Shown piece after piece: positions 1-64,000 of a stretch of 64,000 bases of DNA. Below the pieces are notes generated by a model. That model was not told the DNA's origin. It ran no database searches and worked only from the letters and a program-made list of their open reading frames with translations. The stretch is from Modestobacter sp. VKM Ac-2986 (GTDB lineage Bacteria; Actinomycetota; Actinomycetes; Mycobacteriales; Geodermatophilaceae). Position numbers and translations under genes: made by a program. The DNA is taken from contig NZ_JAPVBH010000007.1 in the NCBI RefSeq assembly GCF_026967795.1, positions 124,001 to 188,000 of the forward strand, in the 5' to 3' direction. Within the stretch, counting starts at the first letter, position 1, and the number at the start of each line of letters is the position of its first letter.

Positions 1-419
1 GCGTGCTCGCCTGGAGCCCGCTGGCCTCCGGCTGGCTGTCCGGCGCCGTCCGCCAGGGCCGCAGCACCACGACCCACCGCTCGACGTTCATGGCGCAACG
101 CTTCGACCCCAGCCGACCCAGCAACCAACGCAAGATGGCGGCTGTCGAACGGCTCGTCCAGGTCGCCGACGACGCCGGCCTGACGCTCGTCCAACTGGCG
201 CTCGGCTTCGTGACCGCTCATCCGGGCGTCACGAGTGCCCTGATCGGGCCGCGCACGCTGGACCACCTCGCCTCCCAGCTCGCCGCAGCCGACACCGTCC
301 TGGGTGACGACGTCCTCGATGCCGTCGATGCCGTCGTCGCTCCCGGCACCGACCTGGCTCCCGAGGAGAAGCTCGACACCCCACCAGCCCTGCTGGAGCC
401 CTCACTCCGGCGGCGCTGA
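1..419 (+). CDS. Aldo/keto reductase, C-terminal part (5' end outside window)
   Basis: This is the last ~139 residues of an NADPH-dependent aldo/keto reductase; the gene enters the window already open. The segment AWSPLASGWLSG matches the conserved AKR stretch following beta-strand 7. The later LALGFVTAHPGVTSALIGPRT is the typical C-terminal cofactor-binding end of the barrel (S/T-x-I-x-G-x-R-x). Substrate cannot be told because the catalytic Asp/Tyr/Lys/His tetrad lies upstream. About 190 bases with no further gene follow before the next start. Confidence 0.85.
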   Translation, partial: VLAWSPLASGWLSGAVRQGRSTTTHRSTFMAQRFDPSRPSNQRKMAAVERLVQVADDAGLTLVQLALGFVTAHPGVTSALIGPRTLDHLASQLAAADTVLGDDVLDAVDAVVAPGTDLAPEEKLDTPPALLEPSLRRR

Positions 420-611
420 ACCGGGCCCACCTGCCCCCAGCCACTGCGGCGGGGCGATGGGTCACCGCTCCCGGCCGGTCACCGCTCTCTGCCGTCGACG
501 CGTCCCGTCGCTGCCCCGTAACGCGGCACGACCGGGCACGTCGTCCGAGCAGCTCACAGGCGTCCACGCCTTCCCTGGCGCGAGACCAGTTCGCAACAAC
601 GAGGAGGAACG

Positions 612-1301
612 ATGAGCACAGGACCCATCCGCAACGTCGTGCTGGTGCACGGCGGGTTCGTCGACGGCTCAGGCTGGCAGGGCGTGTACGACCTGCTGAC
701 CGCCGACGGCTACCAGGTCAGCGTCGTCCAGAACCCGACGCTGTCCCTCGAGGACGACGTGGCCGTCACCCGCCGCGTCCTGGACCAGCAGGACGGCCCA
801 GCCGTCCTCGTCGGGCACTCCTACGGCGGCGCGGTGATCAGCCAGGCCGGCACGCACGAGAAGGTCGCGTCACTGGCCTACATCGCCGCGTTCGCCCTGG
901 ACGAGGGTGAGTCGGTGAACACCCTGATCGCCGACCCGCCGCCCGGTGCGCCCGTCCCGCCGATCCTGCCGCCGGTGGACGGCTTCCTCTTCCTGGACCG
1001 GGAGGCGTTCCCCGCGTCCTTCGCCGGCGACCTCCCGGAGGCCCAGGCGCGCTTCATGGCGGCCTCGCAGGTGCCCTGGGGCGTCGAGGCCCTCGCCGGC
1101 GCGGTCACCGACCCGGCCTGGCGGGTCAAGCCCAGCTGGTACCTCGTCACCACCGAGGACAAGATGATCCCGCCGCCGGCCCAGCGGTCGATGTCCGAGC
1201 GGGCCGGCGCAACGGTGACGGAGGTGGCAGGCAGCCACGCCGTCTACCTCTCCCGGCCCGATGCCGTCGCCGACCTCATCAAGGCGGCGGCCGGCTCCTG
1301 A
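612..1301 (+). CDS. Alpha/beta hydrolase (small esterase-like)
   Basis: A 229-residue alpha/beta hydrolase of the short type lacking a large lid domain. An early VLVHGGFVDGSGW segment forms the oxyanion region. The nucleophile elbow is GHSYGG with Ser at residue 70, and the likely catalytic His is in GSHAVYLS near residue 209. The family includes small esterases, haloperoxidase-like proteins and plant methylesterase relatives; the substrate is unknown. The ATG is preceded by GAGGAGG at good spacing. It stands alone, followed by a hairpin terminator. Confidence 0.85.
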   Translation: MSTGPIRNVVLVHGGFVDGSGWQGVYDLLTADGYQVSVVQNPTLSLEDDVAVTRRVLDQQDGPAVLVGHSYGGAVISQAGTHEKVASLAYIAAFALDEGESVNTLIADPPPGAPVPPILPPVDGFLFLDREAFPASFAGDLPEAQARFMAASQVPWGVEALAGAVTDPAWRVKPSWYLVTTEDKMIPPPAQRSMSERAGATVTEVAGSHAVYLSRPDAVADLIKAAAGS

Positions 1302-1314
1302 GCGGACCCGGACG

Positions 1315-1346
1315 CCGGGGACCACGGTGCTCGCCGTGGCCCCCGG
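1315..1346 (+). terminator. Hairpin terminator after alpha/beta hydrolase
   Basis: Inverted repeat CCGGGG-A-CCACGG, loop TGCTCG, then CCGTGG-C-CCCCGG, giving a 12-pair stem with one A/C mismatch. It begins 13 bases after the stop codon. There is no U-tract, as is usual in actinobacteria. Confidence 0.55.
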
Positions 1347-1749
1347 CCCGACCCGGACCGGCTCCCCGGCGGGCTCGGCCACCACCCCTCCGCACTCGAG
1401 CGGCGCCGCCGACCAGCGGGCATCATCCCCGGCGCCGGCAACCGACCGACCTGCCGAGTGGTCGACCTGCTCCCCACCCGGCTCGTGCTCTGCAGGGCGG
1501 AGTGGGAGCCGGCGCGGCGAGGACCGGGCACCGGCCGGGCATCTCCTGACCGGACCGACCTCGCCGGAATCACGCGGGCGCGCCTGCGAGGCCGAGACCC
1601 ATCCACGCGATCACAACGGCTTCCTGAGCAGGCCGTCCACGTGCGCTGATCGAGCACCACCACCCGTCCGTCGATCCCCGTGTTGCGCCGGCGGCGGAAC
1701 GGCCGCGCCGACGCGGCCGGATAGACCGCACACAGGGCACGGTGCGCGC
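1347..1749. other. Gene-free stretch
   Basis: About 400 bases between the hydrolase terminator and the methyltransferase start. Only short open frames are present, with compositions unlike the neighbours (Arg/Pro/Ser-rich), and none shows a recognisable domain. No obvious promoter, repeat or RNA structure was found. Confidence 0.5.
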
Positions 1750-2508
1750 ATGAGCGCCGACTTCGCCGGGGAGACCGCCCGGCTCTACGCCCGTTTCCGC
1801 CGCGACCTCCCCTCCGACCAGGCCGCCGAGCTCGCCGCGCAGCTCGGGTTGACCGCGGACGACCTGCTGCTCGACCTGGGCTGCGGCACCGGGCAGCTCA
1901 CCGCCCCGCTGCTCCCCCACTGCGCCGGCGCCGTGGCGGTCGACCCGGAGCCCGGGATGCTCACCGGGCTGCGGGACCGCGGCCTGCCGGGCGTGGTGGC
2001 CGTGCTCGGCGCCGACACCGACCTGCCGCAGCTGGGCCGGGTGCTGCCGCCGCTCGGGGCGCTGGTGGTGGGCAACGCGCTGCACTGGACCGACGAGGCC
2101 TCGGCCCTGGCCGCCGGAGCGGCGCTGTTGCGGCCCGGCGGCGGGCTGGCTGTGGTGACCCAGGGGCCGCCGCTGTGGCTGGGCGGCGCACCGTGGCAGC
2201 AGGCGGTGCGCGCCGTCCTCGAGCAGTTCCTCGGCCCGGTCACCGCCACCTGCGGCAGCGACGCCGCCGCCCTGGCCGACCGGGTCGGGCTGCTGGAGGC
2301 TCAGGGGCTCACCGTGCGGGTCAGCAGCTGGCGGGCCGACCACCCCGTGGACGCCGCCTGGGTCCTCGGCCACCTCGGCAGCGCCCTGCCCGGCGACGCG
2401 CTGACCTCCGGTGGCCTGCGGCAGGCGCTGGAGGACGAGCTCGACCGGCAGACCGGGCCGCTGGTCGAGCAGGTCCTGACCACCGCGGTGGTCGCCCGGC
2501 GCACCTAG
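1750..2508 (+). CDS. Class I SAM-dependent methyltransferase
   Basis: A 252-residue Rossmann-fold methyltransferase. Motif I is [12 protein letters not shown] with the acidic start at residue 42, and a motif II-like [11 protein letters not shown] follows. The post-motif [10 protein letters not shown] replaces the usual ALHHL segment. This pattern is seen in UbiE/Tam-like small-molecule methyltransferases. I placed the start at the ATG giving [18 protein letters not shown], which is how this subfamily begins. The open frame continues far upstream without homology. It is followed after 11 bases by an SDR gene, so the two are probably co-transcribed. The methyl acceptor is unknown. Confidence 0.85.
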
Positions 2509-2519
2509 AGTCGCCGGTC

Positions 2520-3398
2520 ATGGGCACCCCGTGGACGACCGTTGACATCCCGCCGCAGACCGGGCGCACCGCGGTGGTCACCGGCGCCAACAGCGGGCTG
2601 GGCCTGGAGACCGCCCGCGCCCTGGCCGCCGCCGGCGCCCGGGTGGTGCTGGCGGTCCGCGACCCCGCCCGCGGCGAGCGTGCCGCTGCTGGGCTGACCG
2701 GCGACGTCGAGGTGCGGCAGCTGGACCTGGCCGACCTGGCCTCGGTGCGCGCGTTCGCCGCCGCGTGGACCGGGCCGATCGACGTCCTGGTCGACAACGC
2801 CGGGATCATGCACGTCCCGGCCGGCCGGACGGCCGACGGCTTCGAGCTGCAGTTCGGCACCAACCACCTCGGTCACTTCGCGCTGACCTGCCTGCTGCTG
2901 CCGCACGTCACCGACCGGGTGGTGACCGTCTCCTCCTTCCTGCACCACCGCGGGCGGATCGAACTCGACGACCTCAACTGGGAGCGGCGCCGCTACTCCC
3001 CCGAGGGCGCCTACGCCCAGTCCAAGCTGGCCAACCTGCTGTTCACGCTGGAGCTGCAGCGCCGGCTCACCGCCGCCGGGTCGCCGGTGCGGGCCACGGC
3101 CGCACACCCCGGCTGGGCCGCGACCAACCTGCAGGGGCAGTCGGGCAACCGGTTCAAGGACGCCGCGCTGGCCGTGGGCAACCGGGTGATCGCGACCAGC
3201 GGTGCGCAGGGCGCCCTGCCGGTGCTGATGGCCGCCACCGCCGACCTGCCCGGCGGCAGCTTCACCGGCCCCTCCGGCCGGCTGATGCGCGGCGCACCGA
3301 CCCTGGACGGCCGCAGCCCGGCCGCCTCCGACGGCGAGCTCGCGCGCCGGCTGTGGTCCGCCTCGGCGGCGCTCACCGGGGCCGACCTGCCGGGCTGA
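2520..3398 (+). CDS. Short-chain dehydrogenase/reductase (protochlorophyllide reductase/WWOX-like)
   Basis: A 292-residue NAD(P)-dependent SDR. The nucleotide-binding motif TGANSGLG is near residue 21 and NNAG-type DNAGIM near residue 95. The catalytic pair is YAQSK (Tyr165, Lys169). The long C-terminal part ([11 protein letters not shown]) is typical of the retinol dehydrogenase/protochlorophyllide-reductase-like SDR branch common in actinobacteria. The substrate is not predictable. It follows the methyltransferase gene by 11 bases, suggesting a two-gene operon. The long upstream continuation of the frame overlaps the methyltransferase and was not used. Confidence 0.88.
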
Positions 3399-3452
3399 CC
3401 GCGGGGCCCCCCTCCCGTGGTGCACGACCGTTCGTCGTGGTGCACTGCGCCG

Positions 3453-4556
3453 GTGTCACTCACCGACCGGCTGGACGGGCTCCAGCGCCGGCACAAGGCC
3501 GCCGGGTTCCCGATCGCCGTCGTCTACAAGTACGTCGACGACTCCGGGCCCTACCTCGCCGCGCTGATCACCTACTACGCCTTCGTCTCCCTCTTCCCGC
3601 TGCTGCTGCTGTTCTCCACGATCCTGGCGCAGGTGCTGTCCGGGGACCCGGAGCTGCAAGAGCGGCTGCTGGACTCGGCACTGAGCCAGTTCCCCGTCGT
3701 CGGTGACCAGCTGGGCAGCCCCGAGGAGCTCAGCGGTGGCGTCATCGGCGTCGTCGTCGGCATCCTGGGCGCGCTGTACGGCGGGCTCGGCGTGGCCCAG
3801 GCCGTGCAGCACATGATGAACACCGCCTGGGCGGTGCCGCGCAACAGCCGGCCCAACCCCTTCCTCGCCCGCGGCCGCAGCCTGCTGCTGCTGGCGACGG
3901 CCGGCCTGGCCGTGATCGGGACGACGGCGCTGTCGACCCTCGGCGCGGGCAACGCCGGGTCGATGGGCACCGCACTGCGGATCGTCTCCCTGGTCGGCTC
4001 CATCGGGGTCAACGCCGTGGTCTTCGTCTTCGCCTTCCGGCTGGCCACCGCCCGGCACCTGACCGTCCGGCAGGTGCTGCCCGGCGCCCTGCTCGCCGCC
4101 GTCCTGTGGCAGCTGCTGCAGACCTTCGGCGTCGGCTACGTCGGCCACGTGGTCTCCAACGCCAGCGCCACCAACGGCGTCTTCGCCCTGGTCCTCGGAC
4201 TGCTCGCCTTCCTCTACCTGGCCTCGGTCATCGGGGTGCTGTGCGTGGAGATCAACGTGGTGCGGGTCGACAAGCTGCACCCGCGCGCCCTGCTGACTCC
4301 CTTCACCGACGCCGTCGACCTCACCGCCGGCGACAAGCGCAGCTACACCGGCCAGGCCAAGGCGCAGCGCAGCAAGGGCTTCGAGCAGGTGCACGTCACC
4401 TTCGACCGGCCCGAGCACCGCCGGGACGACGACGCGACACCCGACCTCGACGACCACCGGACCGTCCCGCACCCCGACGCCGACCGGCAGGACGCCGACC
4501 ACGGGTCCACCGCACACGGCTCGACCGCCCACGAGGGCTCCGCACCACCACGCTGA
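3453..4556 (+). CDS. YihY/BrkB family membrane protein
   Basis: An integral membrane protein of about 367 residues in the YihY/virulence-factor-BrkB family. Roughly six hydrophobic helices are visible, starting with the ALITYYAFVSLFPLLLL segment, a family hallmark. The hydrophilic C-terminal tail is His/Asp-rich, with a repeated HGST motif. Members are sometimes annotated as ribonuclease BN, but the family is now seen as a membrane protein of unclear role. An in-frame GTG 36 bases upstream is an alternative start; I chose the GTG giving MSLTDRLDG because it removes an atypical N-terminus. Confidence 0.85.
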   Translation: MSLTDRLDGLQRRHKAAGFPIAVVYKYVDDSGPYLAALITYYAFVSLFPLLLLFSTILAQVLSGDPELQERLLDSALSQFPVVGDQLGSPEELSGGVIGVVVGILGALYGGLGVAQAVQHMMNTAWAVPRNSRPNPFLARGRSLLLLATAGLAVIGTTALSTLGAGNAGSMGTALRIVSLVGSIGVNAVVFVFAFRLATARHLTVRQVLPGALLAAVLWQLLQTFGVGYVGHVVSNASATNGVFALVLGLLAFLYLASVIGVLCVEINVVRVDKLHPRALLTPFTDAVDLTAGDKRSYTGQAKAQRSKGFEQVHVTFDRPEHRRDDDATPDLDDHRTVPHPDADRQDADHGSTAHGSTAHEGSAPPR

Positions 4557-4577
4557 CGAGAAATCTCCGCACGAGAT

Positions 4578-4607
4578 GTTTGCTCGGGTCGTCGAGTGAG
4601 GTAATCT
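4578..4607 (+). promoter_or_regulatory. Candidate promoter of the Hsp20 gene
   Basis: TTGCTC at 4580-4585 and TAATCT at 4602-4607 are separated by 16 bases, giving a reasonable housekeeping sigma -35/-10 pair. The same stretch also reads GTTT (4578-4581), a 17-base spacer and AGGTAA, loosely like an actinobacterial SigB stress promoter. An imperfect inverted repeat, TTGCTCG/CGAGTGA, lies in the spacer and could be an operator. It sits about 70 bases before the ATG. Confidence 0.45.
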
Positions 4608-4676
4608 GTAGTCGCCGCTGGAGATACCAAGCGGCACCGATCGCAGAGAGACCGCACGACACGGAGGTGCACAGCC

Positions 4677-5162
4677 ATGGCGCTGACTTCCCACGACCCG
4701 TTCGCCAACGCCTCGTCGCTGTTCCGGGCGCTGGACCAGCTCGCCGGCCGCGCGGGCACCACCACGGCCCACCCGGTCGCCGGGATGCCGATGGACGCGT
4801 ACCGGATCGGTGACAACTTCGTCGCCCACTTCGACCTGCCCGGGGTCGACCCGGGCTCGATCGAGATGTCGCTGGAGGGCACCACGCTGACGATCAGCGC
4901 GGAGCGCTCGGTGCCGCAGCTGGACGGCGCGCAGTGGCAGGTCGCCGAGCGTCCCTTCGGCAGCTACACCCGGCAGCTGGTGCTCGGCCGCAGCCTGGAC
5001 ACCGACCGGCTCGAGGCCAGCTACCACGACGGGGTGCTGACCGTGAGCATCCCGGTGGCCGAGAAGGCGAAGTCCCGCACGATCACCGTGACCCGGGCCG
5101 ACACCCCGGCCGCGGTGCAGGCGCACACCATCGAGGGCGAGCAGCCCGCGGTCGAGAGCTGA
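4677..5162 (+). CDS. Hsp20/alpha-crystallin family small heat-shock protein
   Basis: A 161-residue ATP-independent chaperone that binds unfolding proteins. The alpha-crystallin domain spans roughly residues 40-135. It carries FDLPGVDPGSIEMSLEG, the beta-strand region with RPFGSYTRQL, and the closing YHDGVLTVSIP segment, all family signatures. The start ATG follows GGAGGTGCACAGCC. A perfect 34-base palindrome follows the stop, then a MerR regulator gene that may control it. The N-terminal extension is short and the C-terminal tail contains the usual acidic residues. Confidence 0.93.
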   Translation: MALTSHDPFANASSLFRALDQLAGRAGTTTAHPVAGMPMDAYRIGDNFVAHFDLPGVDPGSIEMSLEGTTLTISAERSVPQLDGAQWQVAERPFGSYTRQLVLGRSLDTDRLEASYHDGVLTVSIPVAEKAKSRTITVTRADTPAAVQAHTIEGEQPAVES

Positions 5163-5177
5163 CCGCACCCACACCCC

Positions 5178-5211
5178 GGGAGGGGCGGAGCCGGCCGGCT
5201 CCGCCCCTCCC
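5178..5211. terminator. Perfect 34-base palindrome between hsp20 and merR
   Basis: Arms GGGAGGGGCGGAGCCGG and CCGGCTCCGCCCCTCCC are perfectly complementary with no spacer, so a 15-bp stem with a 4-base loop would form in RNA. It lies 15 bases after the hsp20 stop. It is a likely terminator or processing site separating hsp20 from the weaker downstream merR. Confidence 0.6.
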
Positions 5212-5235
5212 GTCGTCCGTACGCCCGGAGGCCCG

Positions 5236-5583
5236 ATGAGCACCGACCCGCTGCGGTCGCTGGACGACCCCGACCACCCGGTGCTCACCATGAGCCAGGC
5301 GGCCGAGCTGCTCGGCGTCCAGGCCGCCTTCCTGCGCAGCCTGGACTCCGCCGGCGTGCTGCACCCGCACCGCTCCGCCGGCGGCCACCGCCGCTACTCC
5401 CGCCACCAGCTGGAGCTCGCCGCCCGGGTGCGCGGACTCCTCGACGACGGTCACCTGCTCGGCTCAGCACAGGTGATCGTGCAGCTGCAGGACGACCTCG
5501 CCGAGGCCGCCACCGACCGGGACACCGCCCGGGCCGAACGCGACACCGCCCGCCAGGAGCTCCGCGACCGCGACGCCGGCTGA
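5236..5583 (+). CDS. MerR family transcriptional regulator (HspR-like)
   Basis: A 115-residue protein with an N-terminal MerR winged helix. TMSQAAELLGVQAAFLRSLD is the helix-turn-helix and HRSAGGHRRYSRHQLELA the wing, at about residues 18-65. The C-terminus is a short coiled coil rich in DRDTAR repeats. It lacks the effector-binding domain of metal or drug sensors. MerR proteins of this size next to Hsp20 or DnaK genes often act as heat-shock repressors (HspR type), so control of hsp20 is likely by context. The start ATG has GGAGG at 5226-5230. Confidence 0.83.
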   Translation: MSTDPLRSLDDPDHPVLTMSQAAELLGVQAAFLRSLDSAGVLHPHRSAGGHRRYSRHQLELAARVRGLLDDGHLLGSAQVIVQLQDDLAEAATDRDTARAERDTARQELRDRDAG

Positions 5584-5691
5584 CCGCAACGCACGCCGAT
5601 CGTTCGCAGTGCGCGCGCTGCAGCACGTGCACTGCAGACGAAACGCGTGCACCGCCGCCGCGGGCGGGGCTCCTGGCTCTCGGCCGCCCTT

Positions 5692-5745
5692 CAGGGTCCC
5701 GCGGCGAGCCTGCGAGGCGTGGGGGGAAGGGTGGTCCTTCCTCAG
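5692..5745. repeat. 54-bp gene-end repeat, copy A
   Basis: This copy matches positions 58535-58588 at 43 of 54 bases. Both copies start CAGGG, share a G6 run and GGTCCTTC, and end exactly on the TCA (stop codon) plus G of a minus-strand gene. Here that gene is the M56 peptidase. It probably serves as a shared gene-end or terminator element for converging transcription. Confidence 0.6.
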
Positions 5746-6671
5746 ACGACGGCGGGGAGCACCAGGAGCAGGGGCGGGACGAGCAGCAGGGCCAGCGCGC
5801 ACAGCAGCGCCGCCGCGCGGGCGGCCAGCGGCAGCGGGTGGGCGGGGGCGAGCAGCCGGCGGACCCGTACCGCGACCGACCCCCCGGCGACGGCCAGCGC
5901 ACCCTCGGGCACCTGACCGCCCGCTCCTCCGGCGGCGGCCACGATCGCCGCGGCCAGGGTGTGCCGCGGGTCGGAGCAGCCCAACGAGGTCAGCGCGACG
6001 TCGTCGGCCCGCATCTCCACCAGGTCGCGCACCGCGTCGTGCGCCCGGTCGGCGGCCGGCAGCACCGGCAGCGCCGCGCGCCAGGCCACGAACGGCAGCA
6101 GCAGCAGGTGGTGGTGCTCGCGCAGGTGGGCCCGCTCGTGGGCGATCACGGCGTCCAGCTGCGGGCCGTCGAGCTCGGCGACGATGCCCGAGGACAGCAC
6201 CAGCAGCGGCCGCGCCCCGGGGATGCAGAAGGCGATCGGTGCGGGGTGGTCCAGCAGCCGGGTGTCCTCGCCGGGCACCGACCGGACGACGAGCTCGAGC
6301 AGCTCGCGGTGCCGCTTCCGGGTGCGCGAGGTGCGCACGAAGGACAGCAGCAGGACGCCGAGCAGCTCCAGCGCCAGCACTGCGGCGAGGGTCTGGGCGA
6401 CCCAGTGGTCACCGCGCACCGTCTCCTCCGCCGGCTGCCGGGTGACCCAGTGCCACCACGCCTCCGGCAGCGAGTGGCCCCACGGCGAGAGCCCGTGCAC
6501 CAGCAGCGCGCCGATGATCGACAGACCACCGGCCAGGCCGATCGCCTGCCAGCAGACCAGTGCCACCAGCGGGTCGCGGCGCGGCCAGGCGGCGCGGGCC
6601 AGCGCGGCGGGCACCGGCCAGGCCAGCAGGGCCGCGAGCACGCCGAGAGCGATCGCGGTGGCGGGGAGCAC
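5742..6671 (-). CDS. M56 family membrane metallopeptidase (BlaR1/MecR1-like, no sensor domain)
   Basis: A 309-residue membrane protein with hydrophobic segments at roughly residues 3-25, 40-62, 88-112 and 275-305. The zinc protease motif HERAH is near residue 175, followed by a downstream EMRADD acidic motif. This is the protease part of BlaR1/MecR1, but the extracellular penicillin-binding sensor domain is absent, so beta-lactam sensing is not expected. By analogy it should cleave or inactivate the BlaI-type repressor encoded two bases upstream. The signal it senses is unknown; the neighbouring cyd genes suggest respiratory or redox stress. Confidence 0.85.
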   Translation of the reverse strand: MLPATAIALGVLAALLAWPVPAALARAAWPRRDPLVALVCWQAIGLAGGLSIIGALLVHGLSPWGHSLPEAWWHWVTRQPAEETVRGDHWVAQTLAAVLALELLGVLLLSFVRTSRTRKRHRELLELVVRSVPGEDTRLLDHPAPIAFCIPGARPLLVLSSGIVAELDGPQLDAVIAHERAHLREHHHLLLLPFVAWRAALPVLPAADRAHDAVRDLVEMRADDVALTSLGCSDPRHTLAAAIVAAAGGAGGQVPEGALAVAGGSVAVRVRRLLAPAHPLPLAARAAALLCALALLLVPPLLLVLPAVV

Positions 6672-6673
6672 GG

Positions 6674-7036
6674 TCAGCCGAGGCGGTCCCGGTCGGCGCC
6701 GGCGAGCAGCTCGCGCAGCATCGCCACCTCGGCCGCGTCGACGCCGCCCACGAAGCGGGCCAGCGCGGCCTGCCGGTCACCGGCCTGCCCGAGCACCTCG
6801 TGCATCAAGCCGGCCACGTGCTCCTCACGGGTGCCCACGGCGCGGAACTGCCGCGGCCGGGCGTCGTCGTGGGCCACGAAGCCCTTGGACTCCAGCCGGG
6901 TGAGCACGGTGTGCACGGTGGTCAGCGCCAGGCCGCGGTCGGCCAGGTCGTCCTTGAGCTGGGTGGCCGTACGCGGGCCGCCGACGGCCCACAGGTGCTC
7001 CAGCACGGAGCGCTCCAGGTCCCCCAGGGTGTTCAT
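6674..7036 (-). CDS. BlaI/MecI/CopY family transcriptional repressor
   Basis: A 120-residue winged-helix repressor. GDLERSVLEHLWAVGGPRTA, TTVHTVLTRLESKGFV and the C-terminal dimerisation part with VAGLMHEVLG are all family marks. It is encoded directly upstream of the M56 protease, the classic repressor-protease pair. It is transcribed divergently from cydA, and an exact TTCTACG/CGTAGAA palindrome lies between the two starts. I infer autoregulation and control of the cyd operon. Family proteins bind TAC/GTA-containing inverted repeats, which fits. Confidence 0.88.
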   Translation of the reverse strand: MNTLGDLERSVLEHLWAVGGPRTATQLKDDLADRGLALTTVHTVLTRLESKGFVAHDDARPRQFRAVGTREEHVAGLMHEVLGQAGDRQAALARFVGGVDAAEVAMLRELLAGADRDRLG

Positions 7037-7069
7037 CGATCTCCTGTCAGGCAGGTCACACGGCGCGTC

Positions 7070-7086
7070 TTCTACGATGCGTAGAA
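7070..7086. promoter_or_regulatory. Probable BlaI-type operator 1
   Basis: Perfect inverted repeat TTCTACG, centre ATG, CGTAGAA. It lies 34 bases before the repressor start and 64 before the cydA start, so one bound dimer could control both divergent promoters. Confidence 0.6.
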
Positions 7087-7090
7087 AAGG

Positions 7091-7108
7091 TCTTCTACTG
7101 GGCGAAGA
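7091..7108. promoter_or_regulatory. Possible second, weaker operator before cydA
   Basis: The sequence begins TCTTCTAC, repeating the left half of operator 1, and closes with GAAGA, giving an imperfect inverted repeat. It is centred about 22 bases from the first operator, roughly two helical turns. It could allow cooperative binding on the cydA side. Confidence 0.4.
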
Positions 7109-7149
7109 AAGAGTGTGTAGATCGTACGACAGGAACCGGGGAGGTCGCC

Positions 7150-8703
7150 GTGGACGTGTTGGACATCGCCCGCTGGCAGTTCGGCATCACCACCGTCTAC
7201 CACTTCCTCATGGTCCCGCTGACCATCGGCCTGGGGATCCTGGTCGCGGTCATGCACACCATGTGGGTGCGCACCGACAAGCCCGAGTGGCTGCGGATGA
7301 CCCGCTTCTGGGGCCGCATCTACCTGATCAACTTCGTGCTCGGCGTGGCCACCGGCCTCGTGCAGGAGTTCCAGTTCGGCCTGGCGTGGAGCGAGTACAG
7401 CCGCTTCGTCGGCGACGTCTTCGGCTCGCTGCTGGCCATGGAGGCGCTGCTGGCCTTCTTCCTCGAGTCCACCTTCCTGGGCCTGTGGATCTTCGGCTGG
7501 GGCCGCATCCCGAAGAAGGTGCACCTGGCCACCCTGTGGGCGGCGGTCATCGGCTCGATCGTCAGCGCGTTCTTCATCATCGCGGCCAACTCCTGGATGC
7601 AGCACCCGGTCGGCGTCATCACCGACGACGCCACCGGCCGCCCCGAGCAGGTCGACTTCCTCGCCGTGCTGACCAACAACACCGCACTGGCCGCCTTCAG
7701 CCACACCCTCGTCGCCGCGCTCATGGTCGCCGGCGCCGCGCTGGTCGGCGTGGGCCTGTGGCACCTGCGCAAGCGGACGCTCGCCGGCGCCCCCAGCACC
7801 GACGTCGACCACTCCGTGTGGCGCCGTTCGGTGCGCCTGGGCGGCTACGTCTCCGTCGCGGCGTTCATCCTCACCGCGGTCACCGGCGACTACCAGGCCA
7901 AGCTGATGTACCAGCAGCAGCCGCTGAAGATGAGCTCCGCCGAGGCGCTGTGCACCACCGAGGCGCCGGCACCGTTCTCGATCTTCGCCATCGGCAAGAT
8001 CGGCTCCAACGAGTGCGACGACGTCCACTCCTGGACCGTCCCCTACCTGCTCTCCTACCTGGCGCACGGTGACTTCTCCACCGCTGTCCCCGGCGTCAAC
8101 GAGCTGCAGCAGGAGTACGCCGCCGCCTACGGCGCCACCTACCCCGACGACCCGAGCTTCGGCGACAAGGCCGGCGAGGAGATCGACTACACCCCGCTGC
8201 TGGCGGTCACCTACTGGAACTTCCGGCTGATGATCAGCATGGGCATGGTGTCCGCGGCCGTCGGCGCCTACGCCCTGTGGGCGACCCGCAAGGGCCGGGT
8301 GCCCACCAACCCGATCGCCGTCTACGGCTCGCTCGCCGCCGTCGCCGCGCCCTTCGTGGCCAACGCGGCCGGGTGGGTCTTCACCGAGATGGGCCGCCAG
8401 CCCTTCGTCGTCTACCCCAACCCCGACGTCCCCCGCGCCGAGCAGGTGTACTTCTTCACCGCCCAGGCCGTCTCCCCCGGCGTCAGCGCCGCGGAGGTGC
8501 TCACCTCGCTGAGCACGCTGACCGTCCTCTACGGCGCCCTGGCCGTCGTCGAGGCCTGGCTGCTGGTCCGGTTCGTCCGCGGCGGCATCACCACCGGCGA
8601 CGGCGCCCCCACCCCGGGGCACACCCCCGAGGGGACGCCGGACGACGACCAGCCCGGCGGCCGGGACCGCACCGACGACGACGTCCTGTCCTTCGCGTAC
8701 TAG
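7150..8703 (+). CDS. cydA: Cytochrome bd quinol oxidase subunit I
   Basis: A 517-residue subunit I of cytochrome bd, which oxidises quinol and reduces oxygen to water at high affinity in the cytoplasmic membrane. It opens with ARWQFGITTVYHFLMVPLTIG, whose His18 is the heme b595 ligand position, and continues with the highly conserved GRIYLINFVLGVATGLVQEFQFG. The second heme His is in AFSHTLVAA. The periplasmic region carries GWVFTEMGRQPFVVY. The long insertion of the enterobacterial quinol loop is not evident. The GTG start has GGGGAGG five bases upstream. It is first in a cydA-cydB-cydDC operon. Confidence 0.95.
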   Translation: MDVLDIARWQFGITTVYHFLMVPLTIGLGILVAVMHTMWVRTDKPEWLRMTRFWGRIYLINFVLGVATGLVQEFQFGLAWSEYSRFVGDVFGSLLAMEALLAFFLESTFLGLWIFGWGRIPKKVHLATLWAAVIGSIVSAFFIIAANSWMQHPVGVITDDATGRPEQVDFLAVLTNNTALAAFSHTLVAALMVAGAALVGVGLWHLRKRTLAGAPSTDVDHSVWRRSVRLGGYVSVAAFILTAVTGDYQAKLMYQQQPLKMSSAEALCTTEAPAPFSIFAIGKIGSNECDDVHSWTVPYLLSYLAHGDFSTAVPGVNELQQEYAAAYGATYPDDPSFGDKAGEEIDYTPLLAVTYWNFRLMISMGMVSAAVGAYALWATRKGRVPTNPIAVYGSLAAVAAPFVANAAGWVFTEMGRQPFVVYPNPDVPRAEQVYFFTAQAVSPGVSAAEVLTSLSTLTVLYGALAVVEAWLLVRFVRGGITTGDGAPTPGHTPEGTPDDDQPGGRDRTDDDVLSFAY

Positions 8704-8715
8704 GGAGTGCTGACC

Positions 8716-9732
8716 ATGGACCTGCAGACCGTCTGGTTCGTCGCCGTCGCGGTGCTCTGGACCGGCTTCCTGCTGCTGGAGGGCTTCGACTTCGGCGTCG
8801 CCGCCCTGCTGCCGGTGCTGGGGCGCAGCAAGGCCGACCGGCACCTGATGCTGCGCTCGATCGGCCCGCTCTGGGACGGCAACGAGGTCTGGCTGGTCAC
8901 CGCGGTCGGTGCGGTCTTCGCCGCCTTCCCCGGCTGGTACGCCAGCTGGCTGCCGGCGCTGTACCTGCCCTTCGTGCTGGTGCTGGTCGGCCTGATCATC
9001 CGCGCGGTCGCCTTCGAGTGGCGGCACAGCCACCACACCGAGCAGTGGGACGCCACCTGGACCCGGGTCATCACCACCGGCTCGCTGATCGCCGCGCTGG
9101 GCATCGGTGCGGCTCTGGGGGCGACGACGCTGGGCCTGCCGCTGGACGCCGACGGCACCCGGGTCGGCGGGGCCTTCTCCGGGCTCGGCTGGCCGGCGGT
9201 GCTCGGGGCGGTCGCCGTCCTCGGGTTCTCCCTGGTGCACGGCGCGGTGTTCCTGGCGCTGAAGACCGACGGCCCGCTGCGGCTGGCCGCCCGGGCCTTC
9301 GCCCAGCGCTGGGCACTGGTCGCGGCCCTGCCGCTGCTGGCCTGGGCCGGTCTGGTGCACCTGCGCGGCGGCACCGCGATCACCGCGTTCGTCTGGCTGG
9401 TCGCCGCGCTGGCCGTGCTGGTCACCTGGGCCCGGATCCGGGTCGACCGCGAGGGCCAGGCCTTCGCCGCCTGGTCGGTGGTGCTCCTGGCCTCGACCGC
9501 GACGATCTTCGGCGCCGCGTTCCCCGTCGTCCTCCCCTCCACGATCAGCAGCGCCTTCGACGTCACCGTCACCGGCGCCTCGGTCAGCGACTACACACTC
9601 ACGATCATGACCTGGGCCGCCGGCTTCGGGCTCCCGGTCGTGCTCGGCTACCAGGCGTGGACCTACTGGGTGTTCCGCACGCGCCTGTCCGCCGAGCCGG
9701 AGACCCCGCACGCGGAGAAGATCGACGCATGA
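8716..9732 (+). CDS. cydB: Cytochrome bd quinol oxidase subunit II
   Basis: A 338-residue multi-helix subunit II that pairs with CydA. The N-terminal WTGFLLLEGFDFGVAALLP and the following PLWDGNEVWLVTAVGAVFAAFP are diagnostic of CydB. About eight hydrophobic segments follow. I chose the ATG at 8716, because GGGAG lies eight bases upstream, over an in-frame GTG nine bases earlier. It starts 12 bases after cydA, and its stop overlaps the cydDC start by 4 bases (ATGA), so translation is coupled. Confidence 0.95.
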   Translation: MDLQTVWFVAVAVLWTGFLLLEGFDFGVAALLPVLGRSKADRHLMLRSIGPLWDGNEVWLVTAVGAVFAAFPGWYASWLPALYLPFVLVLVGLIIRAVAFEWRHSHHTEQWDATWTRVITTGSLIAALGIGAALGATTLGLPLDADGTRVGGAFSGLGWPAVLGAVAVLGFSLVHGAVFLALKTDGPLRLAARAFAQRWALVAALPLLAWAGLVHLRGGTAITAFVWLVAALAVLVTWARIRVDREGQAFAAWSVVLLASTATIFGAAFPVVLPSTISSAFDVTVTGASVSDYTLTIMTWAAGFGLPVVLGYQAWTYWVFRTRLSAEPETPHAEKIDA

Positions 9733-12700
9733 GCGCGCGGCCGGGGGCGGGACGCGGCCCGCTGGGGGCGCTGGCCGGGGTGCCGGGCCTGACCGGCGCG
9801 CTGGTCCGGGCCGCACTGGTCGCACTGGTGCAGACCGTCGGCGTGGTCCTGCTCGCCGCCGGCCTGGCCCGCGCGATCGCCGACGTGTTCGACGGCGTGG
9901 TGCCCGGGACGGCGCTGGCGGTGGCACTCGGCGGGGTCGTGCTGCGGGCCGCGGCCGGTGGGCTGGGCGCCGTGCTCGCCACCCGCGACGCCCGCCGCGC
10001 CGAGGACGCCCTGCGCCGGCAGCTGCTCACCCGGCTGCTGGACGGCGAGGGCGAGGCGGTGACCACCGCCGGCGGCACCGGCCCGGCCGCAGTGCTGGCC
10101 ACCACCCGGCTGCACGACCTCGGGCCCGCGCTGGCCACCTACCTGCCGGCGCTGGCGCAGACCGTCGTCGTCCCGCCGGTGCTGCTGCTCGTCCTCGGGA
10201 TCACCGACTGGTTGTCGGCGGTGCTGGTCGCGGTCACCCTGCCGCTGGTGCCGCTGTTCATGGCGCTGGTCGGGCTGCACACCCGCGACGAGACCGCCCA
10301 GGCCGCCCGCGCACTCGACCGGATCGCCGGGCACGTCGCCGAGCTGGTCCGCGGCCTGCCGGTGCTGGTCGGCCTCGGCCGCGCCGCCGACCAGCTGGGC
10401 GCGCTCGCCGACCTGGGCGAGGACCACCGCCGCCGGACCCTGGCCACCCTGCGCGTGGCCTTCCTGTCCGCGCTGGTGCTCGAGGTGCTGGCCACCCTGT
10501 CCGTCGCGCTGGTCGCCGTCACCGTCGGCCTGCGGCTGACCCACGGCACCCTCGACCTCTCCGTCGGGCTGCTCGCCCTGCTGCTGGCGCCGGAGGCCTT
10601 CGCCCCGCTGCGCGCGCTCGGCTCGGCGCACCACGCCTCCGAGGACGCCGCCGAGGCCGCCGCCGCCGCCCGCGCCGTCCTGGCCACCCCCGCGCCCCGG
10701 CCGGTCGTCGGCGCGCTGCCCGAGGGTGGTCTGCGCGGGGTCACCGTCACCGGCCTCACCGTCACCTTCCCCGGCCGCGGCACCCCCGCCCTGGACGACG
10801 TCGACCTCGCCGTCGCCCCCGGTGAGCTGGTCGCGCTGCGCGGCCCCAGCGGCTCGGGCAAGTCCACGGTGCTCGCCGTCCTCGCCGGTCAGCTGGCCGA
10901 CGGCGGCACCGCGCAGGTCACCGGCACCGTGCTGCGGCCGGCCGACGTCGCCGTCGTCCCGCAGTTCCCGGTGACCGTCGCCGACACCGTGCTCGAGGAG
11001 CTGCTCCGGCATGCCGGCCCGGCCGACCGCGCTCCCGAGCTCGCCGCCACCGCCCTGGCCTGGGTGGGGGCTGCACACCTGCGCGACCGGGCCTGCCGCA
11101 CGCTGTCCCCCGGTGAGCTGCAGCGGGTCGCGCTGGCCCGTGCGCTGGTGCGGGTGCAGCGCGGCGCCCGGGTGCTGCTGCTCGACGAGCCCACCGCGGC
11201 CCTCGACGCCGCCGCCACCGCCCGGGTCGCCGAGCTGCTGCACGGGCTGCGCGGCTCGCTGTGCACCGTCCTGGTCACCCACGAGCCCGCGCTGGCCGCG
11301 CTCGCCGACCGCACCGTCGAGCTGCCCGCGCGCCCCGGCGTCCCGGCCCTCACCACCGTCCCGGCCGCGACCACGCCGGGGGCGAAAGTGGCCACGTTCG
11401 CCCCCGTCGGGACCGAGCCGGACGCCGCCGAGCCGGGGGCGACGGCCGGGACGACGGCCGGGACGGCGGTCGGGACGGCGGGGCTCGCCTGGCCGCGGCG
11501 GGCCGTGGCGCGGGCGGTCGCCGCCGGGGCGGCGTCCTCGGGCTTCGGCATCGCGCTGACCGCGGTGTCGGGCTGGCTGATCGTCCGGGCCGCCGAGCAG
11601 CCGCAGATCCTCACCCTGATGATCGCCATCGTCGCCGTCCGGGGCTCGGGCCTCGGACGAGCGGTGTTGCGCTGGCTGGAGCGGCTGGCCAGCCACGACG
11701 CGGCGTTCCAGCTGGCGTCGCGCACCCGGCTGCGGCTGTGGAGTGCGCTCATCGCGCAGGGCCCGGCCGCCGACCGGACGCCGGGCCGAGCGCTGGCCCG
11801 GGTGGTCGGCGACGTCGGCCTGCTGCAGGACCTGTCGGTGCGGGTGGTCACCCCGCCGCTGGTGTCGGCCGTGGTGCTCACCGGGGCGACGGCGGCGCTG
11901 ACCGCGCTCGACGCCCGGGCCGGGCTGCTGGTCGGCGCGGTCGTGGCCGCCGCGGTGCTGGCCGTCCTCGCGGTGCACCGGTGGGCCGACCGCGGCGTCG
12001 CCCACACCGCCGCGGAGCTGCAGACGGTGACTCTGCGCGAGACCAGCGCCACCCTCGAGGCCGCCGCCGACCTGCGGGTGCACGGCCTGGTCCCCGGTGA
12101 GGTCGACCGGCTCGACGCGCTGGGCCGCCGGCAGGGCCGGGCCGCGCAGGCCGGTGCCGCCGCGGCCGCCGCCGCCGACGCGGTCGCGGTGCTGGCCACC
12201 GGCGCCGCCGCCGTCCTGGCGCTCGGCGTGGCCGGGGCCGCGGTGCGCGCCGGCGAGCTGTCCGCCCCGGTCGCCGCCGTCCTGACCCTGGCGCCGCTGG
12301 CGATGCTGGAGCCGCTGACCGCGATCGGCGCCGCCGCCCGGTACCGGCTCGCCTGGCGCGACGCCCGCGCCCGGGTGGAGGCCGTGCTGGCCGAGCCGGT
12401 CGCCACCGACCCCGCGCCGGCCGACCGGCTCGCCGTCCCGCGGCCGGTGCGCGAGCTGGCCACCGAGCACCTCACCGCCGGCTGGCCCGGCCGCCCCGCC
12501 GTGCTCACCGACCTGGACCTGGTGGCCACCGCGGGCAGCGGCTGGCTGGTGGTCACCGGCCCATCGGGGTCGGGCAAGTCGACGCTGCTGTCGGTGCTGA
12601 TGGCCTCGTTGCGGCCCACGTCGGGCGAGTACGTGCTGGGCGACGGCCGCCGTCCGGTGCCGGTCGACCGGCTGGCCCGCGCCGACGTGCAGGGCGCCGT

Positions 12701-13151
12701 CGCCTGGTGCCCGCAGGACGCGCACGTGTTCGACGCGACGCTGCGGGCCAACCTGGCGCTGGCCCGCCCGCGCGGAGAGCTCGCCGGCGCCGACGGCGAG
12801 CAGGCGATGCGCCGGGCGCTGACCGACGCCGGTCTCGGCGGCCTGCTGGCCGAGCTGCCCGCGGGCCTGGACACCCCGGTCGGAGCCGGCGGCACCTCGC
12901 TGTCCGGCGGGGAGCGCCGCCGGCTCGCCGTGGCCCGGGCGCTGCTGGCCGACCGGGACGTCGTCCTGCTCGACGAGCCGACCGCGCACCTGGACCCGCC
13001 GACGGCCGCCGCCCTGGTGGCCGACCTGCGCCGGGCGCTGGCCGACCGGCTGGTCGTCTGCGTGACCCACGACCCGGCGCTGGCCGGCGAGCGGGACGGC
13101 GAGCTGGTGCTGGGCGGTGACGCAGCGACCGCGGTGCACCACCGGGCGTAG
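9729..13151 (+). CDS. cydDC: Fused CydD-CydC thiol/heme ABC exporter
   Basis: A 1140-residue fusion of the two half-transporters CydD and CydC, which export cysteine/glutathione-type thiols and are needed to assemble cytochrome bd. Each half has a membrane part followed by an ATPase: Walker A GPSGSGKST in both, signatures LSPGE and LSGGE, Walker B LLLDEPTA and VLLDEPTA. Fusion of the halves is common in actinobacteria. The linker near residue 550 is low-complexity (Ala/Gly/Thr) and is encoded partly by a 28-base near-perfect palindrome. The start overlaps the cydB stop. Confidence 0.93.
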   Translation: MSARPGAGRGPLGALAGVPGLTGALVRAALVALVQTVGVVLLAAGLARAIADVFDGVVPGTALAVALGGVVLRAAAGGLGAVLATRDARRAEDALRRQLLTRLLDGEGEAVTTAGGTGPAAVLATTRLHDLGPALATYLPALAQTVVVPPVLLLVLGITDWLSAVLVAVTLPLVPLFMALVGLHTRDETAQAARALDRIAGHVAELVRGLPVLVGLGRAADQLGALADLGEDHRRRTLATLRVAFLSALVLEVLATLSVALVAVTVGLRLTHGTLDLSVGLLALLLAPEAFAPLRALGSAHHASEDAAEAAAAARAVLATPAPRPVVGALPEGGLRGVTVTGLTVTFPGRGTPALDDVDLAVAPGELVALRGPSGSGKSTVLAVLAGQLADGGTAQVTGTVLRPADVAVVPQFPVTVADTVLEELLRHAGPADRAPELAATALAWVGAAHLRDRACRTLSPGELQRVALARALVRVQRGARVLLLDEPTAALDAAATARVAELLHGLRGSLCTVLVTHEPALAALADRTVELPARPGVPALTTVPAATTPGAKVATFAPVGTEPDAAEPGATAGTTAGTAVGTAGLAWPRRAVARAVAAGAASSGFGIALTAVSGWLIVRAAEQPQILTLMIAIVAVRGSGLGRAVLRWLERLASHDAAFQLASRTRLRLWSALIAQGPAADRTPGRALARVVGDVGLLQDLSVRVVTPPLVSAVVLTGATAALTALDARAGLLVGAVVAAAVLAVLAVHRWADRGVAHTAAELQTVTLRETSATLEAAADLRVHGLVPGEVDRLDALGRRQGRAAQAGAAAAAAADAVAVLATGAAAVLALGVAGAAVRAGELSAPVAAVLTLAPLAMLEPLTAIGAAARYRLAWRDARARVEAVLAEPVATDPAPADRLAVPRPVRELATEHLTAGWPGRPAVLTDLDLVATAGSGWLVVTGPSGSGKSTLLSVLMASLRPTSGEYVLGDGRRPVPVDRLARADVQGAVAWCPQDAHVFDATLRANLALARPRGELAGADGEQAMRRALTDAGLGGLLAELPAGLDTPVGAGGTSLSGGERRRLAVARALLADRDVVLLDEPTAHLDPPTAAALVADLRRALADRLVVCVTHDPALAGERDGELVLGGDAATAVHHRA
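11378..11405. repeat. 28-base palindromic element inside the cydDC linker
   Basis: GGGGGCGAA, A, GTGGCCAC, G, TTCGCCCCC: a palindrome with a single mismatched pair. It shares the core (G)AAGTGGCCAC and outer G/C arms with the element at 18448-18471. It encodes part of the inter-domain linker (VATFAP), where an insertion would be tolerated. Confidence 0.55.
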
Positions 13152-13171
13152 GCGGAGAGGACCCTGGGTGC

Positions 13172-13546
13172 ATGGCACAGCAGACGGTCGAGGAGTTCCT
13201 CGCCGAGCTCGACCACCCCCGCGCCGACGACGTCCGCCGGCTCCGCGCGGCGATCATGGCCTCGGCCGCCGACCTCACCGAGCACGTGAAGTGGCGGGCG
13301 CCCAGCTTCTGCGCCGCCGGTGTCGACCGGGTGACCTTCCGGCTCTTCCCCGTCGACCACCTGCAGCTGGTGTTCCACCGCGGCGCCCGGCCGCAGGACA
13401 CCGCGGGCTTCACCTTCCCCGACGACACGGGGTTGTTGCGCTGGGCCGACACCGACCGGGCCGTGCTCACCCTCGGCGACAGCGCGGACGTCGCGGCGAA
13501 GGAGGCGGCGATCGTCGAGCTGGTGGAGCGCTGGGTGCGGGTCTGA
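13172..13546 (+). CDS. DUF1801 (YdhG-like) domain protein
   Basis: A 124-residue protein of the DUF1801/YdhG fold. Typical features are VEEFLAELDHPRADDVRRLRAAI, HVKWRAPSFCAAG and a closing LVERWVRV. Members are small cytosolic proteins related to the frataxin-like/YdeI group; no biochemical role is established. It begins 20 bases after cydDC and could ride on that transcript, though no functional link is evident. Its stop lies 12 bases from the end of the convergent TetR gene. Confidence 0.8.
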   Translation: MAQQTVEEFLAELDHPRADDVRRLRAAIMASAADLTEHVKWRAPSFCAAGVDRVTFRLFPVDHLQLVFHRGARPQDTAGFTFPDDTGLLRWADTDRAVLTLGDSADVAAKEAAIVELVERWVRV

Positions 13547-13558
13547 CCCCTTCCGGGC

Positions 13559-14152
13559 TCAGTTCCCGTCCGGCGGGACGTCGCCGGCCACCAGTGGCCC
13601 GTCCTCCCGGCTGAGGGCGAGCAGGAGGTCCCGCACGCGCTGCAGTCGCTCGGGGTCCAGGTCACCCTCGAAGACCCCGGCCAGCCCGGCGCCGTCGGCG
13701 GCGGCGGTGAGCAGCAGGACACGCTGCGGGTCCAGCCCGTCGGCGGCGAACGCCGCACGCCAGCGGCGCGCGTCGGCGCGCAGCAGCTCGCGCACCCCGG
13801 GCACCCCGACGAGCGCGGCGCCGAGCAGGAGGTGCTCGGGCACCGGCTGGTCGGTGCGCAGCTCATCGAAGCACGCGCGGACGTAGCCGCGGACCAGCCG
13901 GCCCGGTGCGTGGTCGGTCGGCTCGGTGGCCTCGCGCACGGCGACGGCGAAGTGCTCCAGCAGGTCCTCGGCGACGGCCACCAGCAGCTGCTCCCGGGAG
14001 CGGAAGTGGTGCAGCAGCCCGCCCTTGGAGATCCCGGCCCGGCGGGCGATGGCGTCGAGGCTGACCCCGGCGCCGTGCTCGGTGACCACCGCGGCGGCCG
14101 CGTCGAGCACGACGCGACGGGTCCGGGCGGTGTCCCGCACAGGAGCTGACAT
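13559..14152 (-). CDS. TetR family transcriptional repressor of the adjacent efflux gene
   Basis: A 197-residue TetR protein. The helix-turn-helix VSLDAIARRAGISKGGLLHHF is near residues 25-46 and a helical ligand-binding half follows. I chose the ATG giving MSAPVRDTARTRR because GGAG lies five bases upstream; a GTG 24 bases earlier is possible. It is divergent from a DHA2-type exporter. The space between contains a perfect 37-base double operator, so it almost certainly represses both itself and the pump until a drug-like ligand binds. Confidence 0.9.
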   Translation of the reverse strand: MSAPVRDTARTRRVVLDAAAAVVTEHGAGVSLDAIARRAGISKGGLLHHFRSREQLLVAVAEDLLEHFAVAVREATEPTDHAPGRLVRGYVRACFDELRTDQPVPEHLLLGAALVGVPGVRELLRADARRWRAAFAADGLDPQRVLLLTAAADGAGLAGVFEGDLDPERLQRVRDLLLALSREDGPLVAGDVPPDGN

Positions 14153-14211
14153 CGGCTCTCCGTCGTCCTGCGCCACCCGGGACGGGCAGCGGTGGACGTC
14201 ACATCATCCTC

Positions 14212-14248
14212 CCGACCATCTGGTCGGTACAACCGACCAGATGGTCGG
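14212..14248. promoter_or_regulatory. Double TetR operator
   Basis: CCGACCATCTGGTCGGT, centre ACA, then ACCGACCAGATGGTCGG: two 17-base arms in perfect inverted symmetry. Each arm is itself a CGACCA-NN-TGGTCG palindrome, so two dimers could bind 20 bases apart. It ends 12 bases before the MFS start codon. Confidence 0.88.
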
Positions 14249-14260
14249 TAGAGTGGCGTC

Positions 14261-15898
14261 ATGTCGTCCTCCATCCCAGGCACCGACCAGACAGCGGCCG
14301 GCACACCTCCGGTGCGCGCCCGGACGTGGGCCGCGGTGGGTGCGCTCACGCTCGCGGTGACCCTGCTGGCGGTGGACGGCACCGTCCTGGCCCTGGCCGC
14401 CCCCGCCCTCACCGCCGACCTCGCACCGTCGGCCACCCAGCTGTTGTGGATCGGCGACGCGTACTCCTTCGCCCTGGCCGGCCTGCTGATCAGCATGGGC
14501 ACGCTCGCCGACCGGCTCGGGCGCCGCCGGCTGCTGTTGATCGGGGTCACCGGCTTCGGCCTGGCGTCGCTGCTCGCTGCGTTCGCCCCCACCGCCGGCT
14601 GGCTCATCGCCGCCCGCGTGCTGCTGGGCGTGGCCGGCGCGACGTTGATGCCCTCGACGCTGTCGATCATCCGCAACCTGTTCCCCGACGCCCGGCAGCG
14701 GACCCGGGCCATCGCCGTCTGGGCCGCCGGGAGCTCGGGCGGCGCCGCACTGGGACCCCTGATCGGCGGCGCGCTGCTCGAGCACTTCTGGTGGGGGTCG
14801 GTGTTCCTGATCAACCTCCCGGTCATGGCCGGGGTCCTGGTGGCCGTCGCGCTCCTGGTGCCCGAGTCCCGCGACCCCCGGCCCGGGCGGTTCGACCTGC
14901 CCAGCGCTGCACTGTCGGTGCTGTCGATCGTCCCGCTGGTGTGGGCGGTGAAGCACACCGCGCAGTCCGGCGCCGACCTCGCGGGGCTGGCCACCGTCGT
15001 CCTGGGGTTGGCCAGCGGGCTGACGTTCGTGCGCCGGCAGCGCCGGCTCACCAGCCCCCTGGTCGACGTCACCCTGTTCGCTCGGCCGGCGTTCAGCGGG
15101 ACGCTGCTGGCCAGCCTGATCGCGGTCTTCGCCTTCAGCGGGCTGCTGTTCTTCTTCTCCCAGTACCTGCAGCTGGTGCAGGGCTGGTCACCGCTGCATG
15201 CCGGGCTGCGCGAGCTGCCGCTGACCATCGCCGCGGTCGCGGTGGTCGCCATCGTGGCCCCGCTCGTCGCCCGGCTCGGCCTGGGCCGCACCCTCGGTCT
15301 CGCGCTCCTCGTCGCCGCCGCAGGGATGGCGGTCCTCGCGGTCGCGGAGGGGGCGGCAGGGTATGCGTGGCTGGCCGTCGGCCTGGTGATCGTCGGCCTG
15401 GGCATCGGCGTCACGTTCACCACCGCCACGGACGCCGTCCTGGGTGCCGTGCCGCCGCGCCGGGCCGGTGCTGCGTCGGCGCTGTCGGAGATGTCCTACG
15501 AGCTCGGGATCGCGCTGGGCATCGCCCTGCTCGGCACGCTGCACACCCTGGTGTACCGGGCAGCCCTGCCCGACCTCACCGCCCTGCCGCCGGCCGAGGC
15601 CGGCGCCGCGCGGGAGTCGCTCGCCACCGCCTCCGCCGCGGCCCTGGACGACGAGCTGCTCACCGCCGCCCGCACGGCGTTCGGCTCCGCCATGCAGGTG
15701 ACGTCGGCGATCGCCGCCGTGCTGCTGGTCGTTGCGGCCGTCGTCGCCTGGCGACTCGTGCCCTCACCCCGCGGCACAGGCGACCGGACCGCTCAGCCGC
15801 AGACCGGGCCGGACGGGACGTCGACCCGGATCTCGGTGCCCAGCTGCGCACCCACCAGCGGCAGGTCGTCGCCGGACCAGAAGCTCCCCGGGTCGTAG
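14261..15898 (+). CDS. DHA2-family (14-helix) MFS drug exporter
   Basis: A 545-residue proton-driven exporter of the EmrB/QacA branch. Motif A is GTLADRLGRRRLLLIG, motif C-like GSSGGAALGPLIGG, and helix 1 carries the D/GTVLALAAPAL signature (TLLAVDGTVLALAAPAL). Fourteen hydrophobic helices can be counted. The ATG follows directly on the TetR operator, so drug-inducible expression is likely. The C-terminal ~35 residues are polar. They read through into the convergent gene, overlapping it by 106 bases, which suggests the ancestral stop codon was lost. Confidence 0.9.
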   Translation: MSSSIPGTDQTAAGTPPVRARTWAAVGALTLAVTLLAVDGTVLALAAPALTADLAPSATQLLWIGDAYSFALAGLLISMGTLADRLGRRRLLLIGVTGFGLASLLAAFAPTAGWLIAARVLLGVAGATLMPSTLSIIRNLFPDARQRTRAIAVWAAGSSGGAALGPLIGGALLEHFWWGSVFLINLPVMAGVLVAVALLVPESRDPRPGRFDLPSAALSVLSIVPLVWAVKHTAQSGADLAGLATVVLGLASGLTFVRRQRRLTSPLVDVTLFARPAFSGTLLASLIAVFAFSGLLFFFSQYLQLVQGWSPLHAGLRELPLTIAAVAVVAIVAPLVARLGLGRTLGLALLVAAAGMAVLAVAEGAAGYAWLAVGLVIVGLGIGVTFTTATDAVLGAVPPRRAGAASALSEMSYELGIALGIALLGTLHTLVYRAALPDLTALPPAEAGAARESLATASAAALDDELLTAARTAFGSAMQVTSAIAAVLLVVAAVVAWRLVPSPRGTGDRTAQPQTGPDGTSTRISVPSCAPTSGRSSPDQKLPGS

Positions 15899-16464
15899 GC
15901 GGCCAGCGGCCGGCCGGCGGCCAGCAGGCCCATCGCGGTGTAGGTGGCGGCCACCAGCTCGGCGCAGAAGACGGTGTCGTTGCTCTGGTGCCGGCGCAGC
16001 CTGCCGTTGACCCAGCCGCGGGCCAGGTGCCGCGTGGTCGGGAACGGCTTGCCGTCGAGCCGGGCGATGGTGCGCAGGGCGCCGTCCTCCATCTCCCGGG
16101 TCACCCCGCCGTCGTCGGCCGGGCCGACCAGCTGGCGCAGCCAGCCCTGCTGGCCGTAGCGCTTGGCCCACACGCAGACGGCGTCGGACAGGTCGTGCAG
16201 CTGCACGCCGCGCTGGTGCCGGCCCGACCACACGTCGACCAGCGAGTGCCCGAGCTCGGCGTGCCACAGCAGCGGCGGCAGGTCCTCGAGGACGACGGCC
16301 ATGCCGACGTGGTTGACCGGGGCGTTGGTGACCGTCTGGATCGCCCGGTCGGCCAGCGACGCCCCGCGGAAGACCCAGATGTCGCCGGTGCGGGTCAGGT
16401 CGACGGCCTCGGCGAGCGACAGGGCCGGCACGGACGCACGGGAGACCACACGGGAGTGAGCCAC
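15793..16464 (-). CDS. Permuted papain-like (YiiX/YebB-type) hydrolase
   Basis: A 223-residue protein with the circularly permuted NlpC/P60 (YiiX/Orthopoxvirus G6R) layout. GDIWVFRG and NHVGMAV in the N-terminal half supply the His. NDTVFCAELVAATYTAMGLL in the C-terminal half supplies the Cys. Relatives are thought to be amidases or acyl hydrolases acting on lipids or peptides; the substrate is unknown. No signal peptide is seen. Its 3' end overlaps the convergent exporter gene. It starts 19 bases from a divergent small gene. Confidence 0.75.
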   Translation of the reverse strand: MAHSRVVSRASVPALSLAEAVDLTRTGDIWVFRGASLADRAIQTVTNAPVNHVGMAVVLEDLPPLLWHAELGHSLVDVWSGRHQRGVQLHDLSDAVCVWAKRYGQQGWLRQLVGPADDGGVTREMEDGALRTIARLDGKPFPTTRHLARGWVNGRLRRHQSNDTVFCAELVAATYTAMGLLAAGRPLAAYDPGSFWSGDDLPLVGAQLGTEIRVDVPSGPVCG

Positions 16465-16483
16465 GTCACTACGCTACCGCCTC

Positions 16484-16753
16484 ATGCGCCTGTCGAAGCT
16501 GTTCGGAGTCGCCGGGATCGTCGGAGTCGCCGCGACCGGTGCGGTGCTGGCCCGCCACGAGAGGTCGCGGCGGGCCTACTCGGCCGAGGAGGTGCGGGCC
16601 CGGCTGCAGGGCCGGGTGGCCGAGACGGCCAGCGCCTCCCTCGACCCGGACCTGGCACCGGACTGGCCGGCCGAGGTGGAGCCCCCGCGCCGCCACCCGC
16701 TGGAGGCCGCGCTCAGCGCGGTGATGCGGATCGGCCCGCTGCGCCGGTACTGA
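16484..16753 (+). CDS. Small membrane-anchored protein of unknown function
   Basis: An 89-residue protein with an N-terminal hydrophobic segment (LFGVAGIVGVAATGAVLA) then a basic stretch RHERSRRAYS. The soluble helical part is rich in Ala/Glu/Arg, and the C-terminus is proline-containing. This looks like a single-pass membrane anchor with a cytosolic tail. I do not recognise a family. Codon bias matches the surroundings, and it is followed 36 bases later by an epimerase-like gene, which supports it being real. Confidence 0.65.
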   Translation: MRLSKLFGVAGIVGVAATGAVLARHERSRRAYSAEEVRARLQGRVAETASASLDPDLAPDWPAEVEPPRRHPLEAALSAVMRIGPLRRY

Positions 16754-16789
16754 GGGAATCGGCGCGCCCGCGCCGCTCTTGGACCGGAC

Positions 16790-17671
16790 ATGGACGTCTT
16801 CCTCACCGGTGGCACCGGGCTCGTCGGTTCCGCCCTCCTCACCGCCCTGCTGGCCGACGGCCACGACGTGCACGCGCTGGCCCGCAGCGACGCCTCCGCG
16901 CGGGCACTGCAGGCCGCGGGCGCGACCGTCGTCCGCGGGTCGGTCGAGGACACCGCGCTGCTCGCCGAGGCCGCCCGCGCCGCCGACGGCTTCGTCCACA
17001 CCGCGGCCACCGCCGACGGCAAGGACGCCGACCGGGACGCCGCCCTCCTCGACGCCGTCCTGCCCGCGCTGTCCGGCAGCAACAAGCCCTACGTGCACAC
17101 CAGCGGTGTGTGGGTGCACGGCGCGGGCACGATCGACGAGGACACCCCCCTCGCCCCGCCGGCGCTGACCGCCTGGCGGCTGCCGCTGGACGCCCGGGTG
17201 CGGGCCGCGGCCGACGACGGCGTGCGCTCGGTCGTCATCGCCCCCGGCATCGTGTACGGCCGGGGCCTCGGCCTGCCGAACGTCGTCAAGGACGGCCCGC
17301 GCACCGACGACGGCGCCCTGGTGCTGCCCGGCAGCGGCGAGCAGACCTGGACCACGGTGCACACCGAGGACCTCGCCCGGCTCTACGTCGCCGCGCTCAC
17401 CGAGGCCGCGCCCGGCGCGTACTACCTGGGCGTGAGCGGTGTGAACCCGACGGTGGCCGAGATCGGTGCGGCGGCGTCCCGCGGCGCCGGGCTCGACGAG
17501 CGCACGGTGCCCTCCACCGAGGCCGAGACCGAGGCCCGCCTGGGTCCGCTGGCCGGCGCGCTGGACATCTCCCAGCAGGCCACCGGCGCCAAGGCCCGCG
17601 CCGAGCTCGGCTGGGCCCCGACCGGCCCGTCGCTGCTGGAGGACCTCAGCTCCGGCTCGTACGCCAGCTGA
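16790..17671 (+). CDS. NAD-dependent epimerase/dehydratase family protein
   Basis: A 293-residue extended-SDR protein. The cofactor loop is VFLTGGTGLVGSALL at the N-terminus, and ADGFVHTAATADG is the substrate-side strand. HTSGVWVHG appears instead of the usual SSxxxYG, and APGIVYGRGLG follows. No YxxxK pair is clear, so it may be an atypical member acting as a reductase or NmrA-like sensor. Expression ends at a UUCG-type hairpin six bases after the stop. Confidence 0.82.
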   Translation: MDVFLTGGTGLVGSALLTALLADGHDVHALARSDASARALQAAGATVVRGSVEDTALLAEAARAADGFVHTAATADGKDADRDAALLDAVLPALSGSNKPYVHTSGVWVHGAGTIDEDTPLAPPALTAWRLPLDARVRAAADDGVRSVVIAPGIVYGRGLGLPNVVKDGPRTDDGALVLPGSGEQTWTTVHTEDLARLYVAALTEAAPGAYYLGVSGVNPTVAEIGAAASRGAGLDERTVPSTEAETEARLGPLAGALDISQQATGAKARAELGWAPTGPSLLEDLSSGSYAS

Positions 17672-17676
17672 CTCAG

Positions 17677-17693
17677 GGCCCCTTCGCGGGGCC
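17677..17693 (+). terminator. GGCCCC-TTCGC-GGGGCC hairpin
   Basis: A six-pair G/C stem with a TTCGC loop, five bases after the stop of the epimerase-like gene. It is a likely terminator for plus-strand transcription entering the convergent eutC region. Confidence 0.55.
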
Positions 17694-17704
17694 GGATCAC
17701 GCCT

Positions 17705-17747
17705 GGACGAGGGGACGGCTCAGCTCCCGAGCGCCGTCCCCTCGTCC
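17705..17747. terminator. Long hairpin overlapping the eutC stop codon
   Basis: Arms GGACGAGGGGACGGC and GCCGTCCCCTCGTCC (15 pairs, perfect) with a 13-base loop that contains the eutC stop. The last eutC codons lie in one arm. It could terminate transcription from both sides. Confidence 0.6.
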
Positions 17748-18487
17748 TTGAGCACCACGCCCGAGGCGCCCAGCTGCCGGGACGCCTGCAGCAGCGCCAC
17801 CAGGGTGTCCGCGGCCTGCGCGTACCCGAGCCCGTGCGGCGGCCGGACGTTGGAGATGCAGTTGCGCTCGGAGTCCGCCCGGCCCGGCCGCGGCCCGTGC
17901 GTCAGGTACAGCCCGAGGCTGTCCGCCGAGCTCAGCCCGGGCCGCTCCCCCACGAGGACGACGACGATCGCCGCGCCCAGCGCCTGCCCGACCGGGTCAC
18001 CGAGGGCCACCCGCCCCTGGTGCGCCAGCACCACCGGCGCCACCGACCACCCGGGCAGCCGCTCGAGCACCGCCGCGACCGTGCCCGCGGCGTGCTCGTG
18101 CACCGCCCGGGGCGAGAGCCCGTCAGCGACCACCAGCGCCAGGTCGTGCTCCCCGGCGGGCAGTTCCGTGCCCGGCGCCAGCCGTCGTCCCAGGTCCGGG
18201 CGCTGCAGGTAGGTGGTGCGGTCCGGTGCCGCGCTGTGCACCTCGAGCACGTCCAGCCCGACGCCCGCCGCGGTCAGTGCAGCGCGCACCCGGTCGGCGT
18301 CCAGGGCGGTGTGCACGGCGTCCCGGGCGGCGGCGTGCGCGGCCCGGAACTCCAGCTCCCGCGCCGTCGGCAGCCCGTCCCCGGCCCGCCCCAGCGCCAC
18401 CCGCGCCCGCGTCGCCCTCCGCAGCACCGCCCACGGGTCGCCCTCAGGGGCGGAAGTGGCCACTTCCTCCCTGTCGTGGTCGGTCAC
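17720..18487 (-). CDS. eutC: Ethanolamine ammonia-lyase small subunit
   Basis: A 255-residue small subunit of the adenosylcobalamin-dependent lyase that converts ethanolamine to acetaldehyde and ammonia. Family features include LEFRAAHAAARDAVH, DRTTYLQRPDLGR, VVVLVGERPGLSSADSLG and the Cys-containing DSERNCISNVRPPHGL. The GTG start overlaps the eutB stop by 4 bases. The first ~15 residues (DREEVATSAPEG) are atypical, and a palindromic element encodes part of them. No microcompartment or eutA reactivase gene is present in the window. Confidence 0.93.
   Translation of the reverse strand: MTDHDREEVATSAPEGDPWAVLRRATRARVALGRAGDGLPTARELEFRAAHAAARDAVHTALDADRVRAALTAAGVGLDVLEVHSAAPDRTTYLQRPDLGRRLAPGTELPAGEHDLALVVADGLSPRAVHEHAAGTVAAVLERLPGWSVAPVVLAHQGRVALGDPVGQALGAAIVVVLVGERPGLSSADSLGLYLTHGPRPGRADSERNCISNVRPPHGLGYAQAADTLVALLQASRQLGASGVVLKDEGTALGS
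18448..18471. repeat. 24-base palindromic element near the eutC 5' end
   Basis: GGGCGGAAGTGGCCACTTCCTCCC is a palindrome with one mismatched pair, sharing the GAAGTGGCCAC core with the element in cydDC. Read as protein it adds EEVATSAP to the N-terminus of EutC, again at a position tolerant of insertions. Confidence 0.5.
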
Positions 18488-19899
18488 GGGCGGGCGGCGG
18501 CGAGGAGGGCGCGGGCGGGCACGGAGTCCGGCGCCAGGTCGCGGACGCGGCCGGTGTCGTCGAGCAGGTCCATCCGCGCCAGCCACGCCTCGAACTCCGG
18601 GGCGGGGCGCAGGTCCAGCACCGACCGGGCGGTGAGCACGTCGGTGAACGACAGCGACTGGTAGTGCAGCATCACGTCGTCCGAGCCGGGGACGGCGATG
18701 ACGAACGCGCAGCCCGCGGCGCCGAGCAGGAGCAGCAGGGCGTCGGTGTCGTCGCCGTCGACGTCGGTGTGGTTGGTGTAGCAGACGTCCACGCCCATCG
18801 GCAGGCCGAGCAGCTTGCCGCAGAAGTGGTCCTCCAGCCCGGCCCGCACCACCTGCTTGCCGTCGTAGAGGTACTCCGGGCCGATGAAGCCGACCACGGT
18901 GTTGACCAGCAGCGGGTCGAAGTGCCGGGCGACGGCGTAGGCGCGGCACTCCAGGGTCTGCTGGTCGACCGCCCGGCCGTCGACGCCACGGTGCGCGTCG
19001 GCCGACAGCGCCGAGCCCTGCCCGGTCTCGAAGTAGGTGACCTGCCGCCCCACCGTGCCGCGGCCCAGCGCCAGCGCGCCGGCACGGGCCTCGGCCAGCT
19101 GGTCCAGGGTGATCCCGAAGCCGCGGTTGCCCGCCTGGGTGCCGGCGATCGAGGCGAACACCAGGTCGACCGGGGCGCCGGCCTCCAGCGCCCGCAGCGT
19201 GGTGGTCACGTGGGCCAGCACGCAGGACTGGGTGGGGATCTCGTAGCGGCCGATCACCGCGTCGACCAGCTCCAGCAGCGCGACCGTCTGCGCCGGGGAG
19301 TCGGTGGCCGGGTTGATCCCGATGACGGCGTCCCCGCTGCCGTGCAGCAGCCCGTCCAGGATCGAGGCGGTCACCCCGACCGGGTCGTCGGTGGGGTGGT
19401 TGGGCTGCAGCCGCGACGCCATCCGCCCAGGCAGGCCGAGCGTGCTGCGAAAGCCGGTGACGACGCGGGTGCGACGAGCCACGGCGACCAGGTCGGCGGT
19501 GCGCATCAGCTTGGACACCGCGGCCACCATCTCCGGGGTGAGGCCGCGGGCCAGCGAGCTGATCGCGGTCTCGTCACGTTCGGCGGCGCGGGCCAGCAGC
19601 CAGTCGCGGAACTCCCCCACGGTCAGCGCGGCGACCGGGGCGAAGGCCAGCGGGTCGTGGGTGTCGAGGACCAGCCGGGTGACGTCGTCCTCGTCGTAGC
19701 CGACCACCTGCTCGGTCAGGAACGTGGCCAGCGGGACGTCGGCGAGCACCAGCTGTGCGGCGACCCGCTGGGCCTGCGACTCCGCGGCGATCCCGGCGAG
19801 GACGTCACCGGAGCGGGCGGGTGTGGCCTTCGCCAGCAGGTCCGACAGCGAGGCGAACTCGTGGGTGTGCCCGCCCAGCGTCGTCCGGCGGATGGTCAC
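18484..19899 (-). CDS. eutB: Ethanolamine ammonia-lyase large subunit
   Basis: A 471-residue catalytic TIM-barrel subunit of ethanolamine ammonia-lyase. Segments such as FRSTLGLPGRMASRLQPNHPTDDP, GINPATDS, YFETGQGSALSADAHRGVDG and VVGFIGPEYLYDGKQV are diagnostic of EutB and include substrate- and cobalamin-facing residues. Length is close to the family norm (~455). It lies between a PLP enzyme gene (64 bases upstream) and eutC (4-base overlap). In non-compartment actinobacteria EutBC supplies nitrogen and acetaldehyde from ethanolamine directly in the cytosol. Confidence 0.95.
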   Translation of the reverse strand: MTIRRTTLGGHTHEFASLSDLLAKATPARSGDVLAGIAAESQAQRVAAQLVLADVPLATFLTEQVVGYDEDDVTRLVLDTHDPLAFAPVAALTVGEFRDWLLARAAERDETAISSLARGLTPEMVAAVSKLMRTADLVAVARRTRVVTGFRSTLGLPGRMASRLQPNHPTDDPVGVTASILDGLLHGSGDAVIGINPATDSPAQTVALLELVDAVIGRYEIPTQSCVLAHVTTTLRALEAGAPVDLVFASIAGTQAGNRGFGITLDQLAEARAGALALGRGTVGRQVTYFETGQGSALSADAHRGVDGRAVDQQTLECRAYAVARHFDPLLVNTVVGFIGPEYLYDGKQVVRAGLEDHFCGKLLGLPMGVDVCYTNHTDVDGDDTDALLLLLGAAGCAFVIAVPGSDDVMLHYQSLSFTDVLTARSVLDLRPAPEFEAWLARMDLLDDTGRVRDLAPDSVPARALLAAARP

Positions 19900-19963
19900 C
19901 GGCCCACCTCACCGCCTCCGCGGGCGAGGAGTCAACGGGGTGCGACGGAACGGAACACGGCGT

Positions 19964-20914
19964 TCACGCACTCCCCAGCGCCCGGGACGCCAGCTCGGCG
20001 GCGTACGGGTGGCCGAACAGCCCCGGCAGCCCGCCGCTGTGCAGGAACACCGTGCGCCGCCCGGGCCGCACGCTGCCGTCGGCGACCGCGGCCGTCAGCC
20101 CGGCCATCGCCTTGCCCGTGTAGACCGGCTCCAGCACCAGGCCCTCGGTGCGCGCCGCGGTCCGCATCGCGGTCGCACCGGCCTCGGTGAGCGCGCCGTA
20201 GCCCTCCCCCACCTGGTCCCGCCGCAGCCGCAGCCCGCCGACGGTCGCGCCCAGCGCGGTGGCCAGCTCGGTGACCCGCTCCGCGGGGTCGGGCACCGCA
20301 CCCGTGTCGACGCCCAGCACCCGCTCCGCGCCGAGCCCGGCGACCAGGCCGGCCATCGTGCCGCCGGAGCCGACGGCGACGACGACGGTGTCCAGGTCCG
20401 GCGCCTGCTCGGCCAGCTCCCCGGCGCAGGCCAGGTAGCCGCGGGCACCCGTCGGCGTGGAGCCGCCCAGCGGCAGGACGGCGGGCACCTCGCCGGCGTC
20501 CCGGAGCTCGACGGTGACGGCGGCGATCCGTGCCTGCGCGTCCTCGCCCGGGGGCACCAGCACCACCCGGGCGCCGAACAGCTCCTCCAGCGCCAGGTTG
20601 CCCGGCCGGGCGGCGTCGGCGGCGCCGGTGAGCACGAGGACCGACGACAGCCCGCGCACGGCCGCGGCGGCCGCGGTCATCCGGGCGTGGTTGGACTGCA
20701 CGCCCCCGGTGGTGACCAGCACCGTGGCCCCGGCCGCCTCCGCCTCGCCGACCAGGTGCTCGAGCTTGCGCACCTTGTTGCCCCCGGCGAAGGAGGTCAG
20801 GTCGTCACGCTTGAGCCACAGGTCGCCGGGCTCCAGCCCGAGGGCGACGGCCAACCGGGGCGCGGGGTCCAGCGGCGTCGGCCAGGTCGACAGGTGCACG
20901 GGAGGGGTGGTCAT
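19964..20914 (-). CDS. PLP-dependent D-cysteine desulfhydrase/ACC deaminase family enzyme
   Basis: A 316-residue fold-type II PLP enzyme. The Schiff-base lysine lies in FAGGNKVRKLE (Lys47), VQSNHARM is the substrate loop, and VGSGGTMAGL binds the cofactor phosphate. The family includes 1-aminocyclopropane-1-carboxylate deaminase, D-cysteine desulfhydrase and L-cysteate sulfo-lyase, which are hard to tell apart by sequence reading. It lies between an MFS carrier and eutBC on one strand, so the carrier might import its amino-acid substrate. Confidence 0.83.
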   Translation of the reverse strand: MTTPPVHLSTWPTPLDPAPRLAVALGLEPGDLWLKRDDLTSFAGGNKVRKLEHLVGEAEAAGATVLVTTGGVQSNHARMTAAAAAVRGLSSVLVLTGAADAARPGNLALEELFGARVVLVPPGEDAQARIAAVTVELRDAGEVPAVLPLGGSTPTGARGYLACAGELAEQAPDLDTVVVAVGSGGTMAGLVAGLGAERVLGVDTGAVPDPAERVTELATALGATVGGLRLRRDQVGEGYGALTEAGATAMRTAARTEGLVLEPVYTGKAMAGLTAAVADGSVRPGRRTVFLHSGGLPGLFGHPYAAELASRALGSA

Positions 20915-20960
20915 GGGGACTCAGCTTCGCCCCTGCACGACCCGCCGGCCAGCGGCGGGG

Positions 20961-22352
20961 TCAGCCCACCTCGAGCAGCTCGAGGTCGCGGATGTAGTTG
21001 CCCGCCCCGCTGCGCACCCGAGACGCCAGGGCGGTTTCACCGCCCGGGCGGAGCTGGACCGCGACCGGGCGTCGCCCGAAGAGCACCGGCTGCGCCCAGC
21101 CCGGGATCGCGGGCAGCACCGGACGCCGGACTGCGGAGCCCTCGATGCCCAGCACCAGGACAGCGGCGAGCACGGCCATCACCGCGACCGTGCCGAGCGC
21201 GGTGGGCAGCCCGGCACGCTCGGCGAGGAGACCGATCACCGGCGGTCCGCCGAGCAGGCCGGTGTAGCCCACCGTGGTGGCCAGGGCCACGCCGGAGGGG
21301 CCGCCGAGCGCACCGGCCCGGGCGATGGCCAGCGGGAACACGTTCGCCAGGCCGAGCCCGACGAGGACGAACCCGGCCAGCGCCACCGGCAGGGACGACG
21401 TCGTGACCGCGGCCAGGGCCCCGGCCGCGGCCAGGAGCGCGCCGCCGACCAACAGCCGCCGCTCACCGACCGCGACCACCAGGCGGCCACCGGCCAGCCG
21501 GCCCACGGCCATCGCCGAGGAGAACCCGGCGTAGCCCGCCGCGGCGAGCGCCGGGGCAGCGTGCACCTGTTCACGCAGGTGCAGGGCACCCCAGTCGCTG
21601 AGGGCGCCCTCCCCGTAGGCGGTCGCCCCGGCCACGGAACCCAGCAGCACCAGGACACCGGTCGGCCGCCGTCCCGGCGCGGCACCGCCGGGGACGACGA
21701 GCGGCTCGGCTCCCGGCCGGCCGGCGTCGGAGGCGACGAGGACCGGCCCCACCCAGGTCATCGCGGCCAGGCCCACCAGGGCCACTCCGACCAGGTGCGG
21801 CGCGACGCCGACGACGGCGGAGGCCAACCCGCCGATCAGCGCGCCGAGCAGTCCGCCGGCGCTGAAGGCGGCGTGCAGGCCGGAGAGCTGCGGCCGTCCG
21901 GCCCGTGCCTCGACCCGGACGCCGACGCTGTTGGCGGCCACGTTGACCGCGCCGGTGGTGGCGCCGAAGACGAGCAGGGTCGCGCACAGTGCCGGCACCG
22001 AGGTGGCGAAGCCGGGGAGGGCTGCACAGGCACTCGCGCCGATCCCGGCCAGCGCGCTGGTCCTGCCGGTGCCGAACCGGCGGCACACCGCGGCACTGAG
22101 CTGCATGCACGCCAGCGCGCCGAGTGACAGGCAGAGCAGGGCCACGCCGAGCGCGGTGTGGCCGGCGCCGGTCGCGGCGCTGACGTCGGGGACGCGGGCC
22201 GCCCAGCTGCCGAAGACGAAGCCGTCGAGACCGAACAGGACGGCGACGGCGACGCGCAGCCGGGACAGCGAGGGTGGTGCCGTCCGGACCCCGGGTGCGC
22301 GGAGTCGGGACGGGGTCCGGGTACGGGACGGGGAGGGACCGGGAACGGACAT
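20961..22352 (-). CDS. MFS transporter (YbjJ-like)
   Basis: A 463-residue major-facilitator protein with about twelve hydrophobic helices. FGLDGFVFGSWAARVPDVSAATG is helix 1, as in YbjJ-type carriers. FGATTGAVNVAANSVGVRVEA and LSGLHAAFSAGGLLGALIGG carry the 'NxxG' and motif-C-like features of that branch. I placed the start at the ATG giving MSVPGPSPS; a longer frame upstream is Arg/Ala-rich and not conserved-looking. It is the first gene of the run carrier, PLP enzyme, eutB, eutC. The substrate is unknown. Confidence 0.85.
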   Translation of the reverse strand: MSVPGPSPSRTRTPSRLRAPGVRTAPPSLSRLRVAVAVLFGLDGFVFGSWAARVPDVSAATGAGHTALGVALLCLSLGALACMQLSAAVCRRFGTGRTSALAGIGASACAALPGFATSVPALCATLLVFGATTGAVNVAANSVGVRVEARAGRPQLSGLHAAFSAGGLLGALIGGLASAVVGVAPHLVGVALVGLAAMTWVGPVLVASDAGRPGAEPLVVPGGAAPGRRPTGVLVLLGSVAGATAYGEGALSDWGALHLREQVHAAPALAAAGYAGFSSAMAVGRLAGGRLVVAVGERRLLVGGALLAAAGALAAVTTSSLPVALAGFVLVGLGLANVFPLAIARAGALGGPSGVALATTVGYTGLLGGPPVIGLLAERAGLPTALGTVAVMAVLAAVLVLGIEGSAVRRPVLPAIPGWAQPVLFGRRPVAVQLRPGGETALASRVRSGAGNYIRDLELLEVG

Positions 22353-22584
22353 GAGGACCTTCACGGGAGAACGCGCGGCGCAGGAGCACGCGCGGCACCG
22401 GGGTGCGGCGGGCGGGGGTCGGAGAGCACACGACCTCGGGCGCTGACTTCCACCGTGCCAGCCGGGTGCGACCGATGCGTGTCGCGGAGGCGTGAGTGTC
22501 ACCACGCCGTCGCCCCACCCTGCTCAGCCGGTCCACCGGTCCACTGCGGTTGCCGGGCGGGCCCGCGACGTACAGGCTCCGGTG

Positions 22585-23544
22585 ATGACCGGGACCCTGA
22601 CCCGGGGGCTGCTGGCCGGCGCCGCCGGCACCACCGCCCTCACCGCTGCCACCTACCTCGACATGACCCTGCGCGGTCGCCCGGCCAGCACCGTGCCCGA
22701 GCAGACCGTCCAGGCCCTGCTCGCGGCCACCGGCCAGCGGCTGACCGGGTCCGGGGGTGAGCGGGCCAGCCGGGCCACCGGCCTCGGTGCGCTGCTGGGC
22801 ATCGCCAACGGGCTCACCGTCGGGGTGGTGTCCAGCCTGGTCCGCTCCGCCGGCGTGCGGATGCCCTTCCCGGTGGGCTCGGTGGTCAAGGGCGCGGCGT
22901 CGATGGCCACCACCGACGTCCCCGTCGCCCTGCTCGGCGTGAGCGACCCGCGCACCTGGTCGCGCGAGGACTGGGTCGCCGACGCCCTGCCGCACCTGGC
23001 CTACGGCGCGGCCGTGCAGGCGGTCGTGCAGAGCCTGCCGACGCCGAAGGAGCGGGTGCTGCCCCGGCAGGGGGCCTCCGCCGACCTGGTGCGCCGCTCG
23101 CTGCTGCTGGGCATCGCCACCGGCAGCCGCAGCTCGCTGGGTCTGGCTGCCCCGACGCTCACCGCGGCCGACACCGGGGCGCTGAAGAAGGTCGCCTCGT
23201 TCGCCTCGCTGGCCGGTGAGCTGTACGGCGACAAGCAGCCCAGCACCCCCGACCGCACCAGCGGTGCCGGCCTGCCGCCCCGGCTGGCCAGCGGCGCCAC
23301 CGGGGCGGGGCTCCTGGCCCGGCGGCAGGGCGCGAACGCCGCCTGGCCGGTGGTCGCCGGCATGGTCGGTTCGGCGGCCGGCTCGTTCGGCGGGCTGGCC
23401 TGGCGGCAGTGGGCGAGCACCCGGATGCCCGACCTGCGGGCCGGGCTGATCGAGGACGGCGTCGCCCTCGCCCTGGCCGCGGCCGCCTGTCTGCCCGGCC
23501 GTCGCCGCTCGACCCGGCTCACCCTGGTCAAGCCGCTGGACTGA
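22585..23544 (+). CDS. Membrane protein, DUF4126-like C-terminal domain
   Basis: A ~319-residue protein. The N-terminal half has a hydrophobic start (RGLLAGAAGTTALTAATYLDM) and a glycine-rich membrane segment. The C-terminal half resembles DUF4126, with GIATGSRSSLGL, a GDKQPSTPDRTSGAGLPPR loop and SAAGSFGGLAWR; such proteins are small integral membrane proteins of unknown role. The ATG used gives MTGTLTRGLL. It is divergent from the MFS gene, and its stop lies three bases from that of the convergent DinB-like gene. Confidence 0.7.
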   Translation: MTGTLTRGLLAGAAGTTALTAATYLDMTLRGRPASTVPEQTVQALLAATGQRLTGSGGERASRATGLGALLGIANGLTVGVVSSLVRSAGVRMPFPVGSVVKGAASMATTDVPVALLGVSDPRTWSREDWVADALPHLAYGAAVQAVVQSLPTPKERVLPRQGASADLVRRSLLLGIATGSRSSLGLAAPTLTAADTGALKKVASFASLAGELYGDKQPSTPDRTSGAGLPPRLASGATGAGLLARRQGANAAWPVVAGMVGSAAGSFGGLAWRQWASTRMPDLRAGLIEDGVALALAAAACLPGRRRSTRLTLVKPLD

Positions 23545-23547
23545 GCG

Positions 23548-24144
23548 TCAGGGCGTCCAGCGCGGGTCGCGGCCGGTGAGCCCGAGCGCCCGGTCGGCCG
23601 CGGGCGCGGCGTCCGGCACGGGCACCGCGGGGCCGTACCAGCCGCCGTCGCGGCCCAGCTACGCGATCGGCTCCACCGCGGCCAGCGTGGCCTCGCCCAG
23701 CGCGGCCGGGACGTCGTAGGGCGCCCCGACCGCGCGGGCGAGGTCCCAGCCGTGCAGCACGAACTCGGCCAGCATCAGCGGTCCGACGACGGCGGCCGGC
23801 ATGGGCGTGGCGCCCATCAGCGTCTCGCCCTCCCAGGCGGCCGGGTCGGCCCACGCGTCGGCGGCGGTGTCGAGCTCGGCGGGCACCGCGGCCGCCCACT
23901 GCTCCACCGGCAGCCCGTCCAGGAACGGCGCGGGGGTGAGGCTGTCCGGGTCGTGCTCCAGCGGCATCCGCACCGCGGCCCGCTGGGACAGCACCGCGGC
24001 CCACGCCAGGTGGTCCAGCAGCGCACGGACGTCGAAGTCGCGGCACGGCGTCGGTGCGGTGAGCAGCTCGGGGGTCACCGCCGCCAGCGCGGTCGAGGCG
24101 AGGTCGGCGGCGGCGCGCACCGCGGACGGTGGGATCGCGGTCAT
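23548..24144 (-). pseudogene. DinB/mycothiol-dependent TIGR03086-type protein interrupted by in-frame TAG
   Basis: A gene for a DinB-like four-helix protein (maleylpyruvate-isomerase/TIGR03086 group). It has MTAIPPSAVRAAADL, TPCRDFDVRALLDHLAW and a conserved EFVLHGWDLARAVG metal-ligand segment. At codon 162 (23659-23661) a TAG stops translation. In the same frame the next 36 codons still encode the typical C-terminus [15 protein letters not shown] ... [14 protein letters not shown] before TGA at 23548. One C-to-T or G-to-T change would explain it. The 161-residue product may still fold, so call it a recent nonsense allele or a sequencing error. Confidence 0.75.
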
Positions 24145-24166
24145 GCCGCCACCCTGCCCGACGGCC

Positions 24167-24793
24167 TCAGCCGTCGAGCGCGCGGGCGCCGGCCCGGAAG
24201 AACAGCGCGACCGCGAGCGCACCGGGGTCGAGGACCCCGCGGGCGACCTCACCGACGTAGCTGGCCCGCCCCCGTCGGGCGACGAGGTCCTCGGTCGAGG
24301 CGGCTCCTGCCTCGGCGGCCTCGGCCGCGGCGGTGAGCGCCTGCTGCGGCCCGGTGCCCGTGGCGTCGGTGAGCGCCGCGACGGCGGGGACCATCGCGTC
24401 GACCATCGTCTTGTCGCCCACCTCGGCACCGCCCAGCCGCTGCACGGTGGCCGTGCCCTCCCGCACCCCCTCGGCCAGCTGGGTGACGTCGGCCGGGTCG
24501 GTCTCCGGCAGCGCCCGGGACAGCGCCCGGAACCACATGCCGAACAGCGGGCCGCTGGTGCCGCCGGTGTCCAGGAACGCGTCGGACACCGCGGCGAACA
24601 CGGCGCGGGCGGTCTGGGGGTCGGCGGCCAGCCGCTGCTGCACCTTGCCCAGCGCCGAGCGCAGGTTGGCGCCGAAGTCGCCGTCCCCGGCGGCACGGTC
24701 CAGCTCGGTCAGCCGGGCGCGCTCCCGCTCGAAGTCGGTGGCGAAGGCGTCGACCCAGCGGCGGGCGAAGGCACGGTCCAGCGTGGCGGTCAT
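24167..24793 (-). CDS. dhaL: Dihydroxyacetone kinase subunit DhaL
   Basis: A 208-residue ADP-binding subunit of the PTS-dependent dihydroxyacetone kinase. It has LDRAAGDGDFGANL with the metal-binding aspartates at residues 37 and 39, GGTSGPLFGMWF, EVGDKTMVDAMVPA and the closing GRASYVGEVARGVLDPGA. DhaL phosphorylates dihydroxyacetone bound to DhaK and is recharged by the phosphotransferase DhaM. No dhaM lies in this window. It overlaps dhaK by 4 bases. Confidence 0.93.
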   Translation of the reverse strand: MTATLDRAFARRWVDAFATDFERERARLTELDRAAGDGDFGANLRSALGKVQQRLAADPQTARAVFAAVSDAFLDTGGTSGPLFGMWFRALSRALPETDPADVTQLAEGVREGTATVQRLGGAEVGDKTMVDAMVPAVAALTDATGTGPQQALTAAAEAAEAGAASTEDLVARRGRASYVGEVARGVLDPGALAVALFFRAGARALDG

Positions 24794-25797
24794 CGGGTCT
24801 CCCAGGTCAGCGCGGTGGTGGTGACGGCGTCGTCCCAGAGCCCGAGCAGCTCGTCGTCGGCGCGCACGAGGGTGACCGAGGCGCCGGCCATGTCCAGGGC
24901 GGTGACGTAGGGGCCGACCAGGCTGCGCGCGACGGCGACGCCGCGGGCCTCCAGCAGCGCGGCGACCTCACGGAAGACGACGTAGAGCTCGAGCAGGTGG
25001 GTGGAACCCAGGCCGTTGACGACGACGACCGCCCGGTCGCCGTCGGCCAGCCCGAGTGCGGCGACCAGCGGCTCGGTGAGCGCGCCGACCAGCTCGTGCG
25101 CCGAGGCCATGGGGCGCCGGTCGATGCCGCGCTCGCCGTGGATGCCGACGCCGTGCTCGACCTCGTCGGCGGCCAGGTCGAAGGAGCGCACGTCCTCGCC
25201 CGGGTGCACCGCGCCCTCCAGCGCGACGGCCATGCTGCGGGCGCCGGCGACGACCCGGCGGCCCAGCTCGGCCACCTCGGCCAGCGGCAGCCCGCGCGCC
25301 GCGGCGGCGCCGCACACCTTCTCCACCACGACCGTGGCCGCGGTGCCCCGGCGGCCCGGCCCGTCGTCGGACTCGCTGGCCAGGTCGTCGTCGACCAGCA
25401 CGGTCTCGACCTCGATGCCCTCCTCGGCGGCGATCTCGGCCGCGATCCGGAAGTTGAGCACGTCGCCGGTGTAGTTCTTCACGACCAGCAGCACGCCGGC
25501 ACCCCGGTCGACCCCGCGGACGGCGGCGACCACCTGCAGCGCGGTCGGGCTGGCGAACACCGCACCCGGGACGGCGGCGTCGAGCATCCCGGGGCCGACG
25601 AACCCGCTGTGCAGCGGCTCGTGCCCCGACCCGCCACCGGACACCAGCGCGACCCGGCGGTCGGTCCCCCCGGCCGCGGACTCCAGCCACAGCGGGTCGC
25701 GGTGCAGGCGGAGACGGCCGGCCGAGGCGGTGACCAGGCCCTCCAGCGCCTCGACCACCAGGTCGTCAGGGTCGTTGAGGAACTTCTTGACGCTCAC
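24790..25797 (-). CDS. dhaK: Dihydroxyacetone kinase subunit DhaK
   Basis: A 335-residue dihydroxyacetone-binding subunit. It shows MSVKKFLNDPDDLVVEALEG, VALVSGGGSGHEPLHSGFVG, VKNYTGDVLNFRIAAE and the active-site GIHGERG, whose His covalently binds the substrate. Length and order match the family. The GTG start overlaps the preceding NYN-like gene by 4 bases (GTGA), so translation of the run is coupled. It makes dihydroxyacetone phosphate in the cytosol together with DhaL. Confidence 0.95.
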   Translation of the reverse strand: MSVKKFLNDPDDLVVEALEGLVTASAGRLRLHRDPLWLESAAGGTDRRVALVSGGGSGHEPLHSGFVGPGMLDAAVPGAVFASPTALQVVAAVRGVDRGAGVLLVVKNYTGDVLNFRIAAEIAAEEGIEVETVLVDDDLASESDDGPGRRGTAATVVVEKVCGAAAARGLPLAEVAELGRRVVAGARSMAVALEGAVHPGEDVRSFDLAADEVEHGVGIHGERGIDRRPMASAHELVGALTEPLVAALGLADGDRAVVVVNGLGSTHLLELYVVFREVAALLEARGVAVARSLVGPYVTALDMAGASVTLVRADDELLGLWDDAVTTTALTWETR

Positions 25798-26237
25798 GGG
25801 GACCGATCCTGCACCTCGTCGGCGTCGGCCGCCCGGTCAGCGGCCGCAGCGTCGGCCACCCCGAGCAGCCAGCCCGGGCCGGCGGTGCGGGCGGCCGCGG
25901 GCAGCCGGGAGCGCAGCTCCCGGTCGGCGGTGACCACCAGGAGGTCGTCGTCGCCCTCGACCAGGTCGGCGGCCACCGCGGCGAGGGCGTCGTCCCCGCT
26001 GCCGGGGGCACGCACCAGCCGCAGCCCGGGCGGGGCGGCGACGTCCCGCGCACGGCCCTCGACCACGGCGACCAGCGCGGTCACCGGTACCGGCGCCCCG
26101 TCGGGGCCGACGACGTCGGAGCCGGGCAGCAGCGCCAGCCGGTCGAGCAGCCGGGCGGTCGCGCCGGCGCGGTCCCGCCACCAGCCGTCGGGCCGGGCGC
26201 CGACGGTGTTCGCCACGTCGACCAGCAGCACCGTCAC
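25794..26237 (-). CDS. NYN/PIN-like domain protein
   Basis: A ~147-residue protein with a PIN/NYN-like nuclease fold pattern. VLLVDVANTVG supplies the first Asp and Asn, VVEGRAR follows, RAPGSGDDALAAVAADLVEG supplies Asp residues, and LLVVTADRELRSRL supplies the last Asp. These match the acidic residues of NYN RNases (YacP-like). Start GTG overlaps the stop of a 51-residue membrane peptide and its own stop overlaps dhaK, so it is embedded in a coupled operon. RNase activity is inference. Confidence 0.7.
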   Translation of the reverse strand: MTVLLVDVANTVGARPDGWWRDRAGATARLLDRLALLPGSDVVGPDGAPVPVTALVAVVEGRARDVAAPPGLRLVRAPGSGDDALAAVAADLVEGDDDLLVVTADRELRSRLPAAARTAGPGWLLGVADAAAADRAADADEVQDRSP

Positions 26238-26389
26238 CGGCGGCGCGAGCCCCCGGCGTAGGCGGTGACGACCAGACAGACGACGCCGATCACGGCCAGC
26301 CACAGCAGGCCCTTGACGATGAAACCGATGACGGTGAGGGCGACCCAGACCGCGAACAGGACCAGCAGGACGAGCAGGAAGGGACGCAC
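26234..26389 (-). CDS. 51-residue membrane peptide
   Basis: A very short gene, GTG to TGA, starting MRPFLLVLLVLFAVWVALTV. It has two hydrophobic stretches separated by a lysine (IGFIVKGLLWLAVIG) and ends in the basic AGGSRRR. Its start follows the siderophore-interacting gene by 18 bases, and its stop overlaps the next GTG by 4 bases. Two predicted helices with a positive-inside tail suggest a hairpin membrane peptide. No known family is recognised; the tight coupling is the main evidence that it is a gene. Confidence 0.6.
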   Translation of the reverse strand: MRPFLLVLLVLFAVWVALTVIGFIVKGLLWLAVIGVVCLVVTAYAGGSRRR

Positions 26390-26407
26390 CCGGCCGACGG
26401 TACGAGC

Positions 26408-27397
26408 TCAGGCGCCCTCGGCGGCGCCCCGGCGCCAGTAGCCCATGAAGGCCACCGAGGTGCGCGGGATGCCCAGGTCGCGCACCAGCCGGCGGCGCAG
26501 CGCCTTGACCATGCCCGCCTCCCCGGCCAGCCAGGCGTAGCAGCCGGTCGGCCGGACGTCGGGCACCTCCCACAGCATGCCGCCGTCGAGGTCGACGTCC
26601 TCGGGCTCCTGCCCGGCACCGGCCCGGGCGAGCCCGAGGCTGCACAGCGCGGCGTGCACGGCCGGGCCGAGGGCCGCGCCGTGCCCACGCGTGCCGCGGA
26701 CCAGCCAGTGGACCTCGATGCCCGGGGCGAGGTCGAGGGAGAGGACGTCGCCAACCTCGGGGACCTCGAGCACGGCGACCGTGCGGCGGCCGCCGGGCAG
26801 CGCCTCGAGGATGGCGCTGATCGCCGGGACCGCAGTCTCGTCGCCGGCGAGGACGAGGGTGCCGTCGGCCGGCGGGGCCCACTCGACGCCCCAGGCGCGG
26901 CCGCTGGCGGCGCTGCGCGGACGGGGCCGGTCGGGGCCGAGCAGCACGATCGGGTCGCCGACCCGGGCGGCGGCCGCCCAGCTGGCGGCCGGGCCCGCGT
27001 TGCCACCGTCGACGCCGTGCAGGACGACGTCGACGTCGAGCTCGGCGAGGTCGGGGCGGGCGGCGCGCACGGTGTAGGTGCGCAGGTGCGGGCGGCGGTC
27101 GTCGGGCAGCGCGCAGTACTCGGCGTACCAGTTCGGGCCGTCGGTGAGCAGGTCGGTGACCGGGGAGCCGTCGCGGGAGAGCACCAGCTTGATCCGCTGG
27201 TCGTCGCGGCCGGCGCCGAAGCGGGCCAGCTCGGGACCGGCGAGGGTGAGCCGCAGGAAGCTCGGGCTCAGCCGCTGCACGCGGGCGACGGTGACGTCGA
27301 AGAAGCGGTACCCGGGGGCGGCGACGGGCTCGGGGACCACGCGCAGTGCCGGCTCGGCGACCGCCGTCCCGGTGGCCTCGCGCAACGCGGTGGTCAT
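26408..27397 (-). CDS. Siderophore-interacting protein (FAD-dependent ferric-siderophore reductase)
   Basis: A 329-residue flavin reductase of the SIP/ViuB family that releases iron from siderophores in the cytosol. The FAD-binding domain has RTYTVRAARPDLAELDVDVVLH. The NADPH side has VLAGDETAVPAISAILEALP and VRGTRGHGAAL. The C-terminal AWLAGEAGMVKALRRRLVRDLG ... GYWRRG is the family signature. A DtxR/IdeR-type iron box lies about 50 bases upstream, so it should be repressed by iron. The following small membrane peptide and NYN/dha genes may share the transcript. Confidence 0.93.
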   Translation of the reverse strand: MTTALREATGTAVAEPALRVVPEPVAAPGYRFFDVTVARVQRLSPSFLRLTLAGPELARFGAGRDDQRIKLVLSRDGSPVTDLLTDGPNWYAEYCALPDDRRPHLRTYTVRAARPDLAELDVDVVLHGVDGGNAGPAASWAAAARVGDPIVLLGPDRPRPRSAASGRAWGVEWAPPADGTLVLAGDETAVPAISAILEALPGGRRTVAVLEVPEVGDVLSLDLAPGIEVHWLVRGTRGHGAALGPAVHAALCSLGLARAGAGQEPEDVDLDGGMLWEVPDVRPTGCYAWLAGEAGMVKALRRRLVRDLGIPRTSVAFMGYWRRGAAEGA

Positions 27398-27447
27398 CGC
27401 TGTCTCCCGAACGTCGTCGTCCCGGCAACGGCGCCACCGGATGTTGG

Positions 27448-27466
27448 TGAGGTTAGCCTAACCAGC
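27448..27466 (-). promoter_or_regulatory. DtxR/IdeR-type iron box
   Basis: TGAGGTTAGCCTAACCAGC, built on the near-perfect palindrome GGTTAGCCTAACC. It agrees with most positions of the 19-base IdeR consensus TTAGGTTAGGCTAACCTAA. It is centred about 60 bases before the siderophore-interacting gene and overlaps the stop codon of vsr. Confidence 0.75.
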
Positions 27467-27919
27467 ATCCGCGGTCGAGGGCTGGTCCCGACCCAGTTCC
27501 GCGCAGATCCGGTCGACCACCGCGTCGGGGTCCTCGTGCTCCCAGAAGCGCAGCACGCGCCAGCCCAGCCCGGTGAGGACGGCATCGGTGCGCCGGTCGC
27601 GCGCGGTGTTCGCGGCGAGCTTCTCGGCCCACCAGCCGCCGTTGGCGGTGGGCAGGTGACCGCAACTCGGGCAGGCGTGCCAGAAGCACCCGTCGACGAA
27701 GACGACCAGCTTGCGGCCCTTCCACACGAGGTCGCCACGGGCACGCGTCTCACGGCAGGGCCGGACGTCGACCCGGTACCGGACCCCGCGGGCATGCAGA
27801 CGCCGGCGCACTGCGAGCTCCGGAACCGTGTCCCGGCGGCCCTGCCGGCGGAACCGGTCGCGCACCGCCGCGGAGGTGGGCGGCGGTGCGCGGCGCAGGT
27901 CGACCGGCGGGCCGCTCAC
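27458..27919 (-). CDS. vsr: Very short patch repair (Vsr) endonuclease
   Basis: A 153-residue Vsr-type nuclease of the PD-(D/E)XK fold, which nicks DNA at T/G mismatches arising from 5-methylcytosine deamination. It shows RGDLVWKGRKLVVFVDGCFWHACP with the catalytic Asp, the CxWHxCP...CGH zinc-binding residues, and the closing LGWRVLRFWEHE. No cytosine methyltransferase is present in this window, so it is an orphan here. It lies immediately after the large nuclease-helicase gene; a 29-base tandem duplication spans that junction. Confidence 0.9.
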   Translation of the reverse strand: MSGPPVDLRRAPPPTSAAVRDRFRRQGRRDTVPELAVRRRLHARGVRYRVDVRPCRETRARGDLVWKGRKLVVFVDGCFWHACPSCGHLPTANGGWWAEKLAANTARDRRTDAVLTGLGWRVLRFWEHEDPDAVVDRICAELGRDQPSTADAG

Positions 27920-27949
27920 GTGGGCAGGTCGACCGGCGGGGCGCTCACG
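27895..27949. repeat. Tandem duplication at the helicase-vsr junction
   Basis: GCAGGTCGACCGGCGGG-C-CGCTCACG and the same with one base changed lie 29 bases apart (27895-27920 and 27924-27949). On the coding strand each copy begins CGTGAGCG. The first copy met by transcription holds the helicase TGA overlapped by a GTG that opens a 10-codon frame. The second holds the functional vsr start. Confidence 0.75.
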
Positions 27950-30900
27950 CGCCGGCCGGGGACCGCCCGGTCGCCACCTCCACCAGCCGGCAGAGCCCGT
28001 TGACCAGCCGCAGCTGGTCGGGGGTCTGCACCGGCGAGGTGAGCAGCGCCGGGCTGCCGACCAGGTAGGCGACGGTCTTGGCGCGGGACAGGGCCACGTT
28101 GAGCCGGTGCCGGTCGAGCAGGAAGTCCAGCCGGCGCGGCACGTGCGCGCCGCTGGAGGCGGCCAGCGAGAACACCGCGACCGCCGCCTCCCGCCCCTGG
28201 AACTTGTCGACCGTGCCCACCTCCACCCCGCCGAGGCCAGCTGCGGCCAGCGCGCTGCGGACCTGGTTGACCTGCGCGTTGTACGGCGTGACCACCAGGA
28301 CGTCGGCGGGCCCCATCACCCGGTCGACCCCGCCGCTGTGCCAGCGCCGGCCCATCAGGTCACCGACCAGCGCGGCGACGACCGCGGCCTCCTCGGGCGA
28401 GGCGGACCCGTTGCCCTCGTGCACCACGGGGACCCAGCCGATGCCGGCCGGCGCCGCCCACCGCGCCGGTGCGTCGAGGGCGTGGTCGGCGGTGACCGGC
28501 GCCGGCTGCAGCTCCCCGCGGTAGGACAGGTCGGACACCACCCGGCACAGCGCCGGGGCCATCCGCCAGCTGCGGTCGAGGAAGACCCCGCGCTCGGCGG
28601 GGAGCACCGGGTCCTCGCCCAGCACGTGCTGCAGCGCGGACACGTCGGCGCCCTCGGGGTGGATGCCCTGGCCGGGCTGGCGCAGCTGCTGCGGGTCGCC
28701 GAGCAGGACCAGGTTGGTCGCGGCGCGGCTCACCGCCAGGGTGCGGGCCAGGGCCAGTTGCCCGGCCTCGTCGACCACGAGCACGTCGAGCCGGCCGGCG
28801 AGCTCGGGCCGGACGAACAGCCACGAGGTGCCGGCGACCAGGTCGACGTCACCGGAGTCGAGGGCGTCGACCACCTGGTTGTTGCTGGTCACGCAGCGCA
28901 CGTCGGCGTCGCTGCACCGCTGCACGTCGTCGGCCTTCTGCAGCGCCCGCACCGGCACGCCGGCCTCCCGCGCGGCGACCATCACCGCGTCGAGCAGGTT
29001 GCCGATCACCTTGTGGCTGGACGCGGTCAGTCCGACCCGCCGGCCGGCGCGGACCAGCTCGACGACCGCCCGGGCGCCGGTGTACGTCTTGCCCGCACCA
29101 GGGGGGCCCTGGACGGCGAGCACCCCGCCGTCGAGCCGGCCGGCCAGCCGTTGCACCGCGGCCGCCGACCCCTCCCCCGGCTCGCGCTGCGGCGTGCCGG
29201 GCAGCAGCCGCGGCGGCCGGCGCAGCAGCAGGTCGCGGGCGGCCCGGGCGGGACCGGGACCGTCGATGCCGCTGCCGGCGACCTGCTCGCCCAGGTCGTG
29301 CAGCGCGGCGCGGAACAGCCGGTCGCTGGGCGGGGAGGTGGGCAGCAGCCCGGTCGGGTGCTCGGCCCCCAGCCCGGCGCGGCGGGCCACCACCACCCAG
29401 CCGGCCGTCGGGTCGATCTCCACGACCGAGCTGGTCGGACGGCTGCCGTCGGCGGCGGCGAGCAGGTGCTCGTAGCGGTTGCCGGCCGACACCTTCGTCT
29501 CCTGCGGCGGGAAGGTGTACCGCCAGTGCTCCGACCGCCCGGTCACCCCGAGCAGCTCCGCGCCCTCCAGCGGGCCCAGCGCCGCGGTCTCCCGCTCGAG
29601 GTCCTCGGCGGCGGAGTCCCGCAGCCGGAAGTACTCCCACCACGCGGACCGGGCCTCGCGGGCGTCCCAGCCCAGCTGCTGGGCCAGCAGCCAGGTCGCC
29701 TCCTGCTCGGGGGTGCGGCCGACCTCGGGCAGGCGTGCGAGCAGCCGGTCCTCCAGGGCCTCGCGCAGGCCCTGGGCGGCGGCGTTCTCCGCCGAGCCCT
29801 CGGGGTCGCCGTCCTCGGGCCGGCCGAGCCCCGCGCCGGTGGCCAGCAGCTCGGTGCGCCGCTCCTCCAGCCAGTCGCGCAGCTCGTGGGTGGAGACGCA
29901 GTCGTCGCGGTTGTAGGCCTCGATCTGGTCCAGCAGCTGCTGGTCGCGGGTGGCCAGCCAGCGCTCGAAGGCGACGATGCTCTCCCCGGCGTCGGACACC
30001 GTCTCGCCGTGGGCGCGGGTGTGGCCGCGGTAGTAGTCCTCGACCTGCTTGATCGAGTAGGACTCCTTGCTCAGCCGCAGCCCCTGCCGGACGACGGCGT
30101 AGAGGTCGACCAGGACGTCGGCCCGCAGCAGCCGGTCGACCTCGGCCTCCCGCGTGCCCAGCCGGGCGGACAGGGTCTTGAGCCGGGTCGGCTCGTAGGG
30201 CGCGTAGTGGTAGACGTGCATGGTCGGGTCGGCGGCGTACGCCGCGGTGAGCTGGTCGACGACGGCCTCGAAGGCGGCCCGCTCGGCGGCGGACTGGTCG
30301 TCGGCAGCCGGGTCGCAGCCCCAGTGGGCGGTGAACTCCCCTGCCGTGTCCAGCACGCCCCACAGGTACTCCAGGCCCGCGTCACCGGCGAACGGGTCGC
30401 CCTCGATGTCGAAGAAGAGGTCCCCGGAGCTGGGCGGGGGCAGCAGCTGGAAACCGCGGTCGGGCTCGCGCGGCAGGAACTCGTAGGAGGGCACGCCGGT
30501 CGTCCGCTCGTCGAGCTGGAGGCGGGCCTGCTGGGCCAGCCGCTGCGCCGACGTGCGGCCGATCGACTCCGGCAGCTCCTCGGCCCGGCGGACACCCAGC
30601 GCGGCGACCGTGGTGATGCCGGCCTCGGCCAGTGCGGTGGCGTGGTCGCGGCGCATGGTGGCCACCAGCGACAGCGAGTCCTCCGCCCGCCACCGCTCGG
30701 TGCACGTCTCCCGCCACGGGCAGACCCCGCAGTGCGCGTTCGGGTAGGGCGCTGCGAGGTCGCCGTCGGCCAGCCGCGCCAGGAAGCGCGTCCGGGCCGC
30801 CCGGGTGTAGGCCTCGGCGTCGGAGTACCGGAAGACCAGCTCCTGCTGGTCGCCGGTGACCACGGTCAGCAGCTCGGGCGGCACGCCCTGCAGGCCGGCG

Positions 30901-31382
30901 AGGAGGTCGCCGTAGAGCGCCATCTGCAGCAGGGCGGGCACCTTGATCCGCCGGGCGAGCTTGGTGTCGGCGACGTCGTAGGCCCACGGGCCCAGGTCGC
31001 TGACCCGGTCGGTGCGCTTGAGCAGGAAGTCGGCGTGCCCCCGCCAGGTGCCGTCGAAGAAGGTCGCCTGGTAGACGACGTCGGCGCCGGCGCGCATGGC
31101 GGCCAGCGTCTCGGCCTGGGCCCGCAGCAGCCCCGCGGCGTCCTTCCCGGCCGGACCGGCGATCTCGACCACTCTCAGGCCGCGGTCGCGCAGCCGCTGC
31201 ACGTGCCGGGCCTCGTGGGCGATGCCGTGCTCGGCGACCAGCGCGGTCATCGGGTCGACCGCCGGTGGCCGGCCGCGCTCACCGCGGGCCACCTCCACCG
31301 ACAGCCGGGTGAGGTGCTCGCACTCCAGGAAGCCGGTCAGGTCGCTGGCGCTGACCACCAGCCCGCCCTCGACCTCGTACAC
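27945..31382 (-). CDS. TM0106-type RecB-like nuclease / RNase H-like / SF1 helicase fusion
   Basis: A 1145-residue multidomain protein. Residues ~1-240 form a Cas4/AddB-like nuclease: GHADFLL and DVADTK are the acidic/Lys catalytic parts. A Cys near residue 22 plus CGVCPWRETC near 219 fit a C-Xn-C-X2-C-X5-C iron-sulfur site. Residues ~315-500 form a DEDD RNase H-like exonuclease (LFFDIEGDPF ... AYNRDDC). From ~750 an SF1B helicase follows: GPPGAGKTYTG, VVDEAGQ, LGDPQQLRQP, TVDKFQGREA and LNVALSRAK. Related fusions are presumed to process DNA ends in repair or defence. The role here is unproven. Confidence 0.88.
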   Translation of the reverse strand: MYEVEGGLVVSASDLTGFLECEHLTRLSVEVARGERGRPPAVDPMTALVAEHGIAHEARHVQRLRDRGLRVVEIAGPAGKDAAGLLRAQAETLAAMRAGADVVYQATFFDGTWRGHADFLLKRTDRVSDLGPWAYDVADTKLARRIKVPALLQMALYGDLLAGLQGVPPELLTVVTGDQQELVFRYSDAEAYTRAARTRFLARLADGDLAAPYPNAHCGVCPWRETCTERWRAEDSLSLVATMRRDHATALAEAGITTVAALGVRRAEELPESIGRTSAQRLAQQARLQLDERTTGVPSYEFLPREPDRGFQLLPPPSSGDLFFDIEGDPFAGDAGLEYLWGVLDTAGEFTAHWGCDPAADDQSAAERAAFEAVVDQLTAAYAADPTMHVYHYAPYEPTRLKTLSARLGTREAEVDRLLRADVLVDLYAVVRQGLRLSKESYSIKQVEDYYRGHTRAHGETVSDAGESIVAFERWLATRDQQLLDQIEAYNRDDCVSTHELRDWLEERRTELLATGAGLGRPEDGDPEGSAENAAAQGLREALEDRLLARLPEVGRTPEQEATWLLAQQLGWDAREARSAWWEYFRLRDSAAEDLERETAALGPLEGAELLGVTGRSEHWRYTFPPQETKVSAGNRYEHLLAAADGSRPTSSVVEIDPTAGWVVVARRAGLGAEHPTGLLPTSPPSDRLFRAALHDLGEQVAGSGIDGPGPARAARDLLLRRPPRLLPGTPQREPGEGSAAAVQRLAGRLDGGVLAVQGPPGAGKTYTGARAVVELVRAGRRVGLTASSHKVIGNLLDAVMVAAREAGVPVRALQKADDVQRCSDADVRCVTSNNQVVDALDSGDVDLVAGTSWLFVRPELAGRLDVLVVDEAGQLALARTLAVSRAATNLVLLGDPQQLRQPGQGIHPEGADVSALQHVLGEDPVLPAERGVFLDRSWRMAPALCRVVSDLSYRGELQPAPVTADHALDAPARWAAPAGIGWVPVVHEGNGSASPEEAAVVAALVGDLMGRRWHSGGVDRVMGPADVLVVTPYNAQVNQVRSALAAAGLGGVEVGTVDKFQGREAAVAVFSLAASSGAHVPRRLDFLLDRHRLNVALSRAKTVAYLVGSPALLTSPVQTPDQLRLVNGLCRLVEVATGRSPAGA

Positions 31383-31528
31383 GTCTCCCCCTCTCGCCGA
31401 CCCTCCGGTGGAGGAGCTCGGGCGACCGTACGACGGGGGTACGACAGTCCCTGTGGCCCCCCGCCCGGGCCCTCGGCCGAGGGGTCGGGGACCGGGCTCC
31501 CGGCCGCCTCACCTGCAAGATCACGGCA

Positions 31529-31563
31529 GCATGTGTCCTTCAGCCCATCGCGGCATGTGTCCT
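31529..31563. promoter_or_regulatory. Two direct GCATGTGTCCT repeats before the LacI gene
   Basis: The 11-base word GCATGTGTCCT occurs at 31529-31539 and 31553-31563, 24 bases apart, in the divergent space before the LacI-type regulator. Such paired words are often operators. They could serve the LacI protein or the opposite nuclease-helicase promoter. Confidence 0.4.
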
Positions 31564-31643
31564 CGCCGACGGCACACCTACACCGTCGGCCCGCGCAGGG
31601 GGGTGACCGTGCGGGACGAGCCGGGCACAGGTAGGAACGAGCT

Positions 31644-32657
31644 GTGCCGGCGACCCTGAACTCCGTGGCCGTCGCCGCCGGGGTGAGCACCAGCACGGCG
31701 AGCCGGGCCCTGTCCGGCCACCCGGCGGTGCTGCCCTCGACCCGCGCCCGGGTCGAGGCCGCCGCGGTGGCGCTGCGGTACCAGCCCAACCGGATGGCCA
31801 GCGCCCTGCGCACCCGGCGCACCGGCCTGATCGGGCTGGTGGTCAACAACCTGCGCACGGCCACCTTCCACACGATCGCCGAGACGCTGCAGGCATGGGC
31901 GGCCGAGGAGGAGTACGAGGTCCTCGTCTGCACCACCGGTGGCGACCCGGCCCGCGAGGCGGCGTTCCTGCAGACGGTGCGCCAGCACCGCTTCGACGGC
32001 GTGGTCGTGGCGGGCAGCGGGGCCAACAGCGAGCTGGTGAACACCCTGGTCCAGGAGGGGCAGGCGGTCGTCACCATGAACCGCGAGGTGCCCGGGTCGC
32101 TGGCGCCGTCGGTGATGTCGGCCTACGAGACCGCTGCCCGGGTCGCCACCGGGCACCTGCTGGAGCTCGGGCACGTGCGGATCGCCGCGATCGAGGGCCC
32201 GCCGGACATCACCTCCGGCCGGCTGCACCACGCCGGGTTCGCCGGGGCACTGGCCGACGCGGGTGTGCCGCTGCACGAGGACCTGGTGCGCCGCGGGGAC
32301 TTCACGCCCGACTTCGGGCGGCAGGCGGCCACCGAGCTGCTGGCGCTGCCCGACCCGCCGACCGCGCTGCTGATCAGCAACCACGAGGCCTCGTTCGGCG
32401 CGCTGCCGGTGATCGGCGACGGCCCGCTGCAGGTGCCCACTCAGCTCTCGGTGATCTGCACCGAGGACGAGCCGTTCTACGCCTGGTGGTCCCCGCCGCT
32501 GACCACCGTCGACAACCGCGCCGAGCTGCTGGCCCGGCGGGCCGCCGAGCTGCTGGTGGAGCAGCTCAGCGGGATGGTCGTCGACCACCCGGTCCAGCGG
32601 GCCGAGCTGGTCGACCCGGTGCTGGTCGAACGGGCCTCCACCGCGCCCGTGCGCTGA
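31644..32657 (+). CDS. LacI family transcriptional regulator
   Basis: A 337-residue LacI/GalR repressor. The N-terminal helix-turn-helix is TLNSVAVAAGVSTSTASRALSG and the hinge helix RYQPNRMASALRTRRT. The periplasmic-binding-protein-like effector domain has LIGLVVNNLR, GVVVAGSGANS, HLLELGHVRIAAI and TTVDNRAELLARRAAELLVEQL. The usual LPxDVAVVGFDD segment is replaced by VPTQLSVICTEDEPF, pointing to an uncommon ligand. The GTG start has AGGA at suitable spacing. It converges on the end of the long peptide-catabolism array and may regulate it. Confidence 0.88.
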   Translation: MPATLNSVAVAAGVSTSTASRALSGHPAVLPSTRARVEAAAVALRYQPNRMASALRTRRTGLIGLVVNNLRTATFHTIAETLQAWAAEEEYEVLVCTTGGDPAREAAFLQTVRQHRFDGVVVAGSGANSELVNTLVQEGQAVVTMNREVPGSLAPSVMSAYETAARVATGHLLELGHVRIAAIEGPPDITSGRLHHAGFAGALADAGVPLHEDLVRRGDFTPDFGRQAATELLALPDPPTALLISNHEASFGALPVIGDGPLQVPTQLSVICTEDEPFYAWWSPPLTTVDNRAELLARRAAELLVEQLSGMVVDHPVQRAELVDPVLVERASTAPVR

Positions 32658-32667
32658 CCTGCGGTCG

Positions 32668-32694
32668 GGACGGCGGCCACGCGGGCCGCCGTCC
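32668..32694. terminator. Bidirectional hairpin between lacI-type gene and SDR
   Basis: GGACGGCGGCC, loop ACGCG, GGCCGCCGTCC: a perfect 11-pair stem between two convergent genes. It would end both transcripts, including the 14-gene minus-strand array. Confidence 0.7.
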
Positions 32695-32700
32695 GGCCGG

Positions 32701-33510
32701 TCAGTCCTGCGGCTTGGCCATCACCTTGTGCACGGCGGCCTTGACCGAGTCGGGCAGCACGCCGGCTGCCGCGGCCTGCGCCTTGGTCGCCAGGGACGCG
32801 GCGACGACCTTGCGCTCGCCGCCCATCAGCGCCTCGAAGCCCTGCGCGGCGACGGCGTCCGCGCCGTCCTTGGGGCCCTGGCCCATGGACGTGTCCTCGA
32901 GGCCGGCCCGGTCGAAGAAGTCGGTGTCCACCGGGCCGGGCATCAGCGAGGTGACGGTGACCGCGGAGTCCTTGTCCGCCAGCTCGGCCTGCACGGCCTC
33001 GGTGAGCGACTGGACGAAGGACTTCGAGGCGTTGTAGACCGGCTGGTAGGCGCCGGGCATCGTCGAGGCGATCGAGGAGGTGACCAGGATGCGCCCGGAG
33101 TTGCGGGCGGTCATCTCGACCAGGGCGAGCTTGAGCAGCGCGGCGGTGGAGACGATGTTGAGCTGCATGATCGACAGGTCGTCGGCCCAGTCGGTGTCGA
33201 CGAAGGCACCGCTCTGGCCTACGCCGGCGTTGAGCGCAGCGGCCTCCAGCGGCCGGCCGAGCGCCTGCACCGCCTCCCACAGCTGCGCGACGCCCTGCTC
33301 GGTGCGCAGGTCCGCCTGGACGGGGACCACCTGGGCACCGGAGGCCTGGATGAGCATCGCGGCCTTCTGGATGCCGGCGTCCTCGGCGTTGACCACGACG
33401 TCGTAGCCGTGCTCGGCGAACTGCTTGGCCAGCTCGAAGCCGATGCCGCTGGAGGCACCGGTCACGAGCGCGAGGGGCTTGATCTGGGGCTCGGTGACGT
33501 TCTGGGTCAT
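32701..33510 (-). CDS. Short-chain dehydrogenase/reductase
   Basis: A 269-residue classical SDR. TGASSGIGFELAKQFAEHG binds NAD(P). ALNAGVG is the NNAG-equivalent, SSIAS carries the catalytic Ser, and YNASKSFVQSL the Tyr-x-x-x-Lys. The cofactor strand reads VVVNAEDAG rather than the usual basic motif, leaving NAD versus NADP open. It is the last gene of the long minus-strand array, 31 bases after the alcohol dehydrogenase, and is followed by a strong hairpin. Confidence 0.88.
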   Translation of the reverse strand: MTQNVTEPQIKPLALVTGASSGIGFELAKQFAEHGYDVVVNAEDAGIQKAAMLIQASGAQVVPVQADLRTEQGVAQLWEAVQALGRPLEAAALNAGVGQSGAFVDTDWADDLSIMQLNIVSTAALLKLALVEMTARNSGRILVTSSIASTMPGAYQPVYNASKSFVQSLTEAVQAELADKDSAVTVTSLMPGPVDTDFFDRAGLEDTSMGQGPKDGADAVAAQGFEALMGGERKVVAASLATKAQAAAAGVLPDSVKAAVHKVMAKPQD

Positions 33511-33541
33511 GACCGTCCCCTACCCACCGGCCCCGCGTCTG

Positions 33542-34588
33542 TCACCCGGCCAGCATCGTCTTGATGGAGCGGCGCTCGTCCATCGCGGCGTAGCCCTCGG
33601 CGACCCGGGCCAGCGGCAGGGTCAGGTCGAACACCGCGCCCGGGTCGAGCCGGCCGCTGGTCACCCGGTCGATCAGGTCGGGCAGGTAGCTGCGCACCGG
33701 GGCGATGCCGGCCCCCACGGTGAGGTGCGAGCGGACGATCGGGAAGAGCGGCAGCTCCGGCATGGTGTGCGGGATGCCGACCGCGCCGACGTGTCCGCCG
33801 GCCCGGGCCATGCCCAGCGCCATCTCCCACGACTCCGGGGTGCCCACGGCCTCGACGACGAAGGGCACGCCGCGTCCGCCGGTGAGCGCGCGGACGGCGG
33901 CGATGCCGGCCTCGCCGCGCTCGGGGACGATGTCGGTGGCGCCGAACGTGCGCCCGAGCGCGGTGCGGTCGGCGTGCCGGCTCATCAAGATCACCCGCTC
34001 CGCACCCAGCACCTGCGTGGCGCCGAGCACCGCGCACAGCCCGACGGCGCCGTCGCCGATGACCGCGACGGTCGAGCCCTCGGTCACCCCGGCGAGCACG
34101 GCGCCGTGCAGGCCGGTGGCCATCACGTCGGTCAGCGTGAGCAGCGCGGTCAGCCGGGCGTCGTCCACACCCTCCACCCCGCCCGGGACGGCGACGAGCG
34201 TGCCGTCGGCCTGCGGCACGCGCACCGCCTCGCCCTGGCCCCCGTCAGTGCCGGGTGCGCCGAAGGTGCCGCCGTTGTCGCACTTGCTCTGCAGCCCGTC
34301 GGCGCAGGCCGGGCAGGTGTTGTCCGACCAGGTGAACGGGGCGACCACCAGGTCACCGGGGCGCACCGTGGTCACCGCCCCGCCCACGTCGGTGACGACG
34401 CCGAGGAACTCGTGGCCCTGCCGGCCACCGGCGGCGCGGGTCACGATGCCGCGGTAGGACCACAGGTCCGACCCGCAGATGCAGGAGCGCAGCACCTGCA
34501 CGACGGCGTCCGTGGGCTCGGCGATGCTGGCGTCGGGGACGTCGTCCACGACGACGACGCCGGCGCCCTGGTAGAGGGCAGCACGCAT
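33542..34588 (-). CDS. Zinc-dependent alcohol dehydrogenase
   Basis: A 348-residue medium-chain dehydrogenase. Catalytic zinc ligands lie in CICGSDLWSY and GHEFLG. Structural-zinc-type cysteines are in NTCPACADGLQSKC, and the nucleotide fold is AVIGDGAVGLCAVL. This group (often TdhB/AdhC-like) oxidises secondary or small alcohols. It sits 21 bases after the ketopantoate-reductase-like gene in the same array and could act on a hydroxy-acid or alcohol produced by the upstream enzymes. The substrate is unknown. Confidence 0.88.
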   Translation of the reverse strand: MRAALYQGAGVVVVDDVPDASIAEPTDAVVQVLRSCICGSDLWSYRGIVTRAAGGRQGHEFLGVVTDVGGAVTTVRPGDLVVAPFTWSDNTCPACADGLQSKCDNGGTFGAPGTDGGQGEAVRVPQADGTLVAVPGGVEGVDDARLTALLTLTDVMATGLHGAVLAGVTEGSTVAVIGDGAVGLCAVLGATQVLGAERVILMSRHADRTALGRTFGATDIVPERGEAGIAAVRALTGGRGVPFVVEAVGTPESWEMALGMARAGGHVGAVGIPHTMPELPLFPIVRSHLTVGAGIAPVRSYLPDLIDRVTSGRLDPGAVFDLTLPLARVAEGYAAMDERRSIKTMLAG

Positions 34589-34609
34589 GGGGTTCCTCTC
34601 GGGAGTGGG

Positions 34610-35563
34610 TCAGAGCGAGGCGGCGTAGGCGGCGAGCTCGTCGAGGTTGGCCACCTCGTTGACCCGGCGACCCTGCTCGATGTCGTGCACGATCTCGCCG
34701 ATCTTGGAGAAGATCGGGCCGTCCAGGTCGCGCAGCATGCTGTCGATCTCGGTCTTCCGCTTCCGGACGACGAGGTCGCGGTGGATGCCGCTGTACTGCT
34801 TGGCGCTGCGCCGGTTGAAGGCGGCCAGCCGGTCCAGCGAGCCCTCCAGGTCGGCGGGGTCGAAGCCGTCGAAGCTCTCCACCGGCACCGGCGCCTGGGC
34901 GAGCACCTCGCGGGCCAGGGCGACCATAAGCGGCTGGTACGCGGGCCGTTCCAGGCTCTCGGCGATGGTCAGGTCGGAGACCGCGCCGGCCCACAGCATC
35001 GCGCCGTAGGCCTCCTTGCCCCACAGGTAGCCGAGCACGTTGGCGGTCGGCTGGGCGTAGGGCAGCAGCGCCGCCAGCTCGCGCACCCGTGGGGTGATCT
35101 CCCCGCCGGCCAGCTCGCCGACGTGGAACGCGGCGACGTTGCCCTGCACGATCCGGCCCGGGCCGAGGTAGTCGGCACCCACGTTGATGAAGCTGGAGAT
35201 GACGCGCTCGGCGCCGAGCACGTCGACCAGGACGTCGGCGGTGAGCCCGTTCTGCACGGTGAGCACGAACCCGTCCGGCGCCAGCCGGTCGCGCAGCAGC
35301 TCGGCGGCGGCCGGCGTGTGGTGGCTCTTGACCGCCACGACCGCCCGCTCGATGACGTCGGGCAGGCCGTCGGGCGTCACGGCCGGGACCCGCACCGTGA
35401 ACTCGGCGACCGGGCCCTCGATCGACAGCCCGTGGGCGTTGATCGCCGCCACGTGCTCCGCGTCGACGTCGCAGAGCAGGACGTCGCCGCCGGCCCGCGC
35501 CACGTGCGCGCCCAGGGTCCCGCCGATGGCGCCGGCGCCGATGACGACCAGGGGCCCGCTCAC
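34610..35563 (-). CDS. Ketopantoate reductase (PanE/ApbA)-like 2-oxoacid reductase
   Basis: A 317-residue protein of the PanE/ApbA family. GPLVVIGAGAIGGTLGAHVARAG binds NADPH, VVAVKSHHTPAA is the domain-linking strand, and LTVQNGL is the substrate-side Asn. The C-terminal helical domain contains KQYSGIHRDLVVRKRKTEID, where the NRRSxK/Lys-type catalytic residues differ from true PanE (TSSM motif absent). It is probably a reductase of another branched 2-oxoacid or 2-hydroxyacid. The GTG start overlaps the preceding hydrolase stop by 4 bases. Confidence 0.83.
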   Translation of the reverse strand: MSGPLVVIGAGAIGGTLGAHVARAGGDVLLCDVDAEHVAAINAHGLSIEGPVAEFTVRVPAVTPDGLPDVIERAVVAVKSHHTPAAAELLRDRLAPDGFVLTVQNGLTADVLVDVLGAERVISSFINVGADYLGPGRIVQGNVAAFHVGELAGGEITPRVRELAALLPYAQPTANVLGYLWGKEAYGAMLWAGAVSDLTIAESLERPAYQPLMVALAREVLAQAPVPVESFDGFDPADLEGSLDRLAAFNRRSAKQYSGIHRDLVVRKRKTEIDSMLRDLDGPIFSKIGEIVHDIEQGRRVNEVANLDELAAYAASL

Positions 35564-36399
35564 GCGAGGACGACCCGGTCGAGGAAGCTGCGCATCGTCG
35601 ACTGGAACAGCTCGCGCTCCTCGTTCTGCGGCGAGTGCCCGGACTCCTCGAACACCACCAGCTCGGCGTTGGGCAGCAGCGACGCGATGGTCTCCGAGGA
35701 GCTGACCGGGGTCACCCAGTCGTAGCGGCCGACGGTGACCAGGGTCGGCGCGGTCACCGCGGGGAGGTCGGCCTTCACGTCGTAGGAGCCCCAGTTGTGC
35801 TGGAAGCACCAGTTGTGCGCCTCGTGCCGGTAGTACCCGGCCTCCACCGCGGCGGCCGACTTCTCGGCGTCGTAGTCCTTGTCGTACAGCGGGATGAGCT
35901 CGCTCCACAGCTGCTTGAGGTCGGCGTCGTCCCGGGTCTCGCCGTGCCAGTAGCGGTTGAACCGCTCCCAGTCGATCTCCACCCGGTCCTGGTTGCGGGC
36001 GTTCTCGAAGGCCAGCTCGAGGTTGCTGCCGTCGGCGGAGGTGTCGCGCAGGACCATCGCCTGCACCCGGCCGGGGTACCGGACGGCGTACTCGAGGGCG
36101 ATGAAGCCGCCGTAGGAGCCCCCGGCCACCACGATCTGCTCGGCACCCGTCCACTCGCGCAGGCCCTCGACGTCGGCGGCCCACTGCTCGTGGGAGTAGG
36201 GCTCCACGCCCTCGCTCGTGCCGCAGCCGCGGGCGTCGAAGACGACGACCCGGAACCGGTCGGCCAGGGTGCCGAAGGTGGACCGGGGCTCGGCGAGGGA
36301 GCCGATGCCGCCGCCACCGTGGTGGGCGATGAGCACCGGCCCGTCCTCGGGGCCGGTCACCTCGACGGTCAGCCGGGCGCCGTTGACGGTCAGGTCCAT
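35560..36399 (-). CDS. Alpha/beta hydrolase, proline iminopeptidase-like
   Basis: A 279-residue alpha/beta hydrolase. HHGGGGIGS forms the oxyanion strand, VVFDARGCGTSEG is typical of proline iminopeptidases, and the nucleophile lies in VVAGGSYGGFIALEYA. A helical cap rich in Trp/Tyr follows, and the catalytic His is in EESGHSPQNEE. The family (S33) releases N-terminal proline or hydrolyses small esters and amides. It overlaps the DUF885 peptidase gene by 10 bases, which supports a peptide-degrading role. Confidence 0.86.
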   Translation of the reverse strand: MDLTVNGARLTVEVTGPEDGPVLIAHHGGGGIGSLAEPRSTFGTLADRFRVVVFDARGCGTSEGVEPYSHEQWAADVEGLREWTGAEQIVVAGGSYGGFIALEYAVRYPGRVQAMVLRDTSADGSNLELAFENARNQDRVEIDWERFNRYWHGETRDDADLKQLWSELIPLYDKDYDAEKSAAAVEAGYYRHEAHNWCFQHNWGSYDVKADLPAVTAPTLVTVGRYDWVTPVSSSETIASLLPNAELVVFEESGHSPQNEERELFQSTMRSFLDRVVLA

Positions 36400-38093
36400 G
36401 CGTGCTCCTCTGCAGGTGCCAGACCGGCGGTCCAGCGGGTGATGACGTCGTCGAGCACCGGCAGCGGCAGCGCGCCGCCGCCGAGGACGGCGCCGTGGAA
36501 GCCGACGAGGTCGAAGCGGTCGCCGAGGGCGGCGGTGGCGCGCTCGCGGAGCCGGACGATCTCGCGCTTGCCGATCACGTAGGCCAGCGCCTGGCCCGGC
36601 CAGCAGATGTAGCGGTCGACCTCGCTGACCACGTGCTCGCGGGTGGTCGCGGTGTTGTCGAGCATGAACTGCACGGCCTGCTCGCGGGACCAGCCGAAGG
36701 CGTGCACCCCGGTGTCGACGACCAGCCGGCAGGCCCGCAGCGAGGCGAACGACAGCATGCCCAGCAGCGCGACGTCGCCGCTGTAGAGCCCCATCTCCTC
36801 GGCCAGGGACTCCGCGTACAGCCCCCAGCCCTCGTTGAAGCTGCACGCCTCGACGTCGAGGTGCTGGCGGTAGCGGGGCAGGTCGAGGGTCTGGGCGGTG
36901 GCCAGCTGCAGGTGGTGGCCGGGCACCGACTCGTGAAAGGCCAGCGCCTCGTACTCGAACCGGAAGCGCTCGGTGGGGTGGGTGGCCAGCAGCACGTGCG
37001 CGCCGGGGCGGCTGCCGTCGACGGCGGGCGGCCGGTAGTAGGCCATCGCCGCGCCCGCCGCGTCGACCGGGTCGATCTGCTCGATCACGCACGGGGGGAT
37101 CTCGAAGTGCGGGAACCAGTCGTCCTGCACCGCCTGGGCGCGCTGCAGCGCCTGCTCGGCGACCTGGACGATCTGCGCGCTGGTCTCGAACCGCAGTGCA
37201 GGGTCGGTGCGCAGCCGCTCGGCGATCTCGGCGAAGGTGCCCACGCCCAGCGCCCGGGCGCCGATCTCCAGCCAGCGCGGGCGCAGCTCGGCGAGGGTGT
37301 CCAGGCCGATCTGGTGCACCTGCGCCGGGGTCAGGTCGGTGGTGGTGTGCCGGGCGACCGCGTCGACGTAGGCCGCCTCGCCGCCGGGGACGTGGCTGAT
37401 CCCGACGTCGTCGTCGGGCCGGGCGCCGGGCAGCAGCGCGCGCAACTGCTCGACCAGCACCGTCATCGCCGGGCGCACGTCCGTGCGGATCGTCTCCCGG
37501 GCGCGCTCGCGCAGTGCCGGGTCGGCCTCGGCGGTGGGGGCGAGTAGCGCGTCATCGTCCAGGTCGCGGGCGAGGTGGCCGGTGAGCTGGCCGATCGCGT
37601 GCTCGATGCCCAGCCGGGTCGAGACCCGGCCGGCGGCCGCCTCCTCGGCGTACCGCTGGGCCAGCGCGGTGAAGAACGCACCCAGCCCGGCCAGCCGCGA
37701 CTCGTACCGGGCGGCGGACCCGGCGTCGGTGATCGTCATCGCCGGGACCGCCTGGAACACCAGGCCCTGCCGGCTGACGTAGCCCTTGGCCGAGGCGTTG
37801 GCCGCCCACAGCGCGTGGTGGGCGTCCCGGCCGGCGCCGCGGGAGAGCACGGTGAGCACCCCGAGGTCGACCCGGCCGGCGTCGTCGAGCTCGCCCGCGT
37901 CGATCGCGGCGATCTCCGCGTCGAGGGCGGCGAACGCCACCGCCGCGGCCTCGCTGGCCGCCCGGCTGGGGTCGCCGGCCAGGCCGTCGAACTCGGCGAT
38001 GCCGAGCAGGGTGGCGTTGTAGGGGTCGTAGGTGTGCTGGATCCGGAAGTACCGCTCGCCGAGCTCGACGAGCCTCGCTGCTGCCTGCGTCAT
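36390..38093 (-). CDS. DUF885 family metallopeptidase-like protein
   Basis: A 567-residue protein of DUF885, a group with a zincin-like active site. It has FHESVPGHHLQLA (HExxxGHH-type motif) near residue 380, preceded by YYRPPAVDGSRPGAHVLL and followed by EACSFNEGWGLYAESLA, which gives the further Glu ligand. Distant relatives include M32-like carboxypeptidases. No signal peptide is seen, so it likely acts on peptides brought in by the nearby Dpp transporter. It follows an SDR gene by 19 bases. Confidence 0.88.
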   Translation of the reverse strand: MTQAAARLVELGERYFRIQHTYDPYNATLLGIAEFDGLAGDPSRAASEAAAVAFAALDAEIAAIDAGELDDAGRVDLGVLTVLSRGAGRDAHHALWAANASAKGYVSRQGLVFQAVPAMTITDAGSAARYESRLAGLGAFFTALAQRYAEEAAAGRVSTRLGIEHAIGQLTGHLARDLDDDALLAPTAEADPALRERARETIRTDVRPAMTVLVEQLRALLPGARPDDDVGISHVPGGEAAYVDAVARHTTTDLTPAQVHQIGLDTLAELRPRWLEIGARALGVGTFAEIAERLRTDPALRFETSAQIVQVAEQALQRAQAVQDDWFPHFEIPPCVIEQIDPVDAAGAAMAYYRPPAVDGSRPGAHVLLATHPTERFRFEYEALAFHESVPGHHLQLATAQTLDLPRYRQHLDVEACSFNEGWGLYAESLAEEMGLYSGDVALLGMLSFASLRACRLVVDTGVHAFGWSREQAVQFMLDNTATTREHVVSEVDRYICWPGQALAYVIGKREIVRLRERATAALGDRFDLVGFHGAVLGGGALPLPVLDDVITRWTAGLAPAEEHAWT

Positions 38094-38112
38094 GGTCCCT
38101 GTCCCGATCGGT

Positions 38113-38826
38113 CTAGAAGAGTGAGTGGCCGCCGTCGATGGACAGCGTCTGGCCGCTGACCCACCCGGCCGCGGGGACGGCGAAGAACAGCACCCCGCGG
38201 GCGATGTCGTCCGGCGTGCCGGTGGCCCGGACGGCGATCCGCTCCAGCAGCGCGGCCTGCCCGTCGGGGCCGTAGCTCTCCCACTGCGCCTGGGTGGTGG
38301 GGTTGGACAGCACGAAACCCGGCGCGATGCAGTTGACGGTGATGCCGTGCGGGCCCAGCTCGTGGGCCATCTGCCGGGTGAAGCCGATCTGCGCAGCCTT
38401 GGCCGAGGCGTAGGCCTGGATGCCGGTCAGGCTCACGCTGCGGCCGGCGCCGGAGGAGATGACCACGATCCGGCCGTACCCGCGGCGCTTCATCGAGCGG
38501 GCCGCGGCGCGGGTGCAGTTCATCGTCGTCCGCAGGTTGGCGTCGACGACGGCGTCCCACGCGGCGTCGGTGAGCTCGTCGATCGGCACGTGGGTCTGCC
38601 CGGTCACGCCGCCGGCGTTGTTGACCAGCACGTCGACGTCGCCCACGGAGGCGAAGAAGTCCTCGACCTCGGCGGTCACCGACAGGTCCACGTTGTTCTC
38701 AGCTGGCGCAGCCCGGTCGACCTCGTGCACGGTGGCCCCGGCGTCGCGCAGCGTGCGGGCGATGGCCTGCCCGATGCCCTGCGCGGTGCCGGTGACCACG
38801 GCGACCCTCCCGTCGAGCTCACTCAT
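38113..38826 (-). CDS. Short-chain dehydrogenase/reductase (FabG-like)
   Basis: A 237-residue classical SDR: VVTGTAQGIGQAIARTL, VNNAGG, VVISSGAGRS, YASAKAAQIGFTRQMAHELG (Tyr-x-x-x-Lys) and a C-terminal SGQTLSIDGGHS tail. It resembles 2,3-dihydroxybenzoate or 3-oxoacyl-ACP-type reductases, but these enzymes are functionally diverse. Its ATG lies within the last codons of the RpiR regulator gene (8-base overlap), so the two are translationally coupled. Confidence 0.88.
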   Translation of the reverse strand: MSELDGRVAVVTGTAQGIGQAIARTLRDAGATVHEVDRAAPAENNVDLSVTAEVEDFFASVGDVDVLVNNAGGVTGQTHVPIDELTDAAWDAVVDANLRTTMNCTRAAARSMKRRGYGRIVVISSGAGRSVSLTGIQAYASAKAAQIGFTRQMAHELGPHGITVNCIAPGFVLSNPTTQAQWESYGPDGQAALLERIAVRATGTPDDIARGVLFFAVPAAGWVSGQTLSIDGGHSLF

Positions 38827-39721
38827 CGCGATCCTCCTCGTCCTCGTCGTCCTCGTCGTCGGGTTCGGGTCCGGCCCGGAAGGCGCGGTGGATGACCACC
38901 GACTCCTCCCACTGCCGCATGCGGTCCAGCCCCGCGGTGCCGACCTTCTGGAAGACCCCCTCGACCAGCGCCTCGACCAGCACGACGAGGGCGGCGAAGG
39001 AGTCGAAGGGCACGCCGTCGACCGGGACCGGCAGGACGACGTCGGCGTCGTCCGCGGCCGGGGACAGCTCCTCGTCGGTGATGACCAGGACCGAGGCACC
39101 CTGCTGCTTGGCCAGCGCCGCCAGCCGCTTGGCCGGCAGCTCGTGCCGGCGCAGGTCGAAGATGACGGCGACGGAGTCCCGGCCCATCGACAGGTACCGG
39201 CCGATGTCAGCACCCAGCGGCTCGTGGGCCAGCTCCACGCCGGGCACCAGTTGGTCCAGCTGCAGGGCCAGGACCTGCCCGACGAAGCGGGAGAAGTAGC
39301 CGCCGCTGACCACGATGCTGCGGGCCGGGCCCGCGAGCAGCGCCACCGCCGCGTCGAACTCGCTCGGCGGGACGGTCGTCGTCAGCCGTTCCACCAGGCC
39401 CAGCCGCTGGGTGACCGAGCGGGTGAACAGCGTTCCGTCGCCGTCGGCGCTGAGCCGGTCGGCGGCCCGGCTGACCGGTGAGTTCAGCCGCTGGGTGACC
39501 TCCTCGCGCAGCCGCTCCTGGAACTCCGGGTAGCTGCCGATGCCGATCCGGGCCACCAGCCGCAGCACCGTGGGCGTGCTGGTGCCCGCCGTGCGGGCCA
39601 GCGTCGCCGCGCTGGCCAGCCCGGCGCTCGGGTAGTTGGCCAGCAGCGAGCGGGCCACCTTCTTCTCCGCCGGCGTCAGCTCGTCCATCCGGTCGAAGAC
39701 CTCGTCCCTGATGGGTGTCAT
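38819..39721 (-). CDS. RpiR/MurR family transcriptional regulator
   Basis: A 300-residue regulator. The N-terminal RpiR helix-turn-helix reads LTPAEKKVARSLLANYPSAGLASAATLARTAGTSTPTVLRLVARIG. The C-terminal SIS domain (IVVSGGYFSRFVG ... VLVITDEELSPAADDADVVLPV) normally binds phosphosugars or amino-sugar phosphates. The last ~18 residues are almost all Asp/Glu, an unusual acidic tail overlapping the next gene. It is embedded in the peptide-transport array. By context it likely controls this array, perhaps in response to a cell-wall sugar-peptide fragment. Confidence 0.88.
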   Translation of the reverse strand: MTPIRDEVFDRMDELTPAEKKVARSLLANYPSAGLASAATLARTAGTSTPTVLRLVARIGIGSYPEFQERLREEVTQRLNSPVSRAADRLSADGDGTLFTRSVTQRLGLVERLTTTVPPSEFDAAVALLAGPARSIVVSGGYFSRFVGQVLALQLDQLVPGVELAHEPLGADIGRYLSMGRDSVAVIFDLRRHELPAKRLAALAKQQGASVLVITDEELSPAADDADVVLPVPVDGVPFDSFAALVVLVEALVEGVFQKVGTAGLDRMRQWEESVVIHRAFRAGPEPDDEDDEDEEDRDE

Positions 39722-39752
39722 GCCCGCTCCCCCGTGTGCACGCCCGGCCCGC

Positions 39753-40676
39753 TCAGGTGCGGACCACGAGGCGGTCGCCGTCGTGATAGGCAGCGAACAT
39801 CGCCGGGGAGTTGTGCGCGACCACGATCGAGCCGTCGGCGCCCACTACGATCAGCCCGCCGGTCGCCCCCCGCGGGGCGAGCTCGGCGGCCACCGTGCCG
39901 GTGATCGCCTCGGCCAGGCCCACACCGAGGTAGCGCACCCGGGCGGCGACGTCATGGGCGACCACGCCCTGGATGAACGCCTCGCCCTCACCGGTGCAGG
40001 AGATCGCACCCACCCCGTCGCGGGCGTAGGTGCCGGCCCCGACGACCGGGGTGTCCCCGATCCGGCCCTCGCTCTGGTTGACCATGCCGCCGGTGGAGGT
40101 CGCGGCCGCGACCCGGCCGTGGACGTCGACGGCGACCGCGCCCACGGTGCCGTGCCGGGAGCCGGCGAGCAGCCCCTCCTGCACCCGGCGCAGCTGCTGC
40201 TGGCGGGCCGGCGTCGTGAAGTGGTCGGGGGTCACCGTCTGTAGGTCCCAGCCGGCGATCCGCTCGGCGGTGGGCGCCATCAGCAGCACCGCCGGGGTCT
40301 CCTCGAGCACCTTGCGGGCGGCGTGGACGGGGTTGCGGGCGAACTGCGAGGCCGCCACCGCTCCGGCCCTGCCCTCACCGGTCATCACGCAGGCGTCGAG
40401 CTCGGCGGTGCCCTCGGAGGTGAGGGCGGCGCCGCGGCCGGCGTTGAACAGCGGGTCGTCCTCCAGGCACTCGACGGTCGCGCAGACGGCGTCCAGCGCG
40501 CTCCCGCCGGCGGCGAGCACCGCGGCACCGGCCTGGTACGCGGCGGTCAGCCCCTCGGTGTAGGTGCCGGCCTCCTCCAGGGAGAGCTCCTCGACGCGGC
40601 CGCCGGCGCCACCGTGCAGGGCCAGCGCCCAGCCGCTGGCGGCGGGGGCGACCTCGAACAGCTGCACGTCGCTCAC
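39753..40676 (-). CDS. iaaA: Isoaspartyl peptidase/L-asparaginase (Ntn hydrolase)
   Basis: A 307-residue plant-type asparaginase. The precursor is expected to cut itself before the Thr in SRHGTVGAVAVD (Thr177), making the N-terminal nucleophile of the small subunit. Family signatures include WALALHGGAGG, NAGRGAALTSEG, DACVMTGEGRAGAV, STGGMVNQSEGRIGDTPV and CTGEGEAFI. It hydrolyses beta-aspartyl dipeptides and asparagine. It is coupled to the M55 aminopeptidase gene by a GTGA overlap. Together they fit degradation of imported isomerised or D-containing peptides. Confidence 0.93.
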   Translation of the reverse strand: MSDVQLFEVAPAASGWALALHGGAGGRVEELSLEEAGTYTEGLTAAYQAGAAVLAAGGSALDAVCATVECLEDDPLFNAGRGAALTSEGTAELDACVMTGEGRAGAVAASQFARNPVHAARKVLEETPAVLLMAPTAERIAGWDLQTVTPDHFTTPARQQQLRRVQEGLLAGSRHGTVGAVAVDVHGRVAAATSTGGMVNQSEGRIGDTPVVGAGTYARDGVGAISCTGEGEAFIQGVVAHDVAARVRYLGVGLAEAITGTVAAELAPRGATGGLIVVGADGSIVVAHNSPAMFAAYHDGDRLVVRT

Positions 40677-41509
40677 CGGCCACCGGCCTGACGGGTGATG
40701 TAGTTGACCGCCACGAAGGAGCGGAAGACCGCGAGCAGGTCCTCCCCGGACATCGCCACGGTCCGCTCGGCGATGCGCTCGACGCCGCGGGCCCAGGTGG
40801 CCACCTCGGCCATGTCGCCGGTCTGCACGTCCAGCTCCAACGTCGCCGGCCGGGTGATCCCCGGTGTGCCCACCGCTCCCCCGGCCACCCGACGGGCAGC
40901 CTCCTCGGCGCCCTCCCGGATCAGCCGGCAGGACTCGTCGGGATGCAGGTTCGCGGAGCTGAACCGGGTCAGCGACTCCTTGGTCACCACGTGCACGCCG
41001 CCGGGGGCGAAGGCCGCGGTCTGCTCCCAGGTCACCGCGTCCCCGGACAGGAAGGCGATCGGCACGCCGAAGTGCTCGGCGACCAGGGCGTTGATCCCGC
41101 TCTCGCCCACCTCGACGCCGTTGACGCGCGCCGCGGCGAACACCTCGGGGTTGTAGGTGTGGCTCAGCGTGGAGGGTTGCCCGGAGATCGAGCCGTGGTA
41201 GCCGACGAGGAACGCCGCGTCCACGGTCTCGTCCAGCCCCTGCATCATGTACAGCGGCTTGTGCCGGCCGGCGATGTAGCTGGCGTTGCCGGCCACCGCC
41301 CGCGGGTCGAGATTGGCCATCGTGCCGTGCGAGTCGTTGAGCACGACCTCGGTCGCACCGCCGGCGATCGCGCCCTCGATGGCGGCGTTGACCTCGGCGA
41401 GCATCAGCTGGCAGCCGAGGTCGTAGCGCGCCCCGCCGCTGGGGCGGCACTGGTCCCAGTCGACGACGCCGGCGACGCCCTCCATGTCGAAGCTGATCCA
41501 GATCTTCAT
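40673..41509 (-). CDS. M55 family D-aminopeptidase (DppA-like)
   Basis: A 278-residue zinc peptidase of family M55, whose Bacillus member DppA releases D-amino acids from D-Ala-containing peptides. The start MKIWISFDMEGVAGV supplies zinc ligands Asp8 and Glu10. VVLNDSHGTMANLDP, GYHGSISG, LSHTYNPEVF and VTKESL are the other conserved parts. It is directly coupled to the ATPase gene of a dipeptide ABC importer (ATGA overlap), the same association as in the Bacillus dpp operon. This suggests D-Ala or cell-wall peptide use. Confidence 0.92.
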   Translation of the reverse strand: MKIWISFDMEGVAGVVDWDQCRPSGGARYDLGCQLMLAEVNAAIEGAIAGGATEVVLNDSHGTMANLDPRAVAGNASYIAGRHKPLYMMQGLDETVDAAFLVGYHGSISGQPSTLSHTYNPEVFAAARVNGVEVGESGINALVAEHFGVPIAFLSGDAVTWEQTAAFAPGGVHVVTKESLTRFSSANLHPDESCRLIREGAEEAARRVAGGAVGTPGITRPATLELDVQTGDMAEVATWARGVERIAERTVAMSGEDLLAVFRSFVAVNYITRQAGGR

Positions 41510-42549
41510 GCGTGCTCCTGCGGGGCGTTGGGGACGGGGATGTCCGCCAGCTCGTCGGCCTTGAGGCAGGCGCTCTCGTGCGCGCGGCCGACGGTGAGCA
41601 GCGGCGGGTCGTTCTCACGGCAGACCTCGCTGGCCAGCGGGCAGCGAGGGTGGAACCGGCAGCCGGCCGGGACGTCGTAAGGGCTCGGCGGCTCGCCGTC
41701 GAGCTCGAAGCCGTCGTTGACGCTGGTCTCGGTCATCCGCGGGATGGAGTCGATCAGCGCCCGGGTGTAGGGGTGCCGCGGCGCGGAGAACAGCGCACTG
41801 GTCTCGGCGACCTCGACGATGCGGCCCAGGTACATGACCGCCACCCGGTCCGCCAGGTGCTGCACGACGGCCAGGTTGTGGGCGATGAACAGGATGCTCA
41901 GGCCCAGCTCGGAGCGCAGCGTGGCGAACAGCTCGAGGATGGTGGCCTGCACGCTGACGTCCAGCGCCGACACCGGCTCGTCGGCGATGAGCACGTCGGG
42001 CCGGACGGCGAGCGCGCGGGCGATGGCCAGCCGCTGCCGCTGGCCGCCGGAGAACTGGCTGGGGTAGGCGCCCAGCACGTCCTCCTCCAGGCCGACCAGG
42101 TTCAGCAGCCGCACGCTCTCCGCCCGCACCTCCGACCGGGGCACGATCCTGTGCAGCAGCAGCAGCTCGCTGAGCATCTTCCCGACGGTGATCCGCGGGT
42201 TGAGCGAGGAGTAGGGGTCCTGGAACACCATCTGCACCCGCCGGGAGGACTCCTTGTCCCGCCGGGCCGGCGCGGGCTGCCCGGCGACGGAGACCTCACC
42301 GCTGGTCGGGGTGGCGCTGCCGACCAGGATCTTGGCCAGCGTCGACTTGCCCGACCCAGACTCCCCCACCAGCGCGAGGACCTCCCCCGGGCGCAGGTGC
42401 AGGTCGATGCCGTCCAGGGCCTTGAGCGCCACCGACGGCCCCGACGTGAGCCGGGACAGCCACGAGCTGTGCCCGCCGTAGCGCTTGGTCAGCGCGCTGA
42501 CCCGCAGCACCGAGGGCTCCAGGGTGGGCTCCTGCACGGCGGTGCTCAT
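41506..42549 (-). CDS. Dipeptide/oligopeptide ABC transporter ATP-binding protein (DppF-like)
   Basis: A 347-residue ATPase: Walker A GESGSGKSTLAK, Q-loop VFQDPYSSLNP, signature FSGGQRQRLAIARAL, Walker B VLIADEPVSALD. The oligopeptide-type C-terminal extension has a cysteine cluster CRFHPRCPLASEVC. This kind pairs with DppD at the inner face of the membrane. The start is the ATG overlapping the preceding dppD stop. It belongs to the operon SBP-B-C-D-F-M55-iaaA. Confidence 0.93.
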   Translation of the reverse strand: MSTAVQEPTLEPSVLRVSALTKRYGGHSSWLSRLTSGPSVALKALDGIDLHLRPGEVLALVGESGSGKSTLAKILVGSATPTSGEVSVAGQPAPARRDKESSRRVQMVFQDPYSSLNPRITVGKMLSELLLLHRIVPRSEVRAESVRLLNLVGLEEDVLGAYPSQFSGGQRQRLAIARALAVRPDVLIADEPVSALDVSVQATILELFATLRSELGLSILFIAHNLAVVQHLADRVAVMYLGRIVEVAETSALFSAPRHPYTRALIDSIPRMTETSVNDGFELDGEPPSPYDVPAGCRFHPRCPLASEVCRENDPPLLTVGRAHESACLKADELADIPVPNAPQEHA

Positions 42550-43583
42550 GCCAGCACCTCGTCCAGCCGGTCGCTCTCGAAGCAGGCGGCGAGCCGCCCG
42601 GGGGCCACCTCGGCCAGCGGGGGCACGGCTTCGGTGCAGTGGGCGCGGACGTAGCCGCAGCGCGGGGCGAACGGGCACCCCGCAGGCCGGTCGGAGACGT
42701 TGGGCGGGAAGCCGGGGATCGGCACCAGCGCGCGGTCGGGCCGGTCGAAGTCGGGGGCGGACTCCAGCAGGCCACGGGTGTAGGGGTGCCGCGGCTGGCG
42801 GAAGGTGTCCTTGACCCGGCCGGACTCCACGATGTGCCCGGCGTACATGACGGCCAGCTCCGAGCAGGTCTGGTTCACCACGGCCAGGTCGTGGGTGACG
42901 AAGACCAGCGAGGTGCCGGTGTCCTCGCACAGCCGCTCCAGCAGCCGGAGCACCTGCAGCTGGACAGTGACGTCCAGAGCGGTGGTCGGCTCGTCGCACA
43001 GCAGCAGCCGCGGGCCGCAGGAGACGGCCATCGCGATCATGATCCGCTGCCGCAGCCCGCCGGAGAGCTCGTGCGGGTAGGCCCGGGCCCGGCGGGCCGG
43101 GTCCGGGATGCCGGTGCGGGCCATCATCTGCACGGCCAGGTCCCCGGCGGCCTTCGCCGACAGGCCCAGGTGCCGGCGCGGCCCCTCGGCGATCTGGTCA
43201 CCGACCCGCATCACCGGGTTCAGCGCCGTCATCGGCTCCTGGAAGATCATCGCGATCTCCGGGCCCATCAGCGCCCGCCGCTTCTTCGCCGGCATCCCGA
43301 GCAGGTCGGCGCCGTTGTACTCGACGGCACCGGACAAGACCTCGACCGGCTTGGGCAGCAGCCCGGCGATGGCGCGCAGGGTCAGCGACTTGCCCGACCC
43401 GGACTCCCCGACGATTCCCATTCGCTGCCCGGGGTCGACGTCGAAGGACACGTCCTCGACGATCCGTACCGGCCGGCCGGTGGAGCGGACACCGACGGAC
43501 AGGTCGTGCACCCGTAGCAGCGGGACGCCGGTGGCCAGCGGTTGGTGCCCGCTGGCGGTGGCACCGGTCTGGACGGTCGACAT
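42546..43583 (-). CDS. Dipeptide/oligopeptide ABC transporter ATP-binding protein (DppD-like)
   Basis: A 345-residue ATPase: Walker A GESGSGKSLTLRA, Q-loop IFQEPMTALNPVMRVG, signature LSGGLRQRIMIAMAV, Walker B LLLCDEPTTALD, and the C-terminal cysteine cluster CPFAPRCGYVRAHC typical of peptide importers. The signature Gln is Leu (SGGLRQR), a common DppD-type variation. It overlaps dppF-like by 4 bases and starts two bases after the dppC-like stop. Confidence 0.93.
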   Translation of the reverse strand: MSTVQTGATASGHQPLATGVPLLRVHDLSVGVRSTGRPVRIVEDVSFDVDPGQRMGIVGESGSGKSLTLRAIAGLLPKPVEVLSGAVEYNGADLLGMPAKKRRALMGPEIAMIFQEPMTALNPVMRVGDQIAEGPRRHLGLSAKAAGDLAVQMMARTGIPDPARRARAYPHELSGGLRQRIMIAMAVSCGPRLLLCDEPTTALDVTVQLQVLRLLERLCEDTGTSLVFVTHDLAVVNQTCSELAVMYAGHIVESGRVKDTFRQPRHPYTRGLLESAPDFDRPDRALVPIPGFPPNVSDRPAGCPFAPRCGYVRAHCTEAVPPLAEVAPGRLAACFESDRLDEVLA

Positions 43584-43585
43584 GG

Positions 43586-44467
43586 TCACTTCCTCCGCTC
43601 CGGGGACAGCTGGTCCGACAGCCCGTCGCCCAGCAGGGAGAGCCCCAGGCTGGTGACCACGACGGCGAGACCCGGGATGGTGGCCTGCAGCCACTGGGTG
43701 GTGATGAACTCCTGGCCGTCGAGGATCATCGAGCCCCACTCGGCGGTCGGCGGGGCGATGCCCAGGCCCAGGTAGCCCAGGGTGACGATCGCCAGGATGT
43801 CCATGACGATGTCGCTCATCGCGTAGATGAGGGCCTGGCTGAGCACGTTCGGGCCGATGTGCCTGACCAGGATCCGGGTGTGCGACATCCCGCCGAGGCG
43901 CGCGGCGACCACGTAGTCCTGCTTCTTCGCCACCAGCAGCTCGCCGCGCATGATCTTGGCGTAGGAGACCCAGGAGACCGCGGCGATCGCCAGGTAGATG
44001 CTGCTCTCGCCGGCGCCCAGGATGAAGACCAGCGCGATGACCAGCACGTAGAACGGGAAGGCGAAGAAGACGTCGACGACCCGCATCACGAGGGTGTCGA
44101 ACCAGCCGCCGAAGTAGCCGGCCAGCGCGCCGAGGACCGACCCGATGACGAACGGGATGAGGACGGCGAGGAAGCCGATCCGCAGGTCGACGCGGGCGCC
44201 GTACAGCAGCCGGGTGAGGATGTCGCGGCCGTACTTGTCGGTGCCCAGCCAGTGCGCGGAGCTCGGTGACTCCAGCGCGTGCGCCAGGTCCTGCTGGATC
44301 GGGTCGTAGGGCGTCAGCCAGGGCGCGAGCACGGCCGCCAGGACCAGCAGGCCCACGATGACCAGCCCGGCCATCAGCGTGCCGTTGCGGTACCAGGCGC
44401 GCAGCGAGCGCGACCGGGCCGGCCGGCGCATCGCCCTGGTCGCGGTCGCGACCGCGACGGTGGTCAT
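43586..44467 (-). CDS. Dipeptide/oligopeptide ABC transporter permease (DppC-like)
   Basis: A 293-residue permease with six hydrophobic helices. The N-terminal soluble lead-in ends with WLTPYDPIQQDLAHALESPSSAHWLGTDKYGRDILTRLLYG, the DppC/OppC hallmark. The EAA loop reads VVAARLGGMSHTRILVRHIGPNV, which contacts the ATPases. It overlaps the dppB-like gene by 4 bases. Confidence 0.93.
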   Translation of the reverse strand: MTTVAVATATRAMRRPARSRSLRAWYRNGTLMAGLVIVGLLVLAAVLAPWLTPYDPIQQDLAHALESPSSAHWLGTDKYGRDILTRLLYGARVDLRIGFLAVLIPFVIGSVLGALAGYFGGWFDTLVMRVVDVFFAFPFYVLVIALVFILGAGESSIYLAIAAVSWVSYAKIMRGELLVAKKQDYVVAARLGGMSHTRILVRHIGPNVLSQALIYAMSDIVMDILAIVTLGYLGLGIAPPTAEWGSMILDGQEFITTQWLQATIPGLAVVVTSLGLSLLGDGLSDQLSPERRK

Positions 44468-45423
44468 GCGCGCTCCTTGCTGGAGAGGTCGACCCGCGGG
44501 TCGATGGCGGTGTAGACGACGTCGGTGAGGATCCCGACGACGATGACGAACAGGGCCACGAAGAGGGCCACCGCCTGGATGGTCGGGAAGTCGCGGGTGA
44601 AGATCGCGTTGATCATCAGCGAGCCGAGGCCCGGGATGGCGAACACCTTCTCGATGACCAGCGAGCCACCGACGAGGTAGCCGAGGTTCACGCCGATGAT
44701 CGACACGGTCGGGATGGCGGCGTTGCGCAGCACGTGGCCGCGGAAGAGGGAGATCCCGGCGGCGCCCTTGGACCGCGCCGTCCCCACGTAGTCCGAGCCC
44801 AGGACGTTGATCGTCGAGGCGCGCAGGCTGCGGATCGTGGTCGGGCACATGGCGATGGCCATCGTCAGCGCCGGCAGGAACAAGTAGTAGGGGTGCTCGG
44901 CGGCGGTCATCCCGTAGCCACCGACCGGGAAGGCGCGGGCCTTCACCCCCAGCAGCAGGATGAGCATGATGCCGACCCAGAACTGGGGCATCCCCTGGCC
45001 GAGCAGGGTGAACACCCGCACGACCATGTCCGGCAGCCGGCCGGGGGCCGAGGCCGCCAGCGCCGCGAGCGGCACGCTGATCACCAGCGACAGCACCAGC
45101 GCGAAGGCCAGCAGCGACAGGGTGATCGGGATGGCGTCGAGCACCAGCCCGGACACCGGCGCCTGGTAGGTCAGGCTCGTCCCCAGGTCACCGCTGAGCA
45201 GGCGCTCCAGGAACAGGAAGTACTGGTCCCACAGCGGCTCGTCCAGGCCGAGCTGGGTGTTGAGCGCCGCGACGCGCTCGGGGGTCGCCGACTGGCCGAG
45301 GATGGTCAGCGCCGGGTTGCCGGGCAGCAGGTGGACCATGAAGAAGACCAGGAGCGTCACCCCGAAGACCACCGGGACCGACTGGAGCAACCTGGCCGGG
45401 ACGAACCGGAACCGGTCGAGCAC
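44464..45423 (-). CDS. Dipeptide/oligopeptide ABC transporter permease (DppB-like)
   Basis: A 319-residue permease beginning with RLLQSVPVVFGVTLLVFFMVHLLPGNPA, diagnostic of DppB/OppB. It has about six helices and an EAA loop DYVGTARSKGAAGISLFRGHVLRNA. The GTG start comes after an 84-base gap from the binding-protein gene, the largest in the array, and that gap holds a strong hairpin. Confidence 0.93.
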   Translation of the reverse strand: MLDRFRFVPARLLQSVPVVFGVTLLVFFMVHLLPGNPALTILGQSATPERVAALNTQLGLDEPLWDQYFLFLERLLSGDLGTSLTYQAPVSGLVLDAIPITLSLLAFALVLSLVISVPLAALAASAPGRLPDMVVRVFTLLGQGMPQFWVGIMLILLLGVKARAFPVGGYGMTAAEHPYYLFLPALTMAIAMCPTTIRSLRASTINVLGSDYVGTARSKGAAGISLFRGHVLRNAAIPTVSIIGVNLGYLVGGSLVIEKVFAIPGLGSLMINAIFTRDFPTIQAVALFVALFVIVVGILTDVVYTAIDPRVDLSSKERA

Positions 45424-45463
45424 GCGCGCACCTCCTCACTGCGAGATCTCGCTCAGGACGGGA

Positions 45464-45501
45464 CCGGGGGTGGCGCCGCCGGTCGACGGCGCCACCCCCG
45501 G
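45464..45501 (-). terminator. Intra-operon hairpin between binding-protein and permease genes
   Basis: CCGGGGGTGGCGCCG, loop CCGGTCGA, CGGCGCCACCCCCGG: a perfect 15-pair stem six bases after the binding-protein stop. Such hairpins usually attenuate read-through or protect the upstream mRNA, giving more binding protein than permease. Confidence 0.65.
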
Positions 45502-45507
45502 CGGGGA

Positions 45508-47079
45508 TCACGAGGTCTTGTAGACCCCGGCGAGCGGGTAGTTGCCGAGCGGCGTGACGGCGAAGCCCTGCACCTTGGTGCTCATGGCGTAGGCGTACGG
45601 CGAGTAGTAGAGGTAGGCCGCGAAGCTGTCCTCCGCGACCTGCGCCTGCAGCTGCTCGTACAGGTCGGCGCGCTTGGCGTCGTCGGTCTCGGCCTGCGCC
45701 TGCTTGTTCAGCGCCACGACGTCGGGGTTGTCGTAGTAGGTGTAGGCCGAGTGCGAGCCGCCCTCGGGGTCCACCGCGAACGACGTCCACTGGTCGGGGT
45801 CCGGGATGTCCATCGTCCAGCCGCTGATGATCATGTCGAAGTCACCGGCGTTGCGGGCCTGCTTGACCGCGGTCGGGTCGAGGGTCTTGATCTCCAGGTC
45901 GATCCCGATCTCCTTCAGCTGCGCCTGCATGATCTGGGAGACCGAGGCCTGGTTCGGGTCACCGGCGTTGATCAGGATGCTGGTGGCGAACCCGTTGGGC
46001 TGCGAGGACTCCGCGAGCTCGGCCTTGGCCTTCTCCAGGTCCAGCTGCGGGGCGTCGGGGTTGGCCGCGTAGAACGGCGTCCCGGGCGAGAGCAGGGAGT
46101 CCGCGGCCTGGCCGTTGCCGTACAGCACGGTCTTGACCATGGACTCGCGGTCGATCGCGTAGCTGATCGCCCGGCGCACGTGGACGTCCTCGAAGGGCGT
46201 CTTCTGCTGGTTGAAGGCGATGTAGTCGATGCGCGTGGAGGGGAACGCCGTGGCCGTGACGCCGGGGGCGGTCTTCAGCGACTCGAAGCTGGACCAGTCC
46301 GGGAACTCGTCGACGTCGACCTGGCCACCCTGCACTTGCAGCTTGCGGGTGTTGGCGTCGGGGACGACGGTCCAGGTGACGCTGTCGAGGTACGGGCCGT
46401 CCTCGCCCCAGTAGTCGGGGTTCTTGGTCAGCTTGAGGTACTGGCCCTTCTTCCACTCGTTCCACAGGAAGGGGCCGGTGCCGACGGGGGCCTCGTAGAA
46501 CTCCTCGACGGTCTTGCCGCCGTAGTCGGCCGGGATGACGCCGTTGCTGAAGAGCGCGAGGTCGGCCAGCAGCGGGGCCCAGGCGTACTTGAGCGTGATC
46601 GTGACGGTGGAGTCGTCGGTGGCTTCGACGGTGTCGATGGCGGCGTTGACGAAGCCCCAGCCGTCGGCGCCGGTCTTGGTGTTCTCGTCGATCGAGAACT
46701 TCACGTCCGCAGCGGTCATCGGGGCGCCGGTGGAGAACGTCACGCCCTGACGCAGCTTGATCGTGTACGTCAGCTTGTCGTCGGAGACGGTGTAGTCGGT
46801 GGCCAGCAGCGGCGTCACCTCGCTGCCGTCCGCGCTGACCGTGAACAGCGGCTCCATGATCTGCTGCATCACGTAGATCGAGTTGTTGTCGAACGTCGTG
46901 GTCTTGTCCATCGCCAGGATGTCCGCGGCGCGGGCGATCGTGAGGTCACCGCCCTCCACGGGTCCGGAGCCGGCCGCTGCGCCGCCGCTGGTGCTGGTGC
47001 TGCCGCCGCCACAGGCGGTGAGTGCGACCGCGGCGGCCACCGCGATCCCTGCGGACCTCAATCGGGTTGCACGTGTCAT
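45508..47079 (-). CDS. Peptide ABC transporter substrate-binding lipoprotein (DppA/OppA family)
   Basis: A ~523-residue SBP_bac_5 protein. The signal peptide MTRATRLRSAGIAVAAAVAL ends at the lipobox LTAC with the lipidated Cys at residue 23, so it is anchored outside the membrane. A Gly/Ser/Thr linker follows, then family signatures: DLTIARAADI, YTIKLRQGVTFSTGAPMTAADVKFS, GTGPFLWNEWKKGQYLKL, RRAISYAIDRESMV, and a near-terminal YYSPYAYA. I chose the ATG with GAGG six bases upstream; an in-frame ATG 12 bases earlier is an alternative. It is the first gene of the 14-gene array. Confidence 0.93.
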   Translation of the reverse strand: MTRATRLRSAGIAVAAAVALTACGGGSTSTSGGAAAGSGPVEGGDLTIARAADILAMDKTTTFDNNSIYVMQQIMEPLFTVSADGSEVTPLLATDYTVSDDKLTYTIKLRQGVTFSTGAPMTAADVKFSIDENTKTGADGWGFVNAAIDTVEATDDSTVTITLKYAWAPLLADLALFSNGVIPADYGGKTVEEFYEAPVGTGPFLWNEWKKGQYLKLTKNPDYWGEDGPYLDSVTWTVVPDANTRKLQVQGGQVDVDEFPDWSSFESLKTAPGVTATAFPSTRIDYIAFNQQKTPFEDVHVRRAISYAIDRESMVKTVLYGNGQAADSLLSPGTPFYAANPDAPQLDLEKAKAELAESSQPNGFATSILINAGDPNQASVSQIMQAQLKEIGIDLEIKTLDPTAVKQARNAGDFDMIISGWTMDIPDPDQWTSFAVDPEGGSHSAYTYYDNPDVVALNKQAQAETDDAKRADLYEQLQAQVAEDSFAAYLYYSPYAYAMSTKVQGFAVTPLGNYPLAGVYKTS

Positions 47080-47241
47080 GGACTGCCTCATCGTTCGGAC
47101 CGCCGCAGCGGGGTGGGGTGGGGACTTCCGGGACAGCGGAGCACCGCTCCGCCGTCCGGCCGGGCGTGCTCGGGACCGGTCGGGACGGCGCTGGGAGGTG
47201 CCGCGGGAGCCGTCGCGAGCGGCGTCCCTCGGCTGTAGTGA

Positions 47242-47278
47242 TCGTTACAGTAGGAGCCGAACATTACCCCGTCGTTAC
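47242..47278. promoter_or_regulatory. Paired TCGTTAC words in the divergent promoter region
   Basis: TCGTTAC occurs at 47242-47248 and again at 47272-47278, 30 bases apart (about three helical turns). They lie in the 268-base space between the peptide-transport operon and the divergent deacylase gene. They may be operators for the RpiR-type regulator; this is context inference only. Confidence 0.35.
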
Positions 47279-47347
47279 GTTTGGAAAGTGACCTGGCGCA
47301 CGCTTTCGTTGCCGTATCGCAACCTGCACGATGCGGTCATGGAGCGG

Positions 47348-48259
47348 ATGAGCCTCACGCTGGACGACCTGCCCGGACCTCCCGTCGAGGTGCCGTACGC
47401 CGCGGCCACCGGGCACGAGGAGGGGCCGCACCTGACCCTCGTCGCGGGCGTGCACGGCGCGGAGTACACCGGGATGGCCGCGCTGCTGCGGCTGATCAGC
47501 ACACTGGACACCACGCGGCTGAGGGGCCGGCTCACCGTGGTGCCGGTGCTCAACCAGCCCGCGTTCTGGAGCCGGACGCCGTTCGTCGTCCCGGCCGACG
47601 GGGTCAACCTCAACCGCAGCTTCCCCGGCGACCCGGCCGGGGAGTACACGGCCGCGCTGGCGCACGGACTGTTCGAGGCGTTCATCCGGCCCACCGACGT
47701 GCTGGTCGACCTGCACGCCGGCGACCTGCCTGAGGCCCTCGAGCCGTTCTGCTTGTACGAGGAGTCGGCGGTGCAGGAGCGGGCTCGCGAGCTCGCGCTC
47801 GTCTACGGCACCGGCCACGTGGTCCGGCAGACCCGGGCCGCACGCACCGTGGGCGGCAGCACCAGCGCGGCGGCGGCCGACATCGGCGTCCCGGCGATCA
47901 CCGCCGAGATCGGGTCGAACGGCATCTGCGACGCGGCGTCGGTCGCCGGCCACCGGCAGGGCGTGCTCAACGTGCTGGCGTCGCTGGAGATGCTGCCCGC
48001 GGACGTCGCCGTCCCCGTTCCCGCACCGGTCGAGCACGAGGGGTGGGTGTGGGTGCGCACCCCGGTGCGCGGCTTCTGGCAGGCGTCGGTGGCGGTGGGT
48101 TGGGCCGTGCGCACCGGCGACGTGCTCGGCGTGCTGCTGGACCCCTGGGGCGCCGAGGTGCACCGGGTGGTGGCCCCGGCCGACGGGGTCCCGCTGTTCC
48201 TCACCTCCAGCCCGGCGGTGGACGCCGACGGGCTGCTGCTCGGCCTCGCCCGGGCCTGA
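47348..48259 (+). CDS. Succinylglutamate desuccinylase/aspartoacylase family protein (M14-like)
   Basis: A ~303-residue zinc-dependent deacylase. Zinc ligands are His36 and Glu39 in LVAGVHGAEYTG and the His of VDLHAGD (~122). NLNRSFPGDP is the substrate-binding Arg motif, ITAEIGSNG has the catalytic Glu, and a C-terminal beta-domain follows. Relatives remove acyl groups from N-acyl amino acids. The start is uncertain: ATG 47348 fits the family N-terminus, while ATG 47339 and GTG 47288 are in frame. It is divergent from the peptide importer, so it may deacylate imported N-acylated amino acids. Confidence 0.85.
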   Translation: MSLTLDDLPGPPVEVPYAAATGHEEGPHLTLVAGVHGAEYTGMAALLRLISTLDTTRLRGRLTVVPVLNQPAFWSRTPFVVPADGVNLNRSFPGDPAGEYTAALAHGLFEAFIRPTDVLVDLHAGDLPEALEPFCLYEESAVQERARELALVYGTGHVVRQTRAARTVGGSTSAAAADIGVPAITAEIGSNGICDAASVAGHRQGVLNVLASLEMLPADVAVPVPAPVEHEGWVWVRTPVRGFWQASVAVGWAVRTGDVLGVLLDPWGAEVHRVVAPADGVPLFLTSSPAVDADGLLLGLARA

Positions 48260-48272
48260 GAGGGTGCCGGTC

Positions 48273-49484
48273 ATGCGCATCCGCCACGTGTCCCTCGTCG
48301 ACGTCGCCGCCCGCCGGACGGTGCCCGACCAGCTGATCGCCTGGGACGGCGACGTGCTCACCACCGTGGCACCCGACGACGACGCCCCGCTGGAGGCCGG
48401 GGACGTCGACGGCCGCGGGCTGTTCGCGCTGCCCGGGCTCATCGACTGCCACGTGCACGTGACGTCGCTGTCGGCCGACGAGTGGGCCGACTCCGGGCAC
48501 CCGGCCAGCTACGTGGCCGCGCACGCGACCCGGGCACTGGCGGCGATGGTGCGACGGGGCTTCACCACCGCCCGGGACGCCGGTGGGGCCGACGCCGGGC
48601 TGGCCCGCGCGCTGGACGAGGGCGTGCTGACCGGTCCGCGGCTGTACACCTGCGGCAAGGCGCTGTCGCAGACCGGCGGACACGCCGACCTGCGCCCGCG
48701 CGGCCGTGAGCTGTGGGACCCGCACCCCGACGTCCCGGGCATCGGCCGCATCGTCGACGGCGCCGACGACGTGGCGCGGGCGGTGCGGGAGCAGGTCCGG
48801 CGTGGGGCGAGCTTCGTGAAGCTGATGCTGTCCGGCGGGGTGACCAGCCCGACCGACTCGGTGGACGGCGTGCAGTTCTCCGACGCCGAGGTCCGGGCCG
48901 CGGTCGAGGAGGCCGGCCGGCTGGGCGTGTACTGCGCCGGGCACGCCTACTCCGGCGCCGCGGTGCAGCGGGCGGTGCGGCTGGGGGTGCGCACCATCGA
49001 GCACGGCAACCTGATCGAGGCCGCCGACGCCGAGCTGATGGCCGAGGCGGGGACCTTCCTGGTGCCGACCCTGAGCACCTACGCGGTGCTGGCCGAGCGC
49101 GGGCCGGAGTTCGGCCTCCCGGCCGACAGCACGGCCAAGCTGGCCACGGTCGCCGACCGGGGAGCTCAGGCGGTGGAGACCGCCGCCGCGGCCGGGGTGC
49201 GGATAGCCCTGGGCACCGACCTGCTCGGCCCGATGGCCGCCGAGCAGAACCGCGAGTTCACCCTGCGGGCCGCGGTGCAGGACTCGTGGGACGTGCTGGA
49301 GAGCGCGACGCTGGTGGGCGCCGAGATGCTCGACGCGACCGGCCGGCTGGGCGTGCTGGCACCGGGTGCGGCCGCCGACGTCCTGCTCTGCCGCACCGAC
49401 CCGTCGCTGGACGTGCGGACGCTGTCGCGGCCGGCGGAGACGCTGGCGATGGTCGTGAGCCGCGGCCAGGTGGTCGTCGGCTGA
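48273..49484 (+). CDS. Amidohydrolase family protein (prolidase/imidazolonepropionase-like)
   Basis: A 403-residue metal-dependent amidohydrolase with a TIM-barrel. LPGLIDCHVHVTS (His60, His62) and VKLMLSGGV (bridging Lys) start the metal site. GHAYSGAAVQRAVRLGVRTIEHGN and ALGTDLLGP supply the remaining His and Asp ligands. The group includes bacterial Xaa-Pro and Xaa-Arg dipeptidases. I chose the ATG with GAGAGGG eight bases upstream. It follows the deacylase by 13 bases, so the two form the divergent arm of the peptide-catabolism locus. Confidence 0.88.
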   Translation: MRIRHVSLVDVAARRTVPDQLIAWDGDVLTTVAPDDDAPLEAGDVDGRGLFALPGLIDCHVHVTSLSADEWADSGHPASYVAAHATRALAAMVRRGFTTARDAGGADAGLARALDEGVLTGPRLYTCGKALSQTGGHADLRPRGRELWDPHPDVPGIGRIVDGADDVARAVREQVRRGASFVKLMLSGGVTSPTDSVDGVQFSDAEVRAAVEEAGRLGVYCAGHAYSGAAVQRAVRLGVRTIEHGNLIEAADAELMAEAGTFLVPTLSTYAVLAERGPEFGLPADSTAKLATVADRGAQAVETAAAAGVRIALGTDLLGPMAAEQNREFTLRAAVQDSWDVLESATLVGAEMLDATGRLGVLAPGAAADVLLCRTDPSLDVRTLSRPAETLAMVVSRGQVVVG

Positions 49485-49538
49485 CCGACGGCACCACGGA
49501 CACAGCGGCACGACGACGTGCGGGCACGTGGCCCAGCC

Positions 49539-50750
49539 TCAGGCCAGCAGCGGTCCGATGAGGATCTCGGTGCCGTCGGGTCTCCAGGTGCGCCATCGAT
49601 GCCCCGGTGGCGCACCGTCGTCGCGGGCGACCCGGAACCCGTGGTGGACCTTGGTGTGGTGGCGTTCGCAGAGCAGCGCGGAGTTGTCCAGCGACGTCTC
49701 GCCGTCGTTGATCCACTCCACGAGGTGGTGGACGTCGCACCAGTGCGTCGGTGCCCCGCAACCGGCGAACACGCAGTGCCCGTCCCGGTTCTCCACCGCC
49801 TTCCGCAGGTGCGGTGGCACCACCCGGTGCGTCCGCCCGACGTCCAGCGGGAGCCCGTCGGGACCCAGCACGATCCGGGTGACCGTCGAGTCACACGCGA
49901 TCCAGCGGGCGCGGGCCGCCGACAGTGTCGCGCCGAACCCGGTGTGCGCAGCCTCCGGGCCGGTCGCCGGGTCCACGAGGTCCTCGACGTCGATCGTCAC
50001 CACGACGTGCGGCTTGACCGTCCGCAGCACCGGCAGGTTCCCGGAGGCGAGCTGGTTGTCGGCCAGCTGCACCAGCGCATCGGCGTTCTGCTGCGAGCGG
50101 GTGCGGTCGTCACCCTTCGGCCGGTCGGCCTGCACGATCGACTCCACCGCCGTCGCGACCTTCTCCCCAGCCACTGGGTCCAGGTGACCGCCGAAGTCCC
50201 AGCCGTGCTCACCCTTGGACATCCAGAACCGGCGGCCCTCAGTCGGATCAGGTTCGGGCCCGTCAGGGTCGACACCGGCGGCGTAGGTGGCAACGAACTC
50301 GGCCAGCTTCTCGTGCGTCTGGGTCGCTGCCACCAGCGCCATCGCCCCGTCGACCTCGGCCATGTCATGGCCCAGCGCCACTGCCGTTGCCAGCCGTGCC
50401 GGCGTGAGCTTGCGGCCGATCTCGACCACCTTCGCCGACGTCACCGACCCCTCGGATGCGGCGGCCGCCACCTGGGGCATGCGCTCCCCCACCCGGCCGG
50501 CCCGCACGAACCGCTCCGCGTCGCCCTTCGACAACAGCCCGTGCCCGATGAGCCAGGACTGCATCGACTTCAGCCCGTCGCGTTCCGGCGCTTGGGTCAA
50601 CTCGCACTCGCGCACCGTCCGGGCGATCTCCGCCGACAGCTGGTTGTGGGCCTGCAGCAACGGGACCAGCCGATCCAGCAGCTGACCGCCGAACAACGCC
50701 TTCAAGTCCTCGGCGCCGAGGGCGTCCAGAGCCGACCGCAACTCGCTCAC
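49539..50750 (-). CDS. DUF222/HNH endonuclease domain protein (13E12 repeat family)
   Basis: A ~403-residue protein with an N-terminal DUF222 helical domain (LRSALDALGAEDLKALFGGQLLDRLVPLLQ ...) and a C-terminal HNH nuclease. The nuclease reads HLRKAVENRDGHCVFAGCGAPTHWCDVHHLVEWINDGETSLDNSALLCERHHTKVHHG, including zinc cysteines and catalytic His-His. The family is abundant in actinobacteria and mobile-looking; its function is unsettled. I chose the GTG with GGGG five bases upstream; the GTG six bases earlier is also possible. A LexA-like box sits just below its promoter. Confidence 0.9.
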   Translation of the reverse strand: MSELRSALDALGAEDLKALFGGQLLDRLVPLLQAHNQLSAEIARTVRECELTQAPERDGLKSMQSWLIGHGLLSKGDAERFVRAGRVGERMPQVAAAASEGSVTSAKVVEIGRKLTPARLATAVALGHDMAEVDGAMALVAATQTHEKLAEFVATYAAGVDPDGPEPDPTEGRRFWMSKGEHGWDFGGHLDPVAGEKVATAVESIVQADRPKGDDRTRSQQNADALVQLADNQLASGNLPVLRTVKPHVVVTIDVEDLVDPATGPEAAHTGFGATLSAARARWIACDSTVTRIVLGPDGLPLDVGRTHRVVPPHLRKAVENRDGHCVFAGCGAPTHWCDVHHLVEWINDGETSLDNSALLCERHHTKVHHGFRVARDDGAPPGHRWRTWRPDGTEILIGPLLA

Positions 50751-50768
50751 AGACACCCCGTTCGCCGT

Positions 50769-50784
50769 TCGAACACCTGTACGG
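50769..50784 (-). promoter_or_regulatory. LexA (SOS) box-like operator
   Basis: TCGAAC-ACCT-GTACGG compares with the actinobacterial SOS box TCGAAC-N4-GTTCGA at 10 of 12 fixed bases. It lies immediately downstream of the predicted -10 of the DUF222-HNH gene, an ideal place for repression. Confidence 0.6.
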
Positions 50785-50812
50785 ATCCTACCGCCGGAGG
50801 GAGGCTGCTCAA
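50785..50812 (-). promoter_or_regulatory. Promoter of the DUF222-HNH gene
   Basis: On the minus strand TTGAGC (complement of 50807-50812), a 16-base spacer and TAGGAT (complement of 50785-50790) form a good -35/-10 pair. The predicted start site would fall inside the LexA-like box. Confidence 0.6.
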
Positions 50813-51220
50813 GACGAAAGCGCAGGTCAGAGGACTTTCCACAGATGTCGACAGAGCCTTGACGGCGAGCTGGCAGCGACTGCCGCCCGACGGCCAGCAG
50901 CGGCACCTCGTGGACGCGAGTGCCGAACTCACCAGCTCCCGTGGCGCAGGGCGGCAGCGGATCAGCGCGCGCAGCCAGCAGCCGTCCTCGCGACCTGTTC
51001 CGACATGCTGCGCAGCCGCCCCCGGTGCCCGAGAGGACTGCAGCCAGCCGCCCCCAGGCGCGGGCCGGAGTCCGTCCTCGTGGGCAGCCCCCACGCGGAG
51101 CGACGTCCGAAGGGGTGCACGATCAGGGATCCCAACGCGGGGCGGCGTCCGACGTGCTGCACAGCCGCTCGCCGACCCGACCGGCCACGGCGTCCCGAGC
51201 CCGCCCGGCACAATCGCCCG
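50813..51220. other. Gene-free stretch with degenerate internal repeats
   Basis: About 400 bases without a convincing gene. Two passages are related: GTTCCGACATGCTGCGCAGC near 50996 and GTCCGACGTGCTGCACAGC near 51147. Flanking CACGCGGAGCGACGTCCGA and AACGCGGGGCGGCGTCCGA are similar too. This looks like an old decayed duplication. No mobile-element ends were found. Confidence 0.35.
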
Positions 51221-51424
51221 GTGACGACCGACCCGGTGATCTGCTCGGCGAAGGGCTGCCGCGAACCGGCGGACTACCGGCTGATCTGGAACAACCCCAA
51301 GCTGCACACCCCCGACCGGGAGAAGGTCTGGGCCGCCTGCGCCGAACACCGCGACTCCCTCTCCGACCACCTGTCCGTGCGCGGCTTCCTCCGTCGCGTC
51401 GACCCCCTGGTGCAGCCCGAGTAG
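51221..51424 (+). CDS. Small conserved zinc-binding-like protein
   Basis: A 67-residue protein starting at GTG, MTTDPVICSAKGCREPADY. Its spaced Cys (C-x4-C), the later AACAEHRDSLSDHLSVRGFLR with Cys and two His, and the compact size match a widespread actinobacterial small zinc-finger-like family. That family is sometimes mis-annotated as acetone carboxylase. Its function is unknown. It stands alone between the endonuclease promoter region and an alcohol dehydrogenase gene. Confidence 0.75.
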   Translation: MTTDPVICSAKGCREPADYRLIWNNPKLHTPDREKVWAACAEHRDSLSDHLSVRGFLRRVDPLVQPE

Positions 51425-51528
51425 GTTCGCCCGAGCACACGGGAGCCCGGGCGCGGGCTGAGAAGGCGGACGACCCCCGCCGACCGTCCACACCTGATCC
51501 GGTCAGTACCGGCGGAGGGAGCTGCCCG

Positions 51529-52539
51529 ATGCTCGCGGCGCGCTTTCACGGAGCCCACCAGCCGCTCGCCCTGGACGACGTCCCGGTGCCCGAGCCCGCC
51601 CCGGACGAGGTGCGCGTGCGGGTGCACGCCGCCGGCGTCTGCGGCACCGAGCTGCACTTCACCGACGGCCTGTACGAACCGGCGAGGACGCCGATGACGC
51701 TGGGCCACGAGGCCGCCGGCGTGGTCGACGCCGTCGGGTCGGCTGTCACCGGCTGGGCGCCCGGCGACCGGGTCGCCGTCTACTACTACCTGTTCTGCGG
51801 CAGCTGCCGCTGGTGCCTGCGCGGCCGGCAGAACCTGTGCCTGACCCCGCGCGGCGTGCTCGCCTTCGCCGCCGACGGCGCGTTCGCCGAGCAACTCGTC
51901 GTCCCGGCGCACTGCCTGGTCCGGCTGCCCGAGGAGGTGTCCTTCGACGCCGCCGCCCCGCTGTGCTGTGCCGGGACGACCGCGGTGCACGCGCTCACCG
52001 AGGCCGACGTCGAGCCCGGTGAGGTGGTCGTGGTGCTCGGCAGCGGTGGCGTCGGGCTGGCCGTCGTCCAGGACGCGCACCGGCGCGGGGCGACCGTGAT
52101 CGCGGTCAGCCGGGACGCCGCCCGCCGGGAGGCCGCGCTGCGCTCCGGCGCCACCGCCGCGGTCGCCCCCGCCGACGCCGCCGCGGCGGTGACCCGGCTG
52201 TCCGGTGGCCAGGGCGCCGACGTCGTGGTCGAGCTGGCCGGGGTGACGGCGACGCTGGAGCTGGCCACCAGCGTGCTGGGCCGGCGCGGGCGGCTGGTGC
52301 TGGTCGGCTACAGCGCCGACTCCCTGACCGTCAGCCCGCTGGGCATGGTGGTCGCCGAACAGCGGGTGATCGCCAGCGTCGGAAATACGCTGGCCGAGCT
52401 GGAGACCGCCGTCTCCCTCGCCGCGAGCGGCCAGCTGACCCCGCCGGTGGCCGCCACGATGCCGTTGTCCCAGGTCAACGATGCGCTCGACCGGCTGCGG
52501 GCCGGCGAGGTGACCGGGCGCCTGGTCCTGCACCCCTGA
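51529..52539 (+). CDS. Zinc-binding alcohol dehydrogenase
   Basis: A 336-residue medium-chain dehydrogenase. Catalytic Cys38 lies in AGVCGTELHF, and GHEAAG carries the His-Glu pair. Structural zinc is bound by the four cysteines of FCGSCRWCLRGRQNLC. The Rossmann fold is VVVLGSGGVGLAVVQDAHRRG. The ATG follows GGAGGGA. The substrate is unknown. The MFS gene 31 bases downstream on the same strand may be co-transcribed. Confidence 0.9.
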   Translation: MLAARFHGAHQPLALDDVPVPEPAPDEVRVRVHAAGVCGTELHFTDGLYEPARTPMTLGHEAAGVVDAVGSAVTGWAPGDRVAVYYYLFCGSCRWCLRGRQNLCLTPRGVLAFAADGAFAEQLVVPAHCLVRLPEEVSFDAAAPLCCAGTTAVHALTEADVEPGEVVVVLGSGGVGLAVVQDAHRRGATVIAVSRDAARREAALRSGATAAVAPADAAAAVTRLSGGQGADVVVELAGVTATLELATSVLGRRGRLVLVGYSADSLTVSPLGMVVAEQRVIASVGNTLAELETAVSLAASGQLTPPVAATMPLSQVNDALDRLRAGEVTGRLVLHP

Positions 52540-52570
52540 CGCCGCGGGGGTCGTGCCAGGATCGACCCCC

Positions 52571-53821
52571 GTGGCCAGACGCAACAGCAAGGCCGACCCC
52601 CTCCCCCGCGAGGTCGGCGTCCTGGCGATCGTGGCCTTCGTCGTCGCCCTCGGCTTCGGTGTCGTGGCCCCGGCCATCCCGCTGTTCGTCCGCGACTACG
52701 GCGTCGGGACGACGGCGGTCGGCTTTGCGATCAGCGCCTTCGCCTTCTTCCGCTTCCTGTCGGCCTTCGGCGGCGGGGCGCTGGTCGAGCGGCTCGGGGA
52801 ACGGGTGGTGCTCGCCGCCGGGCTCGCGATCGTCGCGGTGACCAGCGGGGCGGCGGGGTTCGCCGGCAACTTCCCGCTGTTCGTGGCCCTGCGGGCGGCC
52901 GGCGGCATCGGCAGCGCGATGTTCACCGTGGCCGCGCTGTCGCTGCTGCTGCGCACCGCCCCGGCGGCCCACCGCGGCCGGGCCGCGGCGACCTACCAGG
53001 GCGGCTTCATCCTCGGCGGCATCGCCGGCCCGGCCGCCGGCGGCTTCCTCGCCGAGATCTCCCCGCGGGTTCCGTTCTTCGTCTACGCGGCGTTCCTGCT
53101 GGTCGCCGGCAGCGTCGCGCTGGTGCTGCTGCGGCCTGCGGCCCTGCCGCCGGTCGACCCGCCGGTGACCCCGGGCGTCGACCAGGGCGGTGGCGGCGAG
53201 CCCTCCACCGCTGCGGTGCCGCCACCCGGCACGGACGGCGGCGGGCTGCGCGCGGCGCTGCGGTCGCGGGCCTACCTGGCCGCGCTCGTGGCCAACCTCG
53301 GCGTGGGCTGGGTGCTGTTCGGGGTGCGCAACTCCCTGGTGCCGCTGTACGTGACCGAGGAGCTGGGCAAGACGGTCGCCTGGGCCGGCGCGGGCCTGCT
53401 GGCCGGGTCGGTGGCCCAGGCGCTCGGGCTGCTGCGCGCCGGGCGGCTGTCGGACAACTGGGGCCGCCGCCCCTCGCTGCTGGTGGGCAGCGGGCTCGCG
53501 ACCACCTCGATCGCCGTCCTGGTGCTGCCGCCGACCACCGCCGCCTTCCTGCTCGCGATGGCCGCGTTCGGGCTGGGCGCCTCGTTCCTGGCCAGCGTGC
53601 CCGCCGCGATCGTCGGCGACGTGAGCCCGGCCAAGGGCGGCAAGGCGGTCGCGGTGTTCCAGATGGTCGCCGACCTGGGCGCCGTCGCGGGCCCGCTGGC
53701 CGCCGGCTGGCTCACCGACACCTATTCGTTCCAGGTGGCCTTCGCCGTCAGCGCGGGCGTGCTGGGCCTCGGGGTCCTCGCCGCGCTGGCGATGCCCCGC
53801 ACCATCACGCCCGCCACCTGA
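52571..53821 (+). CDS. MFS transporter
   Basis: A 416-residue twelve-helix major facilitator. Motif A is in GGGALVERLGERVVL and its repeat RAGRLSDNWGRRPSLLVG. GGFILGGIAGPAAGGFL is a motif-C-like signature of drug/H+ antiporters (DHA1). A polar Gly/Pro-rich loop of ~45 residues joins the halves. The start is GTG giving MARRNSKADPLPREVG. The gene ends nine bases from a convergent DinB-family gene. The substrate is unknown. Confidence 0.88.
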   Translation: MARRNSKADPLPREVGVLAIVAFVVALGFGVVAPAIPLFVRDYGVGTTAVGFAISAFAFFRFLSAFGGGALVERLGERVVLAAGLAIVAVTSGAAGFAGNFPLFVALRAAGGIGSAMFTVAALSLLLRTAPAAHRGRAAATYQGGFILGGIAGPAAGGFLAEISPRVPFFVYAAFLLVAGSVALVLLRPAALPPVDPPVTPGVDQGGGGEPSTAAVPPPGTDGGGLRAALRSRAYLAALVANLGVGWVLFGVRNSLVPLYVTEELGKTVAWAGAGLLAGSVAQALGLLRAGRLSDNWGRRPSLLVGSGLATTSIAVLVLPPTTAAFLLAMAAFGLGASFLASVPAAIVGDVSPAKGGKAVAVFQMVADLGAVAGPLAAGWLTDTYSFQVAFAVSAGVLGLGVLAALAMPRTITPAT

Positions 53822-53830
53822 CCCCCGGCG

Positions 53831-54523
53831 TCAGGCCCAGGGGGCCAGGGTGGGCAGCGGGCCGTCGGCCTGCAGCCCGGCGCCGTCGCTGCGGCCGGTG
53901 ATCCAGGCCGCCACCTCCGGCAGGGTGCCCGCCACGGCCAGTGCGCCGGTCCCCCACTCGCGGTCGCCGGCGAACAGCGCCACGTCCGGGACGGCGTCGC
54001 GGGCGTCCCACTGCCGGAACACGTCGTCGACGACCGCGGCCAGCACGTCGTCCGGGACGTCGGCGAAACCGATCCCGGCGTCGAGGTCGACCGTGTGCAC
54101 CCACACCTCGCGGGCCCGCAGCCACGACAGCTCCGCGGCCGGCAGCACGTGCCCCTGGCGGGTCCGCACCTGCGCGGCCCACGCGTGCTCGGGCAGGTCC
54201 CGGACGGCCCCGGCCAGCCGCTGGGTGGCCGCCAGGACGGCGGCGCGCAGCTCGAGCGGCGACAACGCGGCGGTCTCCGCGATGTGCGCGTCACGGGCCT
54301 CGTCGGAGGAGTAGGCCGGCGTCTCGACCCCGGTACGGGCCCAGGTCAGCAGGTTGACCATGGCGTCGGCGTTGCCGGCCAGGTGGGCGAGCACGTGCGC
54401 GCGGGTCCAGCCGGACAGCAGCGACGGGCCGGTCAGCTCCTCGTCGGTGAGCCGGCCCAGCGCCGTGCCCAGGTGCTCCTCCCCCTGCCGCCACCAGTCC
54501 AGGTACTCGGTCGGCGCGGTCAT
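53831..54523 (-). CDS. Maleylpyruvate isomerase family mycothiol-dependent enzyme (DinB-like)
   Basis: A 230-residue protein. The mycothiol-dependent maleylpyruvate isomerase N-terminal domain has LSGWTRAHVLAHLAGNADAMVNLLTWA, with the metal His in HVLAHL. ELSWLRAREVWVHTVDLDAGIGFADVP follows, with the other His and Asp ligands, then a C-terminal SCP2-like part. It uses mycothiol as cofactor; the actual reaction is unknown here since no gentisate genes are near. The start is the ATG giving MTAPTEYLDWW. Confidence 0.88.
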   Translation of the reverse strand: MTAPTEYLDWWRQGEEHLGTALGRLTDEELTGPSLLSGWTRAHVLAHLAGNADAMVNLLTWARTGVETPAYSSDEARDAHIAETAALSPLELRAAVLAATQRLAGAVRDLPEHAWAAQVRTRQGHVLPAAELSWLRAREVWVHTVDLDAGIGFADVPDDVLAAVVDDVFRQWDARDAVPDVALFAGDREWGTGALAVAGTLPEVAAWITGRSDGAGLQADGPLPTLAPWA

Positions 54524-54698
54524 GGGATCTCCTCGGGTCACGGGTCGCGGACGCCCCACCCTGCCGTGTCGGACCGGTCGTGGCGAGCGGAGTCCGTGCG
54601 GCTTCCGATGGGCGGGCGGAAGGGGTTGGATGGTGGGTGCCACCGGGAGCGGCCCCCACCGGGGCGACCCGTCCCGGCGGCCCCAGCCCGGAGGTGTC

Positions 54699-56363
54699 GT
54701 GCCCGCTCGCCCTGTCCTGCTCACCGTCGACGACGACCGCACGGTCAGCCGCGCCGTCGCCCGCGACCTGCGCCGCCACTACGGCGACCGCTACCGCGTG
54801 GTGCGCGCCGAGAGCGGCGCCGACGCCCTGGCGGCGTTGCGCGAGCTCACCGCCCGCGGCGAGCTCACCGCGCTGCTGCTGGCCGACCACCGGATGCCCG
54901 GCATGACCGGCGTGGAGTTCCTCGAGCAGGCGATGGACCTGGTGCCCGGCGCGAAGCGGGTGCTGCTCACCGCCTACGCCGACACCGACGCCGCCATCAG
55001 GGCGATCAACGACGTCGACCTCGACCACTACCTGCTCAAGCCCTGGGACCCGCCGGAGGAGCTGCTCTACCCGGTCCTCGACGAGCTGCTGGAGGACTGG
55101 TCGCGCACCACCCCCGCGCCCTTCGAGGGGCTGACCCTGCTCGGGCACCAGTGGTCGCCGGAGACCCAGGAGCTCAAGGAGTTCCTGGCCCGCAACCAGG
55201 TGCCCTACCGGCACCTGCAGGGCGAGGACGCCGCGGCGATCCGCACCGCCGCCGGCCTGGACGACGACGCCGCCCTGCCGGCCACCGTGCTCTCCGACGG
55301 CACGGTGCTCAGCCGCCCGTCGCTGCGCGAGGTGGCGACCCGGTGCGGGCTGGCCACCACCGCCGGCAGCCCGTTCTACGACGTGGTGGTCGTCGGCGCC
55401 GGCCCCGCCGGGCTCGGGTCGGCGGTGTACGCGGCCAGCGAGGGCTTGCGCACGCTGCTGGTCGAGCGCACCGCCACCGGCGGGCAGGCCGGGCAGTCCA
55501 GCCGGATCGAGAACTACCTCGGCTTCCCCCACGGCGTCTCCGGCGCCGAGCTCGCGCAGCGGGCCCGGGACCAGGCGGTGCGCTTCGGCGTCGAGGTGCT
55601 CACCGCCAGCGAGGTCACCGCGATCACCCCCAACGGCGACGGCCGGGCGCTGAGCTTCGCCGACGGCAGCCAGGTCACCGCACACGCCGTCGTCCTGGCC
55701 ACCGGGGTGAGCTGGACCAGGCTGCCTGCCCGGGGTGCCGAGGACTTCGCCGGCCGCGGCGTCTACTACGGCGCCGCCGCGCACGAGGCGGCCGACTGCC
55801 AGGGCGAGGAGGTGTACGTCGTCGGCGCGGCCAACTCCGCCGGGCAGGCCGCGCTGCACTTCGCCAAGTTCGCCAGCCGGGTGGTGCTGCTGTGCCGCGG
55901 CACCGACATCCGGGCCAGCATGTCCGAGTACCTGGTCGCCCGGATCCTGGCCAACTCCGCCATCGAGGTGCTCACCTGCACGCAGGTGGTCGCCGTCGAG
56001 GGCAGCGACCACGTCGAGCAGCTGGTGCTGGCGAACTCCGCGAACGGACAGACCACCACCGTCCCGGCGTCCCGGCTGTTCGTCTTCATCGGCGCGCAGC
56101 CGCCGACGGCCTGGCTGGGCGAGGCCTTCGCCCGGGACGAGCGCGGGTTCCTGCGCACCGGGCCGTCGCTGCTGGACGCCGAGGGCCGCCCGCCGCAGGG
56201 CTGGCCGCTGACCCGCGCGCCCTACCACCTGGAGTGCTCGGTGCCCGGGGTGTTCGTCGCCGGCGACGTCCGCGCCGAGTCGGTCAAGCGCGTCGCCTCC
56301 GCCGTCGGCGAGGGCGCCATGGCCGTCACGCTCGTGCACCGCTACCTGGAGGCCATCGGATGA
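54699..56363 (+). CDS. Response-regulator receiver fused to FAD-dependent oxidoreductase (thioredoxin-reductase-like)
   Basis: A 554-residue fusion. Residues 1-125 are a receiver domain (TVDDDR, phospho-acceptor Asp in LLADHRMPGM near 62, Lys in LLKPWD near 113). Residues ~130-220 look like a glutaredoxin/thioredoxin fold without redox cysteines. Residues ~228-550 are a TrxB-like flavoprotein: VVVVGAGPAGLGSA, VVGAANSAGQAA and GVFVAGDVR. The CxxC of true thioredoxin reductase is missing (GVYYGAAAHEA). It is coupled by ATGA overlap to a histidine kinase gene, so phosphorylation may control electron flow. Confidence 0.9.
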   Translation: MPARPVLLTVDDDRTVSRAVARDLRRHYGDRYRVVRAESGADALAALRELTARGELTALLLADHRMPGMTGVEFLEQAMDLVPGAKRVLLTAYADTDAAIRAINDVDLDHYLLKPWDPPEELLYPVLDELLEDWSRTTPAPFEGLTLLGHQWSPETQELKEFLARNQVPYRHLQGEDAAAIRTAAGLDDDAALPATVLSDGTVLSRPSLREVATRCGLATTAGSPFYDVVVVGAGPAGLGSAVYAASEGLRTLLVERTATGGQAGQSSRIENYLGFPHGVSGAELAQRARDQAVRFGVEVLTASEVTAITPNGDGRALSFADGSQVTAHAVVLATGVSWTRLPARGAEDFAGRGVYYGAAAHEAADCQGEEVYVVGAANSAGQAALHFAKFASRVVLLCRGTDIRASMSEYLVARILANSAIEVLTCTQVVAVEGSDHVEQLVLANSANGQTTTVPASRLFVFIGAQPPTAWLGEAFARDERGFLRTGPSLLDAEGRPPQGWPLTRAPYHLECSVPGVFVAGDVRAESVKRVASAVGEGAMAVTLVHRYLEAIG

Positions 56364-57805
56364 CCACGTCCACCCCGCAGATCAGCACCGCCGAGCTGCG
56401 CACGCTGTTCCTGTTCGAGTCCCTGGGCGAGGCGGAGCTGGCGTGGACCGCCGAGCGCGCCGACATCCGGGTGTTCGACGCCGACGTCGTCGTCTTCTCC
56501 GAGGGACAGCCGGCCGAGTCGCTGTACGTGCTGCTGGAGGGCGGCCTGCTGCTCACCAAGCACGCCGACGGCGAGGACGTCGTCATCAACGACACGACCC
56601 ACCGCGGGTCGTACTCCGGCGCGACCCGGGCCTACGCCACCGGCGCCCCGGAGGAGTACCCGACGACGATGCGCACGACGCGGCCCAGCCGGTTCCTCCG
56701 GCTCGCCGCCGACGACTTCACCACCCTGGTGCGGGAGCAGTGCCCGATGGCCGTGCACCTGCTCGACGGGCTGTACGAGGGCGTGCGGGCGACGGAGTCC
56801 GCGCTGCGCCAGCGGGAGCACCTGGTGCAGCTCGGGCACCTGTCGGCGAACCTGGCGCACGAGCTGAACAACCCCGCGGCCGCGGCGGTGCGGGCCACCG
56901 AGCAGCTGCGCGGGCGCACCAGCGCCATGCGGCACAAGCTCGCGCTGCTGGCCGACAGCGGGCTGTCCCCGGAGCTGGTGTCCCGGCTGGTCCGCACCCA
57001 GGACGCCGCGGTGGAGCGCTCGCTCAAGCCCCGCCCGGAGTTGACCGCGCTGGAGGAGAGCGACCTGGAGGACGCGATCGCCGAGCGGCTGGCCGAGGTC
57101 GGCGTCGACGAGTCCCAGGCCTACGACCTCGCGCCGGTGTTCGCCGCGGCCGGGATGGACGCGCACTGGGTCGACGACGTCGTCGAGCAGGTCGACTCGG
57201 GGCTGGAGTGGTCGGCGGCGTTCGGCTGGCTGCGCTACACGCTGGAGACCGAGACGCTGATGAGCGAGATCGAGGAGGCCGCGACCCGGATCTCCTCGCT
57301 GGTCGGCGCGGTGAAGCAGTACTCGCACCTGGACCAGGCCCAGCACCAGGACCTCGACGTCAAGCCCGGCCTGGAGAGCACGCTGGTGATGCTGGCCCGC
57401 AAGCTGACCGGCATCCGGGTGCAGCGCGAGTACACCGCCGCCCTGCCCGCGGTCCCCGGCTACCCGGCCGAGCTGAACCAGGTCTGGACGAACCTCATCG
57501 ACAACGCCGCCGACGCCATGACCCGCGACGGCGTCGCCCGGGGCGTGCTGACCCTGCGCACCCGGGCCGACGCCGACGCGGTCTTCGTCGAGATCGCCGA
57601 CGACGGACCGGGCGTGCCCGAGGAGGTGCGCAGCCGGCTGTTCGACCCGTTCGTGACCACCAAGCCCGCCGGCGAGGGCAGCGGCCTGGGCCTGGAGAAC
57701 GCCCGGCGGATCGTCGAGCGGCGACACGGCGGGTCGCTCAGCTACACGACCGGCCCGGAGGGGACGACGTTCTGCGTGCGGCTGCCGCTGCACCGGTCGC
57801 GGTGA
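56360..57805 (+). CDS. Histidine kinase with N-terminal cyclic-nucleotide-binding domain
   Basis: A 481-residue cytosolic kinase. Residues ~15-140 form a CRP-like cNMP domain (VVFSEGQPAESLYVLLEGGLLLTK). An H-box HLSANLAHELNNPAAAAVRA follows, with His near 166. Then comes a long helical insert, a second segment EEAATRISSLVGAVKQYSHLD, and the ATPase with N-box NLIDNAADAM, DDGPGV, FDPFVTTK and GSGLGL. No membrane helix is present. It is the likely partner of the receiver-flavoprotein encoded just upstream. A UBP-type zinc finger gene starts two bases after its stop. Confidence 0.92.
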   Translation: MTTSTPQISTAELRTLFLFESLGEAELAWTAERADIRVFDADVVVFSEGQPAESLYVLLEGGLLLTKHADGEDVVINDTTHRGSYSGATRAYATGAPEEYPTTMRTTRPSRFLRLAADDFTTLVREQCPMAVHLLDGLYEGVRATESALRQREHLVQLGHLSANLAHELNNPAAAAVRATEQLRGRTSAMRHKLALLADSGLSPELVSRLVRTQDAAVERSLKPRPELTALEESDLEDAIAERLAEVGVDESQAYDLAPVFAAAGMDAHWVDDVVEQVDSGLEWSAAFGWLRYTLETETLMSEIEEAATRISSLVGAVKQYSHLDQAQHQDLDVKPGLESTLVMLARKLTGIRVQREYTAALPAVPGYPAELNQVWTNLIDNAADAMTRDGVARGVLTLRTRADADAVFVEIADDGPGVPEEVRSRLFDPFVTTKPAGEGSGLGLENARRIVERRHGGSLSYTTGPEGTTFCVRLPLHRSR

Positions 57806-57806
57806 C

Positions 57807-58097
57807 GTGACCGGCTGGCAGGTGGAGCGGGGCGCGGTCTGCGGTCACGCCGACGGGCTGCCGCCCGCGCCCGGGCCGGCGGAGGCCTGCGAGGACTGCC
57901 TGCGCACCGGTGGGCAGTGGGTGCACCTGCGCCGCTGCCTGACCTGCGACCACGTCGGGTGCTGCGACTCCTCGCCGCACCGGCACGCGACCGCGCACGC
58001 CACCGCGACGCAGCACCCGGTGATGGCGTCGGCCGAGCCGGGCGAGCACTGGGCCTGGTGCCACCCCGACCGCGCACTGCTCCTGCCCCGCACCTGA
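57807..58097 (+). CDS. UBP-type zinc finger protein
   Basis: A 96-residue protein consisting of a ZnF-UBP fold. CGH at the start, ACEDCLRTGGQWVHLRRCLTCDHVGCCDSSPHRHATAHATATQHPV, then GEHWAWCHPDRALLL give the full Cys/His array. In eukaryotes this finger binds the free C-terminus of ubiquitin. In bacteria its ligand is unknown and could be the free Gly-Gly-like C-terminus of another protein. The GTG start lies two bases after the kinase stop, so it belongs to the signalling cassette. Confidence 0.92.
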   Translation: MTGWQVERGAVCGHADGLPPAPGPAEACEDCLRTGGQWVHLRRCLTCDHVGCCDSSPHRHATAHATATQHPVMASAEPGEHWAWCHPDRALLLPRT

Positions 58098-58142
58098 CCC
58101 GCCGGCGGTGTGCGCCGGGCCGCGCCGGGTAGCGGGCCGGGC

Positions 58143-58511
58143 ATGACGCAGCCCTTCGTGGACTCCCTCGGCGTGCACGGGACGACGGCCGAGGACGGCA
58201 CCGCGCGGCTGCACCTGGACGCGACGGAGGAACACCTCAACGCCGCCGGCACCCTGCACGGCGGCGTGCTGGCCACCCTGGTCGACACCGCGATGGCCGC
58301 GGCCGTGCGCAGCAGCACCGGCGAGGACGACGTCCCGGCGACCAGCCAGCTCACCGTCACCTACCTGCACGCAGGCGCGCCCGGCCACCTGGCGGTGACC
58401 GGGCGCGTGGTGACCCAGGGTGAGCACCTCACGGTCTGCGAGGCCGACGTCGAGCAGGACGGCCGCACCCTCGTGCACGCGGTGGCGACCTTCGCCGTCC
58501 TCCACCGCTGA
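58143..58511 (+). CDS. PaaI-type hotdog thioesterase
   Basis: A 122-residue single hotdog-fold acyl-CoA thioesterase. LNAAGTLHGGVLATLVDTAMAAAV carries the HGG active-site motif and the catalytic Asp. TSQLTVTYLHAGAPGHLAVTGRVV is the second half of the fold. It acts on short aromatic or acyl-CoAs in the cytosol. The ATG giving MTQPFVDSLG is used; an ATG-less upstream extension is not convincing. It follows the zinc finger by 45 bases, so it may be co-transcribed with the cassette, though function need not be related. Confidence 0.88.
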   Translation: MTQPFVDSLGVHGTTAEDGTARLHLDATEEHLNAAGTLHGGVLATLVDTAMAAAVRSSTGEDDVPATSQLTVTYLHAGAPGHLAVTGRVVTQGEHLTVCEADVEQDGRTLVHAVATFAVLHR

Positions 58512-58534
58512 CCGCACCGGCCCCGTCCCCGCTG

Positions 58535-58588
58535 CAGGGGCCCGTCGCGAGCTCGCGAGTGGTGGGGGGCAGTGGGGTCCTTCGTCAG
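58535..58588. repeat. 54-bp gene-end repeat, copy B
   Basis: This is the partner of 5692-5745 (43 of 54 identical). It contains the perfect palindrome TCGCGAGCTCGCGA and ends exactly on the TCA plus G at the stop of a minus-strand gene. It lies between two convergent genes, as copy A does. Confidence 0.6.
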
Positions 58589-59046
58589 GCCGGGCGGCGC
58601 CCGGCGCGCTCGCGGGCCACGGCGACCTCGTCGGGCGTGAGGGCGTCGGCAGCGCCGTTGCGGCGGGCTGCGGCCTGCGCGTCCAGCCAGGAGACGTGCC
58701 GCTCCCACGCGGCCCGCGGGGAGACCGCCAGGGCGCGGGCGATCTGCGTCCAGTCGGCGCCACCGCGCAGGGCGGCGGCGATGCCGAGCTGGCGGTTCTC
58801 GTGGGCCTTGCGGGCCACGACCTCGCCGAGGGCGAGCAGCTCGAGCGCCTCCTCGGTGTCCAGCTGGGTGTTGGTGCCGGCCTTGAAGCTGGCCCAGTCG
58901 TCGTCGTCGTCCGCGCTGTCGTTCGGCGCGTCGACGACCACGTTGTCGCGCCGGCTGAGGAAGTCCAGCCGGCTCACCGCCGTCATGAGGGAGAACTCGC
59001 GCTCCATCACCTCAGGGGTGGTGGCGACCTCAGGAATCGTCGTCAT
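58585..59046 (-). CDS. Conserved-looking hypothetical protein with C-terminal helix-turn-helix
   Basis: A 153-residue protein. The N-terminal part is helical with an acidic run SADDDDDWASF. A long helix (TEEALELLALGEVVARKAHENRQLGIAAAL) and a helix-turn-helix-like GGADWTQIARALAVSPRAAWERHVSWL follow. The latter is common in small actinobacterial DNA-binding proteins that resemble Clr5/sigma-4 helices. I do not recognise a named family. The ATG giving MTTIPEVATT is used. A DNA-binding role is plausible but unproven. Confidence 0.7.
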   Translation of the reverse strand: MTTIPEVATTPEVMEREFSLMTAVSRLDFLSRRDNVVVDAPNDSADDDDDWASFKAGTNTQLDTEEALELLALGEVVARKAHENRQLGIAAALRGGADWTQIARALAVSPRAAWERHVSWLDAQAAARRNGAADALTPDEVAVARERAGRRPA

Positions 59047-59127
59047 GACCACAGTATTGCGCCCGACCACACGGGGTGTGACCCCCTCGTGACATTCATC
59101 TCGGAGGTGGGCCCGGTGCTGGCGCTG

Positions 59128-59166
59128 CGGAGCCGGGTCGGGACGGTGCGTGCCGACCCGGCTCCG
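59128..59166 (-). terminator. Hairpin terminator after the ferritin-like gene
   Basis: CGGAGCCGGGTCGG, 11-base loop, CCGACCCGGCTCCG: a perfect 14-pair stem six bases beyond the stop codon of the minus-strand ferritin-like gene. Confidence 0.65.
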
Positions 59167-59172
59167 ACCGGG

Positions 59173-60171
59173 TCACTCCTGGACGCCGACGGCCTGCTTC
59201 GCGAGCGCTGCGAGCCGGGTCTGGACGGCGCTGACGACGCTCGCCCGGGCCTTGTGCGCCTCCTCGTAGCGGATGACCGTGCGCACGTCCTGGGGGTCGG
59301 TCAGGGCGCGCACCGCGCGGGCGATCTGCGCGGTGGTCATCGAGTCGTAGCCCGGGATGGGCAGCTCGTCGGCGGACACGTCGCCCAGCTCGCGCCGGGT
59401 GGCGGCCACGGTCTCGGCCACCGCCGTGTCGCCCTGCCGCTGGGCGATCCGCTCGGCGCGACGCAGCGAGGCGACCCGGCCGACGGTGAGGGTCTCCCGG
59501 ACGGCGTCGGTGAGGGCGCCGGCCCGGCCGGTGACGTCGTCGACGACCCCGGTCACCGCTCCCCCGGCCTGGCCGCCGGCGTGCTGGGCGGAGTCCACGG
59601 CACGGTTGACGGTGTTCGCCGCGAAGCGCACCGGCAGGTTGGCCAGCCGGGTCGCGCCACCTGCGACCCGCTGCAGCGGGGTGGCCCGCAGCGCCGCCGG
59701 GCCGCCGAGCGCCTCCTCGGCCAGCACGACGGTCAGCCACTCGACGGTCGCGGCGTGCGCGGTGATCAGCCGCTCGGCCAGCGCGTGCACCTGCGGCTGG
59801 TCGGCGGCCTGGGCCAGCACCTTGAGGTAGGTCGCCCGGTCCAGCAGCTGGTGCTCGAGCTGGAGGTCGCCCAGCAGCGCCTCGTCGATGGGCTCGGCCT
59901 GCTCCAGGGTGCCCTTGACCAGCGCGGCCAGCCGGCCGAGCACGGGGGTGACGACGTCGGTCATGCCGCCGAGCTCCCGCAGCTGCTCGGCGATGGCGGC
60001 GCTGCGCTCCTGCGCGTGCTCGGCGTTCTCGGCGAGCTCGCGGCGGACGGCGTCGGTGCGGGCCTGGCCCATCCGGATCCGGGCGATCTGCTGCTCGGTC
60101 TGGGTGAGCTGCAGCAGGGCACGGAGCTGGGAGATGAGCGTGGCGGTCTGGACGGTGGTGGTGACGGCCAT
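59173..60171 (-). CDS. Ferritin-like domain protein with C-terminal stress-associated helix
   Basis: A 332-residue, almost wholly helical protein. Residues ~10-170 look like a ferritin-like four-helix bundle (LLQLTQTEQQIARIR, AQERSAAIAEQLRELG, LGDLQLEHQLLDRATYLKVLA, ITAHAATVEWLTVVLAEEAL). The Glu/His spacing could bind metals. The C-terminus LPIPGYDSMTTAQIARAVRAL ... RYEEAHKARASVVSAV is a domain often seen in actinobacterial stress proteins. The ATG giving MAVTTTVQT has GGAG upstream. It is divergent from a TetR gene; an isolated GAGTGCTAA half-site lies in between. Confidence 0.75.
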   Translation of the reverse strand: MAVTTTVQTATLISQLRALLQLTQTEQQIARIRMGQARTDAVRRELAENAEHAQERSAAIAEQLRELGGMTDVVTPVLGRLAALVKGTLEQAEPIDEALLGDLQLEHQLLDRATYLKVLAQAADQPQVHALAERLITAHAATVEWLTVVLAEEALGGPAALRATPLQRVAGGATRLANLPVRFAANTVNRAVDSAQHAGGQAGGAVTGVVDDVTGRAGALTDAVRETLTVGRVASLRRAERIAQRQGDTAVAETVAATRRELGDVSADELPIPGYDSMTTAQIARAVRALTDPQDVRTVIRYEEAHKARASVVSAVQTRLAALAKQAVGVQE

Positions 60172-60313
60172 GGGGGGCTCCAAGGGTGGGGTGCGACCGG
60201 TGCACCTCCTCCATGCCCACCGGAGAGCGAGTGCTAACAAGAGCAAGCACGCGGCTAGCAGTGAGGGTCGTCACGGGCGGAGGGGCAGGCGACCCTCCAG
60301 CGGGGTAGGACGA

Positions 60314-60326
60314 CCGACCAGGTCGG
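60314..60326. promoter_or_regulatory. Possible TetR operator
   Basis: CCGACC-A-GGTCGG is a 13-base palindrome in the divergent space before the second TetR gene. It resembles the CGACCA-NN-TGGTCG sites of the first TetR locus at 14212-14248. A further GTGTCGACAC palindrome lies at 60354-60363, close to the start codon. Confidence 0.4.
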
Positions 60327-60377
60327 CCCACGCCCGCACAGGCGAGGACAGTGGTGTCGACACAGAGGAGGGCCATC

Positions 60378-61178
60378 GTGGCCAAGACGACGAGCGACGA
60401 CCACCGGGACCCGGACCTGGTGGCGGTCCAGGAGGGCCATGCGGCCGCCAGCGAGCTGACCCGTCCGGCCGGGCTGGACCGGGACCGCATCCTGACCGCG
60501 GCCATCGGGTTCATCGACGAGAACGGGCTGTCCGCGCTCACCATGCGCCGGCTCGGGGCCACCCTCGGGGTGGAGGCGATGGCGCTCTACCGCTACGTCC
60601 CCGGCCGTGAGGACCTGCTCGACGGCGTCGTCGACCGGGTCGTGGAGACCCTGTTCGACAAGGACGACGGCGACGACATCTACGTCGAGGACCACAACGG
60701 GTGGCAGGACTACCTGATGCGGCTGGCCCACGGCGTGCGCCGGATCGCCCTCGCCCACCCCTCCGTCTTCCCCCTGGTCGCCAGCCGCCCGCCGGCCGCC
60801 CCCTGGGTGCGCCCGCCGCTGCGGAGCCTGCGGATGGTCGAGTCCTTCCTCGGCACGCTGACCGAGGCCGGGTTCCCCGACCAGGCCGCGGTCGCCGCCT
60901 ACCGCGCCTACTCCAGCTTCCTGCTGGGTCACCTGCTGCTGGAGGTCACCCAGATCGGCGCACAGGTCAGCCTGCTCGACCAGCCCGAGGGCGACCCGGA
61001 GGCGCAGGCGAACACCGACCTGACGCAGTTCCCGGCGCTGCTGCGCACCGAGGCGCTGCTGTCGCTGGACAAGTCCGCGGCGGAGTTCGAGGAGGCGCTG
61101 GAGAACCTGCTGGACCGCCTCGAGCGTGTGCTGCACGAGGCCAAGAACTCCGACGGGGACGTCAGCGACCTGGCCTGA
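60378..61178 (+). CDS. TetR/AcrR family regulator (TetR_C-type)
   Basis: A 266-residue repressor. The helix-turn-helix is LTMRRLGATLGVEAMALYRYVPGREDLLDGVVD near residues 50-82. A large helical C-terminal domain of the TetR(class B)/TetR_C type contains RPPAAPWVRPPLRSL, and the tail is acidic. The GTG start has GAGGAGGG six bases upstream. Upstream palindromes may be its own operator. Its target could be the divergent ferritin-like gene or the PRC-barrel gene downstream. Confidence 0.88.
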   Translation: MAKTTSDDHRDPDLVAVQEGHAAASELTRPAGLDRDRILTAAIGFIDENGLSALTMRRLGATLGVEAMALYRYVPGREDLLDGVVDRVVETLFDKDDGDDIYVEDHNGWQDYLMRLAHGVRRIALAHPSVFPLVASRPPAAPWVRPPLRSLRMVESFLGTLTEAGFPDQAAVAAYRAYSSFLLGHLLLEVTQIGAQVSLLDQPEGDPEAQANTDLTQFPALLRTEALLSLDKSAAEFEEALENLLDRLERVLHEAKNSDGDVSDLA

Positions 61179-61287
61179 GCCGCGGTCACTGCCTGTGAGT
61201 CGACGGTGACCCAACGCCGTCGGCCGCACGGTCGAAGGCCCAGGTCAGTCGCCCCCGCCCGGTCGTGACAATTCGTGACCTCTAGAT

Positions 61288-61313
61288 CGTTTACGCCGTA
61301 AACGGTCGGGCAC
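61288..61313 (+). promoter_or_regulatory. SigB-like promoter with overlapping palindrome
   Basis: GTTT at 61289-61292, a 15-base spacer and GGGCAC at 61308-61313 resemble the actinobacterial general-stress sigma promoter (GTTT-N15-GGGTAT). A perfect inverted repeat CGTTTACG-C-CGTAAACG at 61288-61304 covers its upstream half and may bind a regulator. Confidence 0.5.
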
Positions 61314-61385
61314 AGTGCTGTCCGTCGGACGGTGAGCGACCAGCTGCCGTCCACAGACCACCCAGATCCCCCCTGGAGGAGCACT

Positions 61386-62327
61386 GTGATCACCCAGCAG
61401 GACATCAACACCATCATCGGCGGCAACGCGGTCGACAGCGACGGCGACAAGCTGGGCAAGGTCGGCCAGGTCTACCTGGACGACCAGACCGGCAGCCCGG
61501 AGTGGGCCACCATCAGCATGGGCCTGTTCGGCAGCCAGGAGCACTTCGTGCCGCTGACCGACGCCAGCGTCTCCGGCGGCACCCTCGCCGTGCCGTACCA
61601 GAAGGCCAAGATCAAGGACGCCCCCCGCGTCGACGCCGACCAGGGCCACCTCTCCCCCGAGGAGGAGGCTGAGCTCTACCGCTACTACGGCGTGGGCACC
61701 GGCACCGCGGGCTACGACACCGACACCACCCGCACCACCGGCACCGAGACCGCCGGCTACGCCGCCGCCGGGACCGCGGGCATCGACACCGACCGCGACC
61801 GCACCGCGGGCGTCGGCACCGACACCAACCGCCACGGCACCGTCGGCCACGACACCTCCGGCCCGACCACCGACGACGCGATGACCCGCTCCGAGGAGCA
61901 GCTCCGCGTCGGCACGCAGACCGTCGAGGCCGGCCGCGCCCGCCTCCGCAAGTACGTCGTGACCGAGAACGTCACGACCACCGTGCCGGTCTCCCACGAG
62001 GAGGTCCGGATCGAGCGCGAGCCGATCACCGACGCCAACCGCGGCGACGCCTACGACGGCCCGGCCATCTCCGAGGAGGAGCACGAGGTCGTCCTGCACG
62101 CCGAGCGCCCCGTGGTCGCCAAGGAGGCCGTGCCGGTCGAGCGCGTCCGCCTCGACGTCGACACGGTCGTCGAGCAGCAGACGGTCACCGACACGGTCCG
62201 CAAGGAGCAGATCGAGGTCGACGGTGACGGCGTCACCGGCCGCGGCACCACCGGTCACTCGAACGACGACCGCAGCCTGACCGAGAAGGCCAAGGACGCC
62301 CTCGGTCGCGACAACGACCGTCGCTGA
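61386..62327 (+). CDS. PRC-barrel and DUF2382 domain stress protein
   Basis: A 313-residue protein. The N-terminal PRC-barrel (residues ~1-90) begins ITQQDINTIIGGNAVDSDGDKLGKVGQVYLDD. The low-complexity middle is rich in Thr/Gly/Asp. A C-terminal DUF2382 domain follows, with EEQLRVGTQTVEAGRARLRKYVVTENVTTTVPV and the repeated ERxPV/VEQ pattern. Such proteins are abundant in desiccation- and stress-tolerant bacteria; no enzyme activity is known. The GTG start has GGAGGA five bases upstream. A SigB-like promoter precedes it, fitting stress induction. Confidence 0.92.
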   Translation: MITQQDINTIIGGNAVDSDGDKLGKVGQVYLDDQTGSPEWATISMGLFGSQEHFVPLTDASVSGGTLAVPYQKAKIKDAPRVDADQGHLSPEEEAELYRYYGVGTGTAGYDTDTTRTTGTETAGYAAAGTAGIDTDRDRTAGVGTDTNRHGTVGHDTSGPTTDDAMTRSEEQLRVGTQTVEAGRARLRKYVVTENVTTTVPVSHEEVRIEREPITDANRGDAYDGPAISEEEHEVVLHAERPVVAKEAVPVERVRLDVDTVVEQQTVTDTVRKEQIEVDGDGVTGRGTTGHSNDDRSLTEKAKDALGRDNDRR

Positions 62328-62334
62328 TCTTCCC

Positions 62335-62355
62335 GGGTCACCCCTCCGGTGACCC
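62335..62355 (+). terminator. Hairpin after the PRC-barrel gene
   Basis: GGGTCACC, loop CCTCC, GGTGACCC, eight bases after the stop. A third GGGTCACC at 62358-62365 can pair with the same right arm, so two alternative stems are possible. Confidence 0.55.
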
Positions 62356-62365
62356 CCGGGTCACC

Positions 62366-62716
62366 GTCCCGCTGACCCACCCAGTCGCTCAGCCGGCCGG
62401 CGCACGCACGACAGGCACGACACGTACGACCTGCCCCACCTCCTCGACCACCCGCTCGGCACAGCCCCTGCCGCCGCTCGCCGGGGAGCACTCGCCGCGA
62501 TCACCGGTCCCGGGCTCGTCGCCCTCCACGGCCGCGACCCTCCCGGTATCTGGGCGCCGCGAGCAGGCGCTCCCCTCCGCCGAGCCCGCGCGGACCGTCA
62601 GGCCACGGGCACCGACCCGGTGGCCACCGTCCGCACCGAGGCCGGACGGCCTCCCCCACACCTCAGCCCACCCCGCCGTCGGCCGGCCCACCGCGCCGTC
62701 CGACCGCACCCCGAAC
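62366..62716. other. Gene-free stretch
   Basis: About 350 bases between two stress-type genes. Only antisense or short Pro/Arg-rich frames are open, none convincing. It probably holds the promoter of the following membrane protein, but no clear -35/-10 pair was picked out. Confidence 0.4.
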
Positions 62717-62760
62717 TCGTCGCGATCGGCGAGCGGCTGCTCGCCCGCCGATCGCGACGA
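62717..62760 (+). promoter_or_regulatory. 5' leader hairpin before the membrane protein gene
   Basis: TCGTCGCGATCGGCGAGC, loop GGCT, then GCTCGCC, a 4-base bulge CGCC and GATCGCGACGA: an 18-pair stem. It ends nine bases before the AGGAGG ribosome-binding site at 62770-62775. It could shield or expose that site. Confidence 0.5.
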
Positions 62761-62778
62761 CCATCCCAGGAGGACAGC

Positions 62779-63450
62779 ATGAGCACCGCCGCGCACGACC
62801 CGAACGACGCGACCACCTCGACCAGCGAGCGGGCGACGAGCTTCCGCAACAACGCGGCAGCCAAGGCCGGCAACGGCGCCCGCGCCAGCAAGGGCGCCGC
62901 CCGCGACGCCGTGGACGCCCAGCACGAGCGCTTCGGCGGCATCAAGTGGGGGGCGGCCTTCTTCGGCTGGCTGTCCGCCAACGGCCTCGCCGTCATCCTC
63001 ATCGCCCTCATCTCCGCCGCCGGCATGGCCATCGGCCTCACCCAGGGCGTGCCCTCGACCGAGGAGGCCACCTCCAACGCCAGCGGCATCGGCATCGGCG
63101 GCGGCATCGCGCTGCTGGTCGTGCTCTTCCTCGCCTACCTCGCCGGCGGTTACGTCGCCGGCCGCATGTCCCGCTTCGACGGTCTCCGTCAGGGGGTCGC
63201 CGTGTGGGTGATCGGCCTGCTCGTGGTCGTCGTCCTGGCGATCGTGGCCGCCGTGGCCGGCGCGCAGTACAACGTGCTCTCGCAGCTGAACCTCCCCCGC
63301 ATCCCGATCGACGAGGGCACGGCCACCACCGCCGGCATCATCGCCCTGGTCGCCGTCCTGCTGGTCACCCTGCTCGGCGCCATCCTCGGCGGCAAGCTCG
63401 GCGAGCGCTTCCACCGCAAGGTGGACCGGGCCGGCTTCAACGCCGCCTGA
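62779..63450 (+). CDS. Multi-pass membrane protein of stress-gene neighbourhood (unknown function)
   Basis: A 223-residue protein. A hydrophilic N-terminus of ~55 residues precedes four hydrophobic helices: GWLSANGLAVILIALISAAG, GIALLVVLFLAYLAGGYVAG, VAVWVIGLLVVVVLAIVAAV and GIIALVAVLLVTLLGAILGG. The chain ends with KLGERFHRKVDRAG, a tail commonly found in actinobacterial membrane proteins encoded beside PRC-barrel/DUF2382 genes. The ATG follows AGGAGGACAGC. A strong hairpin lies in its leader. Function is unknown; the neighbourhood suggests envelope stress. Confidence 0.82.
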   Translation: MSTAAHDPNDATTSTSERATSFRNNAAAKAGNGARASKGAARDAVDAQHERFGGIKWGAAFFGWLSANGLAVILIALISAAGMAIGLTQGVPSTEEATSNASGIGIGGGIALLVVLFLAYLAGGYVAGRMSRFDGLRQGVAVWVIGLLVVVVLAIVAAVAGAQYNVLSQLNLPRIPIDEGTATTAGIIALVAVLLVTLLGAILGGKLGERFHRKVDRAGFNAA

Positions 63451-63463
63451 TCACCCCACAGAC

Positions 63464-63511
63464 CTGCACCGTCGTCGTCGACCAGGGGGAAGGACGGCGA
63501 CGGCGGTGCAG
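63464..63511 (+). terminator. Hairpin 1 of three after the membrane protein gene
   Basis: CTGCACCGTCGTCG and CGACGGCGGTGCAG pair over 14 positions (one G-U) around a 20-base loop, 13 bases after the stop codon. Confidence 0.5.
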
Positions 63512-63521
63512 CTGTGAGCCC

Positions 63522-63540
63522 GGCCCGCCCCTGGCGGGCC
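63522..63540. terminator. Hairpin 2 of three
   Basis: GGCCCGCC, loop CCT, GGCGGGCC: a perfect 8-pair stem immediately following hairpin 1. Confidence 0.5.
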
Positions 63541-63559
63541 CGGCGCACCTGGGACGCCC

Positions 63560-63599
63560 GGACGGGGCGGTGAGCGCACCAGCGCTCACCGCCCCGTCC
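63560..63599. terminator. Hairpin 3 of three, 18-pair perfect stem
   Basis: GGACGGGGCGGTGAGCGC, loop ACCA, GCGCTCACCGCCCCGTCC. This is the strongest structure in the window and closes the stress-gene unit before the next gene at the right edge. Confidence 0.65.
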
Positions 63600-63829
63600 T
63601 GCGTCCGGCGCACGTCCCGCCCCCAGAGGACACCCCGACGAGGTCACTGCGGGTGACGAACGGGCCGCTGACCTGGGCGGTCACCTCTCGGCCGGCCCAG
63701 CGCCCACCGGTACCGGGAGCACGTCCCCGGGCCGGCTCGGGCCACCACACCCGCACCACCGGGCACATCCGTCCCATCCGACTGCCCGCCGGTATGGGGA
63801 CGTCCCGCTCGAGCGGGTAGACAGAACGC
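63600..63829. other. Intergenic leader of the edge gene
   Basis: About 230 bases with no convincing gene. A perfect 14-base palindrome CCCGCTCGAGCGGG lies at 63804-63817, twelve bases before the next start codon, and may be an operator. Confidence 0.4.
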
Positions 63830-64000
63830 ATGGGGAACGTCGCGGACCGCCAGCCGAGCTCCGGGGGCGCCGTGCCCTCGCCGTCGGTGACGGTCGGTCT
63901 GGACCTCACCGTCGCCCCCGCGCTCACCGCCGCCCTCGCCGCCTCCGGCGCCCCGGTCGTGTCCCGGCTCGTGCTGACCAGCACCGCCGACCTCCCCGGC
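63830..64000 (+). CDS. N-terminus of a gene running off the right edge (possible DUF4011-type helicase)
   Basis: An ATG opens a frame of 57 codons that remains open to the end of the window, beginning MGNVADRQPSSGGAVPSPS. It continues with SVTVGLDLTVAPALTAALAASGAPVVSRLVLTST. The pattern 'beta-strand, L-x-x-A-L-A-x-x-G-x-P-V-V-S-R-L' resembles the start of very large actinobacterial DUF4011/DUF3320 helicase-like proteins, but only the first 57 residues are visible. The identification is tentative; the coding call rests on codon use and position after a strong terminator. Confidence 0.5.
   Translation, partial: MGNVADRQPSSGGAVPSPSVTVGLDLTVAPALTAALAASGAPVVSRLVLTSTADLPG

Follow-up and report, generated by a model that had tools for sequence, protein, structure and literature searches.

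The closest described relatives of the locus reported here are the TrxB-class response regulators, exemplified by SCO7298/SCO7297 of Streptomyces coelicolor and by regulators termed 'Mycobacterium-like', in which a receiver domain is joined to a thioredoxin-reductase-type output and for which, in S. coelicolor, the regulator and a kinase are catalogued together as a pair (PMC9739842, PMC5847659, PMC2716373, PMC9953108). The accessible excerpts of these sources mention no degenerate redoxin-like middle domain, CxxC loss or UBP finger, and SCO7298 is compared here by description only. A second point of comparison is AhpF, which Foldseek ranks first for the predicted structure of our protein A (superposition poor, TM 0.41-0.43) and which like A combines a redoxin-like part with a TrxR-like module; AhpF works with a dithiol shuttle, which is without counterpart in A, where the cysteines are absent. 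Rhodococcus, Nocardia and Streptomyces plasmids encode a cNMP-domain 'thioredoxin-disulfide reductase' with the same enzyme core as A and a finger gene directly upstream, located in a chaperone operon (grpE-J-cbpM-clpB-trxA); unlike A, this enzyme has a fused cNMP domain, no receiver and no annotated kinase. These plasmid regions were picked by finger matches and are not a measure of how often enzyme and finger occur together. Finally, the UBP fingers of HDAC6 and the USP proteins belong to the same zf-UBP family as the finger of our locus which, unlike them, is stand-alone.

The window analysed is a stretch of 64,000 nucleotides from Modestobacter sp. VKM Ac-2986 (contig NZ_JAPVBH010000007.1, positions 124,001 to 188,000). 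No paper on the cassette was found among the literature matches listed. The original prediction had called its logic not functionally described, which is nearly right, only expression data having been found for SCO7298, a regulator listed in the TrxB class. Receiver-TrxB proteins are already catalogued; it is the anatomy found in the window that is new within that kind.

The cassette and the pairing of flavoprotein and kinase

ORF and Pfam checks place the three predicted open reading frames at 54699..58097 on the forward strand, to which all coordinates below refer. Gene A (54699..56363, GTG start, 554 aa) encodes a receiver, a degenerate redoxin-like domain and a thioredoxin-reductase-like flavoprotein; gene B (56360..57805, 481 aa), which shares an ATGA overlap with A, encodes a histidine kinase with a cNMP-type domain; and gene C (57807..58097, GTG start, 96 aa) encodes a stand-alone UBP-type zinc finger (zf-UBP). 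The overlap between A and B had been predicted correctly, but the supposed two-base gap between B and C is a single base, the last base of B being 57805 and the first of C 57807. A 4HBT thioesterase gene just 3' of C (58143..58511) may share a transcript with the cassette and is outside the conserved unit; a similar-sized gene also lies 3' of the finger in the relative L112. Promoter and terminator scans gave no match.

The pairing of A with a kinase was observed directly. Of 40 Actinomycetota loci fetched, 37 have a same-strand cNMP-domain gene as the next gene after A (two of the 37 end at a contig edge before the kinase part), which rules out chance neighbours, and the two genes share the 4-base ATGA overlap in 18 of the 37. 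Together with the conserved receiver and H-box residues, this upholds the kinase-receiver pairing originally proposed. The enzyme-type output is upheld as well, no DNA-binding family having been reported in A, B or C (Pfam). Deinococcota, Cyanobacteriota, Pseudomonadota and Acidobacteriota likewise contain pairs of A and a kinase. A gene annotated 'ATP-binding protein' lies directly 3' of A on Tsukamurella, Deinococcus, Caballeronia, Streptomyces, Nostoc C052 and Gloeothece plasmids, and the Deinococcus product matches histidine-kinase models. One record filed as a Betaproteobacteria MAG (L065) is very close to an Acidobacteria record (L081) in the enzyme tree and may be mis-binned; the Pseudomonadota case rests on Caballeronia. 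At four loci a single A is followed by three consecutive B-type kinases, as if several sensors fed one output; in a quick tree the first, second and third kinases of the arrays form separate groups with support of 98, 96 and only 4, respectively. The picture of three genes locked together thus holds for A and B, which stay together in our survey of synteny, but not for C, a looser partner that does occur separately.

Gene B had been described as a kinase with a cyclic-nucleotide-type domain, and the expected parts were found. The cNMP-binding-type domain spans 56396..56773, with the Pfam cNMP_binding match at residues 37-126, and Pfam places the HATPase_c catalytic domain at residues 369-478 (57464..57793); the HisKA match is under the Pfam cut-off. 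The H-box, AHELNNP, contains the predicted phospho-acceptor His167 (56858..56860, a position taken from the equally long L112), and the H-box pattern recurs in 47 of 51 related kinase rows. With an H-box histidine and HATPase_c, B qualifies as a histidine kinase. Its phosphate-binding cassette is degenerate: on alignment of its close relative L112 with CRP, the Glu and Arg columns correspond to Ala and Tyr in the window kinase, and the Gly-Glu-Arg trio is kept in 8 of 59 related kinases. The loss of this Glu and Arg makes the cyclic nucleotide proposed as ligand doubtful. Binding of cAMP or cGMP through the usual contacts is ruled out by the degenerate cassette and, judged from these residues, the ligand of B is probably not an ordinary cyclic nucleotide.

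The receiver, redoxin-like and flavoprotein domains of A

Protein A has the make-up of a TrxB-class regulator, an intact receiver fused to a Pyr_redox module with a kinase gene beside it. Across the receiver (54699..55073; Pfam Response_reg, residues 8-120), D63, T91 and K114 are conserved: of 67 receiver-type alignment rows, 66 have the first, 66 the second and all 67 the third. D63 is the predicted phospho-acceptor (54885-54887). Between receiver and flavoprotein lies a domain that the original prediction overlooked (55128..55364, residues ~144-222), assigned by profile and predicted structure to a degenerate glutaredoxin/mycoredoxin-like fold. Its closest solved relative by profile is the Rv3198.1 glutaredoxin (PDB 2LQO, E 4.3e-7), which we take to be mycoredoxin-1, and a beta-alpha-beta-alpha-beta-beta-alpha order is predicted at residues 145-215. 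The structure prediction used 8 sequences (mean pLDDT 75.7, pTM 0.56) and is good for domain order, not for the placement of Cys367 relative to the flavin. The CGYC motif of Rv3198.1 aligns with a Cys-free stretch in A, where Ser153 replaces the catalytic cysteine; in an 80-row family alignment, which omits enzymes shorter than 450 aa (L040 and L186, broken or split) and the overlapping loci L206-L216, this position is Ser in 76 members and Cys in none, and residue 156 is Cys in 2.

Sequence and predicted structure both give the C-terminal module (55365..56360; Pyr_redox_2 on residues 227-539) a Rossmann fold of the FAD and NAD(P)H kind, the two cofactors being predicted. The likeness to thioredoxin reductase proposed at the outset stands for the fold and fails for the redox chemistry: CxxC is missing from all 80 family members within residues 346-376, and a single semi-conserved cysteine, Cys367, is kept in 67 of them. 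A scores 215.6 bits against TIGR01292 (NCBIfam TRX_reduct, cut-off 343.45) and 153.9 bits against TIGR03140 (AhpF, cut-off 502.9), and the same genome carries a separate ordinary reductase with CATC. An ordinary thioredoxin reductase is ruled out by the loss of CxxC, and on sequence grounds the module is not a thioredoxin reductase; the loss of both dithiol centres would put the turnover of A itself in question. The input to the enzyme is exchangeable, being a receiver, a fused cNMP domain or none, and these types form nearly separate clades in a quick tree, in which two rows on long branches, receiver-type L205 and cNMP-type L230, do not group with their own type.

An FAD/NAD(P)H fold that stays while both dithiol centres are gone is also what a sensing pseudo-reductase would look like. 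A might then be a sensor, its flavoprotein reading the NAD(P)H/flavin redox state and its receiver tuning the kinase/phosphatase balance of B, with the real target of B elsewhere; the arrays of several kinases per A would equally fit such a shared regulator. We nevertheless regard a sensor role as unlikely, because the phosphorylation residues of the receiver are kept and because the same core also occurs by itself or as a direct fusion with a cNMP domain, and no kinase is annotated next to it in the regions examined, which suits an effector better.

The UBP finger and its association with A and B

The assignment of C as a stand-alone UBP zinc finger is confirmed by a zf-UBP match of 47 bits (Pfam cut-off 22.7), and its solved relative is 2IDA (E 1.6e-25), which we take to be an R. 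palustris protein. UBP fingers also stand alone elsewhere, or form the C-terminus of sodium/proton antiporters. The suggestion that the finger recognises a protein C-terminus fared less well. In HDAC6, Arg1155 is described in the accessible part of the source as holding the C-terminal glycine (PMC10424181). This position aligns with Ser in the window finger and in 23 of 24 rows, in a register that lies beside a gap and is somewhat uncertain. The positions of HDAC6 W1182 and Y1184 are mostly Trp and Tyr in the 24 bacterial rows (Tyr in 18), and the window finger has His at the latter. No conserved C-terminal tail that the finger could grip was seen in the alignments of A or B, and on this ground we reject the idea that the cassette itself encodes a protein with a ubiquitin-like diglycine tail.

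Of 40 A-bearing Actinomycetota genomes, 16 have a finger at most 12 kb from A; in the other 24, where some contigs are short, no scored finger was found within this distance, and in 10 of the 24 none was scored anywhere in the genome. Counted genome-wide within the window's own phylum, a finger is present in 30 of 40 genomes with A versus 38 of 256 without (raw counts, kinship ignored). The junction between B and C is an ATGA overlap in 7 of 9 scored cases; the B-C count is a lower bound, since the gene caller, a composition script, missed the finger beside B in L168. Once, in L194, the finger is fused to the C-terminus of a B-type kinase. Among the best 80 of at least 590 confirmed finger stretches, which with plasmid records of incomplete gene table make up our sample of other phyla, 69 have no A-type enzyme in the flanking DNA retrieved, which was often short. 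In three congeneric genomes the finger is kept at the matching site with A absent. By these two observations, the finger is no fixed companion of A and B. Eleven annotated plasmid regions picked by their A-like enzyme list a finger nearby in 4 cases (a twelfth is without annotation). Pfam revealed no dominant partner family among 56 close same-strand finger neighbours, taken from 62 listed, the commonest being DUF5996 (5/56), and single-linkage clustering of six-frame ORFs near fingers merged unrelated frames.

The finger could accordingly be mechanistically unrelated to A and B, a passenger at stress loci, as the 24 A-bearing genomes without a nearby finger, its persistence without A in the three congeners, and the UBP fingers that stand alone or tip antiporters would all allow. 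Against this, it recurs beside all three enzyme variants, receiver-type, cNMP-fused and input-less, in several phyla, and it has been fused to a B-type kinase. On a quick finger tree the label 'beside the enzyme' requires 16 changes, which suggests repeated association of finger and enzyme; the receiver-type label alone requires 11, of which 3 are forced by well-supported branches. We therefore doubt that C is a mere passenger.

Proposed mechanism and significance

A and B most likely form a two-component system that gates an NAD(P)H/FAD enzyme, with C as an adaptor, and on balance we lean towards this explanation for the cassette as a whole. The path that we infer runs from ligand through phosphotransfer, gating, cofactor use and acceptor to the adaptor role. 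B would sense an intracellular state via its cNMP-type domain, autophosphorylate at His167 and pass the phosphate to Asp63 of A, and phosphorylation of the receiver would act through the thiol-free redoxin-like domain to change the turnover of the FAD/NAD(P)H module. Because both dithiol centres are lost, electrons would most likely pass from NAD(P)H to FAD and from there straight to a partner protein or a small molecule. The finger would most likely bind the enzyme or the kinase and place the complex on its target.

A rather improbable variant sees the core as a stress effector, consisting of the UBP finger together with the redoxin-like/TrxR-like flavoprotein that lacks dithiols. Its input would be interchangeable, either phosphorylation by up to three cNMP-type kinases or a cNMP domain fused to the enzyme, or would be missing altogether, and the finger would deliver a non-dithiol, flavin-driven electron-transfer or repair activity to damaged proteins. 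Such delivery is suggested by the chaperone operons, where the finger lies with clpB-trxA on one side and the flavoenzyme on the other, and, if true, would provide a bacterial parallel to UBP fingers acting on aggregated protein. That phosphorylation controls A as an ordinary reductase of thioredoxin or mycoredoxin, as its fold, the names of its relatives ('thioredoxin-disulfide reductase', class TrxB, trxB3 in S. coelicolor) and a thioredoxin gene adjoining a cNMP-type relative might suggest, is very hard to reconcile with the absence of both CxxC and the redoxin-like catalytic cysteine throughout the family and with a score well below the TRX_reduct cut-off.

Annotation treats proteins like A as thioredoxin reductases, and the thioredoxin reductases counted in S. 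coelicolor include a listed TrxB-class regulator (trxB3), yet all 80 family members examined are without the required motif. If the two-component mechanism is true, an NAD(P)H flavoenzyme would have its rate set directly by phosphorylation and would be partnered by a zinc finger of eukaryote-like type.

Architecture of the cassette and loss of the dithiol centres

All three predicted genes are present on the plus strand as open frames with matching domains. Gene A (54699-56363, 554 aa) encodes a receiver, a redoxin-like middle domain that the original prediction had overlooked, and a thioredoxin-reductase-fold FAD/NAD(P)H module; gene B (56360-57805, 481 aa) encodes a cNMP-type domain, a histidine-kinase H-box and HATPase_c; gene C (57807-58097) encodes a 96-aa UBP zinc finger (zf-UBP). 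The window sequence contains the predicted ATGA overlap between A and B, but the B/C gap is one base rather than two. A domain search of A, B and C reported no DNA-binding family, in agreement with the proposed absence of a DNA-binding output.

The flavoprotein was described as thioredoxin-reductase-like, which is correct for the fold but not for the redox CxxC. We aligned 80 enzymes (67 receiver-type, that of the window among them, 10 whose cNMP domain is part of the enzyme and three without an input domain), and none contains a CxxC motif within residues 346-376, cysteine being absent at both positions in every row. The former site reads YYGA...EA..C, with one semi-conserved cysteine (367) in 67/80. 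A function for A as an ordinary thioredoxin reductase is thereby very unlikely; the window's genome also encodes a CATC-type reductase (L234). The best solved match to the middle-domain profile is the Rv3198.1 glutaredoxin, mycoredoxin-1 (2LQO, E 4.3e-7). Single middle domains match Pfam weakly (Glutaredoxin in 6/20, best E 0.0003), and the predicted structure places the elements of this domain in the expected order. Its catalytic position is serine in 76/80 rows and cysteine in none, and the second cysteine position retains cysteine in 2/80. Foldseek with the predicted structure ranks AhpF first, over nearly the full length, with poor superposition (TM 0.41-0.43). Because AhpF is the top match and cysteines are missing at both centres, the architecture of A resembles that of an AhpF from which the two dithiols have been erased.

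The divergent upstream neighbour in the window (53831-54520, minus strand) encodes a mycothiol maleylpyruvate isomerase N-terminal domain, and on a Tsukamurella plasmid an S-(hydroxymethyl)mycothiol dehydrogenase gene (L217:9556-10641) follows a complete A-B-C. A mycothiol link is possible, but the enzyme is also present in phyla that are not known to make mycothiol.

Pairing of the enzyme with its kinase

A search with the receiver and middle domain of A identified it in 40/296 Actinomycetota genomes, and 40 loci (L166-L205) were retrieved from 36 of these, four genomes contributing two each. The predicted synteny holds: the next same-strand gene bears a cNMP domain in 37/40 loci (counting L182 and L200, where a contig end truncates the gene ahead of its kinase part), with a 4-base overlap in 18 of the 37. 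The exceptions are L186, in which the A frame is broken, and L197 and L205, which have no such gene; L197 has a kinase upstream of A, in which no cNMP domain was scored. Outside Actinomycetota, A precedes a cNMP-type kinase in two Acidobacteria records (L081, L087) and in one record assigned to Betaproteobacteria (L065). An 'ATP-binding protein' gene directly follows A on plasmids of Tsukamurella, Deinococcus aetherius, Caballeronia, Streptomyces fungicidicus, Nostoc C052 and Gloeothece; the Deinococcus gene, the one tested of these six, matches histidine-kinase models. Transposase and bestrophin genes separate the two in Nostoc edaphicum. Near A, glgX and an AGE-family epimerase gene precede it in three cyanobacterial plasmids (L218, L224, L225), and a low temperature requirement protein A gene occurs on Deinococcus and Nostoc plasmids (L219:11334-12563, L224:8148-9323, L218:12336-13565).

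Judged by their residues, receiver and kinase look active. Receiver-type rows keep D63 and T91 (66/67 each) and K114 (67/67), and the H-box pattern is matched in 47/51 kinase rows. The four misses are L177, L178, L180 and a single L187 kinase, and all of these but L178 carry HQL in place of HEL. Where the second helix was located it lies in most rows ~130 residues from the H-box, a longer spacing than in common kinases. The predicted cyclic-nucleotide domain stands, but a cyclic-nucleotide ligand held by the usual contacts is doubtful for the window kinase. The CRP phosphate-cassette Gly, Glu and Arg are kept in 8/59 related kinase domains aligned with a CRP reference sequence, a count that omits seven overlapping loci. 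At these positions the group to which the window belongs has Gly-Ala-Tyr, as seen in its representatives L031 and L112. Relatives such as L194 could plausibly bind cAMP; binding through these contacts does not appear plausible for the window kinase.

In one actinobacterial family (f19), a single A is followed by three consecutive kinases in four loci and by two in another. A quick tree supports the kinase 1 and kinase 2 groups (98 and 96) and leaves the kinase 3 group without support (4). The natural reading of these arrays is that multiple sensors feed one receiver-enzyme. A diadenylate cyclase (DAC) domain gene directly follows the kinases in L175, L185, L187, L190 and L192, at spacings of -1 to 7 bases, and L186 also contains one (PF02457); L206-L208 overlap three of these six loci. 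The f19 motifs are DGA and RHM, the usual second motif being RHR. This suggests a lead for a c-di-AMP input in the f19 lineage, not in the window. A Rubrobacter record (L094) has a DAC gene near a finger.

The zinc finger as an optional partner

The finger, originally described as locked to A and B, is a recurrent but optional partner. Among the 296 genomes zf-UBP occurs in 68, comprising 30/40 with A versus 38/256 without (Fisher p 3e-14, genome kinship ignored). In 16/40 A-bearing genomes the finger and A are no more than 12 kb apart; G045 would be a seventeenth, its frame-disrupted finger beside A (L167) being unscored by the Pfam search. That finger, downstream of A-B at L167:9354-9576, scores in two frames and looks frame-disrupted or mis-sequenced. 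Counting all middle-domain-profile enzymes, 22/93 finger matches are within 12 kb of one. In 80 finger loci, the best of at least 590 confirmed stretches and many with short flanks, the fetched flanks contain an enzyme in 11 (seven receiver-type, four cNMP-type), so that most fingers sit away from an A-type enzyme. Within the window's genus a close A (82% or more) occurs in 16/23 genomes. The finger is kept at the matching site without A in G016, G018 and G019; in G014, A and B are present but lack an adjoining finger (L213). Its position also varies, from downstream of B to upstream of A (L034, L087, L201, and on the opposite strand in L036), and in L194 it is fused to the C-terminus of B (555 aa). 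On a finger tree of 86 columns, which resolve little, 16 changes are required to account for the label 'beside the enzyme' and 11 for the receiver-type label alone, three of the latter forced by well-supported branches.

In HDAC6, R1155 and Y1184 are described as holding the C-terminal glycine (PMC10424181). Bacterial fingers have Ser at the first position in 23/24 rows and Tyr at the second in 18/24; the window finger, in contrast to HDAC6, has Ser and His. Elsewhere, the finger forms the C-terminal domain of a sodium/proton antiporter in each of the four long finger proteins that were tested (L131:5329-7194, L075:6372-8246, L067:6192-8243, L076:6762-8258), and two of the four also carry TrkA_N. 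One such finger-antiporter is encoded in the window's genome, where a small finger gene (L131:4960-5295) immediately precedes it. Rhodococcus, Nocardia and Streptomyces plasmids (L221, L227, L228, L229) share the gene order grpE-J-cbpM-clpB-trxA-finger-cNMP-type enzyme; dnaK precedes grpE in each of the three records that extend far enough to show it. DUF1931 lies downstream in three of the four, and two of the plasmids are typed mobilizable. The best reading of the finger is as an adaptor.

Relation to described systems

Receiver-TrxR fusions are already on record: they are catalogued in PMC5847659 and in P2CS (PMC2716373) and noted in thermophilic cyanobacteria (PMC9953108), and S. coelicolor SCO7298 is listed with kinase SCO7297 (PMC9739842). 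SCO7298, a candidate relative of A, is called trxB3, its expression induced by polysulfide (PMC9952706) and acid shock (PMC2631018). PMC2246266 names 'Bact_Pyrredox' and HisK as families with a cNMP domain. None of the literature matches listed deals with the association of the finger or with the dithiol loss; the cassette is a variant of the catalogued receiver-TrxR kind in which these two features are new among that literature. A and B, whose mechanism is inferred, form a real and conserved pair for signalling, and their output, an enzyme, is unusual.
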